DNA of 64,000 nt from Terriglobia bacterium (lineage in GTDB: Bacteria; Acidobacteriota; UBA6911): the NCBI GenBank assembly GCA_020072565.1, contig JAIQGI010000016.1, positions 1 through 64,000 on the forward strand, given 5' to 3'. The translations under genes and the position numbers were made by a program. Below, in pieces: positions 1 to 64,000 of this stretch (within the stretch, counting starts at the first letter, position 1; each line of letters starts with the position of its first letter). The notes beneath the pieces were generated by a model, which had not been told where the DNA came from, searched no databases, and worked only from the letters and a program-made list of their open reading frames with translations.

Positions 1-2
1 AC

Positions 3-41
3 GACCAGGGATTCAAGATCACCGCACCGACCAAGCCTTGA
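3..41 (+). CDS. 3' tail of a gene cut by the window edge
   Basis: An open frame runs from the window edge to a TGA at 39-41 and would encode the last dozen residues (ending APTKP) of an upstream protein. Only its position and the abrupt switch to palindromic repeat DNA afterwards support it. Too little is present to assign a family. Confidence 0.25.
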   Translation, partial: DQGFKITAPTKP

Positions 42-69
42 GCCGGCTGTGAGCCGGGGATTCCTCGGG

Positions 70-129
70 CGGCTTCAGCCGCAACCTCGACTTTCAGTCG
101 AAAAGGAACCTACCGGCTTCAGCCGGTAG
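70..129. repeat. Cluster of three palindromes (REP-like intergenic repeat)
   Basis: Three short palindromes follow each other within 60 bases: 70-81 (CGGCT/AGCCG arms, 2-nt loop), 88-100 (CGACT/AGTCG arms, 3-nt loop) and 110-129 (CTACCGGCT/AGCCGGTAG arms, 2-nt loop). Each would fold as a tight hairpin in RNA or single-stranded DNA. This resembles the REP-like palindromic repeats scattered between genes in large acidobacterial genomes. It lies directly against the 5' end of the TPR gene, and the TAG at 127-129 inside the last palindrome closes that frame upstream. Confidence 0.7.
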
Positions 130-138
130 TGGTTTAGC

Positions 139-633
139 ATGGGCTCTGAGGAATCGGAGTTGCGGCTGGCCCAGCGGTTCCTGGAGCAGGCGGTCGCAGC
201 AGATTCCGGGCTGGCCGAGGCGCTTCTGCGGCTCGGGCGCGTGACCGGACTGCTCGGCGACCACGACAGGGCCGTCACGGCGCTGTCGAAGGCGGCTGCG
301 GCCATGACCGATCTGCAGCTCCTCTATTACGCCGCGATGTTTCTCGGCCGCGAGCAGGAGGCGCGGGGTCGCCGCGACGCAGCCCGTGAAGAGTTCGAGC
401 GTGCCGCAGGACTTTATCCGGCCGCGCAGTCGCCGTTGCTCGCGCTCAGCCACCTCGCCAGCCGTGAGGGGGATCCTCCCCGCGCTCTGGTCGCCATGGA
501 AAGGGCTCTCACATTGCCGATCAAGGAACTCGAGTGCTTTGATCCATGGTGGACTTATGACGTCGCGCACGTTCGTAACGCGGAGGCGCTCATGATCGAG
601 ATGCGCAAGGCGTTCGGAGGGCTCCCCCGATGA
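139..633 (+). CDS. TPR protein, probably 5'-truncated
   Basis: The 164-residue product is almost entirely helical TPR-like repeats: an A-x-x-x-x-P/G-rich pattern at about residues 10-45, 45-85 and 85-125, with an acidic/aromatic tail. Such repeats mediate protein-protein contacts. There is no signal peptide, no enzymatic domain and no clear ribosome-binding site before the ATG at 139. The sequence starts inside what looks like a repeat, as if the N-terminal part of a longer TPR protein had been lost next to the palindromic cluster. It overlaps the VWFA gene by ATGA, so the two were probably co-translated and may work together. Whether it is still expressed is unclear. Confidence 0.65.
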   Translation: MGSEESELRLAQRFLEQAVAADSGLAEALLRLGRVTGLLGDHDRAVTALSKAAAAMTDLQLLYYAAMFLGREQEARGRRDAAREEFERAAGLYPAAQSPLLALSHLASREGDPPRALVAMERALTLPIKELECFDPWWTYDVAHVRNAEALMIEMRKAFGGLPR

Positions 634-1490
634 CGCGTCCCCGGCCCGCGGTACTCATGATTCTTGCTGTTGCCGGGGCGATGTCCGCAGCCGCGCAGCT
701 CCCCACGTTTTCGGTCAGGACGGAAGAGGTTCGGGTTGATGTGCTCGTGACCGACCACGGCAAGCCGGTGCGCGGGCTGACGTCGGCGGATTTCGAAGTG
801 CGCGACAGCGGCGTGCGGCAGCAAATCGAGTTCGCGAGCTTCGAGCAGATTCCCATCAACGCGATCCTGGCGTTTGACCTCAGCGGCAGCGTGGCCGGCG
901 AGCGGCTCGACCATTTGAGAGGTGCGGGCCGTGCGCTCCTCGACAATTTGAAGAAGGACGACCGAGCGGCGCTCGTGATCTTCAGCCATATCCTGGCGCT
1001 GGGTTCGGGGCTCACGACCGACCTCGGGCGCGTAAGGCTGGCGCTCGATCAGGCGCAGCCGTTCGGCAATACGTCGGTGATCGATGCGAGCTATGCCGGA
1101 CTGATCGTTGGCGAGTCGGATGCCGGACGCCCGTTGCTCATCGTGTTCAGCGACGGCCTCGACACTTCCAGCTGGCTGACTAGCGACGAGGTGCTCGACA
1201 CGGCCAAGCGCGGTCATGCGGTTGTCTATTCGGTGTCGGCAGGCCAGCTGCCGAACATGACCTTTCTGCGCGATCTGAGCAAATTCACGGGCGGTTCCGT
1301 CTTCGAAGTCGAATCGACAAAGAATCTCGGCGCGGTTTTTCTCGGCATCCTCGAAGAATTCCGCCAGCGCTATCTGGTGACCTACGAGCCCCGCGGCGTC
1401 CCGAAGGATGGCTGGCACCGGATCGAAGTGCGCGTCAAGGGCCGCAACTTCACGGTGAAGGCGCGCCCCGGCTACCTCAAAGGTCTGTGA
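630..1490 (+). CDS. VWFA-related secreted protein (TIGR03436 type)
   Basis: This 286-residue protein has an N-terminal signal peptide (about residues 1-22), then a short beta domain (about 25-70) and a von Willebrand factor A fold. The MIDAS metal site is visible as D83-x-S85-x-S87. The C-terminus (YEP, then HRIEVRVKGR and ARPGYL) is typical of the acidobacterial VWFA-related family, which is expanded in that phylum. The role is probably metal-dependent protein binding outside the cytoplasmic membrane; no enzyme activity is implied. The ATG overlaps the stop of the TPR gene by four bases, indicating translational coupling. Confidence 0.88.
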   Translation: MTRPRPAVLMILAVAGAMSAAAQLPTFSVRTEEVRVDVLVTDHGKPVRGLTSADFEVRDSGVRQQIEFASFEQIPINAILAFDLSGSVAGERLDHLRGAGRALLDNLKKDDRAALVIFSHILALGSGLTTDLGRVRLALDQAQPFGNTSVIDASYAGLIVGESDAGRPLLIVFSDGLDTSSWLTSDEVLDTAKRGHAVVYSVSAGQLPNMTFLRDLSKFTGGSVFEVESTKNLGAVFLGILEEFRQRYLVTYEPRGVPKDGWHRIEVRVKGRNFTVKARPGYLKGL

Positions 1491-1537
1491 GCGGACTGTC
1501 GCATTATGAAAACACGAAATACACGACGCACGAACAA

Positions 1538-2167
1538 TCATTTGAGGATCAGCTTCACGCCCAGAATCACCAGCACGGAGCCGGTCACCCATTCCATGGT
1601 CCGGCGCACCTGCGGACGCGCCAGGCGCTCGCTCAGCGTTCCGACGGCCATCGCGTAGGCCGAGAGCCACACGATGCTCATGCAAACGTGCGTCGCGGCA
1701 AGCAGCAGGAAACGACGGAGGAAAGGATCGGACCTGCCGATGAATTGCGGCAGGAGAAGCATGTAAAAGAGAATCACTGACGGGTTCAGCAGGTTCGTCA
1801 GAATTCCGCGCACGACCGCCGAGGATTGCCTTCCGGCCGGCGGCTTCGCCGGGCCGCGCACGTCACCGCCCTGCGTCCGGCTTGCCTGCCACAAGGTGCG
1901 CGCTCCCAGCCAGGTGAGATAAACTGCGCCGCAGACGCTGACGGCGCGAAGCAGCGAGGGCCATTGGTGAAAAACTGCAGAAAGACCAAACATTGAGGCC
2001 AGTGCCAACGAGGAGTTGGCGACGTTCACGCCTATCACCGTCAGGAGGGCGGCGCCGCGGCCCCGGCGGAGGGCCATCTCAGTTACGACGGCCATCGTGG
2101 CTCCCGGGCTGATTACGAGCGCCGCCGCCACGATCACGAACGCATTGTAACCGGCATCGAACATCAT
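1538..2167 (-). CDS. LysE/RhtB-family amino-acid exporter
   Basis: This 209-residue polytopic membrane protein has about six hydrophobic segments. The family hallmarks are an N-terminal SPGATMAVVTEMALRRG-like stretch (about residues 19-36), GVNVANSSLAL (about 46-56) and the central LLNPSVILFYMLLLPQF segment. Members export amino acids or homoserine lactone-type compounds; the substrate cannot be read from sequence. The start follows no strong ribosome-binding site, and two tandem ATGs occur. It is convergent with the VWFA gene and is followed upstream on the same strand by a deacylase gene. Confidence 0.9.
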   Translation of the reverse strand: MMFDAGYNAFVIVAAALVISPGATMAVVTEMALRRGRGAALLTVIGVNVANSSLALASMFGLSAVFHQWPSLLRAVSVCGAVYLTWLGARTLWQASRTQGGDVRGPAKPPAGRQSSAVVRGILTNLLNPSVILFYMLLLPQFIGRSDPFLRRFLLLAATHVCMSIVWLSAYAMAVGTLSERLARPQVRRTMEWVTGSVLVILGVKLILK

Positions 2168-2196
2168 AGGGCTTGTGTCACAGGACCCCGCTCAAT

Positions 2197-3261
2197 TCAT
2201 TTGGACGCGCCCACGACGCCGATGTTGGCGATGGTCTCCCCCTTGGTCATCGAAGGAACGGCCCGGATGAACAGAACGATCCCCGCTGCCGGAGCCCGCG
2301 CTTCAAGGATCTTGTTGCCGACGTAATCGGTCAGATAGCCCACCGCCATTCCTTCCGCCACGTAGGTTCCGCGCCGGACCAGGGGATAGAAGATGCCGTT
2401 TCTTTCACTCGCAATCGTGTGAATTTTCTCGATCCAGACCGGATGCTCGACGCGCTCGGGCTGTCCCGGAAGCATCTTGAAATAGCGCATCACACTGAGG
2501 CACCCTCGTGCGAGCGCCTCGACATCCTCCGGTTCGACCGTGCCCGCGTGCCCGGCCTCGGCCGTGATCGAGGGTTTCCCGCGCGTGGTCGCAGTGTTTT
2601 CCAGGTAGCGGGATGCTGCGGGGTCCTTCGGGCGGTCTGTGGAAATGATGATGTGGTCAAGGCCGAAGGCGAGAACCATCTCACGCGAAATCGCGTCCTG
2701 CTTGTCATTGCCCGTCTTCGTCCAATAGCTGTAGGGACGAAGGCTCTCGTCGAGATCGCCGCCGTGGAGATCGATCAGGTGATCGCATTTCTCCACCACC
2801 TCCCTGGTTATAAAGTAGGAAGCGCGGTCCGTCTGGGTTCCGTTCCTGTCCCCCGGATACATACGGTTCATGCTCTTGCCGTCCACGGGATTGACATGGG
2901 GGACCTTCTGCTCGAATGAGTTAATGTTGACCAGCGGCAACAGGATTACCGTTCCTGCCACGGATGCAGGATCGATTCTCTCGATCAGGCGTTCCACCGC
3001 GATGATCGAGGCGTACTCGGTTCCGTGCAGACCGGAAACAATGGCGAGCACAGGCCCAGGCTTTGCGCCGTGGATCACCGCGACCGGGATGTTCAGCGCG
3101 GCATCGCTTCCTGCGGGAACCTCGATTGCGCCCGTTGCCTTGTGTCCGCGCTGTGCCGCTGCGGTTCCTACCGCAAAGGGCTTTTCCTGAGGCGCACGAA
3201 AGGCCGTGCCGGCAAAAATCGAACACCAGATCACCAAACCGACCGTTATTCTGCTTCGCAT
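2197..3261 (-). CDS. Secreted succinylglutamate desuccinylase/aspartoacylase-family deacylase
   Basis: This 354-residue protein belongs to the M14-like zinc amidohydrolase group that includes AstE and aspartoacylase. It has a signal peptide (about residues 1-20), the zinc motif GLHGTEY (about 98-104, supplying His and Glu) and the third ligand region LIDLHGGDLDE (about 170-180). The C-terminal beta domain (VRRGTYVAEGMAVGYLTDYVG) resembles the lipoyl-like tail of many members. The export signal is unusual for AstE itself, so the natural substrate may be an external N-acyl amino acid or peptide. A GGAGGAG ribosome-binding site precedes the ATG. Confidence 0.82.
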   Translation of the reverse strand: MRSRITVGLVIWCSIFAGTAFRAPQEKPFAVGTAAAQRGHKATGAIEVPAGSDAALNIPVAVIHGAKPGPVLAIVSGLHGTEYASIIAVERLIERIDPASVAGTVILLPLVNINSFEQKVPHVNPVDGKSMNRMYPGDRNGTQTDRASYFITREVVEKCDHLIDLHGGDLDESLRPYSYWTKTGNDKQDAISREMVLAFGLDHIIISTDRPKDPAASRYLENTATTRGKPSITAEAGHAGTVEPEDVEALARGCLSVMRYFKMLPGQPERVEHPVWIEKIHTIASERNGIFYPLVRRGTYVAEGMAVGYLTDYVGNKILEARAPAAGIVLFIRAVPSMTKGETIANIGVVGASK

Positions 3262-3503
3262 CGCAGTGCTCCTCCTCTATCTGGATTTCGAGAATTTGCA
3301 TCTATCAAACCACAAAGACCCGGCGGACACAAAATTATTGTGGCACTGCTGCCGGCAGCCGGGGCGCTCCGCGTCTGTAAGACTGTTGGGAGAGTATTTG
3401 TGAAAAGCAAGAGATTAGCGCAGAGGGAGCAGAGAGTTTGGAAATGAGGCCATCGACGCCCTGCATCCTCTGGGTGAGCTGTTGAGGATCGGGGCAACTA
3501 TCC

Positions 3504-4628
3504 CTATTGGAACTGAAGATTGCGCTCGAAGTCCGCCGCTGAAGTTGCCGCTGCCTTGGCCGTCTCCAGGGTGATTTTCTCCGAGCGATAAAGGTCGGTC
3601 AGGTGCTGGTCGAACGTCTGCATGCGGTACAGATCGCGGCCCTTCTCGATGAATTCCTTGATCATCGCAGTCTTGGACGGCTCGGCTATGCACTCCTGGA
3701 TCGATTGGGTCTGGCGCATGATCTCGCAGGCAACCAGACGGCCCGTGCCGTCGGCCCGCCGCAGCAGGCGCTGGGAGAGGATGGCCAGCAGCGTCTCGCT
3801 CAATCTCAGGCGGACCGAAGCTTGCTCAGCCGGGTCGAAGACGCTGAGGATGCGCGAAATGGTCTTGGGCGCATCCGTAGTATGGACCGTGGACAGAACC
3901 AGATGTCCGGTTTCCGCAGCCTTGATCGCGATATCGATCGTCTCTTTATCGCGCATCTCCCCGACGAGAATGATGTCCGGATCCTGCCGCAAGGCGGCCC
4001 GCAGTGCTTTAGCGAAGCTCTCGGTGTCGGAACCGCATTCGCGCTGCGTGACGGTGCACATCTCGTCCTTATAGAGGAACTCGATCGGATCCTCAATCGT
4101 AACGATCTTGCAGTGCTTCGTCTTGTTGACCAGGTTGATCATGGCCGCCAGGGTGGTGGACTTGCCGCTGCCGGTGACTCCGGTTACGAGCACCAATCCG
4201 CGATCGGCCATGGCGATGTCGGCTATGACGGGCGGCAGCCCCAACCCTTCAATGGTAGGGAGATTGTAAGGGATGTGGCGCAGCACCAGCGACAAAGAGC
4301 GCCGCTGACTCGCAATGTTGACGCGATATCGCCCGAGGGTCGGAACCGAGTAGGAGCAGTCGCAGTCGGTGAGCCCGTCGATGAATTGAGCGAGGTTGTC
4401 CTTGGTGCATCTGCGGTTCACGAGCAGGATGCCCGCGGCGACGGCGGCAATGTCGTTCGCCGAGAGCGGCCCGCCATCCGACGCGGTAACCAGCTTTCCT
4501 TGAATCCGGATGCGAAATCCGCTGCCGACTGAGATGTGGAGATCGCTGGCCCCTTGCTCGGCCATGGTTCTCAGGATTTGATTGAAGCGTTCGAATGCAC
4601 TGGGCAGAGTCTTGGTTGCAGTTTGCAT
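3504..4628 (-). CDS. pilT: Type IV pilus retraction ATPase PilT
   Basis: PilT is the hexameric ATPase that depolymerises type IV pili for twitching. The 374-residue product has the N-terminal PAS-like domain (LRTMAEQGASDLHIS, about residues 15-30), Walker A VTGSGKST, the Asp-box/Walker B stretch DPDIILVGEMRD, and the His-box HLVLSTVHTTDA. The C-terminus has the usual ACEIM region and a helical tail. I place the start at the ATG giving MQTATKTL; an ATG three codons upstream is possible, and longer extensions carry non-homologous sequence. No other pilus gene lies nearby, so it appears as a solitary pilT. It is divergent from the FAD oxidoreductase. Confidence 0.92.
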   Translation of the reverse strand: MQTATKTLPSAFERFNQILRTMAEQGASDLHISVGSGFRIRIQGKLVTASDGGPLSANDIAAVAAGILLVNRRCTKDNLAQFIDGLTDCDCSYSVPTLGRYRVNIASQRRSLSLVLRHIPYNLPTIEGLGLPPVIADIAMADRGLVLVTGVTGSGKSTTLAAMINLVNKTKHCKIVTIEDPIEFLYKDEMCTVTQRECGSDTESFAKALRAALRQDPDIILVGEMRDKETIDIAIKAAETGHLVLSTVHTTDAPKTISRILSVFDPAEQASVRLRLSETLLAILSQRLLRRADGTGRLVACEIMRQTQSIQECIAEPSKTAMIKEFIEKGRDLYRMQTFDQHLTDLYRSEKITLETAKAAATSAADFERNLQFQ

Positions 4629-4735
4629 AGTCCACATTGTTATCGTCAATTCGCTGCCAGAGTTTACGAGATGAGGCCGTGTCTTCGAATTCTGGTATTC
4701 TAATAGTTGCTTATTCCACCGTCGGGCGGAGATCC

Positions 4736-6082
4736 ATGATGGAACAGAAAGCACGTCACCTTGTGTTGGTCGCGGGAGGCGCCGTCGCCGGGGCTGAGGC
4801 GGCATCCCAACTCGCCCAGAGGAGCGTGCTCTGTATCGTCCTGGAACAGAACGACCATCCTTATGGAAAGATCGAGGACGGGCTGCCGCGCTGGCACGAA
4901 AAACTGCGGCGGCAGGAAAAGGAAAGGATTGACGGCAAGCTGGCTCACCCGGGGATTTACTTTGTCCCCCGCACGAAACTGGGACGGGATCTTGCGCTCG
5001 AGGAAGTGCTGGGATGGCGCCCGAGCGCGGTGATCCTTGCCAATGGCGCCTGGCGTGATCGCCCCCTGCCTCTACCCGGCATCGATCAATTTGTCGGGCA
5101 GGGCTTTTTCTACCAGAACGCTTTTGTGCATTGGTTCAACCACTACCCGGAGCCGGGCTATCGCGGTCCCCAGGTGGAGCCGGCGGATGGCGCGATCGTG
5201 GTCGGCGGCGGCCTGGCTTCCCTGGACGTGGTCAAGATCCTCATGCTCGAAACCGTCACCCGCGCCCTGGCAGCGCGCGGCCACCCTGTCGACCTCTACG
5301 AACTCGAGCAGCGCGGTATCCACAAGGTCCTTGCGGAACGGCACATGACGCTCGCCGATCTCGGTCTCGAGGGTTGCACGCTCATCTACCGGCGCCGCGC
5401 CGAGGATATGCCCGTGGCCGAGTCCAGGGAGAACGCCACGGCGCAACAAAGGGAGCAGACGCGCGCCACACGAAGCAAGCTCCTGCGGATCTTTATGGAG
5501 AAGTATCTGTTCACCTTTCAGGACCAGCAAGTGCCTGTGGCGTACCTGACAGAAGCAAGCCGCCTCGCCGGCCTCCGTCTGGCAGCCACCATGGTCGAGG
5601 ATGGCGCGGTTCTGATCCGCCGGGAAACAGAGCGCGCAGTTCCTGCAGCGCTGGTCGTGAGTTCCATCGGCAGCACTCCGGAGCCGATCCCGGGAATTCC
5701 GATGAGCGGCGAACTCTATCGATTGAGCGACGAGCGCACCGGCGAGTTAGAGGGGATGACGGGAGTCTTCGCCGTCGGGAACGCCGTCACCGGCAAGGGG
5801 AATATCCTTGTTTCTGCCAGGCACGGCCGGGTGGTGTCGCAGCATATGCTCGAGCACTACCTGCTGGGTACAGGAAGCGGCTACGAAGAGGTGCTCGCGG
5901 ATGCCGCGGCCGAGGCCAGGGCCAAGGTGGATGCTGTCGCGGAGCGCCTTGCGGTACAGGCCCCGCTTCCCGGTGAGCACGTGGACGCAATTCTGGCGCG
6001 CGTGCAGGCGCTGCAGCAGCGCGCGGGGTATCCTGGAGATTACCGCACGTGGATCGAACAGGCCCAGACGGGGCATGCCTGA
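4736..6082 (+). CDS. FAD/NAD(P)-dependent oxidoreductase (adrenodoxin-reductase/GltD-like)
   Basis: This 448-residue flavoprotein has an N-terminal FAD-binding fold whose phosphate loop is VAGGAVAGAEAA (about residues 12-23). A second nucleotide-binding loop, VVGGGLASLD, is at about 158-167. The C-terminal FAD motif FAVGNAVTGKGN is close to the GDxxTGKG of ferredoxin-NADP reductase/GltD-type enzymes. It lacks cysteines arranged for an Fe-S cluster, so an external ferredoxin or other donor would be needed. The start is the first of two tandem ATGs after a GGAG site; the frame extends upstream into pilT's start region but that part is non-homologous. The exact redox partner is unknown. Confidence 0.8.
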   Translation: MMEQKARHLVLVAGGAVAGAEAASQLAQRSVLCIVLEQNDHPYGKIEDGLPRWHEKLRRQEKERIDGKLAHPGIYFVPRTKLGRDLALEEVLGWRPSAVILANGAWRDRPLPLPGIDQFVGQGFFYQNAFVHWFNHYPEPGYRGPQVEPADGAIVVGGGLASLDVVKILMLETVTRALAARGHPVDLYELEQRGIHKVLAERHMTLADLGLEGCTLIYRRRAEDMPVAESRENATAQQREQTRATRSKLLRIFMEKYLFTFQDQQVPVAYLTEASRLAGLRLAATMVEDGAVLIRRETERAVPAALVVSSIGSTPEPIPGIPMSGELYRLSDERTGELEGMTGVFAVGNAVTGKGNILVSARHGRVVSQHMLEHYLLGTGSGYEEVLADAAAEARAKVDAVAERLAVQAPLPGEHVDAILARVQALQQRAGYPGDYRTWIEQAQTGHA

Positions 6083-6127
6083 CAACCGCGAGGCCGACGT
6101 TGGTTCCGAATCGTGCGTTGCCGCCCG

Positions 6128-9100
6128 CTACTTGTCGAGGGCGGTCAAGTCATCCCACAGTTTCTTGAGGGTCTGTGCGACCCCGGCATCCGCCAGCCTG
6201 AACGCGGAAAACTCTTTGCTGTCTGCCGTGTGCAGCAGCACCGCCGTCTTATCCTCCACCCTTAGCTTAAAATCCTTAAAGGGAACACTGAAGCCGTGGG
6301 ACCCTGTGGTTGGCTGATAAACGATGTGGTAATAGTCCAGAATCAAATCGCCCTTGCAGCTGCCTCGAAAGAGACCGTGGCTGTGCTCGACCGCGAAGCG
6401 ATGCGCCTGCTGCCTGGCCTTGCTCTTTCTCATCAGCTCCCGATCCGATTCAACCATCGGCCGCAGAATCTGGCCGGCAACGTCATAGACCATGGAAATG
6501 CTCTGGCCATTCGGGAATTCATGGATCAGCACGACCTCACGTCCGGCACTGTTTCTGGCCAGGAGCTTATGCCGGCCGGCGCTTAGGGCGTGATTGATGA
6601 GTTCGCCGCCGGTTCCGACAGGTTGATCGTCGAGCAAGAGGGCTGAGGGCTCGGCGAGAGCGTACATGGTCAGGGAAGCACTGCCCGGGGCCGGGGGCGT
6701 TTCCGCCCGCTTTCGAAGGGCGGGCAGATCGGGATCTGCGGGATTGATGCGTTCCAGTCTGTCGAGTGCCGCCCGCGCTTCAGCATACTTACCCCCTTCG
6801 AGGGCGCTCTGGTACGCTTTGAGACTGCGTTGCACCTCGATAGTCGAGCTCCGGAGTTCCTGTGCCCGGGGTAGCTCGGGATCCTGTGCCAGTCGCTCCT
6901 CGACTGCCGCGAGCGCCTCGTCATACTTTCCCTGCCGATAAAGTTCATCGGTGCGCCGAATCAGGGCCTCGGACTCGTTCTGCCTCTGTGCCGCAAGTTG
7001 CTCCTCCTGCTGGCGGGTCGTGCTCGCGGCCAGCTCCGCCTTCTTAGCCTCCAGGCGTCTGCGCAGATTTGCCACTTCCACCAGTCCCGGCTGCATTTGG
7101 TCAGCCTTGTCGAGATCAGACATCGCTCTCGGCAGTTTGCCGGTATTGATCGCGGATGCGGCGCTGGCGAGCAGCTTCTGCACCGTTTGCTGCTGGTTAT
7201 CCTGATCTCTGGACGAACTATTCTTCGGCGGACTGGTTGCGGCCTCGATCTGGTCGAGTTCCTGCTGCGCCGGCAGGTACGTTGGATAGATTTCGATGAG
7301 GCGTTTCAGAAATACCTTGCTTTCACCGAGGCGTCCGATGGAACGGAGGATCTGCGCCTCCTGCAGCAGAATGTCCTGGCGCGTGAAATCAAGCCTGCTA
7401 CGAAGCGCATCCACCGTCCGGTCGGATGATTTGCCGGAGGTTCGTGAGGGCACCATTCCCGTCGCCCGCTGACCAAGAGCGAATATGTTCCTGCCTGCGT
7501 TCGATCCGAAGCGATTTCGTACCCACGTTGGAACCGCCACAGCCAGGATCAGCACCAGCACGGCTGCGCTAATCCAGAGAGTTGCCCGCCGCAGGTCCTG
7601 TCTAGAAAATCCTCTGGGAACTCCCTCCACTCCTTCAATCGGTAGCCTCGCGCGAGATGCGTGATCTTTGCCCGTCCTGGCGTGTGCGGCCGGCTGCTGC
7701 GGCTGCTCACGATCGGTTCCCGGCGTGACTGCAGCCGGCGTCGCTTCCCGCTTTGGCTCGCAAGCCTCTCGCTGCGCACCTGCGGATGCCGTCCCGGCGA
7801 GGGCGGTCTCCGGTGATTTCTGCGTCCCGGTCGTCGCCATTGCCTGCCGCCCGGCCAGGAACTTCTCCACCGTCTTTCTGGTGCTATCCTGCCCCTGATC
7901 GATCTTCCGCAACAGTTCGGAGACGCTTTCCTTGCGGGTACCACCCATCCTCGGCAATTCTCCGCTCGGATGTCTGGCTACGAAGGACTCGGCTGGCGCC
8001 GGTCCACACGATGGCAGAGGCAAGCCCGGCAAGCTCAGGTTTTCATCGCGTGCGGGTGCCGGGGGTTCTGTGGTCTCGGCCTCCGATTTTTCCCGGCTTC
8101 CCGCCGCTGCAGCAAACGGAGCAAATCCCGAATCCATCATAGCCGGGAAGTCGGCAGCGCCGCTCTGCAATGGGAGACCCGGAGTGCAAGGGGCGGGTGT
8201 GCATGTTTCCTTCGAGTCGGGCACGCCCGCGGATGCTTCAGCGGACATGGTCCCTTCGTCCACAGTGATTGAGTCCTTCCCGGGCGGAGTGTCCGCCGGC
8301 TCGGGCAGGGAAGGGAATGTAGCTTCCGAAGAGGTCTCCAGCAGGCGATGTTGTTCTGCCAATGCGGCAACCAGGCGGCTCAGCGACTGATAGTCCGACT
8401 TGTCTTCGTTGAACAGAGCGTGCTCCACTTCGCTTTGCAGCTTCGCGAGTGCTGGGGGTGCAGCGTGTTTTCGGGCCGCTTTCTGCAGGCGCGGCAATGT
8501 GGTCTGGAGTTCGATGCGCATCCACTGGGAGTCCTCGGCCAGTTCATCGAGGGCCGCCTGGCACGCTGTGCTGAAATCCAGCATGCCCGCATAGCGTTCC
8601 TCCGCATCCTTGGCGAGGCATCTCTCCACGATCGGCCACAGGGCGAAGGGCACTTCCGGGAACTGCTCTACCGTAGGAAAGTGCGTTTTGTACAGGATGT
8701 TATCGAGCGTCTTGCTGCTGTCACTGTCATAAAATGGGTGAGTTCCCGTCAGAAACTCATAAAAAATGAGGCCAAGGGAAAAAACATCCGATTGGCAGGT
8801 CGCTTCCTTGCCCAGCAACTGCTCCGGCGCCAGGTAGATCCTGGATTCAGACTGGGCTGAAACGGGAGCGCCGGGTGATGAGAGCAGGCCACCGACGCCG
8901 AAGTCCGCAATCTTGGCCCTTCCATCAGGCAGTATTTCTATGCTGTGTGGCTGGAGGTTCCGGTGCAGCACTCCCAGTGAATGGGCATGGCACAGGCCAG
9001 CCGCCGCCTGGATCATGATGGCGAACTTCTGCTCCACCGTCATGGCGGCTTTTTCAGCAATCAACATCTTCAGATTCCTGCCCGGCAACAACTCCGTCAC

Positions 9101-9346
9101 CACATAAGCGATGTTCTGTTCCTGGCCCTGTTCATAGACAGCAGCGAGGTTGGGATGCCTCTGACCGATCAGGACACGGCACTCATCGCAGAAGCGCTTT
9201 TTCAGTGCCGGATCCCATTCGATATCGCTGCCCAGTGTGCGGAGGGTAACGTAGCGCATACGCGAGCCGTCGAAGGCTTTGTACACCGCCCCCATGGGCA
9301 CGTCACTCAACTTCTCCAGGGGTCCGTACTTCCCCAATGTTTCCAT
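6128..9346 (-). CDS. Transmembrane protein with degenerate Ser/Thr kinase domain, TPR and PEGA-like region
   Basis: This 1072-residue protein has a kinase-fold N-terminus (about 5-265), a long low-complexity linker, one membrane helix near residue 590-608 and an extracytoplasmic TPR/coiled-coil region. A PEGA-like stretch lies near residue 890-950, followed by a C-terminal domain. In the kinase fold the glycine loop is degraded (KLSDVPMGAVYKA), the VAIK lysine is Arg36 (VTLR), and HRDLKPxN reads HRNLQPHS (Asn130, Gln132, Ser135). DFG (148-150), the APE motif (173-175) and DVFSLG remain. The kinase-family placement is firm; loss of catalysis is inferred from these substitutions. It may act as a signalling scaffold or ATP sensor in the envelope. 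Confidence 0.85.
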   Translation of the reverse strand: METLGKYGPLEKLSDVPMGAVYKAFDGSRMRYVTLRTLGSDIEWDPALKKRFCDECRVLIGQRHPNLAAVYEQGQEQNIAYVVTELLPGRNLKMLIAEKAAMTVEQKFAIMIQAAAGLCHAHSLGVLHRNLQPHSIEILPDGRAKIADFGVGGLLSSPGAPVSAQSESRIYLAPEQLLGKEATCQSDVFSLGLIFYEFLTGTHPFYDSDSSKTLDNILYKTHFPTVEQFPEVPFALWPIVERCLAKDAEERYAGMLDFSTACQAALDELAEDSQWMRIELQTTLPRLQKAARKHAAPPALAKLQSEVEHALFNEDKSDYQSLSRLVAALAEQHRLLETSSEATFPSLPEPADTPPGKDSITVDEGTMSAEASAGVPDSKETCTPAPCTPGLPLQSGAADFPAMMDSGFAPFAAAAGSREKSEAETTEPPAPARDENLSLPGLPLPSCGPAPAESFVARHPSGELPRMGGTRKESVSELLRKIDQGQDSTRKTVEKFLAGRQAMATTGTQKSPETALAGTASAGAQREACEPKREATPAAVTPGTDREQPQQPAAHARTGKDHASRARLPIEGVEGVPRGFSRQDLRRATLWISAAVLVLILAVAVPTWVRNRFGSNAGRNIFALGQRATGMVPSRTSGKSSDRTVDALRSRLDFTRQDILLQEAQILRSIGRLGESKVFLKRLIEIYPTYLPAQQELDQIEAATSPPKNSSSRDQDNQQQTVQKLLASAASAINTGKLPRAMSDLDKADQMQPGLVEVANLRRRLEAKKAELAASTTRQQEEQLAAQRQNESEALIRRTDELYRQGKYDEALAAVEERLAQDPELPRAQELRSSTIEVQRSLKAYQSALEGGKYAEARAALDRLERINPADPDLPALRKRAETPPAPGSASLTMYALAEPSALLLDDQPVGTGGELINHALSAGRHKLLARNSAGREVVLIHEFPNGQSISMVYDVAGQILRPMVESDRELMRKSKARQQAHRFAVEHSHGLFRGSCKGDLILDYYHIVYQPTTGSHGFSVPFKDFKLRVEDKTAVLLHTADSKEFSAFRLADAGVAQTLKKLWDDLTALDK

Positions 9347-9694
9347 AGTGTTAGCGTCCTTCAGAGAATCAGAATGGGATGCTGAACGAATAACGGGCCG
9401 GGGCCACCAGCATCTGCCGACATTTTCAGTACTGCATATGTCTTATCGGCATTCCTGGCAGGAGTTCAGCTGGAATTTTGAATCTCGCAGGTACGATCCC
9501 TTTGACGCTCTATGGCTTGAGCCGGGTTTGCCGGGGGCGGCTTTTCTCCCACAGCTTGGCGAAACACAGGGAGACGTAGATTGACTGGTAGAGGTGGACG
9601 AGCAATCCTCACCCTGTGCGCTGAAATTTTCAGGATGCGGCTTCGCTTTCAGAGGTCTACATCGCTGCTTATGTATGATCACGCCGCAGGATGA
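9347..9694. other. Intergenic region between msrQ and the kinase-like gene
   Basis: These 348 bases contain the upstream region of the kinase-like gene and the downstream region of msrQ. I see no convincing coding frame, no clear hairpin with a T-tract and no recognisable promoter; short frames on both strands lack family resemblance. Confidence 0.5.
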
Positions 9695-10369
9695 CTACGG
9701 CATCGGGCTCGCGACTGAACGGCGCCGGTGAAGACGGCCGGCATCGCTGGCTCTTGCCGAATTGTAGCCAGAGTGCAGGCGCACCCCCCAGGCTGCCACA
9801 CGATACAACAGCAGGAGCGCGAGGACCGCGGCGAAAATGCGGGGGTCCCGGGTATCGGCTTTGACCTTCCACCAGAAATGAATCACGGCAGAAACGGCGC
9901 TGATGTAAATCGCACGATGCAGGAGCTGCCATCTCCTGCCGCCCAGTTTTCGTATGGACCATGTCGTGGAGGTGGCTGCAAGCGGAACCAGGAGCAGGAA
10001 AGCAAAGAAGCCGGCCGTTATGAAGGGACGCTTGATCACATCCTTCACCATGTCCTGGAAGTCGAAAAATTTGTCCAGCCAGACATAGGTCATGAAGTGC
10101 AGGAAACCATATAAAAATGCGAACAATCCAATCAGCCTGCGGAACCTGATCAGCCAGGCCAGGCCGGTGAGCTTTCGCAGCGGTGTGATGCTGAGCGTCG
10201 CCAGGAGCAGCACCAGCGTCCACCTCCCCGTGGAGAGAGTAATGAACTCAATCGGATTTGCGCTCAGCCGACCGGTCAGCCCTCTGTAGACCAGCCGTCC
10301 CAGCGGCGCGAGGCAGGCTGCCCACACCATGCATTTCAGAGCCAGGATCTTACGTCGCGTCACTGCCAT
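9695..10369 (-). CDS. msrQ: Heme membrane subunit MsrQ of the periplasmic methionine sulfoxide reductase
   Basis: MsrQ is the b-heme inner-membrane protein that passes electrons from the quinone pool to MsrP, which repairs oxidised methionines in periplasmic proteins. The 224-residue product has about six hydrophobic helices and the ferric-reductase-like fold. Conserved histidines fall in FLYGFLHFMTYVW, WQLLHRAIYIS and AVIHFWWKVK. Its ATG overlaps the msrP stop as ATGA, matching the usual msrPQ operon. The C-terminal 20 residues are Arg-rich and not obviously conserved. Confidence 0.93.
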   Translation of the reverse strand: MAVTRRKILALKCMVWAACLAPLGRLVYRGLTGRLSANPIEFITLSTGRWTLVLLLATLSITPLRKLTGLAWLIRFRRLIGLFAFLYGFLHFMTYVWLDKFFDFQDMVKDVIKRPFITAGFFAFLLLVPLAATSTTWSIRKLGGRRWQLLHRAIYISAVSAVIHFWWKVKADTRDPRIFAAVLALLLLYRVAAWGVRLHSGYNSARASDAGRLHRRRSVASPMP

Positions 10370-11334
10370 CAGTAGTATCTGCGCAGGTCCATGCCTGAGT
10401 AAAGGCCGGCAACCTGATCGCCGTAGCCGTTGAACATGAGTGTGGAACGCTTAAAGAACTCGCCGATGCGGCGCTCCTTCGCCTGGCTCCAACGCGGATG
10501 ATCCACCTCCGGGTTGACGTTGGCGTAGAAGCCGTATTCCTGAGGGGCCATGATGTTCCAGGTTGTGGGGGGCTGTTTTTCGACGAACCTGATCTTCACG
10601 ATGGATTTGATGCCCTTGAAGCCGTATTTCCAGGGTATTACCAGACGGATGGGTGCCCCGTCCTGATTCGGCAAAGTCTCACCATAGAGCCCCACGACGA
10701 GGAACGTAAGAGGATGCATGGCCTCATCCATACGCAACCCCTCGACGTAAGGCCATTCCAGCACGGAACGCCTTTGCTCCGGCATCTGCTTCGGATCGTA
10801 GAGAGTCTCGAAAGCTACAAACCTGGCCTTCGATGCCGGCTCGACCGCCTTGATGACCGAACTGAGCGGAATTCCGATCCAGGGAATGACCATGGACCAG
10901 GCTTCGACGCAGCGCAAACGGTAGATGCGCTCCTCGAGGGAAGGATGCATCCTGATGATACTGTCGACGTCATAGGTCCGCGGTTTCTTGACCAGACCTT
11001 CGACGGAAACCGTCCACGGAGTGGTTTTGAAGTTGGTCGCGTAACGTGAAGGGTCCTCCTTGTCGGTCCCAAACTCGTAGAAATTGTTATAGGTCGTAAT
11101 GTCCTGGTAAGGCGTGAGCTTCTCGCCCTGCGTGCTGAGACCGCTCTTGATGTATGGCAGCTTAGTCCCGGCGTGAACTACCGTTTGGGGATTCATCAGA
11201 TTGCGCAGGAACCGGCCGGCAACCAGAGCAGTTCCGGCCGCTCCCAGGCCCGCCATGAATTTGCGGCGATTGAGATAGATTTCCTTCGGCGTGATCTCGG
11301 AAGACCGAATATCCGGAGCTTTCTTGATCAGCAT
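10369..11334 (-). CDS. msrP: Periplasmic methionine sulfoxide reductase catalytic subunit MsrP
   Basis: MsrP is the molybdopterin-dependent enzyme (sulfite oxidase fold) that reduces methionine sulfoxide in the periplasm. The 321-residue product starts [15 protein letters not shown], as typical members do, after an AGGGAG site. An in-frame ATG 66 bases upstream is less likely. A twin-arginine signal (NRRKFM, Arg23-Arg24) predicts folded export with cofactor. The molybdenum-ligating cysteine is Cys142 in [12 protein letters not shown]-terminal family signatures [15 protein letters not shown] and ERRIGEFF are present. It forms an operon with msrQ. Confidence 0.94.
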
Positions 11335-11500
11335 GGATGAGTCTCCCTGACAGGAATCCCTGGCAAATACAAAATCAAAGTCGGCCGGGTTTATTCCCAC
11401 CCGCTGTTTATTGCACCCGATAGAAGTATAGGAGTCCGGGGAGAGGTGTACAAGATCAGCTGCTGTTCGGGTCTTTCGTGGTTTGCTGAGGCAGCACTGC

Positions 11501-11517
11501 CGGTAGCGAAGCTACCG
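11501..11517. repeat. Short perfect hairpin over the M6 gene stop codon
   Basis: CGGTAGC and GCTACCG arms flank a 3-nt loop, and the right arm contains the TAG stop (11512-11514) of the minus-strand protease gene. No T-run follows on that strand, so it is not a classical intrinsic terminator. The arms share the GGTAG core of the palindromes near the start of the window and may be a relic of the same repeat class. Confidence 0.5.
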
Positions 11518-13599
11518 CCTGGCACTCGAAGCTGAAACTGACGAGGTCGCCTTCGCCGTTTTTGTCGGATCGCTCTCCGATACCGCTTTCAGGGTTACCT
11601 TGGCGGACGCGGCGCTTCCCGGTGCCCTGGTCAGGTGTACCGGTACTGTCTCCGAATCACCGATCTTCACGGCAGCGAGCGCGTTCGTCAGTTGCGCCGA
11701 CCAACCCTTACCCTCAACCGAAACCGACAGGCGATAGATGTCGCTGTTCAAGTATGGTGCGGCGTCCTGCGGACGGAGCGACGGATCCGCTGCGGCCGGC
11801 GCACCCGTGTTTTTCAGGGTGAAGTTGCAGGTCGTCGGATTGGCCTGGGCACTCGCTCCCGCAAGGGACACACCGCGCGACTGGGGGCCGGACCCGTCGA
11901 GCGACCGCACACCGACAGTGTACGACAGGATCCCGTTGGCGTCCTTATGGAGATCGATTATGTAAAAGTGCAACCGGTTGGGCGTGTCCTCCCACTCGTA
12001 CTGACTGCCGGACTTAAGGCCGGCATGGAAGAGCGCGTCGTTCAGCTGCCGATAGTCGGCGATGGTGCGCATCACGGGCGTACCGTCCGGCCGCTTGAAA
12101 TCGACCATATGGATATCTTCCGGGTGAGCGTCGATTACCCAGGTGAAGCAGCCGTAGCCGGTCGACTGGTCGGCGCGATTCCGGACTTTGGATATCAGGA
12201 CGCCATTGTCCGGCGTGAACGAGTCGTAGCCGATCCGCTGGACAACCTCCAGAGAGTAGAAGTTGTAGGTCGGATTGCCTGCGCACAGCGGGTCCTTGTT
12301 GATGTCGCAGGGAGGCGTCTTGTCCTGCGGGGCGCTTCCGTCGAACGTGACGGTGATGCCGGCCAAGCCGCCCGGTCCTGGATCCACGGCCCTGGCCGTG
12401 ACGGTTGCAACCGCCGGTCCTGACTTCGCCAGACCATCCCGGTTGAGCTTGAGAACATTTTCCGGGCGGACGAACTCAAAGCGGATCCTTTCCCGGAGCA
12501 TGAATCCTGCAGGCATGGCTGCCCCTTCTGCCGCCGGCACGACCCAGCGCCGGTGCGGGCCGCCCGGACCATTGAATGAGCCGCGGTCCATGATATCCCA
12601 TGGGCCGGAACCCACGCGTCGGTAGGGTGTGACATAGGGATTGTTGTTGTTGTCGCCGGTGCTGAAGGCGACGTGGGCGATCTCATGGGTGATGGTGCCG
12701 GAGTTCTCGCCCTGGCGCATCGAAGAGAGCCCCCACTGCATCTGGCCGGATTTCCAGGAAGTCCACGGCACGTAGCGGGTGATGACCCACCGCGGCTTGG
12801 TCGTGTCGGGGTTGCCCCATTCGGCGGGAATATCGTTCTGCGACTGGAACTTCATTTCGCCGAATTCCTGCCAGATGCTGGTTTCGTCATATCCGGCGTA
12901 GATTCTCAGGATTCTGTCGTACTTTGCCTTGGTGTCGTTGACAGTCATGCCGGTGGCTTGGCGCCAGAGCGCGTCGGCATCGGTCTCGAGGTCGCCGTTG
13001 CAGGTGAATCCGGTCGGGCAGCCGCTCTGCTGCTTGTACTCGTTGAGGCCGTACTGGAACAGGTTCTTGGGCATCCGGTACGGGCCGAACGCGTCCATCT
13101 TGGGAATGCCGATCTTCCCGTGCGACTGCTCCATCCAGTATCCGTTGATCGTGTGCCCGTGATTGAGCGCATTGGGCTTGTTCCAGAAGTCGGCGTAGAA
13201 CTGCGGCACGTCCTCGCGCCGCACCGGATCGATTTGCGGATTGCCGAAGAGATCCGACCGCTTTGGCAGGGTGATCACAAACGGCTGATCGGGGAAATCG
13301 ACCGCTACGAGTGCGATGCGAAGCTGCCGGCCAGGCACGAGCGAAGGGTCGGCCCAGTCCTTGCCCGGGATGGGGTGGTAGTCGGCCCACGTCATATCCT
13401 GCTGGTCTTGACATTTCTGCGGGTCGATCGGCTCCTGCGCGGGAGACTGGCTTCCGCCCGTTCCGGTCTGGGCCGTCGGGCTCTGAGTCGGGATCGCCCT
13501 CCCGGCACATGCCGTGGCGGCCAGGAGAATGAACGAGAGACACAGAAACGAAAAGCCCCGGGTGATTGTGACCCGTCTGGGGACTGAATGTTTTTTCAT
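11512..13599 (-). CDS. M6-family secreted metalloprotease (lipoprotein)
   Basis: This 695-residue protein begins with a hydrophobic signal ending in a lipobox-like LLAATAC, so the mature form is probably lipid-anchored outside the cytoplasmic membrane. The zinc-protease core carries HEIAH near residue 304, within THEIAHVAFSTGDNN, as in the immune-inhibitor-A/M6 group. The region after it (MDRGSFNGPGG) has the downstream turn of M6 enzymes. The C-terminal 150 residues look like an alpha-galactosidase-type NEW3/Ig-like beta domain. The start is placed at the MKKHS methionine, which gives a proper signal; the longer frame adds a non-signal extension. Likely role: extracellular protein degradation. 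Confidence 0.88.
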   Translation of the reverse strand: MKKHSVPRRVTITRGFSFLCLSFILLAATACAGRAIPTQSPTAQTGTGGSQSPAQEPIDPQKCQDQQDMTWADYHPIPGKDWADPSLVPGRQLRIALVAVDFPDQPFVITLPKRSDLFGNPQIDPVRREDVPQFYADFWNKPNALNHGHTINGYWMEQSHGKIGIPKMDAFGPYRMPKNLFQYGLNEYKQQSGCPTGFTCNGDLETDADALWRQATGMTVNDTKAKYDRILRIYAGYDETSIWQEFGEMKFQSQNDIPAEWGNPDTTKPRWVITRYVPWTSWKSGQMQWGLSSMRQGENSGTITHEIAHVAFSTGDNNNNPYVTPYRRVGSGPWDIMDRGSFNGPGGPHRRWVVPAAEGAAMPAGFMLRERIRFEFVRPENVLKLNRDGLAKSGPAVATVTARAVDPGPGGLAGITVTFDGSAPQDKTPPCDINKDPLCAGNPTYNFYSLEVVQRIGYDSFTPDNGVLISKVRNRADQSTGYGCFTWVIDAHPEDIHMVDFKRPDGTPVMRTIADYRQLNDALFHAGLKSGSQYEWEDTPNRLHFYIIDLHKDANGILSYTVGVRSLDGSGPQSRGVSLAGASAQANPTTCNFTLKNTGAPAAADPSLRPQDAAPYLNSDIYRLSVSVEGKGWSAQLTNALAAVKIGDSETVPVHLTRAPGSAASAKVTLKAVSESDPTKTAKATSSVSASSARR

Positions 13600-13872
13600 A
13601 AATGGCCCTGTATCAAATTTTTTATTCCGATCTTTGGCTGCCAAATCCGGGCGATTGTATCAGAATTGTCGCCAACGTAGGTCAAAAACGGGCGGGACCG
13701 AACAAGGACAACCCCAGAGATAGGCGCCGGCGCTTATTGGAGCGCCCGCATTCTCACCGTCTCCGGCTTTTTTCACGTGCCCGATGTTGTCAGTGCACGT
13801 TGCCTCCACTTTTTTTCTCCGCCATGTAATAATCAGGGCGCCTGCGCGTATGGGAGGTTGAGGCAACCGGAT

Positions 13873-14391
13873 ATGGGAACAGCCAGCCCTTCACTCTACG
13901 CGCAGCCCATGGCCATGACTTCGCCAAAGGGATTTGCCGAACTGTACGAACGCCATTATGCCGCGGTTTACCACACCGCCCTCCGCGTCACCGGGAACCC
14001 GGCCGACGCCGAGGACGTTCTGCAAACCGTGTTTCTCCGCGTCCTCAACCAGGGCGGACGCCTGGACCCTGCGCAAGTGCCGGAGGCCTACTTCCGGCGT
14101 GCAGCCACGAATGCTGCTGTGGACCTGCTGCGCCGCAGAGTTTCGCACCGCGAGGACCAGCTCGACGACCAGGCGGTGCATGCCGCTGCCGAAAGCCCGG
14201 CGCTGTTGAAGGAGCGGTTGCGGCGGGCGATCGCCACGCTGGGGGAGGACGATGCGGAGGTGTTCCTGTTGCGCTACGTCGAGGGGCTGTCCAACGGGGA
14301 ACTGGCCGAGATGTTCGGCCTGGAAAAGAACAACATAGCCGTTCGGCTGCACCGGATCCGGCAAGCATTGCAAGCTGAAATGGAGCGTTAG
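13873..14391 (+). CDS. ECF-type RNA polymerase sigma factor
   Basis: This 172-residue sigma-70 family protein has region 2 (FAELYERHYAAVYHTALRV through NAAVDLLRRR, about residues 17-95) and region 4 (AEVFLLRYVEGLSNGELAEMFG, then VRLHRIRQALQAEM). A GAGG site lies nine bases before the ATG. Downstream, 14 bases separate it from a zinc-finger/FecR anti-sigma gene, the usual sigma/anti-sigma arrangement. It probably directs transcription of its own cluster, including the ABC genes, when released; no -35/-10 motif of its own class could be identified. Confidence 0.9.
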   Translation: MGTASPSLYAQPMAMTSPKGFAELYERHYAAVYHTALRVTGNPADAEDVLQTVFLRVLNQGGRLDPAQVPEAYFRRAATNAAVDLLRRRVSHREDQLDDQAVHAAAESPALLKERLRRAIATLGEDDAEVFLLRYVEGLSNGELAEMFGLEKNNIAVRLHRIRQALQAEMER

Positions 14392-14405
14392 ACAGGAGGT
14401 CGGCG

Positions 14406-16868
14406 ATGTCAGAAGATCGATTGGAAAAAGCCCTGGAGGCGATGAAGAGTGAAAGTGCCAGTCCCGAGCAACTTGCCGGGGCTCGGGCTCGCGTTTGGGA
14501 AAAGCTGGGAAATCCCGGGATGGCGGCATGCGCGGAATTCCATGCCGGCTTCCGCGATTACCTGGACGGCCGGCTCGCCGGCAACCGGCAGCTGCTGATG
14601 GAAGACCACCTCAGCCGCTGCCCGCAGTGCCGCGCGCAGCTCGCCGAACTGAAGGGGGAACGGAAAGCGATCGTCATGCCCCACCGGCATGCATCCCGGT
14701 GGCCGATGTGGGGGGCCTGGGCGGCTGCTGCCGCGCTGGTTCTGGCGGCGCTCTATCTCGGGCGCGACCGCATCGACACGCTGCTGGCACCGGCGGGCCC
14801 CCGCGCTACGGTGACATCCGTCCGCGGAGAGCTCCATCGCGTGCCCGAGGGCGTGCTGCAGGCCGGCGCTGCCTTTGGCGAAGGCGAAGTGGTCCGCACC
14901 GGGCCCGGGGCCCGCGCGGTGTTGCAGCTTGCCGATGGTTCGCTGGTTGACGTCAACGAGCGTACCGAGCTGTTCGTGCGGGCTGCCTGGAGCGGCCAGA
15001 CCATTCATCTCCAGCGCGGCGATATCATTGTCCAGGCGGCCAAGCAGCGCCGCGGGCATCTGCGCGTCGAGACCCGCGACTCGGTCGCATCCGTGAAAGG
15101 AACCGTGTTCGCCGTATCCTCCGGTCTCGGCGGCACCGTGGTTTCCGTGGTCGAGGGCTCGGTGGCGGTCACTCAGCCCGGGGTCGAAGTCGTACTGAGC
15201 CCGGGGAGGCAGGCGGCCACGAACCCGGCACTCGCAAATTCCGTCCAGGATGCGGTGGCCTGGAGCCCCGACGCCGACACTTATATCGCGCTGCTGGCTT
15301 CGTTCGCCAGGCTCGACAAGCAGATCGCCGAGCTGCCGCCTCCGGAACTCCGCACTCAAGCCCGCCTGCTGCAGTGCCTGCCGCCGAATGCGGTGGTTTA
15401 TGGCGCGATTCCGAACCTCGGCGGCACCATCCGCCAGGCGATGACGCTGTTTGAGCAGCAGGCAGCCGACAGCCCTGCATTTCGTGAGTGGTGGAATTCC
15501 GGCGCCGGCCAGGAGCTGAAGCTGCTTATTGACCGCATTCAGACGGTAACGCCGCTGCTCGGCGACGAGATCGTTTTTGTATTCTCGACAAGTGCGCCGG
15601 GAGCGAAAGAACAAGTCCCGATGGTCGTTGCGGAAGTGCAGCCGGGCAAACGCGCCGAATTGGCGAGCGCTATAGACGCGTTGCGCGGCCAGCCGGCCGA
15701 ATCTCCGTTGCCGTATACCCTCAACGACACGCTGCTGGTTGTCTCCGACTCGCAGCCGCATCTGCAGTGGGTGCTCAATGGCCTGGGGCAGGGCGCGGCC
15801 ACACCGTTCGCCGAAGCAATTGCGGCCCGTTACCAGCGGGGGGCTGGCTGGCTGATCGGCATTGACATGGAGCCGACCGTATCGGCGGCGGCGCCGGGAG
15901 CCGCTGAGACCGCACTCGTGGGCGCGCAGCAGATGAAGCATCTCTTTATCGAGCAGCGTGCGATTCAGGGCATCGAACAGAACGAGGTTACGCTCACCTT
16001 CAAGGGCCCGCGCATGGGCATGGCTTCGTGGCTGGCGAGCGCCGGGTCCGGAGGCGCGGCCGAGTATGTCTCCAGCGACGCTGCGTTGGCAGTCTACGCT
16101 TCCACGCGCGAGCCGAGCCAGTTGTTCGAGGAGCTCGCCGCGCAACTTGCGAAGTCGGAACCGTCATTCACGGGGGGGCTCGCCGCCGCCGAGGCGAAGC
16201 TCGGCGCCGGTTTCGCCAATGACCTGGCTGCTGCATTCGGCACGGAATCGGCAATCGCCCTGGAAGGGCTCTCGGTGACCGGCCCGGTCTGGGTGTTGTC
16301 GGCGCTCGTGAACAATCCATCCGTCGTCGACGCCTCTGTTCAAAAGCTGGTGGATGCGTTCAATGCGGAGCTGGCGCCGGAAGATCAGGCCAAACGGATC
16401 ACCATCGAACAGGAAAACGCTGACGGGAGAATCTGGACCACCATGAAGCCCGGCCTTTTCCCGCTGGCGGTCACCTGGACGTACGACCGCGGCTATCTCG
16501 TGGCGGCTTCCGATCGGGGCGCGGCTGCGCGCGCGATCGCGACGCGCAACGGCGGCTCGCCGCTTGTCTGGTCGTCCATTTTCCAACAGCAACTCCCCTC
16601 ATCTGCCGGGTTGCACCCATCGGGCTTCGCCTGGCTGAATACGAAGGGTGCCTTGCAGGGCTTCGCTGCGCTGGTACCGAACCCGGCCCTCCAGAAATTG
16701 TTCGCCGAGCGCGACCCGATCCTGGTGGTTTTTAACGGATCCACGGAACAAATTCACGCCGCCAGCCGTATTCGGATATCGGGATTGGTACTAGACTTGG
16801 TGATGCTGCAGAGCCTGAGCCGGGCGCGCTCCGGCCCGATGACAACAATTGTTCCGCAGGGACGCTGA
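14406..16868 (+). CDS. Giant anti-sigma factor: zinc finger + TM + FecR + DUF3352-like region
   Basis: The 820-residue product begins with a zf-HC2 anti-sigma module (Cys42, His68, Cys72 and Cys75 in HLSRCPQC). One membrane helix follows (about 101-118), then a FecR domain (about 133-265, with VRGELHRVPEGV and VASVKGTVFAV). A roughly 530-residue extracytoplasmic region ends the protein. That region has two halves containing segments such as LPPNAVVYGAIPN and VTWTYDRGYLVAASD, resembling DUF3352 proteins. The predicted job is to hold the ECF factor at the membrane and release it on an outside signal sensed by the large tail. It abuts the next ATG with no gap, so it is in the same operon as the ABC genes. 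Confidence 0.85.
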   Translation: MSEDRLEKALEAMKSESASPEQLAGARARVWEKLGNPGMAACAEFHAGFRDYLDGRLAGNRQLLMEDHLSRCPQCRAQLAELKGERKAIVMPHRHASRWPMWGAWAAAAALVLAALYLGRDRIDTLLAPAGPRATVTSVRGELHRVPEGVLQAGAAFGEGEVVRTGPGARAVLQLADGSLVDVNERTELFVRAAWSGQTIHLQRGDIIVQAAKQRRGHLRVETRDSVASVKGTVFAVSSGLGGTVVSVVEGSVAVTQPGVEVVLSPGRQAATNPALANSVQDAVAWSPDADTYIALLASFARLDKQIAELPPPELRTQARLLQCLPPNAVVYGAIPNLGGTIRQAMTLFEQQAADSPAFREWWNSGAGQELKLLIDRIQTVTPLLGDEIVFVFSTSAPGAKEQVPMVVAEVQPGKRAELASAIDALRGQPAESPLPYTLNDTLLVVSDSQPHLQWVLNGLGQGAATPFAEAIAARYQRGAGWLIGIDMEPTVSAAAPGAAETALVGAQQMKHLFIEQRAIQGIEQNEVTLTFKGPRMGMASWLASAGSGGAAEYVSSDAALAVYASTREPSQLFEELAAQLAKSEPSFTGGLAAAEAKLGAGFANDLAAAFGTESAIALEGLSVTGPVWVLSALVNNPSVVDASVQKLVDAFNAELAPEDQAKRITIEQENADGRIWTTMKPGLFPLAVTWTYDRGYLVAASDRGAAARAIATRNGGSPLVWSSIFQQQLPSSAGLHPSGFAWLNTKGALQGFAALVPNPALQKLFAERDPILVVFNGSTEQIHAASRIRISGLVLDLVMLQSLSRARSGPMTTIVPQGR

Positions 16869-17858
16869 ATGGCACAGCCGGTCGTTGAACTGGACAACCT
16901 CAAGGTCAAGCTGGGACGGCGGGAGATCCTGCGCGGGATCTCCTGCCGTCTCGGCGTTTCCGGCGTCGGAAAAGCCGTGGGGTTGTTGGGACCCAATGGC
17001 GCGGGCAAATCGACCCTGATCCTGACCTTGCTCGGATTCCATAAGCCGATCGAGGGCCGCGCCCGTGCGCTGGGCTTCGACTGCCACCACCAGATGCGCG
17101 AAGTCCGGTCCCGCATCGGCTACATGCCCGAAACCGATTCTTTCATCGCCAACATGACGGCGGTCACCTTCCTGCGCCTGATGGCGGAGCTTTCCGGCCT
17201 GCCCGGGGAAGCCGCGCTCGAGAAGGCGCACGAGGTGTTGTTCCACGTGGGTCTCGGCGAGGCGCGCTATCGCGAGCTGAGGACGTATTCGCTGGGCATG
17301 AAACAGATGGCCAAGCTCGCTCAGGCCATCGTGCACGGCCCGGAGCTCGTGATCCTCGATGAGCCTACCAACGGTCTCGACCCCTCCGCCCGCCAGCGCA
17401 TGCTTAAGCTGGTCCGTGAAATGAAGGAAGAGCAGGGGATGAACGTGCTCCTGTGCTCGCACCTGCTGCGCGACGTCGAACAGGTGTGCGACGAAGTCGT
17501 CATCATGAAGGACGGCATGATCGTACACGAGTGCAATCTCGAGGAGGAACGGCGCTCGAACAAGTGTTTCGTCGAACTCGAGGTTACCGGCGACGACCAG
17601 AATCTGCGCGGCGCCCTGCCGGAAATCGGCGCCGACGGTGTCAGCGAGGGGGGCGGCCGCTGGCGCATCGTCCTGCCGCCCAACGTCGAAGTCCAGGTGG
17701 TGTGGGATCTGCTGGCACGGGAGAACCTCCTCGTGCGCAAGCTCACGCACCGCCGCGACACGCTCGAGGAAATCTTCTTGAAGGCGATGGGCCACATTGC
17801 ACATACACCGGGGGAAGGCGCCGAACTGCTTAGTGCCGGCAAGGCACAGCCCATCTAG
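16869..17858 (+). CDS. ABC transporter ATP-binding protein (first of two)
   Basis: This 329-residue ATPase has Walker A GPNGAGKST (about residues 38-46), the signature YSLGMKQMAKLAQAI, Walker B LVILDEPTNGLD and the H-loop LLCSHLL. The C-terminal 90 residues form a regulatory extension with the HRRDTLEEIFLKAMG tail found in ABC-2 type exporters. It begins directly after the anti-sigma stop and is followed by a permease gene, so it probably energises that permease. The substrate is unknown; ABC-2 systems of this kind move lipids, polysaccharides or peptides. Confidence 0.92.
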   Translation: MAQPVVELDNLKVKLGRREILRGISCRLGVSGVGKAVGLLGPNGAGKSTLILTLLGFHKPIEGRARALGFDCHHQMREVRSRIGYMPETDSFIANMTAVTFLRLMAELSGLPGEAALEKAHEVLFHVGLGEARYRELRTYSLGMKQMAKLAQAIVHGPELVILDEPTNGLDPSARQRMLKLVREMKEEQGMNVLLCSHLLRDVEQVCDEVVIMKDGMIVHECNLEEERRSNKCFVELEVTGDDQNLRGALPEIGADGVSEGGGRWRIVLPPNVEVQVVWDLLARENLLVRKLTHRRDTLEEIFLKAMGHIAHTPGEGAELLSAGKAQPI

Positions 17859-17920
17859 GTGTGGAGCGCCGGTGGCTGCCTTCCGTTTTTGAGGAGTCGT
17901 TTTCAGAGCAGGAGATTCGC

Positions 17921-18784
17921 ATGGCGGTCTACAGGCGTGGGTACCACCGGTATCAAGGTCGAATCACCGGCCACTGGACGCGGTTCATGGTGCTGCCCCG
18001 CTTTGCCTGGCGCCGGCTGTTCCAACAGCGCCTGGTTGTTCTCCTGACGGTTGCTGCAATGATCTGGCCGCTGCTCTGCGCCTGCTTCATTTACCTCACC
18101 AACCACGCCGAGCTGCTGAAAGGGCTTTTCGGAAGAGAATTTGAGACTTTCATCGAAGCGAACGGCAATTTTTTCATGGTTTTCATGAATGTTCAGGCGG
18201 CCTTCGCGACCTTTCTCGCCGCGCTCATCGGCCCCGGGCTGATCGCACCCGATCTCGCTAACAACGCTCTGCCGCTCTACTTCAGCCGTCCGCTCACCCG
18301 GTCCGACTACACGTGGGCCCGGCTCATCGTTCTGTTCGGAATGCTTTCGTTGATCACCTGGATCCCGGGTTTGCTTCTGTTCGGCATGCAGGTGGGCATG
18401 GCCGGCGCGTCGTGGTTCCGGGCCAACTGGACGATCGGCTCTGCGATCGTCGCCGGCTTCGCCATCTGGGTGCTCCTGGTGAGCATGGTGGCTCTGGCGA
18501 GTTCTGCGTACGTGCGGTGGAGAGTGGTGGCGGGTGCGCTCATACTCGGATTTTTCTTCATCCTGAGCGGCGTGTCCGTAATGATCAACGGCGTCTTTCG
18601 CGTGACCTGGGGCCATGCGCTGAATCCGGCATGGGCCGCCAACCGGTTATGGTGCGAGATGCTCAGCGTCGAGCCGCCCACGGGGCCCGGTGTGACGGCG
18701 TGCGCGTCAGTGCTGGCCGCGATCATCCTCCTGCTCGTGCTTGTGCTCGAGCGCAAGCTGCGCCCCGTGGAGGTGATCACGTGA
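17921..18784 (+). CDS. ABC-2 type permease (first)
   Basis: This 287-residue membrane protein has six predicted helices (for example WPLLCACFIYL, AAFATFLAALIGPGLIAPDL and the C-terminal IILLLVLVLERKL). The AGLIAPDLANNALPLYFSRPLTR-type loop is characteristic of ABC-2 permeases, where DxxxxxxxLyLsrPlsR is conserved. I chose the ATG after an AGGAGA site; a GTG 60 bases upstream adds a hydrophilic, unsupported extension. Its stop overlaps the GTG start of the second ATPase. Likely partner: the preceding or following ATPase. Confidence 0.86.
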   Translation: MAVYRRGYHRYQGRITGHWTRFMVLPRFAWRRLFQQRLVVLLTVAAMIWPLLCACFIYLTNHAELLKGLFGREFETFIEANGNFFMVFMNVQAAFATFLAALIGPGLIAPDLANNALPLYFSRPLTRSDYTWARLIVLFGMLSLITWIPGLLLFGMQVGMAGASWFRANWTIGSAIVAGFAIWVLLVSMVALASSAYVRWRVVAGALILGFFFILSGVSVMINGVFRVTWGHALNPAWAANRLWCEMLSVEPPTGPGVTACASVLAAIILLLVLVLERKLRPVEVIT

Positions 18785-19707
18785 ACCAGCCCGTGGTGAT
18801 TTTTGACGAGGTCTCGAAGTTTTACGGCGAGGTGCTCGGCGTAAACCGGGTCACCCTGCACATTCCGCCGGGAATCACCAGCCTGGTCGGGCCGAACGGT
18901 TCCGGAAAGACCACGCTGATGAACCTGATGACAGGGTTGATCCATCCCGATCATGGCTCGATCCTCATGCGCGGCCTCTCGCCCCGGGATCCCGAGCATC
19001 TGATGCGCATCACCGGTTATGCCACGCAATACGACGCGGCGCCTCGCTGGGCGACCGGTTTCAGCTTCATCACCACCGGCCTGCTGCTGTTCGGTTACAG
19101 CCGTGCCGAAGCGGAAGAGAGGGCGTGGAAGGCGCTCGAGCGTTTGAGCCTTACTGAGGCGGCGGAACGCAAGGTGGCGGCCTACTCGAAGGGCATGCGC
19201 CAGCGTGTACGTCTCGCGCAGGCGATCGCGCACGAACCCGAATTGCTGGTGCTCGATGAACCGCTCAACGGGCTGGATCCGCTGGTCCGCGCCGAAACCA
19301 TCGCGCTCTTCCGCGCCTGGGCCGCCGAGGGCAAACACGTGATTCTCTCGAGCCACGTCCTCCAGGAAGTGGACGTGATCAGTGACCAGGTAGTCCTCAT
19401 CGCCAACGGCATGATCGTAGCCGAAGGCGAGATCCGCAATGTGCGCGAGGAGATCCACGATCACCCCAGTCAGTTTGTCATTCGTTGCCGTGACGCCTCG
19501 CGTGTGGCGGCATTGCTCTTTAGCGAAGACCACATCACTGAGATCAAGCTGAATGACGACCGGATGGGGCTGCTTGTGATGACCCGGGACCGCGAGCAGT
19601 TCTCCCGGGCACTCGGCCGCATCGCGCGCAACGGCCATCGGATTGACAGCGTCATCCCGGCCGACGAGAACGTGGACGCCCTGTACGAGTACCTGATCGG
19701 CGGGTGA
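18781..19707 (+). CDS. ABC transporter ATP-binding protein (second)
   Basis: This 308-residue ATPase starts at a GTG that overlaps the permease stop (GTGA) and sits seven bases after a GGAGG site. Walker A is GPNGSGKTT, the signature YSKGMRQRVRLAQAI, Walker B LLVLDEPLNGLD and the switch region ILSSHVLQEVD. About 90 C-terminal residues form a small alpha/beta extension. It is a close structural relative of the first ATPase but differs throughout, so the operon encodes two ATPases and two permeases, perhaps a heteromeric exporter or two linked systems. Confidence 0.92.
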   Translation: MNQPVVIFDEVSKFYGEVLGVNRVTLHIPPGITSLVGPNGSGKTTLMNLMTGLIHPDHGSILMRGLSPRDPEHLMRITGYATQYDAAPRWATGFSFITTGLLLFGYSRAEAEERAWKALERLSLTEAAERKVAAYSKGMRQRVRLAQAIAHEPELLVLDEPLNGLDPLVRAETIALFRAWAAEGKHVILSSHVLQEVDVISDQVVLIANGMIVAEGEIRNVREEIHDHPSQFVIRCRDASRVAALLFSEDHITEIKLNDDRMGLLVMTRDREQFSRALGRIARNGHRIDSVIPADENVDALYEYLIGG

Positions 19708-19842
19708 TGGCTGCCGGGTGTTTGGTGTCGGGTGATCGTGGAAAACTCGATACCCCGCACCCGCTAGCCAGGTATTACGATGATCACCAACTGATGGGAT
19801 CATCGCTCTTACCAGGAATGTACGAAAGGCCCGAAACATAAG

Positions 19843-21423
19843 ATGGATCACACAAACCAGATGCCTGCTGCCGAAACCCCGCCACCCGCCATCCGGTTCC
19901 CGAAACCGGTGAAGCAGGCGTGGACGATCGCGAAGATCGAGTTGCGGCGCGCCTTCTTTTCGAAACGCGCGTTCTGGGTCTACGGGCTGGCGTTGTTCCC
20001 GGCGGTTATCTTCTTCGGGCACGGCATCGAAGTGAAGATCCGGCGCGATCGCCTCTCGGCCCGCGGCCTGACACCGCCGGCCCTGATTGACAGCGTCACC
20101 AAAGGGGAATCCGCCGAGGAGGTGCTGAAGCGCCTTGGCCGGCCCGCCAGCGAATACCAGTGGCAAAGCCGCAAACGCGTGCGCGCCCAGGGTGAAACCA
20201 CGGCTGTGACCACCCACATGATCGAGCCGGCCGCCGAGGCACGTTTTGTCCGGCTGAACATCACCCGGCCCACCTACGGCGGCGACCCGACCGCGAGGAT
20301 CTACGAGTTTGAGGTTTACGGTCCCGACGGCCCGGCCAACCTGGCCCTGCGGCGTCCGGCCATCGGCAGTTCCCCCTGCACTTCCGACGAAGGGCCGGAG
20401 AAGGCCTTCAACGGCAGCGTCTCCCTCGGCAAGGACGACAAGTGGTGCTCACACGAGTGGGACCGCTTCCTGCAGGTGGACCTGGGGGCGGCCGTCAAGG
20501 TGAAACGCTTTGTCATAAAGCATGCCAGCGCTGGAGGCGAGAGCGAGGAGTTCGACACCCGTGAGTTCAATATCCAAGTGAGCAAGGACGGCAGGTTGTT
20601 CACCACCGTTTTGACTTCGACGGGGGCGAAGTTCGTGGACGAACGCACGTCGCACCGCATGCTGATTTATTTCGACGGCCGTCGCGAGGCGCGCCTGGAG
20701 TTTGCATACAACAAGCTGGCGTCAAGTGACCTCGGCCCGCTGCTGAATTTCGAGGAAGACCGCCAGGTGTTTGCCGGAGTATTCCAGTTTTTCTATCTGC
20801 GGCTGGCGATTTTCTTCGGCTGCCTCGGCATTTTCATGAACCTCTTCCGCGGGGAGATGTTGGACAAGACGCTCCATTACTGGTTCCTCGCTCCGGCGCG
20901 GCGCGAGGTACTGCTGGCCGGCAAGTACGGTGCGGGCCTGATCGCCTCGTCGGTGATCTTTGCGGGGGGAGCACTGCTGTGCTTCGCGGTCATGCTGTGG
21001 ACGCAGAACCCCGTCGAGGCGCAGGCTTACTGGCAAGGTGCGGGGATGGCACACGCCTTCTGGTACACGGCGGCCGCTGTACTCGGATGCGTCGGCTACG
21101 GGAGCGTGTTCCTCGCCGCCGGCCTGCTGTTACGCAATCCGATCATTCCGGCCGCCGTATTGCTTGCCTGGGAGAGCATCAACGGCTTCCTGCCCCAGAT
21201 CCTGCAGAAACTGAGCGTATTGTACTACCTGCAATCGTTGTGCCCGGTTCCGGCGCCCACCGACAAGAGCGCTCCGGCACTCATTCAATTGCTTCTGTCG
21301 CCGGCCGCGCCCGCGTCGCATTTCGGGGCTATCCTCGGCTTGCTGGTAGTGACCGCACTGGTGCTGTGGGTCGCCCGCATCGCCGTCCGCCGCATGCAGG
21401 TCTCCTACGGCGCCGAAACGTAG
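19843..21423 (+). CDS. ABC-2 permease with an inserted discoidin-like domain
   Basis: This 526-residue protein has a first membrane helix at about 43-60. A short BamE/SmpA-like stretch follows (VTKGESAEEVLKRLGRP, 85-101), then a discoidin (F5/8C-like) region at about 163-287. The discoidin hallmarks are NLALRRPAIGSS, FNGSVSLGKDDKWCSHEW, LQVDLGAAVKVKRFVIKH and FNIQVSKDGRLF. At least five more helices run from about 312 onward. The discoidin part would face outside and may bind glycans, linking recognition to transport. A 135-base gap separates it from the second ATPase, but orientation and content place it in the same cluster. The domain call rests on motif recognition, not a search. Confidence 0.78.
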   Translation: MDHTNQMPAAETPPPAIRFPKPVKQAWTIAKIELRRAFFSKRAFWVYGLALFPAVIFFGHGIEVKIRRDRLSARGLTPPALIDSVTKGESAEEVLKRLGRPASEYQWQSRKRVRAQGETTAVTTHMIEPAAEARFVRLNITRPTYGGDPTARIYEFEVYGPDGPANLALRRPAIGSSPCTSDEGPEKAFNGSVSLGKDDKWCSHEWDRFLQVDLGAAVKVKRFVIKHASAGGESEEFDTREFNIQVSKDGRLFTTVLTSTGAKFVDERTSHRMLIYFDGRREARLEFAYNKLASSDLGPLLNFEEDRQVFAGVFQFFYLRLAIFFGCLGIFMNLFRGEMLDKTLHYWFLAPARREVLLAGKYGAGLIASSVIFAGGALLCFAVMLWTQNPVEAQAYWQGAGMAHAFWYTAAAVLGCVGYGSVFLAAGLLLRNPIIPAAVLLAWESINGFLPQILQKLSVLYYLQSLCPVPAPTDKSAPALIQLLLSPAAPASHFGAILGLLVVTALVLWVARIAVRRMQVSYGAET

Positions 21424-21534
21424 GAAACTCCCCAACGTCTGAGTTCGGAACAGAAGTGCTTTCATATTGCACATCTCGTGTTAAAATGCGGCCGGAAAAA
21501 TTCAGCTAACCATCCCGAGCAATCGGAGGTAACG

Positions 21535-22317
21535 ATGACAAACCGTAAGTTCGAGCACGCCGCCATCCTTGCTGCGTGTTCGTTGTTGGCCTTTTTTGTT
21601 TTGATTGCGAATGCCGGTCCGAAGGATTTCTGGGCGACCAAGCCTTACACCGAGTGGACCGCCAAAGAGGTGGAAAAGATCCTTCTCAAGAATTCACCCT
21701 GGACCTACGTCCTGCTGCTGAACGCCCCGGCCAGTTCCGTCCAAATAGGAGGAACGGGCGGAGGCGGTGGAGCTTCGAAGGGGGGGGGCGGCGGTGGTGG
21801 CGGCGGCGGTGGTGGTGGTGAAGGCGGCGGAACGGCGGGGCCGCCACCGATATATATCAACTGGTACGCGCGCCCCATTCGTGAGGCTGTGGTACGCAAT
21901 ATGATGCTGGCCGCGCCCAACGCTCCCAAAGCGCAACTCGACGCGATCCTGAATTATAAGTCTGAGTTTTACGAAGTGATGCTCACGGGCTATGCTCCCG
22001 GCAGCGCGGGGAGAGGAGGCCGTGGGGGTCGGGGAGATCAGGGGGGAGACGCCGATGCCGCTCTCGCGAAGTTCAAGCAGGACACGTTTCTCCAGAAGAA
22101 GAACGGCGACAAGATTCCGCTGGCAAACATAATTGCGCCTCCACCGCGAACCAAAAACGGGGCCTACTTTTTGCAGTTTGCGAAGGAGATCGACGGCAAA
22201 CCCACGCTGTCGCCTGCAGACAAGGAGGTCACGCTTCAGATCAGGATCAACGACGCCAAATACAAATACCCGTTCAAGTTTGCCGACATGACGATCGGCG
22301 ACAAGCCGGAACTGTAG
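21535..22317 (+). CDS. Secreted hypothetical protein with a polyglycine tract
   Basis: The 260-residue product has a signal peptide (about 1-24). A conserved-looking segment follows, DFWATKPYTEWTAKEVEKIL then NSPW, of a kind I associate with acidobacterial secreted hypotheticals. Next come an almost pure Gly tract (about residues 70-95), a central alpha region, a second Gly/Arg-rich stretch (GRGGRGGRGDQGG) and a beta C-terminus (VTLQIRINDAKYKYPFKF). No enzyme motif is visible. The start is set by an ideal GGAGGT site seven bases upstream. The DNA of the Gly tract is a G-rich simple repeat likely to slip during replication, so length may vary between strains. Confidence 0.75.
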   Translation: MTNRKFEHAAILAACSLLAFFVLIANAGPKDFWATKPYTEWTAKEVEKILLKNSPWTYVLLLNAPASSVQIGGTGGGGGASKGGGGGGGGGGGGGEGGGTAGPPPIYINWYARPIREAVVRNMMLAAPNAPKAQLDAILNYKSEFYEVMLTGYAPGSAGRGGRGGRGDQGGDADAALAKFKQDTFLQKKNGDKIPLANIIAPPPRTKNGAYFLQFAKEIDGKPTLSPADKEVTLQIRINDAKYKYPFKFADMTIGDKPEL

Positions 22318-22650
22318 AATTGACGGCGCGCATCGGCGTCGGGCCGGATGAGCGTGATCTGCGAATCGCCCTCTATTTCGGCCGAACGCCGGCAAGATGT
22401 GACACCCAGCCCTCTGAGGCGGCTTTGGACCCTGGGCGGCGGGCAGTCTGCTCCCACGACCCGGGCGCAGACTGCCTGGCCGCGGCGCCGAGGAATCGCT
22501 CTCCGCGATTCGTGGGTTCACTATGCAGCTTGACCGCGGCAGCCGTTTCAGGCACTTTTAACATCAGATTTCCGCCCGCCGGCTCAGTCTGGATCGAGTT
22601 GCGGGGCCGGAACTTGCTTGGCTCGGGTACCTCATCGGGGAGAAAATTGA
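22318..22650. other. Intergenic region, no clear content
   Basis: These 333 GC-rich bases lie between the polyglycine protein and the cytochrome gene. Short frames exist but have no ribosome-binding site or family resemblance. The only signal is a GGGAGA element just before the cytochrome start. Confidence 0.5.
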
Positions 22651-23817
22651 ATGTTCAAGGCGCAGATCAGGCGCGGCCTCCGCGTCGCGATATGGGGATT
22701 CACTTTTAGTTTTTTGATTCAGGACTGGCTGGCGGCGCGAAGCTATGAGGACGCGCCTTTTGCCGAGGCGGTATGGCAGTCCGGCAATCCGAACGCTGCC
22801 CAGGCCGTCAACGCCGTTGATCCGCCGGCGGAGCAGGTTTTCAAGAATATTCAGGCACTCAAAGGGATGCCGGCAGCGCAGATGAAGAGTGTGATGAATC
22901 TGATCGGCACGTCGGTGGGCATGAGATGCGAGCAATGTCACGTGCCCGACGCTAATGAAAAAGACGACAAGCGGGCCAAGCAGACTACGCGCCGGATGAT
23001 CCTGATGACGCAGGAAATCAACAAGGCGAGCTTCGAAGGACAGCCACAGATCACGTGCTACAGTTGTCATCGCGGCCAGCAGCGACCGATAGCGACTCCG
23101 CCCATCGGCCAACCCGCCGCGCCGGCTCCGGCGCCCGGGCCGCGTCCCGTCACCGCAGGCCTGCCGACCTTCGACCAGATCATCGATAAGTATCTGCAGG
23201 CCATCGGCAGCAGCGAGGCCTACGACAAACTGAAAAGCCGGGTCATGAAGGGCTCCATGATCGACGGAAAGGGCAATTCGTTCCCGGTGGAGGTTGATCA
23301 GGCTGCGCCCGACAAAATGGTAATGATCACCACCCTTCCCGATGGGGTGGCTGCACAGGGCTACAACGGAACGATCGGCTGGACGAAAAGCCCCAGCGAG
23401 CAGACCGAACTGAAAGGATCGGACCTGGCGCAGTTGAAGCGCGCAGCCGATATGGCGCGGCCCCTCAAAATCAAGGAAGAATCCCTCAGCCCGCGCGTTC
23501 TAGGCAAAGTGAAAGTGGGTGACAGAGAGGCGTATCAAGTCTCGGCACGGGCGGACGGCCAGCGTGTTCAGCTTTTTTTCGACGCGCAGACCGGATTGCT
23601 CCTGCGGCGGTTAGTCATGCGCAACACGGTTCTCGGTGCATTTCCGGAACAGACCGACTACGATGATTACCGGGAGGTCGACGGCGTGAAATTGGCTTTT
23701 GTGACCCGGTTCTCCGCGCCCGATCCATCCTCCGGATCAACGATTGAGTGGAAGGAAATTACCCACAACGTCCCGGTAGATGAAGCCAAGTTCGATCCCC
23801 CCGCGGTCCAGAAGTGA
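22651..23817 (+). CDS. Di-heme cytochrome c (photosynthetic reaction-centre cytochrome-like) with lipoprotein-sorting-like C-terminus
   Basis: The 388-residue product has an N-terminal hydrophobic signal and a CytoC_RC-like domain carrying two heme c motifs, CEQCH (93-97) and CYSCH (136-140). KNIQALKGMPAAQMKSVMNLIGTSVGMRCEQC is the type of helix seen in this family, which in Acidobacteria occurs without photosystems. After a Pro-rich linker (about 145-165), the C-terminal 220 residues form a beta-rich LolA/outer-membrane-lipoprotein-sorting-like domain (FDQIIDKYLQAIGSSEAYDKL onwards). It probably carries electrons in the periplasm. It converges on the Rieske gene with 16 bases between the stops. 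Confidence 0.88.
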   Translation: MFKAQIRRGLRVAIWGFTFSFLIQDWLAARSYEDAPFAEAVWQSGNPNAAQAVNAVDPPAEQVFKNIQALKGMPAAQMKSVMNLIGTSVGMRCEQCHVPDANEKDDKRAKQTTRRMILMTQEINKASFEGQPQITCYSCHRGQQRPIATPPIGQPAAPAPAPGPRPVTAGLPTFDQIIDKYLQAIGSSEAYDKLKSRVMKGSMIDGKGNSFPVEVDQAAPDKMVMITTLPDGVAAQGYNGTIGWTKSPSEQTELKGSDLAQLKRAADMARPLKIKEESLSPRVLGKVKVGDREAYQVSARADGQRVQLFFDAQTGLLLRRLVMRNTVLGAFPEQTDYDDYREVDGVKLAFVTRFSAPDPSSGSTIEWKEITHNVPVDEAKFDPPAVQK

Positions 23818-23833
23818 ATCAGGTGCCGCGTTT

Positions 23834-24367
23834 TCAGAGCGTGACTACAGCAGCGTCCCATTCGGTTTTCTGTTGATCCGAGCGGTACAGCTTCGCCAGG
23901 TCTACGACCACTTTCTGCCCATCACGGCGAATGGCGAAACGGTCCATGTTGCGCGTGGCGCGGCCGGCGATGAAGGTGCCGTCCGGCTGGTATTTGGATT
24001 CATGCCGCGGGCATTGAAATCGCAGGTCGGCCTGGCGCCAGCGCAAGGCCGTATTCTCGTGAGGGCAGGACAGCGAGAATGCATAGATGTGATTCGCCTG
24101 GCGGACGAGGATCACATCGTTGTCCTCGTCGATATTGACCACATCCCCTGATGGAATGGCATACGAGCGTTCGGTGCCTTGGCGCGAGACGGCCCCGGTC
24201 AGTACCACCGGCAGAGCGCGCGCCGCGTCCACGTTTACGCCGGAGGCCGCGAGCGCGGCAGCTAAAGCGCATGACGCCCTGCTGAGAAAAACGCGCCGGG
24301 TCGTTTCAGAATCGAAACAACCGCATCCGCGGGAATTGTCTCCATGACTGTTTTCCGTTGGAATCAT
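23834..24367 (-). CDS. Tat-exported Rieske [2Fe-2S] protein
   Basis: The 177-residue protein has a twin-arginine signal (TTRRVFLSR, Arg24-Arg25, then an Ala-rich stretch) and a Rieske fold. The cluster ligands are Cys101/His103 in CPHENTAL and Cys119/His122 in CPRHESKY, both complete. The lack of the two extra disulfide cysteines places it nearer the ferredoxin-like or arsenite-oxidase-like members than the bc1 complex. Role: periplasmic electron transfer. A small membrane protein gene lies 40 bases upstream on the same strand and may be its membrane partner; the convergent di-heme cytochrome is a plausible redox partner. Confidence 0.9.
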   Translation of the reverse strand: MIPTENSHGDNSRGCGCFDSETTRRVFLSRASCALAAALAASGVNVDAARALPVVLTGAVSRQGTERSYAIPSGDVVNIDEDNDVILVRQANHIYAFSLSCPHENTALRWRQADLRFQCPRHESKYQPDGTFIAGRATRNMDRFAIRRDGQKVVVDLAKLYRSDQQKTEWDAAVVTL

Positions 24368-24407
24368 TTCTCCTTCCTTACTTGCCCTATCCTTCCCGGG
24401 TTTGTGG

Positions 24408-24896
24408 TCAGGCGGCGACGGTCAGAAGCGTACCCATAAACAGAGTTACCAGCCACAGGACGGCGCTGATGGTGGATACGATCACCAGCCGGGACCATTC
24501 TGAGGCGGCTCCGAGCCGGCGCGTACGGCGCTCCACGAAAAACAAGGCAACGCCGTTGGCAATGAGCAGACCGACCAGAATCATCTTGGCCCAGTAGACT
24601 TTCGAGGCCAGGAATGTGGCAGTGTCGGCGGCCGTCATGAGCGCACCCGTGATGCCGACGATGAGGATCCAGGAAATTACGTGGGCGTGTGCCCGGCTCA
24701 AAGTGGCCAGCACCGCCTCTCGTTCCCCGGGCGCGGACCGCGCCGCGCGCAGAACCTGCCGATCCGCGAACAGCCCCGTGCCCCCACCCATGATCAACCC
24801 TGCCAGATGCAGGAACCGGATCGTGACCGAAGCGACTTGGTGGTTGCCGTAATAGGATGACCACCACGCTGCAACACCTACGAGTAGAACCAGCAC
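24408..24896 (-). CDS. Small CopD/DUF2214-like membrane protein
   Basis: The 162-residue product has four predicted helices. The first contains FLHLAGLIMGGG, and histidines follow in RAHAHVISW, as in CopD-like or DUF2214-like heme-binding membrane proteins. I prefer the GTG start that follows GAGGG; a longer frame adds a Cys/Arg-rich non-membrane N-terminus. It precedes the Rieske gene on the same strand and probably forms a two-gene redox operon. The family assignment is tentative and no catalytic residue is assigned. Confidence 0.6.
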   Translation of the reverse strand: MLVLLVGVAAWWSSYYGNHQVASVTIRFLHLAGLIMGGGTGLFADRQVLRAARSAPGEREAVLATLSRAHAHVISWILIVGITGALMTAADTATFLASKVYWAKMILVGLLIANGVALFFVERRTRRLGAASEWSRLVIVSTISAVLWLVTLFMGTLLTVAA

Positions 24897-25380
24897 ATTT
24901 CCCTCACCGCGTAGACAGCATGTACAGGTAACTGACCGTCGCAACTCCCATCGAGGTGAGAGTCACCGCCCTGTGTGTGGAAGCGCTGGCGCTCAGCCGG
25001 CGGCTTCGCTCCGCCTCATGGGGCGCGAGCGCCCCGGAGCCACAAATCCCGCTTCCGCAGCGAGCATCAGAATCCCCTAGAACCACACCCGAGTTATTGG
25101 AGCTTCCAGCAATTCCAGGATCGGCATATTATGCCAGCAGCCTCGGAAAAACCAAGAGCACATTTCAAGTTTCGGGTGTGCGCAGCACAGCCTTTCGACC
25201 GCAACTGCAGGAACCACGACATACGCGCAACGCACGAAATCGGTTTCGCGGATTTCTTGGTTTCTGAAGCCCTGCAACATACTCACTTAACGAACCAGGA
25301 TCTGTGGATTGGCGGGCCAGATGAGAATCTGCCTTTGTCCGGGTTGTTTCGCATGCATGCGCGGTTTCATCCGAGCGGCT
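24897..25380. other. Intergenic region with short palindromes
   Basis: This 484-base stretch has no supported gene. A perfect palindrome (GGGGCGC/GCGCCCC, 2-nt loop) lies at 25020-25035, and a GGCGG/CCGCC hairpin sits just before it, which looks like degenerate REP-type repeat. A minus-strand frame ending in MGVATVSYLYMLSTR stops ten bases before the GTG of the membrane protein and could be the tail of a lost gene. Confidence 0.45.
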
Positions 25381-28300
25381 TCAGCGCCGGACCGGAGGGA
25401 TGGGTTGAATCCGGTTCGGCCACTCGCGCCTGGCGAATTGCGCATACAGCCCTGGGATCTCCGCCTGGATCACCCGGTTCAAGTCGTCGACCGTCTTCGT
25501 TGCATCCTCGAATGCCCAATCGGCCTGGCGTTGTTGATCTGCGGTCGGCAGGCCGGAAAAGCCCTCGATGGGGCGTGACAGCCCGCCCGCGACGGAGAGC
25601 TCGCGACTGACATCGTCCCCTATCTGCCGGAGGCGCGCGGCCAACGCGTCCGTGCGGCCGGCAGCCTCGCCCGACCCGCCTGCCGCGAGATCCTTCCGGA
25701 TCGAGTCCATCTGACCGACGAGCGCCTGGACCGCGCTGCGCGCACTGCCGAGCGTCTTCTGCAGCCCGTAAATGCTCATCAAAACGGCCTGCCGCGCGCG
25801 CCGATCGGCATCGGAGAAGTTCGCCAGGGGATCGCCTTCGACCGCGGCCTCGCCGCGAAGTTCGCGACTGGAACCCGGGATTTTGAGCACGACCTGGTAT
25901 TTGCCCGGCAGCACGGGGGGGCCGCCTGCCGCCCCTCCCCGACCGCCGCCGAATGAGCCACTGCCGCCACCCGCGGGTGCTGCCGCCGGGGCGACAGCGG
26001 GCCCCATACGCAGATCCCAGGTGACGCGATTCAAACCGCGCGCCCCAGGCCCTCGCAGCGTGCGGATGGGGGCGCCTTTGGCGTCATTGATGTCGATCTG
26101 TACTTGGTCGGAGAGGCCATCCCGCAGGTAGTAGGAGATGACGGCATTGAACTCCGGGTTGGGCGCGAAGAACTCTCCAGCCCCGAACCAGGATTGCGGG
26201 CCGTAGATGTTCCACTGGCGGCCTCGAGCAATGGACACGAGGAGGGCATCGGTCTTCACGGCATCGGGTGTCAACGCTTCCAGCGGCCCGACATCATCCA
26301 GGATCCAGATGCCTCGCCCATGCGTGCCGACGATGAGCGCGTTGTCGCGCGGGTGGATGATCGCATCGTCCACCGGGACGGTCGGCATGTTCGTGGCCAG
26401 CGATGTCCAGGTTGCACCGCCATCGTTGGAGAAGTGAACGCCACGCTCGTGGGCCAGCACCAGGAAACGAGGATTCTTCGGGTGCTCGCGAATACGATTG
26501 ATGGAGGTTTCCGGCAAGCCGGCCGAGAGTGACTTCCACGTCTGCCCGTAGTCTTCACTGACGTACACGTATGCACGGTAGTCGTCGTCGTAATGGCCGT
26601 CGAAGGTGGCGTACACTCGTCCCGCGGCGTGGCGCGAGGGTAGGACGGTGCTGGCATAAGTTCTGGGCGGAAGGGCGGGGAACCGGGATGTGATGTTCGT
26701 CCAGGTGGCGCCGCCGTCCCGTGTCATCTGCACCTGGCCATCGTCGCTGCCGGTGTACAGGACGCGGGCATCGAACGGTGACTCGCCGATCGTCGTCAGC
26801 GATCCATAGTTCGACTGCCCGTCGTTGCGCGAAAGGGTCTGCGCCGTGATCCGGCTGCCCATCATCTCCAGCGTGTCCCGGTCGATGTGCAGAGTGAGAT
26901 CCGGGCTGATGGCTTTCCAACTGCCGCCGCGGTCCGGGGAGCGGAAAAGCACGTTTGCCCCCATATACAGAACCTTCGGATCGATGCTCGAGATCAGCAC
27001 TGGGGTGTCCCAGTTCCAGCGGTAGCCCGCGTCGCGCGGTGCGCCCGGCTGGGGGCGCTCCGCGGGGCCGGGCCGGACATTCACGCGCTCGAGCGTGGCG
27101 AGATTCACCCGCGCGAGGGCACCATTTTGCGACTCCTCATACACAGTGTTGGAATCCTTCGGGTCGAAGTGGGCATGAAAGCCGTCACCGCCGCCGATGT
27201 TCCATGCATCACGATCTGCGATTCCGTTCCGGTTGCGGGTTGCACTGGGCATGCACCAGACCCCATTGTCCTGCAGTCCGCCGCAAATGGTGTAGGGATC
27301 GCGATTGTCCACGTCAATTTCGTAGAACTGGCCGATCGGCATGTTGCGGCGGAAGTCCCAGGTCAGGCCGCGATCCCATGAGATCGACACACCTCCGTCA
27401 CCGCCGACTATCAGGTGGTTGGGATTGTCCGGGTCGACCCAGAGGGCGTGATCTTCCGAATGAACGTTGCTGAAGACGTCGCGGAAGCTCTTCCCACCGT
27501 CGTCCGATATGTAGAATCCCCGGTTCGATCCCAGCACATAGATGCGGTTCCTGTCTTTCGGATCGATCCGGATCTGGCTGTAATAGCTCGGCCTGGGATT
27601 CTGCGCCCAGAGCCTTTCCCAGCTTTCCCCTCCGTCCGTGGTGCGATAAACTCCGCCACCGCCTCCTGCTGCGGCCGCGGCTCCGCCCTCTGCTGCCGCT
27701 CCGCCTCCTCTCCCTCCGCCTCCGCCTGCTCCGCCGCGCCCACCGCCTTGGGCCCCCCCGCCGGCTTCCACGGTCGCATAAACGATCCGGCCATCGGCAG
27801 GGAAGATGTCGAGGCCAATCCGGCCTTTGTCGCCCTGCGGCAGTCCATTCGTCAGCTTCGTCCAGGTTGCGCCGCCGTCCAAAGAACGATAAATCCCGCT
27901 GCCGGGACCGCCTCCATTGAAGCCCCACGCCTTGCGCTGGCGCTGATACGTCGATGCAAAGAGCCTCTGAGAATTCCCGGGATCAAGCACGATGTCGTTG
28001 GCGCCGGTGTTCTCGTCGACGTACAGCACCTTATTCCAAGTCTGGCCGCCGTCGGCCGTCTTGAAGACTCCGCGCTCGGGATTGGAACCCCAGAGGTGTC
28101 CGACCGCAGCGACATAGACGACATCGGGATTTGCGGGGTCGATGATGATGCGACCGATGTGCCTCGTCTCCTTCAGCCCCATGTTTTTCCAGGTGCGCCC
28201 GCCATCCACCGACTTGTAGACGCCGTCACCCCACGATGAGCTCTGGCGATTGTTCGCTTCGCCCGTGCCCACCCAGACGATGTTCGGATTGCCGGGCGCC

Positions 28301-28593
28301 ACCGCGATGTCGCCGGTGGACATCATCGCATCTACGCCATCGAAGATCGGAGTCCAGGAGGTTCCCCCATTCACGCTCTTGAAAACGCCGCCGCTTGCCG
28401 TCGCGACATAGATCGCGTCAGGGGCGCCGGGGACTCTGGCGACGGCGAAATCGTCGACGCGCCCTCCCGTGTTCACCGGTCCGATGCTCCGCCACTTGAG
28501 TGGAGCGACGAGCGCAGGGTCGAGCCTTGGAGTCTCCTGCCCCTGCAATATCGTGACGAACACCAAAGCAAGAAACGCAGTCAGGGAGCGCAT
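25381..28593 (-). CDS. Large secreted Asp-box (sortilin/VPS10-like, BNR) beta-propeller protein
   Basis: This 1070-residue secreted protein starts with a signal peptide (RSLTAFLALVFVTILQG) after an excellent GGAGGAGG site. The body has many Asp-box repeats of the S/T-x-DGG-x-T/S-W type (for example NGGTSWTP, DGGRTWKN, DGGQTWNK, DGGATWTK, DGGESWER, DRGGSWKA, DGGATWTN). These imply two consecutive beta-propellers like those of sortilin and glycosyl-hydrolase-type BNR proteins. A Gly/Ala/Arg-rich insert sits near residues 290-330 and a second near 880-910, before an alpha-helical C-terminus. Acidobacteria carry many such proteins. Function is unproven: peptidase, glycosidase or binding protein are all possible. 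Confidence 0.88.
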   Translation of the reverse strand: MRSLTAFLALVFVTILQGQETPRLDPALVAPLKWRSIGPVNTGGRVDDFAVARVPGAPDAIYVATASGGVFKSVNGGTSWTPIFDGVDAMMSTGDIAVAPGNPNIVWVGTGEANNRQSSSWGDGVYKSVDGGRTWKNMGLKETRHIGRIIIDPANPDVVYVAAVGHLWGSNPERGVFKTADGGQTWNKVLYVDENTGANDIVLDPGNSQRLFASTYQRQRKAWGFNGGGPGSGIYRSLDGGATWTKLTNGLPQGDKGRIGLDIFPADGRIVYATVEAGGGAQGGGRGGAGGGGGRGGGAAAEGGAAAAAGGGGGVYRTTDGGESWERLWAQNPRPSYYSQIRIDPKDRNRIYVLGSNRGFYISDDGGKSFRDVFSNVHSEDHALWVDPDNPNHLIVGGDGGVSISWDRGLTWDFRRNMPIGQFYEIDVDNRDPYTICGGLQDNGVWCMPSATRNRNGIADRDAWNIGGGDGFHAHFDPKDSNTVYEESQNGALARVNLATLERVNVRPGPAERPQPGAPRDAGYRWNWDTPVLISSIDPKVLYMGANVLFRSPDRGGSWKAISPDLTLHIDRDTLEMMGSRITAQTLSRNDGQSNYGSLTTIGESPFDARVLYTGSDDGQVQMTRDGGATWTNITSRFPALPPRTYASTVLPSRHAAGRVYATFDGHYDDDYRAYVYVSEDYGQTWKSLSAGLPETSINRIREHPKNPRFLVLAHERGVHFSNDGGATWTSLATNMPTVPVDDAIIHPRDNALIVGTHGRGIWILDDVGPLEALTPDAVKTDALLVSIARGRQWNIYGPQSWFGAGEFFAPNPEFNAVISYYLRDGLSDQVQIDINDAKGAPIRTLRGPGARGLNRVTWDLRMGPAVAPAAAPAGGGSGSFGGGRGGAAGGPPVLPGKYQVVLKIPGSSRELRGEAAVEGDPLANFSDADRRARQAVLMSIYGLQKTLGSARSAVQALVGQMDSIRKDLAAGGSGEAAGRTDALAARLRQIGDDVSRELSVAGGLSRPIEGFSGLPTADQQRQADWAFEDATKTVDDLNRVIQAEIPGLYAQFARREWPNRIQPIPPVRR

Positions 28594-28731
28594 GGCAAAT
28601 CCTCCTCCTGAAGGGGTAATGTGCGTGAATGGCGCCAAGTATACGTGGGCGCTCCACCCTTCACAACAGCGAATCACAACAGATGCGGCTATGCCGTGCC
28701 GTATGTTACGTGGTCATCCTCCCCGGGCGGA

Positions 28732-29874
28732 TTATCGAGAAATGTCCGGAAGCGGAATCATTACATGCCGGATCCGTTTACGGTTCCATGTGTAGGTGAT
28801 GTGCAGGTCGCCGCGTCGGGCTTGAATGATCGCGGGGTAAGAGTATTCACCGGGCTGGTCCTCCAAAGTGTAGAACATCTGGAAGCGTTCTCCGTCCTTG
28901 CTGACGGCCAGATTCAGAGGGGTGCGCTCCCTGCTGGAGTGATTGTAGACCAGGACCACCCTCCCGTCCCGCAGTGTCACTGCGTCGATAGCGGAATTGG
29001 GATTGGGTAAATCGATGGGCCGGGCTTGCGTCCAAGTCACGCCTGCGTCAGTGGAATCAGCAACGCAGATCTTGCCGATGCGTGCCGTGGAGCGTGCATA
29101 AAACCGCAGCCGCTTGCCGCCCAGAGGGACTACCGACGGCTGAATGATGCCGTCCGGAAGCTGTGGCTCAGCCGTGCCCGAAACCGCAGGCACGGCATTG
29201 CCCCATTCGCCCGACCGCTCGGAATCTTTAGGAACCGTGATGGGACCGAACTTCGTCCAGGTCTTGCCACCGTCGGTGCTGCGTTCAATCCAGCAGGACC
29301 ACGCCTGGTAACTTTCCACGGAGGTTCCGCTGACGATGGTTCCGTCTGACAGGACCAGCGGCTTGGCTCGAATCGGGCCGTACAGCCCGGCCGGGAGATA
29401 CTCTACAGCCGACCAGCTCCGGCCGTCGTCGGCGCTCCAGCGCCGCGCTGCGGTCCAGGCAGTAGGGCCGGGGCCAAACTTGAAGTAAAGCCACAGGCGT
29501 TCATCTGCGGTGAAGAACAACACGGGGTTGTAGGTAGCGATATTCGGCTCGCGCGCCAGTTCGCAGGGCGTGGACCACTCCTTGCCGGCAAGGCGGGCAC
29601 CCCAGATGGCGACATCCGGCCTGCTCTCAGCTGATCCGCCGAACCACGCCGCCATGAAGTCCCCGTTGCGCAGTTCCACGATGGTGGAGGCATGACAGGA
29701 TGCAAACGGCGCTGAGATGAAAATAAATTCGCCCATGGGCTCCTTTCTTGACCGGGGAACAGTGGATTGCCGGGGTGCTACCAGGGCCACGCCCGATCCA
29801 AGGTAGAAGAGAATGCAGGCCATGGGCAGGATGACAGGAAGCGGCCCGGTCCAGACCTTGGATGAGTTCCTCAT
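28732..29874 (-). CDS. Secreted sialidase-like (BNR_2) protein
   Basis: This 380-residue protein has an N-terminal hydrophobic signal or anchor (VILPMACILFYLGSGVALV). A sialidase-superfamily six-blade propeller follows: HASTIVELRNGDFMAAWFGGSAE, DGGKTWTK, DAGVTWTQ and a late NHSSRERTPLNLAVSKDG block. The catalytic arginine triad of true sialidases was not confirmed. Homologs act as exo-glycosidases or rhamnosidase-like enzymes, so the substrate is open. It is adjacent to and co-oriented with the giant Asp-box gene. A GAGGTAGGAA site precedes the ATG. Confidence 0.75.
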   Translation of the reverse strand: MRNSSKVWTGPLPVILPMACILFYLGSGVALVAPRQSTVPRSRKEPMGEFIFISAPFASCHASTIVELRNGDFMAAWFGGSAESRPDVAIWGARLAGKEWSTPCELAREPNIATYNPVLFFTADERLWLYFKFGPGPTAWTAARRWSADDGRSWSAVEYLPAGLYGPIRAKPLVLSDGTIVSGTSVESYQAWSCWIERSTDGGKTWTKFGPITVPKDSERSGEWGNAVPAVSGTAEPQLPDGIIQPSVVPLGGKRLRFYARSTARIGKICVADSTDAGVTWTQARPIDLPNPNSAIDAVTLRDGRVVLVYNHSSRERTPLNLAVSKDGERFQMFYTLEDQPGEYSYPAIIQARRGDLHITYTWNRKRIRHVMIPLPDISR

Positions 29875-29970
29875 TTCCTACCTCACGCGGATTGAATCAT
29901 CGTATTCCCAAAACGGTTTGTGCGGGAAACGAAATCCTGAAATTCTTGAGATTCGTCATCGAGGAAGCAA

Positions 29971-30046
29971 CACAAAGACTCCAGGACTCAAAGACCCTAA
30001 GAACAGATGGTTTTCCTTGGAGTCTTTGAGTCCTGGAGTCTTTGTG
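29971..30046. repeat. 25-bp perfect inverted repeat with 26-nt loop
   Basis: The arms 29971-29995 and 30022-30046 are perfect reverse complements (starting CACAAAGACTCC and ending GGAGTCTTTGTG). They lie between the divergent sialidase-like and cyclophilin genes. Position upstream of both starts argues against an ordinary terminator. No T-tract follows either arm. Confidence 0.8.
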
Positions 30047-30089
30047 GATAAAATTACGCCCTTATCCAATGGGGGCGGCGGGTCTTTAA

Positions 30090-30214
30090 CCCGGATTATT
30101 CATGAATGTGCGACCAAAATGCAGTTTTGGACGCGGAAAAACGCTGACCGACGCTGACCGTCCAATTTTGTTGTTTTTCAAGGGCGTGCGGTTCTGCTTC
30201 ATGAATAAATCAGG
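30090..30214. mobile_element. MITE-like element, copy 1 (125 bp)
   Basis: The ends are imperfect terminal inverted repeats: CCCGGATTATTCATGAA on the left and, read inward, CCTGATTTATTCATGAA on the right (14 of 17 match). The element is flanked by a perfect 4-bp direct repeat, TTAA at 30086-30089 and 30215-30218. The inside holds a CCAAAA/TTTTGG palindrome and no coding frame. A second copy with a different target duplication lies about 30 kb away, so it moved as a unit. No transposase gene is in the window. Confidence 0.85.
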
Positions 30215-30337
30215 TTAAGACCGCCATCGGGCGCGGCTGCGAATGGTGGTATACTGCGCGCGGAGTTTCGACGCATGCCGCATCGCATGGGCGGACTCTA
30301 CAAGCCACGAACCCTCTGAAGAAAAGGAGAATGATCG

Positions 30338-31024
30338 ATGCGTTTGATGACAAAGGGTCTTGTAACAGTTCTGGTACTGCTTTGTGCCGTTGCGTTGGGA
30401 CTCGCATTTCAACAGGCCGGGGCGCAAGCGAACAAGGAGAAGCTCATGAATCCCGCATCACTGACAGAAAAGGCGCCGGACGTCTTTCAGGCCAAGTTTG
30501 AAACTACGAAAGGTGCTTTTGTTATTGAAGTGACCCGAGCCTGGGCACCGTCCGGAGCCGACCGTTTCTACAACCTGGTCAAGAACGGCTACTACGACAA
30601 TTGCCGCTTTTTCCGCGTCCTCTCCGGTTTCATGGCACAATTTGGCATCAATGGTGATCCGAAGCTCAACGCGGTCTGGAATCGGGCAAATATCAAGGAC
30701 GATCCGGTCAAACAATCCAACAAGCGCGGGTACGTCACCTATGCCCAAGCTCCCGTGCCGGACTCGCGCAGTAATCAGGTTTTTATCAATTTTAAGGACA
30801 ATTCATTTCTTGATACGCAGCGCTTCGCGCCATTTGGAAAGGTGCTCGCCGACGGCATGAAAGTCGTGGATTCTCTTTACGCCGCATATGGAGAAGGGCC
30901 GCCCGACGGCGTCGGACCGGATCAGGGCCGCATCCAGATGGAAGGCAATGCCTATCTAGAGAAGAGTTTCCCTAAGCTCGACTACGTCAAGTCGGCAGTC
31001 ATCGTCAGCACACCGGCAAAATAG
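30338..31024 (+). CDS. Secreted cyclophilin-type peptidyl-prolyl isomerase
   Basis: The 228-residue protein has a signal peptide (about 1-28) and a cyclophilin domain (about 48-215) with FETTKGAFVIEVTRAWAP, RFYNLVKNGYYDNCRFFRVLSGFMAQFG and QRFAPFGKVLADGMKVVDSLY. FFRV carries the catalytic-site phenylalanine and arginine pattern of the family. It speeds proline isomerisation in folding proteins outside the cytoplasm. An AAGGAG site lies upstream. The MITE-like element ends 123 bases before the start. Confidence 0.92.
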   Translation: MRLMTKGLVTVLVLLCAVALGLAFQQAGAQANKEKLMNPASLTEKAPDVFQAKFETTKGAFVIEVTRAWAPSGADRFYNLVKNGYYDNCRFFRVLSGFMAQFGINGDPKLNAVWNRANIKDDPVKQSNKRGYVTYAQAPVPDSRSNQVFINFKDNSFLDTQRFAPFGKVLADGMKVVDSLYAAYGEGPPDGVGPDQGRIQMEGNAYLEKSFPKLDYVKSAVIVSTPAK

Positions 31025-31188
31025 CTGTATCTATTTCTAGCGCGGTTGAACATCGGCACGGGCGTCCTGCCTGCAGCGGTAGCCGCAGCCAGAATGCCCG
31101 TGCTGCAGCCAAGCTCGCGGCGATTTATCCGCTCCCGGAATGCCCTTCGACGACGCTTGTCAGCTGTCAAGAGTCCAGACCTCATATT

Positions 31189-31206
31189 ATTCACATAATT
31201 CACATA
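31189..31206. repeat. Tandem 9-bp repeat upstream of a possible promoter
   Basis: ATTCACATA is repeated twice head to tail in an AT-rich island within otherwise GC-rich DNA, 15 bases before the TTGACA hexamer. It could be an operator or UP-like element. The observation is direct; the role is inferred. Confidence 0.4.
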
Positions 31207-31221
31207 TTTCATTAATTTCTC

Positions 31222-31250
31222 TTGACACCTAAGGGATCGCATGGTATCTG
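31222..31250 (+). promoter_or_regulatory. Possible sigma-70 promoter for the response regulator/mraZ region
   Basis: A perfect TTGACA at 31222-31227 is followed after 17 bases by TATCTG (31245-31250), a weak -10 match. It is 180 bases upstream of the response regulator start and sits after the AT-rich tandem repeat. The weak -10 keeps confidence low. Confidence 0.3.
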
Positions 31251-31429
31251 ATGGGCGACGAAGTGGGGAAAAGTGGTAATTAGAGGAAAATAGTGCTAAT
31301 CAATGCCACCCAACTCACCGATCAGTGGAAATATGAGGGGCCCAGGGAATGGACACCGGATTCTTGATGAGATACAGACGCCGTATGGACGCGCGGTTGT
31401 GCCTCGATGCCCGCAGAGGATTCGTGAGC

Positions 31430-31810
31430 ATGAAAAATATCCTGATTGTGGATGATGAGTCCTGTGTCCGCGAGTTGTGCGTTGAGTTTCTGAGCATGGC
31501 AGGCTATGAGGTCGATGCCAGCGCCTCCGGAGAGGAGGCGCTCAAAGCCCTGGCGCAGAGGTCCTACGACCTTCTGATTCTTGACCTGCGCATGAAGGGC
31601 ATGAACGGGCTGACGACTTTCAACCGGGCCAAGACGCTGGCGCCGGAAACCAGGGCGGTCGTGGTCTCCGGATCCGTGGATGAGTTTGAATCTGAATTAT
31701 TAGATGCGCGCCGCGACGGTCTGTGGGGCATCCTGCCCAAACCCTTCGATTTGCAGGACCTTTCAGCTCTCGTCGAGTCGGCTTGCCACGGACAGATACA
31801 GACGGCCTGA
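31430..31810 (+). CDS. Single-domain response regulator (CheY-like receiver)
   Basis: The 126-residue product is a stand-alone receiver domain. The acidic pair is Asp8-Asp9, the phosphoacceptor Asp52 (LLILDLRMKGMNG), the switch Ser80 (VVVSGS) and the conserved Lys104 (LPKPFD). There is no DNA-binding output, so it acts through protein contact or as a phosphorelay intermediate. I chose the MKNILIVDDE start, which fits the fold; an upstream ATG in frame adds 27 unrelated residues. No histidine kinase lies nearby. Confidence 0.9.
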   Translation: MKNILIVDDESCVRELCVEFLSMAGYEVDASASGEEALKALAQRSYDLLILDLRMKGMNGLTTFNRAKTLAPETRAVVVSGSVDEFESELLDARRDGLWGILPKPFDLQDLSALVESACHGQIQTA

Positions 31811-31921
31811 TTGGACAGGATGCAACGAACGGTGCGAACCGCGCCAGCCGGAAAGACCTCGACATGATTTGCGGTCTTCGTGGCTCCGGCGGTTTGATCT
31901 TCGATACCCGGCCGAGCGACT

Positions 31922-32371
31922 ATGGTTGAAGGGTTCCTGGATTTTCACGGTTCCTTTTATCACACGGCTGACACCAAGGGCCGCGTCAGCCTGCCCGTTA
32001 AATTCCGCAGCATGATCGGCCAGCGGGTGGTAGTCACGCTGGGTTTCGACCCGTGTGTCTGGATTCTGCCCGAATCGAGCTGGGAAGCCTGGCTGAAGAA
32101 GGTCCGCTCCATGTCCCAGCTCGATCCGGCCGTGAGGAAGTTGACGAGACACATGGTGGGAAACGCCCAGGAGTGCGAGATCGACCGCCTCGGCCGGATT
32201 CACCTTTCCGCGCCGATCCGCGCCTATGCAGGCATTGAGAAGGATGTCGTGATCATGGGCATGATCGATGCGGTGGAAATCTGGGACAAAGACCGGTTCG
32301 AGCAGCGGCAAGCATCCGATCTCGCGGCCCTGAACAGCGGCGAACTCCTGAAATCGCCCCCGACGCCATAA
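31922..32371 (+). CDS. mraZ: MraZ-family transcriptional regulator (orphan)
   Basis: MraZ is the DNA-binding repressor that usually heads the division/cell-wall cluster. This 149-residue version has both AbrB-like motifs, DTKGRVSLP (about residues 17-25) and DRLGRIHLS (about 89-97), and the family spacing. Residues WILPESSWEAWLKKV match the central region. The gene lies 111 bases after the response regulator, and instead of rsmH/ftsL the downstream DNA is a palindromic repeat element followed by a convergent hydrolase. Its normal target operon is therefore elsewhere or lost. Confidence 0.9.
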   Translation: MVEGFLDFHGSFYHTADTKGRVSLPVKFRSMIGQRVVVTLGFDPCVWILPESSWEAWLKKVRSMSQLDPAVRKLTRHMVGNAQECEIDRLGRIHLSAPIRAYAGIEKDVVIMGMIDAVEIWDKDRFEQRQASDLAALNSGELLKSPPTP

Positions 32372-32457
32372 ACCTGATGAACCCACGAAATCCGCGAAAC
32401 CTTGTCCGGGGATTTCGCCCAATTCGTCTCTTCTTTGCAGCTATGAATGATCATGAA

Positions 32458-32826
32458 ATATAGTGACAACAATGGAAAATCCCAGCCCCGAAGGGGCGCC
32501 GCTGAGTAGACCCGGGCGTGAGCCCTTAAGCGCTAAGATAGGAATGATTTTGCCAATAAACGTGGACTTGGACCTAAACCTGGACCTAGACGTGGACCTT
32601 TTGAGTGGAGACAAACTCTTGCACGCCCAGCCTTTATCAGGCTACGGGTCGCTTCTTATCGCTTGCGGCGCAGCAGAGCGTCAAGGTCCATGTCCAAGTC
32701 CAAGTCCAAGTCCAGGTCGGGAAAGCGGGTTAAGTTAGCGCTTAAGGGCGTAAGCCCGGGGTTGAGAGCAGGAGAGATATGAGCCCTGAGAGGGCGGCAC
32801 TCCTTCCATGGAATGCGTCACTATAT
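32458..32826. repeat. 369-bp nested inverted-repeat element
   Basis: Three concentric pairs of arms are visible. The outer arms are ATATAGTGAC (32458-32467) and its complement (32817-32826). The middle arms are a perfect 15-bp pair at 32522-32536 and 32735-32749. The inner arms, about 40 bp (32561-32600 and 32683-32720), are built from GGACYT-like hexamers. GCCCCGAAGGGGC (32485-32497) and GGGCGTGAGCCC are minor palindromes inside. No coding frame fits. It resembles the GC-rich interspersed repeats of acidobacterial genomes but is unusually long and ordered. Confidence 0.8.
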
Positions 32827-32881
32827 TATCTGAGATTCAATAATTGCTCGCCCGTCCGGAAGCCGTTTTGGCCTGGGACGG

Positions 32882-34774
32882 CTACTTCCTGGACAGTCCG
32901 AACCTGACGTGCGACGGGTATTCCCGCGAGCTGTAGACTCGCTGCGTGGCTTTCTGGAAATCAGCCGCCTGGGCGCGGTAGACGTCGACGAACTTCTGCG
33001 GGTTGAGATCGATCATGGGAAACCAGGTGCTTTGCACCTGGACCATGATCCTGTGACCCTCTTTGAAGGTGTGAAAGACATCCTGCAGCTCGAACTCGAT
33101 CTTGGTGACCTGCCCGGGCACGAAAGGCTCCGGTGCGGACAGACTGTTGCGGAATTTTCCGCGCAGAACGTCCCCCCGAACCATCATTTCATATCCCCCC
33201 AACCTCACATTGCGCGGATTGGGTTGCGGATCCGGAGTCCCATCAGGGAAGACATCGATGACTTTGGCGATCCAATCCGAATCGGTTCCCGAAGTGGAGA
33301 CGAAGAAGCTGGCGCTGATAGGTCCAGCTATGGTAACGGCGCTCGCAAGCGGGTCGGTTCGGTACACCAGAACGTCGGGGCGGGTGGCGGCGAATCGCTG
33401 GTCCTGCAGCATGAAAGAGGGGTTGTACCAGTTGGTGATCTCAGATGTGTAAGGAACCGGTTTCGAAGGGTCGTTGACATACTCTCTATAGTCGGGAGCG
33501 GATCCTGCTGGCGGCTCCCAGGACAGGGAACCATCCGCCTGCAAGTAGAGATCCTTCGCCTGCAGGTCCTTCGGGGGCCAGCTGTCCAATGAACGCCATT
33601 GATTGGCTCCGGTCTCAAAAACGAAGGCTCCCGGTAGATCCAACTTGCCCTGATCCTTCAGGTAATAGTTGAAAAAGGGCACCTCCACCCGCTCCGTGTA
33701 GTAGTCCGCGGTCTTGGAGCCGAAGTCGATGTCGCCCAGCATCTGGCCGTCGCTCCTGCTCCATTCTCCATGGGACCACGGCCCCATGACCAGTGTGTCA
33801 CGCGCGCCGGGATCCTGCTGCTTGATCGCCTCGTAGGTGTGCAGTGCGCCATAAAGGTTTTCAGTATCAAACCACCCTCCCACCACCATGACCGCCGGTT
33901 TGATGTTCCTGAAGTGGGGAAGGATGTTGCGCGCTTCCCAGAATGCGTCCCACGTGCCGTGCTCCATGATCTCATTCCAGAAGGTCACACCGTTTTTCAG
34001 GTATTTGACGTTCGCATTCGGCAGCGGGCCCATTTCCAGGAAGAACTCATACCCATCCGGAGTCTTGTGGTCAAACCTGGGGTCCGGTTCCATCTTTGGC
34101 GCAGGACGAGGCCAGCCGAAGCTGCTGAAGAAGTCAAAGGCGTGCGAGAGAAGAAAGGCGCCGTTGTGAAAGAAATCATCTCCCCCCATCCATTTGGAAA
34201 CCGGAGCCTGCGGGGATGCCGCCTTCACTGCCGGGTGGGCGTCGATGACTCCCATGGATGAATAAAAGCCCGGATAGGAAATACCGCTGATTCCCACGCG
34301 GCCGTTGTTCAGCGGCACGTTTTTGACCAGCCAGTCGACGGTGTCGTAGGTGTCAGTGGTTTCGTCGACGTCGCGGTTGCTTGGCTTGGTCGGGAGGTAG
34401 GGGCGGACATTGACGTATTCCCCCTCGGACATATACCGGCCGCGCACGTCCTGGTAGACGAGGATGTAACCCTCGTGAAAGTATCGGGACCTTTGATTTC
34501 CGGGCTCATCTATATATTTATCCAGGCCATAGGGAGCGACGCTGTAAGGCGTGCGCATCATGATCATGGGGTATTGGTGGCGCTTGTCCTTTGGAACGTA
34601 AACCGCGGTAAAGAGCCGGACGCCGTCGCGCATCGGAATCCGGTACTCGTACTTGGTATAGTGCTGGCGGATGTATTGCGATTCTCCGGCCCCTGCCGGA
34701 ACCGTGATCGTGAGAAACACGAGAGCAACCCAGCAGGCTGCCCCAAAAACTCTTGAGGATTGGAACCGTCTGAA
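32882..34774 (-). CDS. Secreted CocE/NonD-family hydrolase (X-Pro dipeptidyl-peptidase fold)
   Basis: The 630-residue protein has a signal peptide (VFGAACWVALVFLTITVPAGA) and an alpha/beta-hydrolase core. The nucleophile elbow is GISYPG near residue 163, within RVGISGISYPGFY, and a cocaine-esterase/X-Pro-peptidase jelly-roll domain forms the C-terminal third (RLGGYEMMVRGDVLRGKFRNS and WFPMIDLNPQKF). The start follows a GGGAGG site; a longer frame begins upstream without a signal. Members cleave esters or X-Pro peptides; the fold is sure, the substrate is not. Confidence 0.9.
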   Translation of the reverse strand, partial: FRRFQSSRVFGAACWVALVFLTITVPAGAGESQYIRQHYTKYEYRIPMRDGVRLFTAVYVPKDKRHQYPMIMMRTPYSVAPYGLDKYIDEPGNQRSRYFHEGYILVYQDVRGRYMSEGEYVNVRPYLPTKPSNRDVDETTDTYDTVDWLVKNVPLNNGRVGISGISYPGFYSSMGVIDAHPAVKAASPQAPVSKWMGGDDFFHNGAFLLSHAFDFFSSFGWPRPAPKMEPDPRFDHKTPDGYEFFLEMGPLPNANVKYLKNGVTFWNEIMEHGTWDAFWEARNILPHFRNIKPAVMVVGGWFDTENLYGALHTYEAIKQQDPGARDTLVMGPWSHGEWSRSDGQMLGDIDFGSKTADYYTERVEVPFFNYYLKDQGKLDLPGAFVFETGANQWRSLDSWPPKDLQAKDLYLQADGSLSWEPPAGSAPDYREYVNDPSKPVPYTSEITNWYNPSFMLQDQRFAATRPDVLVYRTDPLASAVTIAGPISASFFVSTSGTDSDWIAKVIDVFPDGTPDPQPNPRNVRLGGYEMMVRGDVLRGKFRNSLSAPEPFVPGQVTKIEFELQDVFHTFKEGHRIMVQVQSTWFPMIDLNPQKFVDVYRAQAADFQKATQRVYSSREYPSHVRFGLSRK

Positions 34775-34923
34775 CATGCGAGATCTCCCTCCCCTATGAT
34801 TCTCAGGATGGTACAACCCACTGCAGTCGAGCCCAAGTCAAACTTTTTCAGAAGACGGGGCCGGATCCGCCAAGATCAAGGAATCACCCCTTTTTTTGAT
34901 TTCTGCAGATCCGAATCCTGACA

Positions 34924-37470
34924 TTATTCGGGCCAGAAGTGTTTGGGGTAACGGCGCTGCAGTTGGCGGCGCAGGACCGGGTAGTGGCGTGCCCAGAAGC
35001 CAGGCAGGTCCTGTGTTACCTGCACCGGGCGCCGGTTGGGGGCAAGCAGGTGAACCGTCAAGGGAACGCGTCCCGCGCAGATGGCCGGGGTCGACTTCAT
35101 GCCGACGAAATCCTGCAGAGCCGACTCGATCCATGGTATCCCGCCCGGCTCGTAGTGCACTGGGACCTTGCGGCCGCCCGGCAGCGTGATGCGTTCCGGC
35201 GTTTCCCGCACGAGCAAATCCCTCTGCCTCGATGTCAGCTGCCCGAGCAGAGCATCGATTATGGAGGCCTGGGCAAGCTCCGCCAGGCTGCGCCTGCCGG
35301 CGCAGCATTCCCGGCAGGCGGTGCTGAGCTGAACCTCATCCAGGGCGTGCAGGCTGGAGGCGGGGAAGTGCAGGGCAAGGAGTGCGATGCGAGCCTGCAG
35401 CGCAGCGGCGCGCTCGCCGTCGCCGAAAAGCGCCAGGCCTCGCGCCAGCGCGTTATCGAGGAGCATTTGCGATGCCTGCTCGGACGACGGCGCCGGTCGC
35501 ACGGTCTCTTCGAGCGCAAGTTCCCCGTACAGTGTCCGGCTTAGCTCGTCAACTCTGCCCCCGTGCTGATTCCAGGTCAAAGAGCGCTGCCGGCTGATTT
35601 CGTCCGGAAAAAGCACGGCGAGCCACTCGGGTTCCACCGCCGACGCCAGCCGTATGATCACGCCGGAGCTGTCGCGCGAGCCTTTCCTGCCCGTTCTTTC
35701 TTCAGCGTCCACGGCGACGATGAGCGGCGCCTGGTGGACGACACTGGTGTCGGCCAGCCGGCCGGAGCCCCCGGCCGCGAGCAGGAACTCCCGCGCCGCG
35801 GGAGCGCGCCGCCTGGCGACGCGATCGGGGAATGCAGCCAGAATGCCGATCATGAGGGCTTCTTCGGCATCATGCGCGGGTGCGGCGCTACCGGCACGGC
35901 CGGCAAACCGGCAGAGCTGCCTGCGTGTGCGATCCACCGCTTCGGCCGCGCGTGCATCCAATTCCAGGGTACTCAGGCACCCGGGCTCAAAGCGCGCCTC
36001 CTCTGCCTCTCGGAAGCGTTCGCACAGTTCAAGCAGATCCGAAGGTCCAGTGGTACGAGCCGGCCTCGAGGGCGCGGTGCGGATGAAGTTACTCCGCTCA
36101 TTGAGGCGGATATCCCGTTCTGTGAGCAGAGCGGCCAGCAGGCAGCTTTCTTCCCTCACGCCGCGCCGCTCTCCTTCAACGATAAGTCGTGCCAGGCGCG
36201 GGTGAAGCGGGAAACGCAGCATCTGCCTGCCTGCCGCCGTCAGAGTGCCGCCGGCTTCGAGTGCGCCGAGCCGCACAAGCAGATCTTCAGCTGCCCGCAG
36301 AGCCGTCTCCGCCGGTGGCTCAAACCAGGAGAGGGAACGGATGTCGCGAATGCCAGCGCCGTGCAGCGTCAGGACGGACTCTGCCAGATCGGCGCGCTTG
36401 ATCTCGGGCAGGTCGCGTTCGGGGCGGCACTCGAAATCATGACGCGTGTAGAGGCGCAAGACCCGGCCGTTCTGCGTTCTGCCTGCCCGGCCGGCCCTCT
36501 GGATGGCCGAGGATTTGCTCACCTTGCTGAGGGAGAGCACCGGCAGGCCGCTCCACGCCGAGTACCCTGCCACCCGGGCGAGCCCGGAATCGATTACGGC
36601 GGCGATTCCCGGGATCGTTACCGAGGTCTCCGCGACATTGGTGGCGAGAATAAGTTTTCGCTGCGGGGCGGGCTGTACCGCACGGGATTGGGCAGCGGCG
36701 GGAAGATCCCCGTGGAGGGGAAGAACCAGCAAATCCGACCTGGCAGCGCAGCGTCCGCATGCTTCGGCTGCCAGGCGAATCTCCGCCGCACCCGGCAGGA
36801 AGACCAGGACATCGCCGGCGAGGCTTTCTTTGAGCAGCTTGGACGCCGCTTCTGCGACTTTCTCGTGCAACGCTTGTTGGCGCTCACGCTCTTCATACTC
36901 CAAGGTCACATCGAAGCGTGTGCCCTCGGATGTGAGGACCGGCACCCCCCCGAGAAAGTCGGCGATCGGCGCGGCATCGAGCGTGGCTGACATGACGAGG
37001 AGCTTCAGATCCGGGCGGCTTCCGCCCTGGAGCCGTCGCAGAAACGCGAGGGCAAGATCGGTGGTAAGGTGGCGTTCATGAAACTCGTCGACTATGACGA
37101 CGGATACGCCCGTCAGAAGAGGATCCTGCACGATCCGGCGGGTGAGAATTCCCTCGGTGAGGAAGCGGATGCGGGTCCTGGGGCCGGCGACGTTCTCAAA
37201 CCGGATGGAAAAGCCGACGGTCTCGCCCAACCGTTCTCCAAACTCGGTCGCGACGCGCGCTGCAGCCAGCCGGGCGGCAAGGCGCCTCGGCTCCAGGATC
37301 AGAATCTCCCCGGCGTCTGCGAATCCCGCGTCGTGCAGCGCGCGCGGCACCCGCGTGGTTTTGCCCGCCCCGGGCGGAGCGCACACAATCAGACCGCCGG
37401 AGGACCTCAGCACCGCCACAATATCGGGCAGTGCCCCATCAATGGGTAACGCTTCCAGCCCGGGATTCAT
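34924..37470 (-). CDS. hrpB: DEAH-box ATP-dependent RNA helicase HrpB
   Basis: The 848-residue product covers the whole HrpB architecture: DEAH helicase core with Walker A APPGAGKTT (31-39) and DEFH box (VVIVDEFHERHLTTD), SAT motif VMSATLD, and QRAGRAGR motif VI. The helicase-associated domain and the HrpB-specific C-terminus (DLPGFWARHYPVLRRQLQRRYPKHFWPE) follow. The normal box is DEAH; DEFH is usual for HrpB. It unwinds RNA using ATP; the cellular targets are poorly known. It stands alone between the CocE gene and noncoding DNA. Confidence 0.95.
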   Translation of the reverse strand: MNPGLEALPIDGALPDIVAVLRSSGGLIVCAPPGAGKTTRVPRALHDAGFADAGEILILEPRRLAARLAAARVATEFGERLGETVGFSIRFENVAGPRTRIRFLTEGILTRRIVQDPLLTGVSVVIVDEFHERHLTTDLALAFLRRLQGGSRPDLKLLVMSATLDAAPIADFLGGVPVLTSEGTRFDVTLEYEERERQQALHEKVAEAASKLLKESLAGDVLVFLPGAAEIRLAAEACGRCAARSDLLVLPLHGDLPAAAQSRAVQPAPQRKLILATNVAETSVTIPGIAAVIDSGLARVAGYSAWSGLPVLSLSKVSKSSAIQRAGRAGRTQNGRVLRLYTRHDFECRPERDLPEIKRADLAESVLTLHGAGIRDIRSLSWFEPPAETALRAAEDLLVRLGALEAGGTLTAAGRQMLRFPLHPRLARLIVEGERRGVREESCLLAALLTERDIRLNERSNFIRTAPSRPARTTGPSDLLELCERFREAEEARFEPGCLSTLELDARAAEAVDRTRRQLCRFAGRAGSAAPAHDAEEALMIGILAAFPDRVARRRAPAAREFLLAAGGSGRLADTSVVHQAPLIVAVDAEERTGRKGSRDSSGVIIRLASAVEPEWLAVLFPDEISRQRSLTWNQHGGRVDELSRTLYGELALEETVRPAPSSEQASQMLLDNALARGLALFGDGERAAALQARIALLALHFPASSLHALDEVQLSTACRECCAGRRSLAELAQASIIDALLGQLTSRQRDLLVRETPERITLPGGRKVPVHYEPGGIPWIESALQDFVGMKSTPAICAGRVPLTVHLLAPNRRPVQVTQDLPGFWARHYPVLRRQLQRRYPKHFWPE

Positions 37471-37789
37471 GCAGGGGAATCATACTATCAACAGCAGCCG
37501 GCCACGAATGAATTGGATGTGCCTGGTTGCGTCGGGAAAATCTCAACGTAGTCTCTCATGCGCCGGCGCGCACCCCGGGACGCATGAAAATAGGGGCGAT
37601 GTTGGGAGACATGGGGAGGGTCGCGTCTGGCAGCCGCAACCCACGTCGTGGGCGCGGGCAGCCCGACCGCGCTCGGCAGAGTCAACTTTCGGAGCAGAGG
37701 GCGCAGAAAACGCGGAGAGCGGGTATCGACTGGCCGTATTTGCGCCCTCAGCGTCCTCTGCGCTGAAATATTCTGTTTCGGCTGTACCG
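37471..37789. other. Intergenic region with degenerate repeat-like DNA
   Basis: This 319-base gap has no supportable gene. A stretch around 37685-37775 (GGAGCAGAGGGCGCAGAAAA, later CCTCTGCGCTGAAATATTC) has partly complementary halves and resembles common bacterial interspersed repeats. Confidence 0.4.
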
Positions 37790-38131
37790 CTATTTGGGAG
37801 CGATTGCTGCGGCCTTGCGCAACAATCTCCTCAGTTCGTGCATCTGGTGCCTGAGGGTCTTGAGTTGTGCGTGATCGTGGGCTTCCAGTGCTGCGTCCCG
37901 TTTCTTTTTCAGCTCTTTCATCTGCGACTTGACTTTCCCCTTGTCAAGAGCCGTTGCCTTGACTTTCTTGTGCACATGCATATCGATGTTGAGAGCCTTG
38001 CACAGGGCGGCCAGCAGATGCTCCTTGTTCAACTGGGTGTAACCCTGCACTGCTTCGTGCTTGATTTCCGCGGCAATCTCACGAAGTTCCGCAACCGTCT
38101 TTTCCTTGAGTTGTTCATAGGTAAAAGCCAT
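37790..38131 (-). CDS. Small Rho_N/SAP-like, coiled-coil protein
   Basis: The 113-residue product begins with a helical domain similar to the Rho N-terminal SAP-like fold (TVAELREIAAEI, then YTQLNKEHLLAALCKALNI), which binds nucleic acid. A Lys-rich helix (KVKSQMKELKKKRDAALEAHDHAQLKTLRHQMHELRRLLRK) follows, likely a coiled coil. It is probably a nucleic-acid-binding or condensation factor. The start is the ATG in MAFTYEQLKEKT. It is on the same strand as, and 25 bases after, the M28 peptidase stop. Confidence 0.65.
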   Translation of the reverse strand: MAFTYEQLKEKTVAELREIAAEIKHEAVQGYTQLNKEHLLAALCKALNIDMHVHKKVKATALDKGKVKSQMKELKKKRDAALEAHDHAQLKTLRHQMHELRRLLRKAAAIAPK

Positions 38132-38156
38132 GACCCGGTCTCTCCTTTCCGACGCG

Positions 38157-39935
38157 CTATTGCGGTCCTCCTCCGCTGCGTCCGCCGCGACCGCCCTGGG
38201 CCGAGGGCGGCTTGCGGGGCAGCAGCTCATCGCGATTGGCTGCCAGATAGGCAAATCCCGCGACGATGGTCGCCATTTGCATATTGTCGCGCGGCTGCAG
38301 ACGCTCGTAGGTATCCATGTTGGTGTGATGAACGACCGTGTTGTACTCGATCTCATCCTGAATGAACTGGAAGCCCGGCAGGCCCACGCCGTCAAAATTG
38401 GTGTGGTCTGTGCCGCCTGTGTTCCGGGTGGTGATCGTCGTCATTCCCAGGCTGCGGAACGGTTCGATCCACTCGCGGAAGATCGGAACCACGGTTTCGT
38501 TGCCCTGAGTGTAGATGCCGCGAAGAGCGCCGGTGCCGTTATCAATGTTGAAATAGACCGAGAACTTCGCGTATTCAGGTTTCAGCTCGAGCGGGCCCTG
38601 GGCCCCACCACGGCCGCCGCCACCGCGGCCACCGCCCGCGGGCGCTGCGGCGCCTGCCGGTGCAGGTTGCCTGCTGGCATAGTGAGCCGACACGTACTCG
38701 CGGGAGCCGATCAGGCCCTGTTCCTCGGCTTCCCAGAGTCCTATACGCACGGTGCGGCGCAGCTTGACTCCCGTCGCCTTGAGAATGCGCATGGCCTCCA
38801 TCATGGCCGCCGAGCCGTTGCCGTCGTCGGCCGCGCCGGTCGCGGCGTGCCAGGTATCGAAATGCGCGCCGAGCAGGACGATCTCATCGGCCTTGTCGGT
38901 ACCCGGGATTTCGCCCACGACGTTGAACAGCGGCGGGTCGGGATAGAACGTGTTCCTGATGTCGGCCTCGATGGTGACCGGCATGTCTTTGGCCAGCGTT
39001 CGGGCGATGCGTCCATACTGCTCGGCGGCGATCACTATCGCCGGCAGGGTGGTTGCCGGATCGTTCGTCCGGGTGCCGCTGATCGTGTACATGCCGTGGC
39101 CGCGCGGTGCCGTCGAAATCGTTCCGAGCACTCCCTCCGTGCGGAAGAAATCGTTGCGAACGTTGCCGGCGCCGAATCCTCCCCTGCCGCCTGCGGCCGG
39201 CTGTTGCGGAGCACCTGCGGGCGGGGCGCCGGCGCGTTGTCCCTGTTGTGCTGCCGGCTGGCCGGCAGGGGGAGTGGCGGGTCCGCCCTGTCGCGCCGGG
39301 GTCGCCTGCGCGGGGGCACCCTGCCGTGCGGCACCGGGCGGCGGAACGCCAAACTCGGGTTGGGTCGGCGGCCCCTCCATGGCCGCAAGTTGATCCGGCG
39401 TGAAGCGCTTCGCCGGCGGATCCCACATCGCCGGAACGTCCGGGGCCGGCTGCGTCATGACCCATTTGCCCTTGAGCTTGCCCTTGTATGGAGCCAGGTC
39501 ATCCGCAGTCGTGGCCGTCACGAGCACGACCTCGCCGCTGACCAGCCCGTTGGTACCGGGCGTCCATGCGGTCGGCGTGCCCGGGATCGGAAACTTCTCG
39601 GGCGATATGGCCTGCATGTAGAACTTGTCGTTCGTCCATCCGCGGTCAAACGAATTGCGATTGATCCAGGGCTCCATCTTGACGTTCACCAGGCCCCATT
39701 CTTTCATCTTGCCCATGGCCCACTCCGCGGCCTTCACGATCGTGGGGGAGCCCGTCAGGCGCGGGGCATAGACGTCGGAGAGCCAGCTGTTCAGCTCCAT
39801 TACCTGCGAGCGCTGCATGCCTTCCGCCTTGATCTTGTTGATGTCATCGTAATTGATGTTTTCGTTGGTGGCCAAAAGCGGCAGGGCCAACAGGAGCGCC
39901 GCTGACGCCAGCACGCAAAGACGCTTTGTTCTCAT
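38157..39935 (-). CDS. Secreted M28-family aminopeptidase
   Basis: The 592-residue protein has a signal peptide (CVLASAALLLALPLLA) and an M28 zinc-peptidase core. The zinc/catalytic segments are GAHFDTWHAATGAADDGNG and LWEAEEQGLIGSREYVSAHY, with the late ligand region VVHHTNMDTYERL. An insert of some 60 residues rich in Pro/Ala/Gly/Gln interrupts the PA-like domain (about 185-245), and a second Gly/Arg-rich stretch follows the catalytic core. A GGGAGGAG site precedes the ATG. It digests peptides outside the cell, like several neighbours. Confidence 0.9.
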   Translation of the reverse strand: MRTKRLCVLASAALLLALPLLATNENINYDDINKIKAEGMQRSQVMELNSWLSDVYAPRLTGSPTIVKAAEWAMGKMKEWGLVNVKMEPWINRNSFDRGWTNDKFYMQAISPEKFPIPGTPTAWTPGTNGLVSGEVVLVTATTADDLAPYKGKLKGKWVMTQPAPDVPAMWDPPAKRFTPDQLAAMEGPPTQPEFGVPPPGAARQGAPAQATPARQGGPATPPAGQPAAQQGQRAGAPPAGAPQQPAAGGRGGFGAGNVRNDFFRTEGVLGTISTAPRGHGMYTISGTRTNDPATTLPAIVIAAEQYGRIARTLAKDMPVTIEADIRNTFYPDPPLFNVVGEIPGTDKADEIVLLGAHFDTWHAATGAADDGNGSAAMMEAMRILKATGVKLRRTVRIGLWEAEEQGLIGSREYVSAHYASRQPAPAGAAAPAGGGRGGGGRGGAQGPLELKPEYAKFSVYFNIDNGTGALRGIYTQGNETVVPIFREWIEPFRSLGMTTITTRNTGGTDHTNFDGVGLPGFQFIQDEIEYNTVVHHTNMDTYERLQPRDNMQMATIVAGFAYLAANRDELLPRKPPSAQGGRGGRSGGGPQ

Positions 39936-40186
39936 TGACTCATCTCCTCCCGGGGCGGACAGGGAAAGGGTCCGATTCCCGGAAAATCACCTCAGGACTG
40001 TGCCGGGAATCCAATTCTGATTCCTGGCGTTTCTATCACGGAGGCTCCAGGGGGGCAAGCGAATTTCGGCAGCCGGGGCGGGCATCGAGTGAATTGAACT
40101 GCAAGACGCAGGCAAACGATTCCGTGGGTTTCGTGGTTCTTGTTTTGGCCGCGGCCATGCCGATCCACGCGCGTCACTGTCCGATT

Positions 40187-40819
40187 TCACTTCGCTACGA
40201 GTCTGCGGGCAACCGCGACAGCAACGCTGGCGTTTTCCGCATATCCGTCGGCTCCGATCTGCTCGGCGAACTGCGTAGTGACCGGGGCGCCGCCGATCAT
40301 GATCTTCACTTTGTCCCGGATCCCGGCCTGCTTGAGAGCATCGACCGTGCTCTTCATGCCGGGCATGGTGGTCGTAAGCAGAGCAGAAAGGCCGACGATG
40401 TTGGCACCGGTGGCGTTTACGGCCTCGACGAACCTCTCGGGTGCCACGTCAGCGCCAAGATCCACCACCTCGAACCCGCCCCCTTCGAGAAGCGATGCGA
40501 CGAGGTTCTTCCCGATATCGTGGAGGTCGCCTCGGACTGTGCCGATGACCACCTTTCCGGCTGCCTGCGCGCCTGCGGCGGCCAGCAAGGGGCGCAAGGG
40601 ATCCAGAGCCGCCTTCATGGCACGGGCCGAGAGCAGCAGTTCGGGGACGTAGTATTCCTCGCATTCGAACTTGCGCCCCACTTCGCCCATGGCCGGCACC
40701 ATGTACCGGGAGATGATGTCCATGGGAGGGACTCCGCCCCCCAGGGCTTCGTGAGTGATCGTCGCCGCGGTTTTTGCATCACCTGTGAGGATCGCGTCGT
40801 AGAGTCGCTGCAAGTTCAC
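40187..40819 (-). CDS. Corrinoid (B12-binding) protein of methyltransferase systems
   Basis: The 210-residue protein has the four-helix cap (about 1-85) and the cobalamin-binding Rossmann domain with GTVRGDLHDIGKNLV (DxHxxG, about 95-110) and GGAPVTTQFAEQIGADGYAENA near the end. Such proteins carry a methyl group between a substrate methyltransferase and a tetrahydrofolate methyltransferase (MtbC/MttC/MtmC-like). The start is GTG with a GGAG site nine bases before. No partner methyltransferase or reactivator lies beside it, so its substrate cannot be inferred. Confidence 0.9.
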   Translation of the reverse strand: MNLQRLYDAILTGDAKTAATITHEALGGGVPPMDIISRYMVPAMGEVGRKFECEEYYVPELLLSARAMKAALDPLRPLLAAAGAQAAGKVVIGTVRGDLHDIGKNLVASLLEGGGFEVVDLGADVAPERFVEAVNATGANIVGLSALLTTTMPGMKSTVDALKQAGIRDKVKIMIGGAPVTTQFAEQIGADGYAENASVAVAVARRLVAK

Positions 40820-40845
40820 GGTCCTGCTCCTTTAGCCGCCAGGGC

Positions 40846-42882
40846 TCATTTGCGTTCCAATGCACGATCGTACATGGCGGCGTAGTTCAGATACTGATTC
40901 ACTGCATTGCGCGGATACCTGATCTGCACCTTGGTCACCCGGCCGCCGGCGTCTATTTCCGCAGTAAGCTCGGGGTTGATGCCGGCCCAGTAGGTAGGCA
41001 AGTCTAGCTTCTTGAACCGGGCCACAACCTGATCGCGCAACGCCGGATTGAAATGCACCCCATATTTGTCCACGAGTGCCTTGATGGCGCTGTAATCGCC
41101 TTCAGCCTTGATGCGCATGAGCTCGGCCAACAGCCTTCCCACTCCCTCGCGCATCTTTTGATAGTCCTTTACTTGCACGTAGGTCTTGCCGTTGCGGTCG
41201 ATCATTGCGATGGCGCCGGTCTTGTCCATGATGTAGTTGGCGATCAGGGCGCGGTCGCGCTGATGGTCTTCTTCGATGGTAGCCCCGCGCGGAATCCGCC
41301 GGAGTTGCGTGAGAACAACGAGGGCTGCGGTGTCGTACATCGACCTGGCTTCCTCTTCCTGGTTTGGGACCAGCCCCAGATCCTTCAGTTTCGGATCCCA
41401 GGCGTTCCAGAGCGCCATCAGGTCGGCGCGCGCCTCCTCCAGGGTGGAGAAGTATTCCTTCAGGTAAGGCTCGGAGCCGCCCTTCAGGCGGTCGCTCAGC
41501 TTGCCCGAGCCGTGACCGATCACTTCGTGCATCGCAGTCATCAGGTCATCCGCCTGATCACCGTACTTTTTTGCGCGCTCAATGACCTCGGGGCCGGACC
41601 CGAATTCTTCAATCGATTTGGAACCGGCGGCATCGTTCAGCGCGCGGCTCGAAGCGGTGAACAGGAAGTTCTTGGTGCCGTACTTCTCGTGAATTTCGTT
41701 CTCGTTGGGGAGGTTGTCGCCAATGGTGCTGACCTGGAAATCACCCGTTTCGATCAGCGTCTCGACTGCCTTCACCACCGGGGCCTTGAATGCCTGTTTC
41801 TTGTATTTTGCGTCCCAAGGCGCCTTCTCTTCGAAATACGCGGCATTCTGCGCCAGTTTCGCCATTGCATCCGACACCGGCTTGTCGGTGATGGAGACGA
41901 AGCTCTGCGAGCTCCCCTTCATGCCGTTGGCGTCGCGATAGATCTCGATGAAGCCGTTGGCAAAATCTACAGTCGCGTTGTTCTGAACCCATGCCGAACC
42001 GAATTTCAGCCAGTCGTTGAAGTCGCCGGTTTGATAAAATCGGATCAAAGCGGAAATCACAATGGCCTGCTGCAGATCGGCCGCCGCACGCGCTTTTTCC
42101 AGGCAGGCGATCGCTTTCTTCAGATAGGTCGCGTACAGGCCGGGAAGTATCTTCCCGTCCGGAGTGCCCGCGCGGTAGACCTCCTCGCGCAGCTTGCCGT
42201 CGGGACCTTTAATCACGCGCGAATTTAATGGGTGCTGGCCGTGGAAATCCTTCAAGTCGGCCAGCGTGACCCCCTGGTAGAAGGTGTTCGAACCGGCCTG
42301 GATGATGTCTTTGCCCCCCTGCGGGCTTTTTGCGGTAATCATCGGCTCGAAATTGGCGTCGAAGAAGGCAGGCCTGAGCTGTTCGAGTTCCCGATCCAGC
42401 ACGGCGGGTGTCGGCAGCGGCGGCAGGTCGGCATAGGAAGTCTTCAGAGCGCCGTTCTTCTGCGCCGTAAGCGCGGCCTGCCGCAGTTCATCGAACGTAA
42501 ACGCCGGCAGGAATTTTTGCGCGGTCATCTCGTTGTGGTTGCCGCGGTTGGCCCAGAAGAGCTTGGCGAAGTCGGTGATCCTGCCCATCACCTTGGGATC
42601 GATACTTTGGGGATGGCCGACGATTTCCTCGAGCAGGCGCTTCTGCTGCAATCCAAAACGCGACAGTTGATCATAGATGATCGGATCGATGGCGATCGAC
42701 GCCTGGGTCAGCCAGTAGGCCAACTGCTGCTGGCGCGGTTCCAGCGCTCTAAAGCTCTCAGCCTGCAGATGGATGAAGCCGGTGTCGCCGACGCGATCGA
42801 CAAGAATTGGATTTTTCTCCTGCGGCACAGCCTGCACCAGCAGAAACAATATCGCGACCGACAGCAAAACTGCACTTTTCAT
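40846..42882 (-). CDS. Secreted M49-family (dipeptidyl-peptidase III-like) metallopeptidase
   Basis: The 678-residue protein has an N-terminal signal (SAVLLSVAILFLLVQAV) and an M49-type zinc motif HEVIGH near residue 450 (AMHEVIGHGSGKL), with the second motif EEARADL about 30 residues later. Length and motif order match dipeptidyl-peptidase III. A secreted DPP III is less common than the cytosolic form and fits the extracellular peptidase set here. A GAGAGAGG site precedes the ATG. It is convergent with none and co-oriented with the corrinoid gene. Confidence 0.88.
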   Translation of the reverse strand: MKSAVLLSVAILFLLVQAVPQEKNPILVDRVGDTGFIHLQAESFRALEPRQQQLAYWLTQASIAIDPIIYDQLSRFGLQQKRLLEEIVGHPQSIDPKVMGRITDFAKLFWANRGNHNEMTAQKFLPAFTFDELRQAALTAQKNGALKTSYADLPPLPTPAVLDRELEQLRPAFFDANFEPMITAKSPQGGKDIIQAGSNTFYQGVTLADLKDFHGQHPLNSRVIKGPDGKLREEVYRAGTPDGKILPGLYATYLKKAIACLEKARAAADLQQAIVISALIRFYQTGDFNDWLKFGSAWVQNNATVDFANGFIEIYRDANGMKGSSQSFVSITDKPVSDAMAKLAQNAAYFEEKAPWDAKYKKQAFKAPVVKAVETLIETGDFQVSTIGDNLPNENEIHEKYGTKNFLFTASSRALNDAAGSKSIEEFGSGPEVIERAKKYGDQADDLMTAMHEVIGHGSGKLSDRLKGGSEPYLKEYFSTLEEARADLMALWNAWDPKLKDLGLVPNQEEEARSMYDTAALVVLTQLRRIPRGATIEEDHQRDRALIANYIMDKTGAIAMIDRNGKTYVQVKDYQKMREGVGRLLAELMRIKAEGDYSAIKALVDKYGVHFNPALRDQVVARFKKLDLPTYWAGINPELTAEIDAGGRVTKVQIRYPRNAVNQYLNYAAMYDRALERK

Positions 42883-43001
42883 AACACCTCTCTCGTTTCA
42901 AGACGGACAGGATTGAAATATACCCCAGTAACCACTCTGCAGGATACCCGATCCTGACAGGTCTCATCGCAGCCGGCTGAAGTGTTTGGCGGGCGCTTGG
43001 G

Positions 43002-45044
43002 TCAGGGAGATGCTGTGTGCCGGGCAAGATAGGATGCCAGCCCATCCCTTTCCAGGATCTGCTGTGCCTCCTCCCAACTCACGCGGCCCTGTCGCTTCAG
43101 CGCCTCAACGATCCGGATAATGCTCAGTGCCACTTCCGCCGTTTGCCCCATCCCGCGAGATTTGACGAAATCGACGGCATCCATCAACACTGCGTTTGCT
43201 TCCGCAAACGTGATCGTTGAGTCGGCTCCCTGCCCGACGCTCCACGCAGGCCCGCGTAGGATGTCATTGACATGCGAGAGAATCAGATAGGTAGCCCTGC
43301 CGATGAGCTTGAGGTTGCTCGGGCTGACGCTGGTCATGGTGTTTCCAATGACGCGGCCCAGCGAGGCCATGATTGCAGTGGAATGGGCGTTGAGAAGGAT
43401 CTTCAGCGCAATCTGGCGGCGCAACCCGAGAGGGTCCGACGGAAAATCGAGTGCCAACGGCACCCAGACGTCCTCGGCTTTCATCAGAGGTTTGATTGAG
43501 TTGCCGAGCCTCTCCAGGTCGCGCGCCCCGGAGACGGTCAATGCGGCTATCGAACCGCCACGATCATGAAAAAGCCTGATGAAGGCCCGAAGGCCGGAAT
43601 CGGGATCGTCAAGACTGCGCGTTTCGTCATCGATCAGGACCAGGACTCCCAAATCGCCACGCCCTGGACCTCTGCGTTCGATGTTGGCCATGGAAAAAGA
43701 GAAGTCGTATGAAAATTCCTGATCGTTGCCGGCGCTAGTAAGGCTGCGAAGGGCTGCCTCACGCAGGTAGGGGTCTGCAACGTGTGTTTCAAAGGCAGGC
43801 CCGTACAGGAGGGGATCGAGGCCGCGGAATGGGCGTCCCAAAAAGTTGCACCAGGCGGCATGGAGATCGGAGGCTTCCGTCCATACCTGCACCCAGCAGC
43901 GACGCTCCGGATCCTCGACTCTATCCAACGGATACAGACGGAATGTGGGGCTCCGCTCCGTACTGTCAATGAAGACCGTGATCAAGGCCCGGTTGGCCAG
44001 ATAGGTGGAGAAATGATTTCCCCGGTATGTGCGAGTCTCGAGATCGGTGAATTGCGCCAGGCTGTTTGCACGGGACTCGACTGCGCTCCTGACGGTCTCG
44101 AAGTCCGCCAGCCGGACGCGCAGCTCGGATGCCGCGCCGAAATCCAAATCACCCATTTCATCCGGATCGAGACAACTCTCCAGGATCTGCGCAAGCGCCT
44201 GTTCGAGGATGGCTCCGAGTACAAAGGTTTCGATCGTGGTAGCCTGCATTCTTGTGGAACCGGTGATGCTCTGCGGGCCGGTAGTCAAGTCGATATGGGT
44301 GATTGCCGGATTGTTGAGCACGGAGGCGCTGCGATCGAAAGGGAGCAGAACATCGATGGGGTTGTTGCATACAAAATACAGGTGGTTTCGTGCCTCCTCG
44401 ATCGTTATTCCCTCGATTGGGCCATACTGATCCAGCGCCGCGAGAATCGTGCCGATCACCGAGGAGGTCTCGCCCCCTTCGGTCACACAGATCACCACGT
44501 CCCCTCGCCGGATGCCGTGGTCCCGCAACTGCAGGCTGCCGATCAACTGCAGATCTTCGAAGCCCTCCAGAGAACTGACCAGGGCCCGGTCGCCACCTGT
44601 CATTTCGCCTATCAAAGTGTCTTCAATGCCGTCACCGACGCGGGAACGCAGCTTTTGCCACAAGGGATGCTCTTTCGTCCGTTTCCAGAACGGCCGCCAG
44701 AAAGTGCTCTCCACTTGTTTGGCCAGGCGGCCGGTCGCACCGCAGCCATACACATAGATCTTGTGGCCGTGTAAGACCGCCTTTGCGATGGCTTCTACGG
44801 CTTGCTCCAAAAGAGCCGGGTCAATCTCCAGTTGCCTGATTCGTTCGGAAACGTCCCGATCCACCGAAAAGAGCATGTGCAAACCCGCTACCGTATCCGA
44901 CTGAAGTACAAAACTCAGGTTCCAGGTTTTCGGGTGCCGCTGCTCGGTTAGGAGGCTGAAGAGGTGAAATTGTTTCCTGTTTTCGACATAGTCGATCGAC
45001 AAAGGGGCCGGCTCGAGTTCGAGAAGATCGAGGAGTTGCGACAT
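43002..45044 (-). CDS. Two-domain SIS protein, MurQ/GCKR-like
   Basis: The 680-residue product contains a sugar-isomerase (SIS) domain near residues 90-290 (KIYVYGCGATGRLAKQVES, DVVICVTEGGETSSVIGTI and the MurQ-type segment ITGSTRMQATTIETFVLGA). A second, less clear SIS-like domain runs at about 430-640 (LGVLVLIDDETRSL, LKILLNAHSTAIMASLGRV). This two-SIS layout recalls eukaryotic glucokinase regulatory protein. MurQ cleaves the lactyl ether of MurNAc-6-phosphate; this protein may act on, or sense, amino-sugar phosphates. MurQ alone is about 300 residues, so an enzymatic role is not certain. Confidence 0.8.
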   Translation of the reverse strand: MSQLLDLLELEPAPLSIDYVENRKQFHLFSLLTEQRHPKTWNLSFVLQSDTVAGLHMLFSVDRDVSERIRQLEIDPALLEQAVEAIAKAVLHGHKIYVYGCGATGRLAKQVESTFWRPFWKRTKEHPLWQKLRSRVGDGIEDTLIGEMTGGDRALVSSLEGFEDLQLIGSLQLRDHGIRRGDVVICVTEGGETSSVIGTILAALDQYGPIEGITIEEARNHLYFVCNNPIDVLLPFDRSASVLNNPAITHIDLTTGPQSITGSTRMQATTIETFVLGAILEQALAQILESCLDPDEMGDLDFGAASELRVRLADFETVRSAVESRANSLAQFTDLETRTYRGNHFSTYLANRALITVFIDSTERSPTFRLYPLDRVEDPERRCWVQVWTEASDLHAAWCNFLGRPFRGLDPLLYGPAFETHVADPYLREAALRSLTSAGNDQEFSYDFSFSMANIERRGPGRGDLGVLVLIDDETRSLDDPDSGLRAFIRLFHDRGGSIAALTVSGARDLERLGNSIKPLMKAEDVWVPLALDFPSDPLGLRRQIALKILLNAHSTAIMASLGRVIGNTMTSVSPSNLKLIGRATYLILSHVNDILRGPAWSVGQGADSTITFAEANAVLMDAVDFVKSRGMGQTAEVALSIIRIVEALKRQGRVSWEEAQQILERDGLASYLARHTASP

Positions 45045-45147
45045 TCGGGATGCTCCCGGACAACTAAACTAAAAATCCTCTCCGATGGAACACAAAAACA
45101 GATCAAATAAGTTTCAATTAGATGCGGCTCCGCTGGCAGAGATGCCC

Positions 45148-45927
45148 CTATCGCCTACCGGCAAGAAACTCCTGAACCTGTTCCAGCGAAGCGCGGGCTG
45201 CGGGGGCATAAGGACTGTCAGGCCATTGCGAAAGGAACATTTGCAGGTTCAAAATGGCATTATCCGCTGTCATCATCGTGTCTAATTCACTTAAGGCAAG
45301 CGTGCCTGCGGGCATGGCACCTGTGTCGTAAGTGGCAAACTCTGCGATCGGCCATCCTTTTTCGCTGGCAGAGAGACACATCAGCTCGATTTGGATCACA
45401 GCAACGTCTAACTGTGCTGCCTGGACCAGTTCTTCCAGGTTTTTGTCCGATTCATAGAGATGGCTGAACTTGCTGAATTGATCGGCGGCTATGCGTAGGT
45501 TCTCCAACCCACCTTCCCGATAATAGCCGAGCGCCAGGGCCCAATGCGCGAGAGCCACAGCCTGATCATCCGGGTATGTTTTGATCAGGATCTGAAGTGC
45601 GAGTCGGGCTTCCAGGAATTTGTGGCTTCGGATAGAGCTCAAACTACTCTCAAGCATTAATCTGGCTCTGGGATCAGAATTTGCAAGGATGCGCCGCAGA
45701 GAAGTTACCTTCTCCAAATCTGGTTCAGCCACCTCGATGGACCTGATCCTGGTGACCAGCAGGGAAGATTTCAGAGGCGAAGTGGTGAGCGCCGCATGGT
45801 CTTTGACTGCTACGGCTTGATGAGGCTGCTGAGACGAGATGTGCTTTCGCGCGGATCCAGTCAACAGGAAGGTGCATGCCAGAATCAGTCCAACCACAAC
45901 CAGGGGAATGGCCATTCGCCAGCGCAT
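45148..45927 (-). CDS. Membrane-anchored TPR-like protein
   Basis: The 259-residue product has one N-terminal membrane helix (IPLVVVGLILACTFLLTG) and then an extracytoplasmic, helical TPR-like region (HKFLEARLALQILIKTYPDDQAVALAHWALALGYYREG, then NLRIAADQFSKFSHLYES). No enzyme motif is seen. It may be a scaffold for an envelope complex. The ATG follows CGGAG, and 103 bases separate its end from the start of the MurQ/GCKR-like gene on the same strand. Confidence 0.6.
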   Translation of the reverse strand: MRWRMAIPLVVVGLILACTFLLTGSARKHISSQQPHQAVAVKDHAALTTSPLKSSLLVTRIRSIEVAEPDLEKVTSLRRILANSDPRARLMLESSLSSIRSHKFLEARLALQILIKTYPDDQAVALAHWALALGYYREGGLENLRIAADQFSKFSHLYESDKNLEELVQAAQLDVAVIQIELMCLSASEKGWPIAEFATYDTGAMPAGTLALSELDTMMTADNAILNLQMFLSQWPDSPYAPAARASLEQVQEFLAGRR

Positions 45928-45968
45928 ACCTACTCCGTTGGTCGATCCTAGGTAGGATCCATGCTCTG

Positions 45969-46025
45969 ATGCAACAGTTCAAGAGAAAAACATCCCCAGA
46001 CCGATTAATCTCTGCTCCGTGCCAT
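45969..46025. repeat. 57-bp dispersed repeat, copy A
   Basis: This stretch (starting ATGCAACAGTTCAAG) aligns without gaps to 56849-56905, about 77% identical over 57 bases by eye. Both copies lie in intergenic DNA next to genes of different function. No coding role is apparent. The rest of this 414-base gap holds no supported gene. Confidence 0.5.
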
Positions 46026-46341
46026 CGAATCCAGATTCGGCGCTGCCGTGAGCACTGCTCGCACTTTGCCAGGGTCTGGAACGTCAAGCGTTCGCGCGGT
46101 GATCCATTCACAGCGGGTTCGAATCCCGCTGGCGAATATGCCGGAGCGGTGCCGAACAAACGGCCGGGGGCAATCGAAGGGTGTTCCGCACACCCGGCCG
46201 GTGGGGGAATTCGGCACAGTTACCGCCGGCCCCGTGCTATGCTTCCCCCGCCGAACAAAAACAATCGACCATGCTTCTCTGCACCTGCGATGTCTGACGT
46301 GGTCGCAATCCGAAAACGCTCAGCGCATCAAGGAGACGAAC

Positions 46342-48402
46342 ATGAAAACCAGCGCTCCGAGGTTCTGCATCGGGATCCTCGGCATACTGATACTGGCTTT
46401 TGCTGCCGGCCTCCTGGCCCAACGCGAGACAGCGCCGGAGCGCGATGCCCGGATGCAATGGTGGCGTGAGGCGCGCTTCGGGCTGTTTATCCACTGGGGA
46501 TTATACTCAATCCCGGCAGGAGAATGGCAAGGACGGACCAACCATGCCGAGTGGATCCGCACCACGGCCCAGATCCCGCTCGCGCAGTACGACAAGTTCG
46601 TCGAGCAGTTCAATCCCGTCAAGTTCAACGCGGATGAGTGGGTCCGCACGGCAAAAGCGGCCGGCGTGAAGTACATCGTCATTACTTCCAAACATCACGA
46701 CGGTTTCTGCCTCTTCGATTCGAAGCAGACCGATTTTGATGTCGCCTCGACCCCATTCAAACGGGATGTCCTGAAGGAGCTCGCCGACGCGTGCCATGAG
46801 CAGGGCATTCAGATCTGCTGGTATTACTCGATCATGGATTGGCATCATCCCGATTACCTCCCCAGGAGAGACTGGGAGAAGGACCGGACGGCACAGGGGG
46901 CGGATTTTTCCCGCTACATTTCCTACATGAAAAACGAGCTTCGGGAGCTGCTCACCCACTATGGCGAGATCGGCGTGCTCTGGTTTGACGGCGAGTGGGA
47001 AAGCACCTGGAATCAGAATCATGGCCGCGACCTGTACGACTATATCCGATCCCTGCAACCGCAGATTCTCATCAACAACCGCGTGGGCGCCGGGCGAAGT
47101 GGCATGGAAGGCCTCACCAAGGAAGGCGAATTCGGCGGTGACTTCGGCACCCCCGAACAACAGATACCCACCACTGGGCTTCCAGGGGCAGACTGGGAAT
47201 CCTGCATGACGATGAACGATAACTGGGGCTACAACTCGCACGACAACAATTGGAAGTCGACGAGAATCTTGATCCGGATGTTGGCGGACACGGCGTCGAA
47301 GGGAGGCAACCTCCTGCTCAATGTCGGCCCCACGTCGGAGGGCCTGTTCCCCCAGCCCAGCATCGATCGGTTGCGCGAAATCGGCCAGTGGATGAGTGTT
47401 AACGGCGAAGCGATCTATGCCACCAAGGCCAGCCCCTTCAAGAAGCTGGACTGGGGACGCTGCACCTCGAAATCAATCAGCGGCGGCACCCGGCTTTACC
47501 TGCACGTCTTCGACTGGCCCAGTGACGGCAAGCTCGCGGTCCCCGGCATATTCAACGAACCCAAGCAAGCTTACCTGTTATCCGACAGCCGGAAGACTGC
47601 CCTTGCGGTCACTCGAAAGGAAGACGCTCTCGTCATTACAATCCCGACGGCCGCGCCGGACGCCAATGACAGCGTGGTGGTTCTGGACGTTGCCGGCAGA
47701 ACAGATGTCAATGATGCGCCGGTGATTGAAGCCGACTTCACCATCTTTGTTGATAACCTCGACATTACCATTCGCTCTGACCGAGAGAACGTCCAGGTCC
47801 GATACACACTCGACGGCAGCGCGCCGAATGCAACTTCGCCGGTGACCGCCGGCAAAATCATCTTGAACGATACCACGGCGGTTTCTGCGCGTTGCTTCCG
47901 GGACGGCAATCCTGTCAGCCCGATTGTTCTGGCTCTCTTCAAAAAGGTCGATCCTCTGCCCCCGGTGAAAACTCACGTACTGCAAAGCGGGATGAACTAT
48001 GCCTACTACGAGGGGGACTGGGATAAGCTGCCGGACTTCAAGTCGCTCAAGCCGCTGAAGGAAGGGATAGCGCCTGACCTCGACCTTTCCCCGCGAAGCC
48101 GACCGGAGTATTTCGGATTCGAATACACCGGGTTTATCCGGATCCCGGCACCCGATGTCTATGAGTTCTATATCGAAAGCGACGACGGCAGCAGATTGTA
48201 CATCGGGGACTCCCTCGTGGTCGACAACGACGGATTGCATGGCACACGGGAAAAAAAGGGCGCCATCGCCTTGGCGGCCGGGGTGCATCCGATTCGAGTC
48301 GCGTATTTCAACAAAACCGGCGGATTGAGCCTGAAGGCCAATTATGCCAGCAAGAAGATAAAGAAACAGCCGGTCCCGCCTGCTATTCTCTTTCACGAGT
48401 AA
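46342..48402 (+). CDS. Secreted GH29 alpha-L-fucosidase with C-terminal PA14 domain
   Basis: The 686-residue protein has a signal peptide (CIGILGILILAFAAGLLA) and a GH29 TIM barrel starting RMQWWREARFGLFIHWGLYS. The nucleophile is Asp216 in IGVLWFDGEWE. Other GH29 landmarks are YIVITSKHHDGFCLFDS and GGNLLLNVGPTSEG. After the C-terminal beta domain a chitobiase-like Ig segment (about 555-615) and a PA14 domain (about 630-680, YYEGDW, YEFYIESDDGSRLYIGD) follow, which likely bind glycans. It removes fucose from external glycans. The start follows AAGGAG; a longer in-frame extension is unsupported. Confidence 0.93.
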   Translation: MKTSAPRFCIGILGILILAFAAGLLAQRETAPERDARMQWWREARFGLFIHWGLYSIPAGEWQGRTNHAEWIRTTAQIPLAQYDKFVEQFNPVKFNADEWVRTAKAAGVKYIVITSKHHDGFCLFDSKQTDFDVASTPFKRDVLKELADACHEQGIQICWYYSIMDWHHPDYLPRRDWEKDRTAQGADFSRYISYMKNELRELLTHYGEIGVLWFDGEWESTWNQNHGRDLYDYIRSLQPQILINNRVGAGRSGMEGLTKEGEFGGDFGTPEQQIPTTGLPGADWESCMTMNDNWGYNSHDNNWKSTRILIRMLADTASKGGNLLLNVGPTSEGLFPQPSIDRLREIGQWMSVNGEAIYATKASPFKKLDWGRCTSKSISGGTRLYLHVFDWPSDGKLAVPGIFNEPKQAYLLSDSRKTALAVTRKEDALVITIPTAAPDANDSVVVLDVAGRTDVNDAPVIEADFTIFVDNLDITIRSDRENVQVRYTLDGSAPNATSPVTAGKIILNDTTAVSARCFRDGNPVSPIVLALFKKVDPLPPVKTHVLQSGMNYAYYEGDWDKLPDFKSLKPLKEGIAPDLDLSPRSRPEYFGFEYTGFIRIPAPDVYEFYIESDDGSRLYIGDSLVVDNDGLHGTREKKGAIALAAGVHPIRVAYFNKTGGLSLKANYASKKIKKQPVPPAILFHE

Positions 48403-48639
48403 GAAGGCTTGGCCGCTTTATCGTGCGAGGGACTGCTGTGCATCGCCTGAATGTTGCGAGGCTCAACGCTCAAGTGTATTAATGATTTATCAATAGGAAA
48501 TCGCTTTTTGGTGCTGGGTGGAGAATAGGGCAGGTTGGGGCGGAAATCCTGCTGAATTGTCCCGGCTGCTGGGTTCGAAGGTCGGTTCGGGACCGAAATG
48601 GAGGGAACGGGGGCGGGGGAGCGTCCCTCGAGCTGCCAT

Positions 48640-48765
48640 CGTCGTGGGGTTGAAAACGGCTCCGTCAGAGCCCCCGCCCAGCGGCAGCGTGGAGATGATC
48701 TTGCCGTCGTCTGGTTGAATGCATCGAAGAGAATGCCGTCCGGTTGACCCTGCACCTCTGAATAT
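48640..48765 (-). pseudogene. Fragment of a YncE-like beta-propeller gene, frameshifted
   Basis: On the minus strand two frames carry pieces of one propeller blade. GILFDAFNQ is in one frame, and DDGKIISTLPLGGGSDG then AVFNPTT in another, which together read like the repeat of YncE-type surface propellers. The frame change and absence of the rest of the gene show it is decayed. Flanking DNA between 48403 and 49111 is also non-coding. Confidence 0.5.
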
Positions 48766-48972
48766 TCCGGGTACACACACGTTGCGGATTCTACACCCCG
48801 GAGATGCTCCAGCGGTGAGATTTGCAGCCAAATCCCTCTCAGTCTCCTGAGCGCCGGCGGGATGTTCCGTCTGGGCCCTGCCAGCTCGAACCGACGGCCG
48901 CGGCGGGGAGCACGCTTGGCGGGCGCGGGCCCGGCGCACGTGCGACCACGCGGCGTAGTCGTTGATCAGCTG

Positions 48973-49111
48973 CTGCCCGATAGCGCAACCGGTGTGCGCA
49001 GGGGAGGACCATTCCTTAGCTGTTGGTCACCAATCCGAGTGCCGTGTGGTTGATGCGCTCGGCCATCAAACGGATCAACTCCGCGTTCAAAACGGCTGTC
49101 ATCCGTGACCC
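48973..49111 (-). pseudogene. Decayed 3' end of an esterase paralog
   Basis: These 139 bases are about 88% identical to 56943-57082, the last codons and trailing DNA of the intact esterase gene. The match covers the NAELIRMMAERIN end. Here a TGG has become TGA and one base is missing, so it cannot be translated. The rest of the paralog is absent, and the next gene's stop lies four bases away. This is a broken duplicate. Confidence 0.8.
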
Positions 49112-49114
49112 TAG

Positions 49115-49996
49115 TTATCTGCCCCCCAAAGTGGCGAGTTGGGCGCGCGGGTCGTAGTCGAACTCGGCGGCTGACTTGACGGTCAGGGTGTCCGGCACGG
49201 TCACCGGCGGTTCGCCCTTGATCGATTTGACGAGCTCGAATGCCTTCGCCACAGCCGGTTCCTCGCCTTCGATCGAAAGCACCACCGCTCCTTCGGAACC
49301 GCCGACGCCGCCCGAACTGATGTGAGTCGCCCTGACACCGGCAAGTACGCCAAGCGCCTGAATTTCAGTGAGGACAGTGCCGAGCACCACAGGCGTGAGG
49401 CGCGCCGGCATGCCCATGCTGTATTTGAAGTAGTACACCCCCGAGTGCCGGGCGGCTTCCATGACCGATGGAATCAGCTTTTCCAGTCCGACAGGCAGGA
49501 TCAGGTGGGCACCCCGGGGTGTCACAACCGGCCAAGCCATCCCGATCGTGCCGCCTGTAAGCGAGGAGGTCAGCACGCCTGCATTCCCCTCCGGGTCTAT
49601 GGCATTGGCACCTTTGATGAATACGTCGTCGGGACCGAAGCTGAGAATCTCAACTTTGGAATCGGCGCCCTCGACGACTTTACCGTTGCGGATGACGTGA
49701 TGCGAGCACGCCGGGGGACCGGAGTTTCCCGTGGTAATGCCCCCGCACACCATCCCGAACGTAAGGCCCGCCTTCGGCTCGATCCGAATACCCAGCAGTT
49801 CTTCGGTGACGTAGGCGTTGGTAACGCCGCGTCCAATGATGATCGTGCCTTGCTCCATCGCGTGTTGCACTTCCGGCAACACGACCGTAGCTTTGGCGAG
49901 CAATCGCCGGGACTCGGATGGATTCAGCACCACCAAGGCCGCCACCCAGTTTTTCGTCCCTGGCTGCTTGCGTGGCACTTCCACTTCGTAATACAT
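49115..49996 (-). CDS. Conserved protein of unknown function
   Basis: I do not recognise this 293-residue protein. It is soluble, has no signal peptide or membrane segment, and looks well conserved and structured. Segments such as GTIIIGRGVTNAYVTEELLG (about 51-70), CGGITTGNSGPPACSHHVIRNG (about 84-105), KGANAIDPEGNAGVLTSSLTGGTIG and THISSGGVGGSEGAVVL are Gly/Ser-rich loops like those of small-molecule or metal-binding enzymes. Cys and His pairs (CSHH) could be ligands. It stands alone between pseudogene debris and a cupin gene. Function unknown. Confidence 0.72.
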   Translation of the reverse strand: MYYEVEVPRKQPGTKNWVAALVVLNPSESRRLLAKATVVLPEVQHAMEQGTIIIGRGVTNAYVTEELLGIRIEPKAGLTFGMVCGGITTGNSGPPACSHHVIRNGKVVEGADSKVEILSFGPDDVFIKGANAIDPEGNAGVLTSSLTGGTIGMAWPVVTPRGAHLILPVGLEKLIPSVMEAARHSGVYYFKYSMGMPARLTPVVLGTVLTEIQALGVLAGVRATHISSGGVGGSEGAVVLSIEGEEPAVAKAFELVKSIKGEPPVTVPDTLTVKSAAEFDYDPRAQLATLGGR

Positions 49997-50407
49997 GACT
50001 GTTTTCTCCTCCCCTATCTGTTACAGAGGAGGCATTTTCATCCTACCACCCCTGGAGGAGCAACGAAAAAGAATGTCAGGGGCGTCGCCATGGAGAATTG
50101 CGCCTGTTGATGACTGAGTTTTCCCCGGAAGATGGTCGAAGTGCGCGCGCACCCTCCCGGGGCAGTGCATACGGCACTTTGCATGAGTGCCACTTCAAGT
50201 ACCGCCACGATGGATTCGGAAAGATCGGGACGTCTCACACGTGCGCCGATCGCGGAGAGGATTCCTCGTGCTTCCCACGGCAACTCCTGATATTCTCGCC
50301 CCGCCAGTACAAAGCGTGCGCCTATACATCAATGAGGTTATAAATCCGGCACGTGCGGTGTTTCTCGGATGACATTGCTGCGTGCCGCACAATGAGAAGG
50401 GACGCCA
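49997..50407. other. Intergenic region before the cupin gene
   Basis: About 410 bases with no supported gene. The only clear signal is an AAGGGA ribosome-binding element at the cupin start. Short frames on both strands lack family features. Confidence 0.5.
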
Positions 50408-50746
50408 ATGAGTACAGCAGCATTCCCCGAGTTCGTCACCAATCTTCCCGAAGCGGACATTCCGTTTCCAGGTGTCCGAGGCATGATCTCACAGGCCCCG
50501 AACCATCAAATCATATTCATGGATATCGATCCCATTGGCCGGGTGGCGCCGCACCGCCACGGTGAGCAATGGGGCATCGTGGTGGAGGGGGAGATGGAGT
50601 TGACTATCGGGGGGCTGACGGGGAGATATCGAGCCGGCGACTCGTACCACATACCCGCCAACGTCGAGCACGCCGCCACATTTCTCACGCGGGTGCGGGT
50701 GATCGACGTATTCGCAGACGCCGACCGGTACCGAGCCAAGAGATAG
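50408..50746 (+). CDS. Small cupin-domain protein
   Basis: The 112-residue product is a single conserved-barrel cupin. Motif 1 is HRHGEQWGIVVEGEMELTIGG (about residues 45-65), holding the His and Glu metal ligands. Motif 2 is GDSYHIPANVEHAATF (about 77-92). Such proteins bind a metal and act as dioxygenases, isomerases or ligand sensors; none can be chosen here. A GAAGGGA element lies before the ATG. The gene stands alone, divergent from the unknown protein. Confidence 0.9.
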   Translation: MSTAAFPEFVTNLPEADIPFPGVRGMISQAPNHQIIFMDIDPIGRVAPHRHGEQWGIVVEGEMELTIGGLTGRYRAGDSYHIPANVEHAATFLTRVRVIDVFADADRYRAKR

Positions 50747-51011
50747 CGGCGCCGGGAACCACGGTTGTACATCCCGGGCCACAACCTCAAAAATCCCTGA
50801 CGTCGATGTTGTTGCCCCCGATCCACCAGATCGAGCGGCATCGAAGCTTCGATTTCCCCTCGACTTGACCTTATGCGATTTTTGTTTCTGACCGAACCGG
50901 AAGCACCTTATGATCAATATTTGTTTCAAAGACGAATACGCAAAGGCCGTCAATGCCAGCGATGCCAATGCCGTTGCCGCTCTAGGGATCCTTGCTTGGC
51001 CGATCATCGAC

Positions 51012-52133
51012 TTACTGCGGCGGTGAACCAAACTTGTGAAAGGCGGTGAAATTGTATGTGGCAACAACCGTGCCGTCCGCCGCGATGATGGTGACTTTCC
51101 CGATCAGCGCTTTGCTCTTGCCGTCGCTGCCCGTGGTCGATTCGTTGCCGGCGCTGCTGCCGTTGAACACCACCATTCCGACGCTGCCGTCCGTGAAGGT
51201 CCTGCGATATCGGAATTGGAAGTTTGTGCCCACCCAGCTGCCCGATACCTCGGGCAGATCGGCAGCGACCGGAGACTCTACTTTGCCCGTACCCACCAGG
51301 TTGAAGCCGGCGAGATCGAATAGCCAGTAACCGGTCTCGATTGCGGCGCCGCCGGCGTCGGTGATCGTGTATTGAAAGCTGAAACCGAGCGGGCGCACGG
51401 GTATGTTTGTGTTCTGAAGACCATCCAGTCGCAGCGCCATGCACGGAACCGTACGGCCGGCTGCCGCCTCGATTACCAGCGTGCCCTGCTGGTTGAGGAA
51501 GGCAGGAAACATCTGCGAAATCAACTTGGCGTAGTGCTGCTTCGGCTGCAGAGTGACCGTGATCGGAGCGACAGCAAGGGTGGTCGCCTTGTACAGGGAC
51601 AGTGTGACATCGACCGAATTGGTATCGGGATTTACGAAGGCCAGTCCGGCATCGCTGCCTGCTTCGCGCTGGTCTACCTGGACGACGGCAAGGCGATAGC
51701 GTTGCGGGCTGGTGGCGCCCACGGAATCGATCACCGTGGTGCCACTTCGTTGCCGATAAAGCAGGCTCGCCGAAATCTTGCCCCCGGACAACGTTGATCT
51801 CACCCGAATCCAGCCGTTCATGAGAGTTGTGCTCGTGCCTGTTATCAGAGTGGTGAATTCCTGAAACGGCCCGAGTGTTGCGCTGAGTGAGGAAGCCGGT
51901 GTTCCCCCGTCAAATTTGACCGGCAGTGGCGTACCGTTGTTGGTTCCCGCCAGCGACCCCTGGTATACCTCAATCACGACAGGGTTTGTGTTCTCCACTT
52001 CATTGATCACCTGCACCAGGGTTTCGTAGGCCGGGTTGCCGCCTAACGCGATTTGGGGGAATGCGAGATCCGACTGCGCATACAACGGTACAGCTAGAAC
52101 AAGGAGCGACAGAACCACGCCATAACGGTACAC
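51012..52133 (-). CDS. Secreted beta-rich protein of unknown function
   Basis: The 373-residue product has a signal peptide (VVLSLLVLAVPLYAQ) and otherwise beta-rich sequence with no enzyme motif; the tail resembles Ig/adhesin-like modules. I place the start at a GTG (52131-52133) because AGGAGGG lies six bases before it; the upstream ATG frame would translate the ribosome-binding site itself as part of the signal. Homologs are common in Acidobacteria as surface proteins. It is co-oriented with the DUF1501/DUF1800 genes. Confidence 0.65.
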   Translation of the reverse strand: MYRYGVVLSLLVLAVPLYAQSDLAFPQIALGGNPAYETLVQVINEVENTNPVVIEVYQGSLAGTNNGTPLPVKFDGGTPASSLSATLGPFQEFTTLITGTSTTLMNGWIRVRSTLSGGKISASLLYRQRSGTTVIDSVGATSPQRYRLAVVQVDQREAGSDAGLAFVNPDTNSVDVTLSLYKATTLAVAPITVTLQPKQHYAKLISQMFPAFLNQQGTLVIEAAAGRTVPCMALRLDGLQNTNIPVRPLGFSFQYTITDAGGAAIETGYWLFDLAGFNLVGTGKVESPVAADLPEVSGSWVGTNFQFRYRRTFTDGSVGMVVFNGSSAGNESTTGSDGKSKALIGKVTIIAADGTVVATYNFTAFHKFGSPPQ

Positions 52134-52202
52134 AGCAACCCTCCTGGCACATGTTAGTGAGAACCTCATGTTTCCGACCCAATCCCCTGCCTAAGCCCTC
52201 AA

Positions 52203-53543
52203 TCACCGACCCCGGTCTCTCACCAGAGGACGGCGTCGCGGGAGCAGGCGCAGGGGTTGGATGATGTCCGGTAGCTGGAAACTCTGCAGCAGGACCGCAT
52301 TCAATTCATTCTGATCTACGCCGAACCACTGGATCAGGACTGCTGTATAAATGGCGCGGAAGTCCACGAGCATTTTCAGGTTGCCGCTGGAAAGATCGAG
52401 AAGACTGGGGTTGGCGCCTACAATTCCGCTCTTCACCATCTTCCCGATCAGGAAGACCGGTTCGGCGGTGCCGTGGTCGGTTCCCAGGCTCGCATTGGAG
52501 GCCACGCGGCGGCCGAACTCGGAAAAGGTCATCGCGATGACGCGATGACCGCAGCCGAGGAGTCCGAGGTCGTCGAAAAAGGCCTGGGCCGCGGTTGCGA
52601 GCTTGCCAAGCAGCGTGGCGTGGGTGCCCGTGGTCGTGTCGCTGGCAACAACCTGGTTGGAGTGGTTGTCGAATCCTCCGAGATTCACCAGATAGATCCT
52701 TGTCCTTAGCCCGCCGGCGATCAGGCGAGCGACAATCTTAAACTGGTCGGCCAGAGTGTTCTGACCTGCAGCGGGATACAGCGTCGACAGATTCTGAGCC
52801 TTGTCGGCGGCAGCCTTTACCCTGGCCGCATATCCGAGTGACTGGGCCGCTACCACTCGGATGAATGCCAGTTCCTGGCCTGCAGTGGTCGGTGGAATGT
52901 CATCCTGCCCGCCGCTGCTCGAACCGCTCACCAATTGATAGAAAGTGTTCGGATCCTGGATGGTGATGGCAGTCGATTGCGTCGGTCCTTGGAATCCCAG
53001 CGAAACCACTGACCCGATCTGGAGGGCTGGAGGATCCGGCATGTCCGCGTTCGGGAATCCGGACGGATAATCCGGAAACTCGTAGGTCAGATACCGTCCT
53101 GCCCAGCCCGTGGACAGGTACTGGTTGTAATCGGATGCAGTCAACCATATGTCCGTCGCGCGAAAATGCGAAAAGTTCGGAGACGGATAGGACACCCCTT
53201 GCACCACGCACAGTTCCCCGTTGTCATACAAGGCCTTCATCCCGGTCATGGCAGGGTGGAGCCCGGTCGCGTCCGTGAGCCGCAAAACCCGGTTTTGGGG
53301 GATCGCTATGTTGGCGCGTACGCTGAAATAGGCGGTGTACTGATCGAGAGGAATCACGGTATTGATTCCATCGTTTCCCCCGGCAAGCTGGATCAGGACC
53401 AGAACCCGATCGAGAGCAGCGCCGGTGCTCGCCAGGGCCGCCAGCGCCTGCGGCGGGCTGCCGGCATACAAACGGAAGCCATCCAGGCAAAAGGGCAGAG
53501 CCGAGAGGTGCGCGATACGCTTGACGAAATCTCTTCTTTCCAT
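52203..53543 (-). CDS. DUF1501 Tat-exported protein
   Basis: The 446-residue product starts MERRDFVKR, a twin-arginine signal, and carries the DUF1501 pattern: VLIQLAGGNDGINTVIPL, VVQGVSYPSPNFSHFRATDIW and VIAMTFSEFGRRVASNASLGTDHGTAEPVFLIG. DUF1501 is sulfatase-like (alkaline phosphatase superfamily) and is almost always next to DUF1800. A longer frame extends upstream into non-homologous DNA. Biochemical role unknown; the pair may handle extracellular polysaccharide or phosphate esters. Confidence 0.93.
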   Translation of the reverse strand: MERRDFVKRIAHLSALPFCLDGFRLYAGSPPQALAALASTGAALDRVLVLIQLAGGNDGINTVIPLDQYTAYFSVRANIAIPQNRVLRLTDATGLHPAMTGMKALYDNGELCVVQGVSYPSPNFSHFRATDIWLTASDYNQYLSTGWAGRYLTYEFPDYPSGFPNADMPDPPALQIGSVVSLGFQGPTQSTAITIQDPNTFYQLVSGSSSGGQDDIPPTTAGQELAFIRVVAAQSLGYAARVKAAADKAQNLSTLYPAAGQNTLADQFKIVARLIAGGLRTRIYLVNLGGFDNHSNQVVASDTTTGTHATLLGKLATAAQAFFDDLGLLGCGHRVIAMTFSEFGRRVASNASLGTDHGTAEPVFLIGKMVKSGIVGANPSLLDLSSGNLKMLVDFRAIYTAVLIQWFGVDQNELNAVLLQSFQLPDIIQPLRLLPRRRPLVRDRGR

Positions 53544-53584
53544 GGTTGCGCTCGAGTAGGTACTTTTTGAAACTGTACCACCGC

Positions 53585-55222
53585 CTACGACAATTCGAAC
53601 TCCGCCATCCGCATCATGAATTTCAACAGGGCTTTGATCCTTGTCACGACCGGATCCCGCTTCTGTGTGTTGTTCGGGTCCGCAATATACGTGTTCCAAT
53701 AAGCCGTCCATTCGTAATCGGGAAGCCCGGGTATCAGGACATTGCTTACAAGATAACTTATCTGGTTGGCCGTCAGTTGGATCGGGAAAACAATCCCGGC
53801 GATCTCGCTGACCAGCACATTGGGATCGGCGGGATTCGAGACCTGCGTCGCCAGGGCAAGGGGGTCTACTGCGATGGTAACGCTTCCCACGCGGATGCCG
53901 TTGACAAGAGAATCCGTGTAGGCCCACCGAGCGGGCAGGGTGATCGTGTTTATCCACAGCCGATGATACTCTGGAGTCTGATAGTATGCCGGCCAGCCGG
54001 CGACATTCGGCGGATCCATGAGATTCATCTGCAGATTCGAAGCTGTATTACATAGTGATGCCATCAGGGTGTAATAGGAACTCGTCTGGGTCTTGGCTGA
54101 CGGAACGGCGATGTCGAGTGTACTCATCGCGCCGGGGAGCAAATCGATGGGGTTCTTGATCAGGCTGCCGATGTTGTTTTCATCGAAGAAGTGAGCACTG
54201 TGCAGTAGAGCCGCAAGTACCGGTTTCACCTCGTAATTATTGGAAAACATGATGGTGGCCAGAGGGGTGATCACGTTGCTCTCGGCCGCGGCATCGATGT
54301 CGTAATATACGAACCAGCGATACAGTTTGCGGCAGAGAAACCTGGCGGTTTCCGGCTGGCGAAAGATCATCTCGACGAGCGCGTCGAGCTCGGCGCGACC
54401 GTCGGTGCCTCCTGTAATGCGCGTGTTCTGATAAGCGGCGGAAAATAGCTTGTCCTTGGTGTCGTGCCGGGCAGCATCAAAGTAGGAACTGATGTCGGGA
54501 TTTTGAGTGCTGCGATATCCATTGACGCTCCAGCCCGTCAAGAGGTGGGCGGCCGCCTTCACATCCTGCTCCGTGTAATTCGTGTAATCCCCGGGGCCAA
54601 CCTCGGGCCCCTTCCCGATCGTGAACAGCTCCTGCAATTCCCGGGCATAGTTTTCATCCGGAATGTTGTTGCCGTCTCCGCGGTTATGGTAGCCATTGAG
54701 ATAGATGAGCATGGCGGGATCGATGCTGACTGCCTTCACCAGCTCCTTTATGTTGCCCAGAGCATACTGGCGGAGCAGCGTATTCTGCTGGTACATGTAG
54801 CGCGAATCCAGCACCGTCGCGTACTCCGAAACGAAGTGATTGTGCCAAAAGAGAACCATCTGCTCCTGAAGGGAAATTCCCTGCGTCGCCATCAGCCCCA
54901 TCCACCAGGCTTTGAGATAACCCTGATATCTGCTGTCCGAGGCGGAATCGTACACTCTTCCGATCCAGGTCTGGCCGGTCGTCGGGTCGATAGGAGGACT
55001 GGGAGGCGCCTGGTCAAGCAGCAGTGTTGCGATTATCTGGTCGAGTGACGCGGAAGCTGCGAGAGCAATCTCACTTTGGGTTGGCCCCAGTGCCGCCCGA
55101 CACAGGAGGTGGGCGGCTGTGCGCGTGTTCCATGGCCCCTGATAGAGTTCCAGTCCCGTGTTCGTGCGGCCCTGAACCTGGGATAGGAAACCGATCTGAT
55201 TAGAGACGGGAGCGGAGGACAT
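53585..55222 (-). CDS. DUF1800 domain protein
   Basis: The 545-residue product has the DUF1800 features: HLLCRAALGPTQSEIALA near the start, MVLFWHNHFVS, NIPDENYARELQELFTIGKG, DVKAAAHLLTGWS and PPNVAGWPAY. It partners with the DUF1501 gene 41 bases downstream, and the pair is widespread in Planctomycetes, Acidobacteria and others. There is no signal peptide at this start, though its partner is Tat-exported. A GGAGAGG site precedes the ATG. Function unknown. Confidence 0.93.
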   Translation of the reverse strand: MSSAPVSNQIGFLSQVQGRTNTGLELYQGPWNTRTAAHLLCRAALGPTQSEIALAASASLDQIIATLLLDQAPPSPPIDPTTGQTWIGRVYDSASDSRYQGYLKAWWMGLMATQGISLQEQMVLFWHNHFVSEYATVLDSRYMYQQNTLLRQYALGNIKELVKAVSIDPAMLIYLNGYHNRGDGNNIPDENYARELQELFTIGKGPEVGPGDYTNYTEQDVKAAAHLLTGWSVNGYRSTQNPDISSYFDAARHDTKDKLFSAAYQNTRITGGTDGRAELDALVEMIFRQPETARFLCRKLYRWFVYYDIDAAAESNVITPLATIMFSNNYEVKPVLAALLHSAHFFDENNIGSLIKNPIDLLPGAMSTLDIAVPSAKTQTSSYYTLMASLCNTASNLQMNLMDPPNVAGWPAYYQTPEYHRLWINTITLPARWAYTDSLVNGIRVGSVTIAVDPLALATQVSNPADPNVLVSEIAGIVFPIQLTANQISYLVSNVLIPGLPDYEWTAYWNTYIADPNNTQKRDPVVTRIKALLKFMMRMAEFELS

Positions 55223-55264
55223 CTGGCCTCTCCTTTCGACGGTCTGGCGGCGCAGACGATGTCT

Positions 55265-55870
55265 TCAATCCTGCGTCCCACGGGATCCTGCTTTGCCGGG
55301 CGAAACGGGCGATCCGAATTCTGAGAGAGCCTTCTGTCTGCTAATGTATGCGTTACCGAGGATCATGTCAATGGCCCGATCGCCTCCGCAGCCATTTCGG
55401 AATTTGGACAGGCGAACCAGATGCTCTATCTCATGCCTGAAGAAAAACCGCTGTGAGAACACTCTGAAAGGCGCGACCACCAAGCTGAATTTGTAAGGCA
55501 GTCGCATGGCGACGGCATCCTGTACTCACAGGCGGCTGTGATCTTCGTGAGGAAGCCTCTTCCGCAATATCTCGATCATGTTCCGGCTCAAGTCCAGGCC
55601 ATGTATATCCGCGCCGTTTTTGAGAGCAGCGGCAAAGAGCCTCCCGGTACCGACACCCATCTCCAGCCCCTTGCCTTGGGATCGGGCGATCTCGTCCAGG
55701 TAAAAGCGGCTATCCACCCCGGACCTGATGAGATCTATATCCTTGGCGGAAACAATACCACCGGATCTGCCTTGCCCGCCGTGGGACTTCCGCAGACCGA
55801 CATTTGCGGGCATTATGCAAGGCTGATTCGTATACCCAGCTCTTATTCGCGGCTGCCTGATCCCGGGCAC
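55265..55870 (-). pseudogene. Class I SAM methyltransferase with in-frame stop
   Basis: The first half (SRFYLDEIARSQGKGLEMGVGTGRLFAAALKNGADIHGLDLSRNMIEIL) carries motif I (LEMGVGTGR) of class I methyltransferases. A TGA (55526-55528) then stops it, while the same frame continues with VQDAVAMRLPYKFSLVVAPFRVFS, the typical next block. One CGA-to-TGA change would explain the stop. The C-terminus is also short and diverged. Because TGA is a stop here and no selenocysteine signal is seen, I call it a pseudogene. Confidence 0.72.
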
Positions 55871-55906
55871 TCAATGTCGCGGCTGCAGGCGGCAAGGTCT
55901 GCCGCA

Positions 55907-56629
55907 TCAGGCGCCGAGGTTCTTTTCGGCGAAGTCCCAGTTCATGAGCTTGTCAACAAAGGCCTTGATGTAGTCGGCACGCCGGTTCTGATAATCGAGA
56001 TAATAGGCGTGCTCCCAGACGTCGATTGCCAGCAGCGGCTTGATTCCCCGGGCTATGGGAGTATCGGCATTGGCCGTCTTCATGACTTTCAACTGGCCGC
56101 CGTCCAGAACGAGCCATGCCCAGCCGCTGCCGAACTGTGTGGCGGCCGCATTGGAAAACTCCTCTGCGAACTTCGGATAGGTTCCGAAGGCTGTCCGAAT
56201 CCGGTCCCCGATTCTGCCCTCGGGTTCGCCGCCGCCCCCGGGTTTCATGCTGTTCCAGTAAAACGTATGGTTGAAAACCTGGGCGGCATTGTTGAATAGC
56301 ACCGCCTGTTCGGCGCTGCCCGCGGTCTTTCGGATGATGTCCTCGAGGGGCACTCGCTCGAACTCCGTGCCCGCGATCATCTTGACTGTGTTGTTGAAGT
56401 AGCCCTGGTGGTGTTTTCCGTAATGGAATGAGAGGGTGTTCGCAGAAATGGAGGGCGCCAGGGCACCCGGATCGAATGGCAGCGGCGGCAGCTGCAGCGC
56501 CGCCCGCTTCTGTGGTGCGGGCGCCGCGACCTTGGTGCCAGCCAGGGAAAAGGTGAAAGCGGCCGCAGCCGTGCCGGTTTTGATCAGGAACTCCCTGCGG
56601 TCGACGGTGATGGAATCCTCCGGTCTCAT
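55907..56629 (-). CDS. Tat-exported Fe/Mn superoxide dismutase
   Basis: The 240-residue protein begins with a twin-arginine-like segment (DRREFLIKTGTAAAAF, Arg11-Arg12) followed by a hydrophobic stretch, so it is probably exported folded. The SOD core has all metal ligands: His69 (HYGKHHQGY), His121 (FNHTFYW), Asp203 and His207 (DVWEHAYYLDYQ). It removes superoxide outside the cytoplasmic membrane, complementing MsrPQ and the Rieske protein. An AAGGAG site precedes the ATG. The longer frame upstream is not homologous. Confidence 0.92.
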   Translation of the reverse strand: MRPEDSITVDRREFLIKTGTAAAAFTFSLAGTKVAAPAPQKRAALQLPPLPFDPGALAPSISANTLSFHYGKHHQGYFNNTVKMIAGTEFERVPLEDIIRKTAGSAEQAVLFNNAAQVFNHTFYWNSMKPGGGGEPEGRIGDRIRTAFGTYPKFAEEFSNAAATQFGSGWAWLVLDGGQLKVMKTANADTPIARGIKPLLAIDVWEHAYYLDYQNRRADYIKAFVDKLMNWDFAEKNLGA

Positions 56630-56848
56630 GGGTTGACTCCTTCCGCGGTCTTGCCGCGAATGCTTGCTCTGTGGACTGGAACAGAATATCTCATGGTGCC
56701 GCTCGATCGCAAGGATCAGCGGAGCGGATGCCGGCAGCTGATGGCTGAAAGATCGGCGCGGCAGGCGGGGGCAGAATCCAAGACCTTCCAGCGGCTGTGG
56801 CCGCCGGCCGCGCCCTCGTCTCTGCGTTGAGATCTTATTGAGGCTCGG

Positions 56849-56905
56849 ATGCATCAATTCAAGCGAGAAGCATCCCGAGACGCGTTTATCTCTGATTCGT
56901 GTCAT
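56849..56905. repeat. 57-bp dispersed repeat, copy B
   Basis: This gap-free match to 45969-46025 (about 77% identity by eye) lies in the 356-base intergenic gap between the SOD and esterase genes. It sits just outside the DNA shared with the 48.97-49.11 kb pseudogene. Nothing else in the gap is supported. Confidence 0.5.
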
Positions 56906-56985
56906 TCTCCATTGCGCCGTGCAGCAGATCGCGGCGCTCTCTCTGCCCGGCAGCGCAACCGGTGCGCGCAAGGGAGGACCATTCA

Positions 56986-58686
56986 TTACCTGTTGGTTAC
57001 CAATCCGGGTGCCGTCTGGTTGATGCGCTCGGCCATCATGCGGATCAACTCCGCGTTCGACATCGGCTGCCATCCGTGACCCTTCAGCGGGCGACCGTAT
57101 TGAAACTCCGCGTGGGCCGGCGGAGCATCGGTCGTCTTCATGAAATCCTCCAGGAGATACACAGCAAGGTTCAGGTAATAGTTGTCCATGTCGCCGACAT
57201 AGATGTGAATCTTGTCGGCGAGGTCTTTTCCGATCGTTGCCCAGTTCTTCTGGATGTTGTAGCTGAGATCGTAACCGTTGTCGCGCATGTACATCGCGAC
57301 ATCTTTATCGATCTTGCCGGTCATTCGATCCCACAGCGGACGCGGATAACCTTCGGCATCGGTCGGGCCGTATGCCGCATCCCATGCGGCAATCTGTTGG
57401 CACGATCGCACCTTGCTGCCGAGCACGGCTTCGAGCTGATTCATCTGACGCATGGTCAGCGTCACCTGACCGGCCGCGTCGCGCGATAACGGACGCTCGA
57501 GCTTTGCCCAGTCGCCGTTTGGGATTTCGAAGGCGTTGTCATCCTTATATATGTCGGACATCTGGTAGCGACGGAAGTCGATCGAATCGGGATACATCGT
57601 CCAGGTGCCGTTGAAGAACTTAGGGTGGAAAACCTGCAGCGCGAGCGATTCCCACCCGCCCGTCGATCCACCGGTCAGCACCCGGCCTTCCGGCCGTGGC
57701 ACGATACGGAACTTCTGTTCGAGATACGGGATCAATTCCTGAGTGAGTGCGTCGCCGTACGGCCCGTTGTTTGCGGAGTTGACTGCGTAGGAGTCGTCGT
57801 AGTACGGCGTCGGATGCTGGAAGGTCACAGCAACCAGACGCGGGAAGTTGTCCGACGTCCACGCTTGATAGAACTCGTATGCAGTCTCACGCCCGTTGCG
57901 TTGCAGGCGGGCCTTGCGCTGAGCTTCGGTTTCCTGCGGCGGTTGTGCGCGCTCGTTGAATCCGAATGGCGCACCGAGACTGAAGTGTCCCTGAATGTAA
58001 ACCGCTGGATACTTCTGGTTCGGGTTCTGGTCGAACCCCTTCGGCAGCAGTACCGTCGCGCCCAAATAAATCGGATATCCCCAGAACTCCGAAAGCATCC
58101 TGCTCTGGATCTTGAGGCGCTTGACCAAAGCCGTGTCCGTAGGCACCTGCACCGGCGGAATCTTCTTCGAGCAACTCAGCCGCACATCGAAACCCGCCAC
58201 CGGATCGAGGTGAACCTTCTGCACGTCGCTCAGCAGATTGCCCGGCGAACGGTTCCACTGCTGGCCTTCCCACTGATCCATATGGACCCAGATCGTGTGT
58301 CCGTCTTTGCGATGGACCTCGGTGTAGACGTTGATCACCGCCTGAACGTAGTAGTCGCCGGCCGGAATCTCGTTCAGATTCTTGAGCGGATAGCCGAGCA
58401 CCGAGGCATCGACCACGACGCTCTGCCCGGATTTTAAGGCATCGACGTCGATGCCGAAAAATGGGACGGACTGGCCGTAGCCGCCGGCTTGATTCCGCGG
58501 TTCGCCCTGGCCACTCTTCGAAATGACCACGAAGACACGACCGGTGATCGGCCCTTGATCGAGCGCGGACGGGAAGGACACCTCGAACTTTGAGCTGGCT
58601 GCAAGGGTCGCTGCCGGTTGCGACGAGACCGCGATCAGGGCAACGCCCATCGCGACCAGCGACAGAACGAAAATTCTCCGTTTCAT
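56986..58686 (-). CDS. Secreted enterochelin-esterase-like alpha/beta hydrolase
   Basis: The 566-residue protein has a signal peptide (VLSLVAMGVALIAVSSQPAA), a beta-sandwich N-terminal half (about 40-200) and a putative-esterase core. The nucleophile elbow is GGSTGGWES near residue 340, as in the D-esterase/Fes group. Its last codons exist in a broken second copy at 48973-49111, so the gene was duplicated. The start is the MKRRIF methionine; the longer frame adds a non-signal N-terminus. Possible substrate: acylated glycans or siderophore-like esters. Confidence 0.87.
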   Translation of the reverse strand: MKRRIFVLSLVAMGVALIAVSSQPAATLAASSKFEVSFPSALDQGPITGRVFVVISKSGQGEPRNQAGGYGQSVPFFGIDVDALKSGQSVVVDASVLGYPLKNLNEIPAGDYYVQAVINVYTEVHRKDGHTIWVHMDQWEGQQWNRSPGNLLSDVQKVHLDPVAGFDVRLSCSKKIPPVQVPTDTALVKRLKIQSRMLSEFWGYPIYLGATVLLPKGFDQNPNQKYPAVYIQGHFSLGAPFGFNERAQPPQETEAQRKARLQRNGRETAYEFYQAWTSDNFPRLVAVTFQHPTPYYDDSYAVNSANNGPYGDALTQELIPYLEQKFRIVPRPEGRVLTGGSTGGWESLALQVFHPKFFNGTWTMYPDSIDFRRYQMSDIYKDDNAFEIPNGDWAKLERPLSRDAAGQVTLTMRQMNQLEAVLGSKVRSCQQIAAWDAAYGPTDAEGYPRPLWDRMTGKIDKDVAMYMRDNGYDLSYNIQKNWATIGKDLADKIHIYVGDMDNYYLNLAVYLLEDFMKTTDAPPAHAEFQYGRPLKGHGWQPMSNAELIRMMAERINQTAPGLVTNR

Positions 58687-58840
58687 GGGAACCTCGGTTT
58701 CATAGGGTGCGCCGGTGCCAGTGAGCCCGGACGCCGGCAACAAAGAGCCAACCGGCGGCCGCAGCTGGGTGTCCGGCTTGATTAGTCATGCATCCGCAAC
58801 TTATAGGACTTTACCTCGGGGAGGACAAGAGCAGAATGAA

Positions 58841-58854
58841 CCGGGGTCAGGTCT
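58841..58854. repeat. CCGGGGTCAGGTCT motif of REP/RAYT-type repeats
   Basis: This 14-base motif matches a word I recall from intergenic REP-type repeats in several phyla, some near Y1_Tnp genes. It is a single copy here without obvious arms, so this is a recollection-based flag rather than a repeat demonstrated within the window. Confidence 0.3.
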
Positions 58855-58872
58855 GGGAAACAAGATCACTCG

Positions 58873-59190
58873 CTAGCCCTGAGGTCCATCCGTGCTGTGC
58901 GCACCTGAAGTTGACGCGATAGACGCCGGCCGTGGTTCTTCATTTTCGTTCAGCCGATGTAACTCATGCGCCAGTTGATTGGTCGCCCTGCGCTCGCGCC
59001 GCTGGCACACTAGGAACACGACGGCCGCGAGGCCTTCTACCAGGAAGAAGATGACCACCAACCAATCGGTCGCGTGGGGCGGAATGAAGATGCCCACGAA
59101 AATGAAGACGAATGCAATCACGATCAGGAGGCCCGGGAGACCCTCGAGACCCTCACCTGCGATGCTGCTGGTAGCGAACGATTCCGTCAT
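58873..59190 (-). CDS. Small two-helix membrane protein
   Basis: The 105-residue product has two predicted helices (LPGLLIVIAFVFIFVGIFI and WLVVIFFLVEGLAAVVFLV) and a polar, Ser/Arg-rich tail. No family is recognised. Its frame is the only open one with membrane-protein composition here, and it shows coherent hydrophobic blocks; coding is likely but not certain. Confidence 0.5.
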   Translation of the reverse strand: MTESFATSSIAGEGLEGLPGLLIVIAFVFIFVGIFIPPHATDWLVVIFFLVEGLAAVVFLVCQRRERRATNQLAHELHRLNENEEPRPASIASTSGAHSTDGPQG

Positions 59191-59323
59191 CGCTTGAAAT
59201 CACATAAAGAACCGCAAAAATCACGCGCAGAGCGCAATTTTGGCAGCTGGTTTGACCTTAATTTTATGAAAACAAAGAAATGGTTCCGGTGCGACCCCGA
59301 ATGCCCCGACTGTGCACATTCGC

Positions 59324-60055
59324 TCAGACGGGCTCCACCCTGCCGAGTTGGTCAATCTGTCGCTCGATGCTTTTGCTGTCTTCGAGATCCCTCCCACCGG
59401 CACCATGCTCGAGGGCGTGGAGGATTCCAATCATCTTGTGAAAAGGTACCGTGACCAGCAGGTGGTTCTCCTCGAAGCCTGCCAGCTGCCTTGCACCAAA
59501 GTCGAGCAACGACATCCCGATCTCGCCGGTAACCAGCGGGTATGCAATCCCGGTCCTGCACGCGGGGCCGGAAAGTTCGGCCTTCATCGAGCCTCCCTGC
59601 CAGTATGCGGCGAAGCTTAGGAGTTTATGCAGAGAGCCGGGAGTTCCGACGAAAGCCACCAGATCGGGCAGGACCGGAGCTTCTGACAGCGCAGAGAAGA
59701 AGACATGGTTCGCCATACCCGTGGGCGGCGGAACGGTCTGCTGGCTGCGGTGGATCGCGACACGCGAGCAGTAGACCTTCTCTTTGTTGACCAGAAAATC
59801 AATCAATTTTTCCCTCCCGGCAGCGGGCGTCTGGCCGAGCCCCAGGCTGACGAGGCCGCCGGGGCAGCCACAGGTTTCAAAGGTGATGGTGATCGCTTCA
59901 CCGCCGCAGGCTCTTTTCAAAGCCTGGCAGACGGAGACCTTCCCTTGCGGAGCAGCGGTGCCGGGCACCGGGGCTCCGGCGAAAGTCACAGCGACGGGAT
60001 TCGTGTCGAGGCTCAGTTCCTTTTTCAATCTCTCAGACCATTTCTGCCAGTACAT
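59324..60055 (-). CDS. DUF169 (COG2043-like) protein
   Basis: The 243-residue product has the DUF169 pattern: NPVAVTFAGAPVPG (about 18-31), VSVCQALKRACGGEAITITFETCGCPGG (Cys-rich, about 41-68) and GPACRTGIAYPLVTGEIGMSLLDFGARQLAGFEENHL. The family is uncharacterised but widespread; the cysteines could bind metal or heme. I choose the MYWQKW start, which follows a GGAGG site; a longer frame is Arg-rich. The MITE-like copy 2 lies upstream. Confidence 0.88.
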   Translation of the reverse strand: MYWQKWSERLKKELSLDTNPVAVTFAGAPVPGTAAPQGKVSVCQALKRACGGEAITITFETCGCPGGLVSLGLGQTPAAGREKLIDFLVNKEKVYCSRVAIHRSQQTVPPPTGMANHVFFSALSEAPVLPDLVAFVGTPGSLHKLLSFAAYWQGGSMKAELSGPACRTGIAYPLVTGEIGMSLLDFGARQLAGFEENHLLVTVPFHKMIGILHALEHGAGGRDLEDSKSIERQIDQLGRVEPV

Positions 60056-60160
60056 GTTGTTCCTCCAGCCTTTCAATGGGAGGCTTATTCTCGCACGACA
60101 GGATCCTGCGGTCAAAAACCAATGGTTGGGTGCGCGTAGCATGCGCACCCTAATCTCCAG

Positions 60161-60322
60161 CCCGGATTATTCATGAATGTGCGACCAAAATGCAGTTTTG
60201 GACGCGGGAAAACGCTAACCGTTCGGTCTTGGTCGGCGTGCAAAAGCTCCTGCCTGCGTTTATCTGCGTCCAATTTTGTTTCTTTTCACGGGCGTGCGGT
60301 TCTGCTTCATGAATAAATAAGG
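60161..60322. mobile_element. MITE-like element, copy 2 (162 bp)
   Basis: The left end (CCCGGATTATTCATGAA) is identical to copy 1. The right end, read inward, is CCTTATTTATTCATGAA. A perfect 4-bp duplication CCAG flanks it (60157-60160 and 60323-60326), different from copy 1's TTAA. The outer 50-60 bases at each side match copy 1 almost exactly; the middle is longer and different (60217-60268). Two target duplications prove independent insertions. Empty of coding frames. Confidence 0.85.
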
Positions 60323-60492
60323 CCAGGACTTTGAATCCTGCGGCACGAAGAGCGCCCTGGAGGGCGTTAGATTTCAATCGCCTGATCTAAGGTCCATTCC
60401 AGTCTGTCACCCAATTCTGAAGTTGAGCCTGTTACTCAAATTAAAGTAAACAAATCCCGGACCTCAAACGGTTGCAGGAGCGGAGGTGGAAC

Positions 60493-60540
60493 ATGAGAGC
60501 TCTCAACCGGCGACTGCAGGAGCGAGCCGCGGCCGGATAG
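60493..60540 (+). CDS. Possible 15-residue leader peptide
   Basis: A GGAGGT site five bases upstream precedes an ATG and an open frame of 15 codons ending TAG, encoding MRALNRRLQERAAAG. It lies 47 bases before the sigma-like gene. Short length means chance cannot be excluded; it could be a translated leader that controls the downstream gene. Confidence 0.3.
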   Translation: MRALNRRLQERAAAG

Positions 60541-60586
60541 CCGATCGGCGGATTTCATCTCAGGCATGAATCCGGAGGCCTGTCGG

Positions 60587-61540
60587 ATGACGGATCAGGC
60601 GCGCGTGCCGGGAAGCGACGATTTCTACGACGCGTTCCTCGCCCCTATGGAGAGCCGGATACTGCGGGCCGTGTGGAGAATTGTCCGCAATCCCGACCTC
60701 GTGCAGGACGCCGTTCAGGATGCCCTTGCCGCGATCTGGCGGTGCCGCGAAAAGATCCGGCTCCACCCGAATCCCCAGGCGCTGATGCTGAAGATCACCA
60801 CGGATGTGTCTTGTGACGTCCTGCGCCGGAGCCTCCGGCTTCAACAGCGCGAACGGCCGGCGGAAGACGGGGAAGCGGCTGCGCCTTTCCATGCGCCTCC
60901 AACGATGCAGATCGAAGTGGTGATGCTGATCTCCGGAGGCGCGCTTCGCATCGGACACACGTCGAGTTTCCTGGCGGAGTCCTTCGCCCTCAGGCAGACT
61001 GCATCCTCGGTGACCGGACGGCTCGAGCGCGCCCGGCAAATGGAATGCAGCCTGCAGGCTCGCGGCGAGCAGAACCGACTGGTCCGATACTCGATCTCCT
61101 GGGGTGAAGGGCGTGACTCCAGGGTGGAGATCGAAGGACCGGGCTGCAAGGAGGTCCGGTTCGCACCCGCGCCCTCGATGCAGGCCAGCGTTGTCAATGT
61201 TCCCCGGCCGGAGGGCAGGACGCCTGGGAGCCGGCCTCGGGATCGCCGGCTCGAACCCATTCACGATTTCCTCAGTGCGCCTGCGGTGGCCGGCCTCATC
61301 ACAGGACAATGGCGGGCTGCTCCCTTATCAGGCGGCAGTGAAAAGGATCGAAAATCCTTCATCGTGACCTCGCCTGGGAGCCGGATTCTTACCCTGGTGG
61401 TCGTTGACCTGCACGCGCATCTGCCGGTCAGTCTTGCCCTTTTCCCGGCCGGATCCGGAACGCAGTTGCTGAATTCCGAGCCCGTGCTCAACGCCGAATT
61501 TCGCTGGGAGATCCGGCCGGGCACGCCCAGGCAGCCTTGA
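60587..61540 (+). CDS. Sigma-70 region 2 fused to a LolA-like C-terminus (chimeric or deleted)
   Basis: The 317-residue product starts with sigma-70 region 2 (ILRAVWRIVRNPDLVQDAVQDALAAIWRCRE, then NPQALMLKITTDVSCDVLRR). Region 4 is not intact: only a remnant resembling its end remains (RQTASSVTGRLERARQ). The C-terminal half is beta-rich and LolA/outer-membrane-lipoprotein-sorting-like (FLSAPAVAGLITGQW). A normal ECF protein is about 180 residues. A GGAGG site eight bases before the chosen ATG sets the start. It may be a deletion that joined a sigma gene to a following LolA-like gene, or a genuine fusion. Confidence 0.7.
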   Translation: MTDQARVPGSDDFYDAFLAPMESRILRAVWRIVRNPDLVQDAVQDALAAIWRCREKIRLHPNPQALMLKITTDVSCDVLRRSLRLQQRERPAEDGEAAAPFHAPPTMQIEVVMLISGGALRIGHTSSFLAESFALRQTASSVTGRLERARQMECSLQARGEQNRLVRYSISWGEGRDSRVEIEGPGCKEVRFAPAPSMQASVVNVPRPEGRTPGSRPRDRRLEPIHDFLSAPAVAGLITGQWRAAPLSGGSEKDRKSFIVTSPGSRILTLVVVDLHAHLPVSLALFPAGSGTQLLNSEPVLNAEFRWEIRPGTPRQP

Positions 61541-61554
61541 CAAAGGAGGGTTCC

Positions 61555-62568
61555 ATGTCAGCCTCAAGCAACGGCAATAACTTGGTCACGGGGATTGTGA
61601 GGATCGGTGTGCCCATAGCCCTGATCTCCGGCCTGACCTTTTCCATCCGTCATGAATGCCCGCTCAGCCTCCGTTGGGCGGTCCTGATCCTCGTGGGCGA
61701 AATCGCACTGCTCCTCATGGGGTTCAGATGGGCTGAGATTGCAAATGCCTTCCGGCAGGCGGCGGGACAGCGCACTGCAGCAGGAGCGTCGGAGCGCAGC
61801 ACTTATTTCTGGGAAGCTGCCGCGCGCAATGCACTGCACCTCGGAGTCCTCGGGACTCTGGTTGGATTCGTGATCCAGATCTGTTCGGACATAGGCGGGC
61901 AGGCCGGCTTCATGTTCGCCCTGGGGGGCGCACTGCTCTCAACCGTCTACGGATTGATTCTGGCGGCAATTCTGAGCACGCCTGCAGTGCGATCCCTTTG
62001 GACGCTCGGACCTGAGCATCCTTCGGAAACCGGGGAGCCGATTTACGCTTCGCCGGGCGAAGGCAAGAGAGCCGGCCGTCTGGAACAGCTGCTCGGTCAC
62101 ATCCTGTTCCTCGTCCTGATGCTGTGGGTTCTCTTCACCCCAGCCGCAGCCGGGTCCACCATGCCATTCGACTGGTTTGTCCATTGGCCGGCCTGGCTCG
62201 TGGTGTTCGGCGGAGCGCTGATTTTCGGGCTGATGTCGGGGCACACTTTTAAAACCGGCTCACTGGTCCTGGGCTTTGCCTGCGCGGGCCTGATCGGGTC
62301 GCTCTTCGGCGTCGTCCAGGCCCTGCAGGGATTCTCAACGGCAAGTATCGCGGCGGTTTCTGAGGGGATTACCTTTATGATCTCGTCCTGCTTCGCGGGT
62401 TTCGTCGGTCTGCTCGCGATCGGCCTGCCGCTGCAGGACCGCAGTCACAACCGGCGAGGGCTGAGTCTGAGCCGCCTGGTTTGGTACGGATACCCTGTCG
62501 TCGCGCTGCTGCTCGTGGCGCTCGCAACCCTGATGGTCATGGTCCCGATCAAGATTGAGAACTCCTGA
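61555..62568 (+). CDS. MotA/ExbB-like duplicated membrane protein
   Basis: The 337-residue product has about eight hydrophobic segments in two repeated halves. Each half holds a helix pair with a G-rich end: LGVLGTLVGFVIQIC near 95-110 and AGLIGSLFGVVQALQG near 240-256. These resemble the proton-channel helices of MotA/TolQ/ExbB proteins (GTLxG). It may be an ion channel partner, but no MotB/ExbD partner is visible. An AAAGGAGGG site precedes the ATG; the upstream TTG is unlikely. It begins 14 bases after the sigma chimera, probably co-transcribed. Confidence 0.65.
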   Translation: MSASSNGNNLVTGIVRIGVPIALISGLTFSIRHECPLSLRWAVLILVGEIALLLMGFRWAEIANAFRQAAGQRTAAGASERSTYFWEAAARNALHLGVLGTLVGFVIQICSDIGGQAGFMFALGGALLSTVYGLILAAILSTPAVRSLWTLGPEHPSETGEPIYASPGEGKRAGRLEQLLGHILFLVLMLWVLFTPAAAGSTMPFDWFVHWPAWLVVFGGALIFGLMSGHTFKTGSLVLGFACAGLIGSLFGVVQALQGFSTASIAAVSEGITFMISSCFAGFVGLLAIGLPLQDRSHNRRGLSLSRLVWYGYPVVALLLVALATLMVMVPIKIENS

Positions 62569-62627
62569 ACCCAGGATTGTCGCAGTGCAGAGCTGATGAA
62601 TATCCCGTTTATTACAATCGGAATCGC

Positions 62628-63842
62628 TCACCCGAGAGACTCCTCGGGAGCATCCAGGAGGCGCGCCATGGCAAGCGCATTGGACTGCACATCGAGCCCG
62701 AGGGAGCACTGGACGTCACATGGGCCACAGCGTCTGCAGGCTACATCCGCCACCGTCCACGCCCGGAGTGTATCCCGAGCTCTTTTCGGCCTCTGGTGGC
62801 CGAGCGCATACATGGAGGCGCGCATGAGGGTGGGGATATCCATGCCGGCAGGACACTGCGCCAGGCAGCGTCCGCACTGCTGGCAGTAAGTGCCCGAGAG
62901 CCCCAATACTTCCCCTAGCTTCAGGTCTCGCCTATCCTCCGGCGTCAGGGCTAGATCATTCATGACCGACAGGTCTTCCCGCATCTCATCGTAGTTGGAG
63001 AATGCCGGGATGGTCGTGTGAACGTTTTCATCCTGAAGCACCCATTTGAGGGCGGCCTTCATGTTGATCTTCCTGCGGGTTCCATCCCAGTAGACTCCGG
63101 CTTGCGTTTTCATGGCGACGACCCCGAGTCCGGCTTTGGCTGCCTGGCCGATGGCAGAGCGGACTTCTTCGCGGTGAGATTGCTTGAAGTTGTAGGCGGT
63201 GAGGATTACCTCCCAGAATCCACTATCGGCGGCGGCCCGGATTACTTCCGGCTCCTTGCTGTGCGTCCCGACTCCGACGAAACGCGCCTTCCCGCTTTTC
63301 TTTAACTTTTCGAACGCCTTCATGTAGGGCTCATGCAGTGTGGTTTCCCGTCTGCCGACTGAAACCAGGTAGTAGATATCGACATATTCGAGTCCCAGGC
63401 GCTGCAGACTCCCTTCAAGAGAATCCGAGATAAGTTCTGGATTGGCGTCTTTCCCGAGGTCCAATGACCGGTCACTTCCTCTCTCGAACCGAGCAGGCAG
63501 GTCCGGGCTGGTCGCGATAACAAAAGACTCCCGAGGGAGACCCCGGAGGGCCGCGCCAAGAAGGTGCTCGTGATTCCTTTCAGAATACGAGCTCGAGGTG
63601 TGAAAATAGACGACTCCCTCATCATGCGCCGCACGAACAAGGTCTATGGCATAGATGGATCCCATGCTCACGACGGGGAGCCGGAGACCTGTCCGCCCGA
63701 GGGTGCGGTAAATGAAACTTCGGTCCTTTAGCGGTTTCTCTTGCGGCGGGCGGGAGCAGGCGGAAATAAATGCCGCTCCTGCAATCCCCGTCGCTCCGGT
63801 TTTCAGAAAACTCCTTCGGGAAGTGAGTCGAGATCTGTTCAT
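62628..63842 (-). CDS. Tat lipoprotein: aldo/keto-reductase fold with two [4Fe-4S] clusters, catalytic tetrad mostly lost
   Basis: This 404-residue protein has a twin-arginine signal (SRRSFLKTG) with a lipobox-like ISAC, then an aldo/keto-reductase barrel (about 40-310). Two ferredoxin motifs follow: CX2CX2CX3CP in GTYCQQCGRCLAQCP and CX2CX2CX3C in VACRRCGPCDVQC. Compared with the family, the catalytic Asp is His81, Lys is Ser112 and His is Val160; only Tyr86 remains. It cannot be a normal NADPH reductase by that mechanism, so it may be an electron-transfer or sensory protein. AGGGAG precedes the ATG. No gene follows to the window end. Confidence 0.85.
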   Translation of the reverse strand: MNRSRLTSRRSFLKTGATGIAGAAFISACSRPPQEKPLKDRSFIYRTLGRTGLRLPVVSMGSIYAIDLVRAAHDEGVVYFHTSSSYSERNHEHLLGAALRGLPRESFVIATSPDLPARFERGSDRSLDLGKDANPELISDSLEGSLQRLGLEYVDIYYLVSVGRRETTLHEPYMKAFEKLKKSGKARFVGVGTHSKEPEVIRAAADSGFWEVILTAYNFKQSHREEVRSAIGQAAKAGLGVVAMKTQAGVYWDGTRRKINMKAALKWVLQDENVHTTIPAFSNYDEMREDLSVMNDLALTPEDRRDLKLGEVLGLSGTYCQQCGRCLAQCPAGMDIPTLMRASMYALGHQRPKRARDTLRAWTVADVACRRCGPCDVQCSLGLDVQSNALAMARLLDAPEESLG

Positions 63843-64000
63843 GGCTGAGTCTCCCTATGATCAGTCTCCTTGCCGATTCTTCAGGAAGAGTTCAGTTGCA
63901 CTCCTGAACAATACCATGAATACGTTCGGGCTGAAGCCGCCACGGCCCCGGGGCTCCTTGGATCCGACAGGTCGGTGGATCCGCTTCTTCGGGTGTCGTC

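Follow-up and report, generated by a model that had tools for sequence, protein, structure and literature searches.

A predicted circularly permuted discoidin nested in a BamE/BLIP-like loop domain of a sigma-linked ABC-2 permease from Acidobacteriota

An open reading frame at positions 19,843 to 21,423 of a 64,000-nucleotide stretch of DNA from a Terriglobia bacterium (the window) raises the question of how a discoidin domain came to lie inside an ABC-2 permease and what it might do there. An initial annotation had placed an F5/8 type C (F5/8C)-like segment, together with a short BamE/SmpA-like stretch, between the first membrane helix (TM1) and the remaining helices of the encoded protein and had proposed that ligand recognition is thereby coupled to export. 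The product of 526 amino acids, here called permease 2, is encoded by the sixth and final gene of an operon that is read, like all the parts assigned to it below, on the forward strand.

The reading frame is real, and its assignment as an ABC-2 permease was borne out by fold matches and by the ATPase partners. Permease 2 itself scored 21.8 bits against the Pfam ABC-2 profile, below the cut-off of 27.2 bits, and its homologues L020, L033, L037, and L062 exceeded that cut-off. Foldseek matched the core of permease 2 to NosY (7o0y_D, TMt = 0.55, probability = 1.00) and the core of a homologue lacking the insert to the same chain (TMt = 0.62, probability = 1.00), with E values above 0.001 in both cases and with ABCG2 entries ranking beside 7o0y_D. 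In the AlphaFold2 model of permease 2 (mean pLDDT, 90.3), TM1 is a helix at residues 43 to 73 (positions 19,969 to 20,061; membrane part, about residues 44 to 62), TM2 is a helix at residues 303 to 335, and between them lies a beta-rich domain, mostly with pLDDT values above 90. Profiles, the alignment, AlphaFold2, and the fold matches place the remaining membrane helices at positions 20,743 to 21,420, with a conserved coupling-type loop, RGEMLDKTLHYWFLAPARREVLLAGKY, following TM2. In the established ABC-2 topology the loop after TM2 faces the ATPase, so the TM1-TM2 loop of permease 2 is implied to be extracytoplasmic; the outward direction of transport is likewise assumed from the ABC-2 type.

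The operon begins with an ECF sigma factor gene (positions 13,777 to 14,391; Sigma70_r2, E = 3.6 × 10−16; Sigma70_r4_2, E = 1 × 10−13), which is syntenic in relatives and whose real start is probably an ATG further downstream. It is followed by a gene for an anti-sigma-type protein (14,406 to 16,868) that combines a zf-HC2 domain (E = 2.2 × 10−4), one predicted membrane helix, and a FecR domain (E = 2.6 × 10−17), the zf-HC2 part being expected in the cytoplasm and the FecR part in the periplasm. The C-terminal part of this protein, about 500 amino acids long, belongs to no Pfam family, yet it is conserved: over about 530 residues (15,276 to 16,865), the best Pfam match was DUF3710 (E = 0.051), and the region, at about 25 to 68% identity, is kept with the operon across the phylum as an uncharacterized and probably periplasmic domain. 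Next come the genes for ABC ATPase 1 (16,869 to 17,858; ABC_tran, E = 1.3 × 10−26), for the ABC-2-like permease 1 (17,861 to 18,784), which gave a weak match to ABC2_membrane_2, is syntenic, and has no large extracytoplasmic domain, and for ABC ATPase 2 (18,781 to 19,707; ABC_tran, E = 1.2 × 10−26), whose GTG start at 18,781 overlaps the stop of permease 1. Permease 2 is thus accompanied by two ABC_tran ATPase genes, and these are syntenic. In one relative, L007 (6,365 to 7,021), permease 1 lacks about 70 residues (query residues 82 to 152) that the other relatives have, reflecting either a deletion or an assembly error.

We compared gene order across 17 loci; because L006 and L098 share one contig, these represent 16 relatives. 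The six-gene order (ECF sigma factor, FecR-type anti-sigma protein, ATPase 1, permease 1, ATPase 2, permease 2) was present alongside every architecture of the TM1-TM2 loop; at L095, L096, L099, and L105 no sigma gene was found on the sequence covered, which in these cases stops at the upstream genes or close to them. These results indicate that the operon is old and that the loop domains joined a pre-existing transporter while leaving its gene neighborhood unaltered. Computation thus shows permease 2 to be part of a conserved two-ATPase, two-permease transporter of the NosY/ABCG-like kind (type V, ABC-2). The membrane core shares its fold with NosY of NosDFY and with ABCG transporters, but the system differs from both in its large TM1-TM2 loop domain, its two distinct permeases and ATPases, and its sigma/anti-sigma genes, and its six-gene operon has no NosD- or NosZ-like gene. 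NCBIfam held no family for permease 1 or permease 2. A link to defense systems was rejected because PADLOC had no family for either permease or for the FecR protein and its matches to the ATPases were generic, and a search for spread on plasmids gave as its sole match a short discoidin stretch in a Metabacillus plasmid.

The presence of an F5/8C segment between TM1 and TM2 was confirmed both by its placement in the AlphaFold2 model and by the Pfam profile PF00754 (54.6 bits, E = 1.5 × 10−14, cut-off of 28.2 bits), which matched permease 2 in two stretches. The domain covers about residues 118 to 268 (positions 20,194 to 20,646) rather than the residues 163 to 287 first assigned to it. A canonical F5/8C domain ends with the motif ARYVRL...EFEVYG. 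In permease 2, the corresponding ARFVRLN...ARIYEFEVYG (residues ~133 to 160) precedes NLALRRPA (residue 166 onward), which is a canonical beginning, so that the canonical strand order is absent and the last two strands (residues ~120 to 160) stand before the start (residue ~166). Residues 120 to 151 (20,200 to 20,295), searched as a separate piece, matched PF00754 positions 93 to 123, the canonical C-terminal strands; residues 176 to 263 (20,368 to 20,631) correspond to PF00754 positions 5 to 87, the canonical N-terminal and middle part, and this second piece alone matched positions 5 to 82 with 43.1 bits. When the pieces were put in canonical order, the two stretches seen in native order became one (positions 5 to 121, 63.7 bits). 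Furthermore, a profile of 12 homologous domains searched against solved structures displayed the same swap relative to the CBM32 of EndoD (2xqx, E = 2.6 × 10−7), and against the glucanase discoidin 2rva, query positions 48 to 153 aligned with chain positions 5 to 106 and query positions 14 to 44 with chain positions 109 to 137, the second piece of the alignment being weak taken alone. AlphaFold2 predicted confident strands across the discoidin, from residues 122 to 142 through residues 264 to 277. Near the top of the Foldseek list for permease 2 stood a single likely discoidin-bearing entry (6eon), and its match was weak, as a permuted fold would lead one to expect. Cysteines C179 and C202 (20,377 to 20,448) are invariant in 15 of the 15 discoidin-bearing homologues and form a candidate disulfide, which would fit an extracytoplasmic site.

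Computation on the sequence shows the discoidin as circularly permuted, its original termini apparently joined and its new termini lying ahead of the penultimate strand. That both pieces form one jelly-roll rests on the complementarity of the profile matches, conservation, and predicted-model confidence. The loop could instead hold the remnants of two discoidins, the C-terminal piece of one followed by the N-terminal piece of another, since truncated tandem copies would yield the same order and repeated discoidins with Ig-like domains between them do occur in the phylum. We give this alternative very little credence: the pieces sum to a nearly complete domain (positions 5 to 87 and 93 to 123 of 127) with no overlap and no missing strand, all 15 discoidin-bearing homologues keep both pieces, pLDDT is high, and each piece in turn aligns in order with single domains of solved structure. 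The probable origin of a single permuted domain is a duplicated or tandem discoidin that then lost its outer parts. Compared with the CBM32/F5/8C domains of EndoD (2xqx), the glucanase (2rva), and 4zz5, the permease 2 domain shares sequence motifs and strand content but differs in its permuted order and in lying within a permease loop rather than being appended to a secreted enzyme or adhesin. Circular permutation at a domain insertion site appears to be uncommon among discoidins; in 396 genomes of the phylum, we found no permuted discoidin beyond this permease family. Additional hits in three genomes (G246, G330, and G337; L087 to L092) were rejected as permuted copies; there, frames of 2,720 to 2,768 amino acids carry canonical discoidins alternating with Ig-like domains. 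Within an incomplete coverage of the literature, we found no paper describing a permuted discoidin or this architecture.

The BamE/SmpA-like stretch proved to be real as well, not as a neighbor of the discoidin but as its host. After excision of the insert from permease 2, PF04355 matched the remaining loop (E = 0.0074, 16.5 bits), below the cut-off of 23.2 bits, and we therefore name the domain BamE-like and not BamE. Among 25 homologues (set A2), Pfam assigned BamE to 5 (best E = 1.1 × 10−5), DUF2845 to 4, and BLIP to 1. Homologues from Bryobacterales-type genomes have no insert but retain a loop domain with G....EVL...G.P and, later, YFDG.RR..L.F..G.L. In the AlphaFold2 model of one insert-free homologue (mean pLDDT, 86.5), TM1 and TM2 flank two helices followed by four strands (alpha-alpha-beta-beta-beta-beta), and Foldseek returned BLIP entries for this loop domain (3e2k_C, E = 0.014, probability = 1.00). 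In permease 2, the first half of the domain, with two helices and beta1, spans residues 79 to 117 (20,077 to 20,193) on the evidence of profiles, AlphaFold2, and Foldseek, and the second half, with the remaining strands, spans residues ~269 to 299 (20,647 to 20,739) on that of the alignment and AlphaFold2; part of what had been read as discoidin thus belongs to this second half. The insert sits between beta1 (residues 103 to 114) and the strand at residues 264 to 277. Computation thus shows that a BamE/BLIP-like domain fills the TM1-TM2 loop and that the discoidin is inserted between its beta1 and beta2. With BamE/SmpA and BLIP (PF04355, PF07467, and DUF2845), the domain shares two helices and antiparallel strands, but it lies between the membrane helices of a permease, not in a lipoprotein of the Bam complex or a secreted inhibitor, and is split between beta1 and beta2. 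The circular permutation and the nesting had gone unnoticed in the initial annotation.

Since the genome and many of its relatives are draft assemblies, such an architecture could in principle be an artefact of assembly or annotation that joined unrelated reading frames. The same architecture recurs, however, in a single open frame in different genomes and several families, 15 homologues having been aligned, and the GC3 of the insert (0.839) resembles that of the rest of the gene. The independent homologues refute an artefact, to which we assign virtually no weight.

To order the loop states, we used a midpoint-rooted tree built from the permease core only, with the loop excluded. Its rows comprised 4 with no loop domain, 28 with the BamE-like domain, and 15 with the discoidin, and the states could be ordered with three changes, the minimum. 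A single branch (support, 100/96) held all 15 discoidin-bearing rows and L020 (L020/L103, G014), in which some 50 residues of Pro/Ala-rich linker occupy the discoidin site; for L020, loss of the discoidin and its never having been present could not be told apart (p-AU = 0.223). We infer that the loop grew in two steps, the BamE/BLIP-like domain first and the discoidin next, the direction (gain, not loss) following from the midpoint root. The discoidin form was found in 10 of the 15 genomes of the window's family and in 5 of the 162 genomes of the order of G347, spread over four families and including L006, which is labeled Vicinamibacterales. These five form one clade (100/99) within the diversity of the window's family, suggesting transfer between lineages. 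Many Acidobacteriota relatives have the same transporter without the discoidin, and together with the linker of L020 this indicates that the transporter can do its basic work without the module.

The domain may be passive, a structural or spacer element or an aid to assembly with permease 1 that binds no ligand. The linker of L020 at the same site and the many genomes whose transporter lacks a discoidin are consistent with such a role, and so is the fact that the best solved relative is the CBM32 of EndoD but a retained binding site is not evident in the profiles. Across eight pairs, dN/dS was 0.15 to 0.33 for the discoidin and 0.10 to 0.17 for the membrane core, with looser values of 0.18 to 1.0 for the BamE-like part, which has few codons; the discoidin values exceed those of the core yet stay well under 1, so the discoidin is under purifying selection, and about 40 positions of its alignment are invariant. 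Both results suggest more than a spacer, and we consider a passive role unlikely. The initial annotation's claim of a ligand-binding-type module within an ABC-2 permease is upheld by the profile matches, the predicted structures, the existence of homologues that carry or lack the insert, and the purifying selection.

Discoidins elsewhere bind glycans or lipid head groups, and BamE-like folds elsewhere make protein-protein contacts (BLIP and BamE). By analogy, the discoidin probably lets the exporter grip a component of the cell envelope. The reading we lean toward, with modest confidence, is that of an envelope-responsive, sigma-linked NosY/ABCG-like exporter whose BamE/BLIP-like host domain and permuted discoidin engage partners or cargo. 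The BamE-like domain would serve in the periplasm as a stalk or as a docking site for proteins. By virtue of its permuted termini, the discoidin is anchored through two strands of its host; it would stand atop the loop, bind an envelope glycan, a lipid head group, or a glycosylated partner, and so position either the exporter or the cargo. Expression would be tuned by the sigma/anti-sigma pair to the state of the envelope, as for exporters involved in detoxification or envelope maintenance. More tentatively, and with doubt outweighing belief, we propose that the Acidobacteriota possess a widespread, undescribed class of sigma/anti-sigma-coupled ABC-2 exporters whose specificity evolves as domains are nested step by step into one loop, most recently the permuted discoidin as a receptor for an envelope ligand.

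Recognition of exported cargo, coupled directly to export as the initial annotation had it, is favored by the position of the discoidin in the predicted extracytoplasmic loop, by analogy with ABC exporters that bear extracytoplasmic domains, among them NatAB, LnrLMN, and Bce-type transporters with extracellular domains (PMC11466899). The core of the transporter is conserved even where the module is absent, however, and a discoidin docked to some fixed part of the envelope would produce identical anatomy, and we doubt that cargo recognition is its role. In type V/VI hybrid exporters of Bacillus such as NatAB and LnrLMN, the extracellular domains resemble the LptFG jelly-rolls in size and location; most are of unknown fold, with no known fold matched for those of YhaQP, LnrLMN, and NatAB, and Bce-type transporters have a single variable extracellular domain proposed to recognize peptides (PMC11466899). 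With YhaQP, LnrLMN, NatAB, and LptFG, permease 2 shares a type V-like membrane domain and a sizeable extracytoplasmic domain, which in LptFG is a beta jelly-roll; unlike those of YhaQP, LnrLMN, and NatAB, its domains are recognizable (BamE-like and discoidin), and the likeness is one of description. Permease 2 belongs to this general kind, with recognizable domains, a nested insertion, and a permutation in addition. BceAB with its sensor kinase is also an exporter with one extracytoplasmic domain genetically tied to a signaling pair, but BceB is a type VII (FtsX/MacB-type) permease working with a histidine kinase, whereas here we found an ABC-2 type permease with a NosY/ABCG-type fold, an ECF sigma factor, and FecR/zf-HC2 partners.

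The living intermediates (no domain, the BamE-like domain, the added permuted discoidin, and the linker) allow the gain of a domain within a domain to be studied, and in a phylum that has received little study the operon offers a concrete candidate, open to testing, for an envelope-responsive exporter. Directly 3' of permease 2, a frame at 21,478 to 22,317 encodes 279 amino acids that include long Gly-rich stretches and match no family. Also beside the operon, a frame at 22,651 to 23,817 matches CytoC_RC, the photosynthetic reaction-center-type cytochrome subunit (E = 9.3 × 10−17), and continues into a long C-terminal part for which a weak DUF2092 match was the only one.
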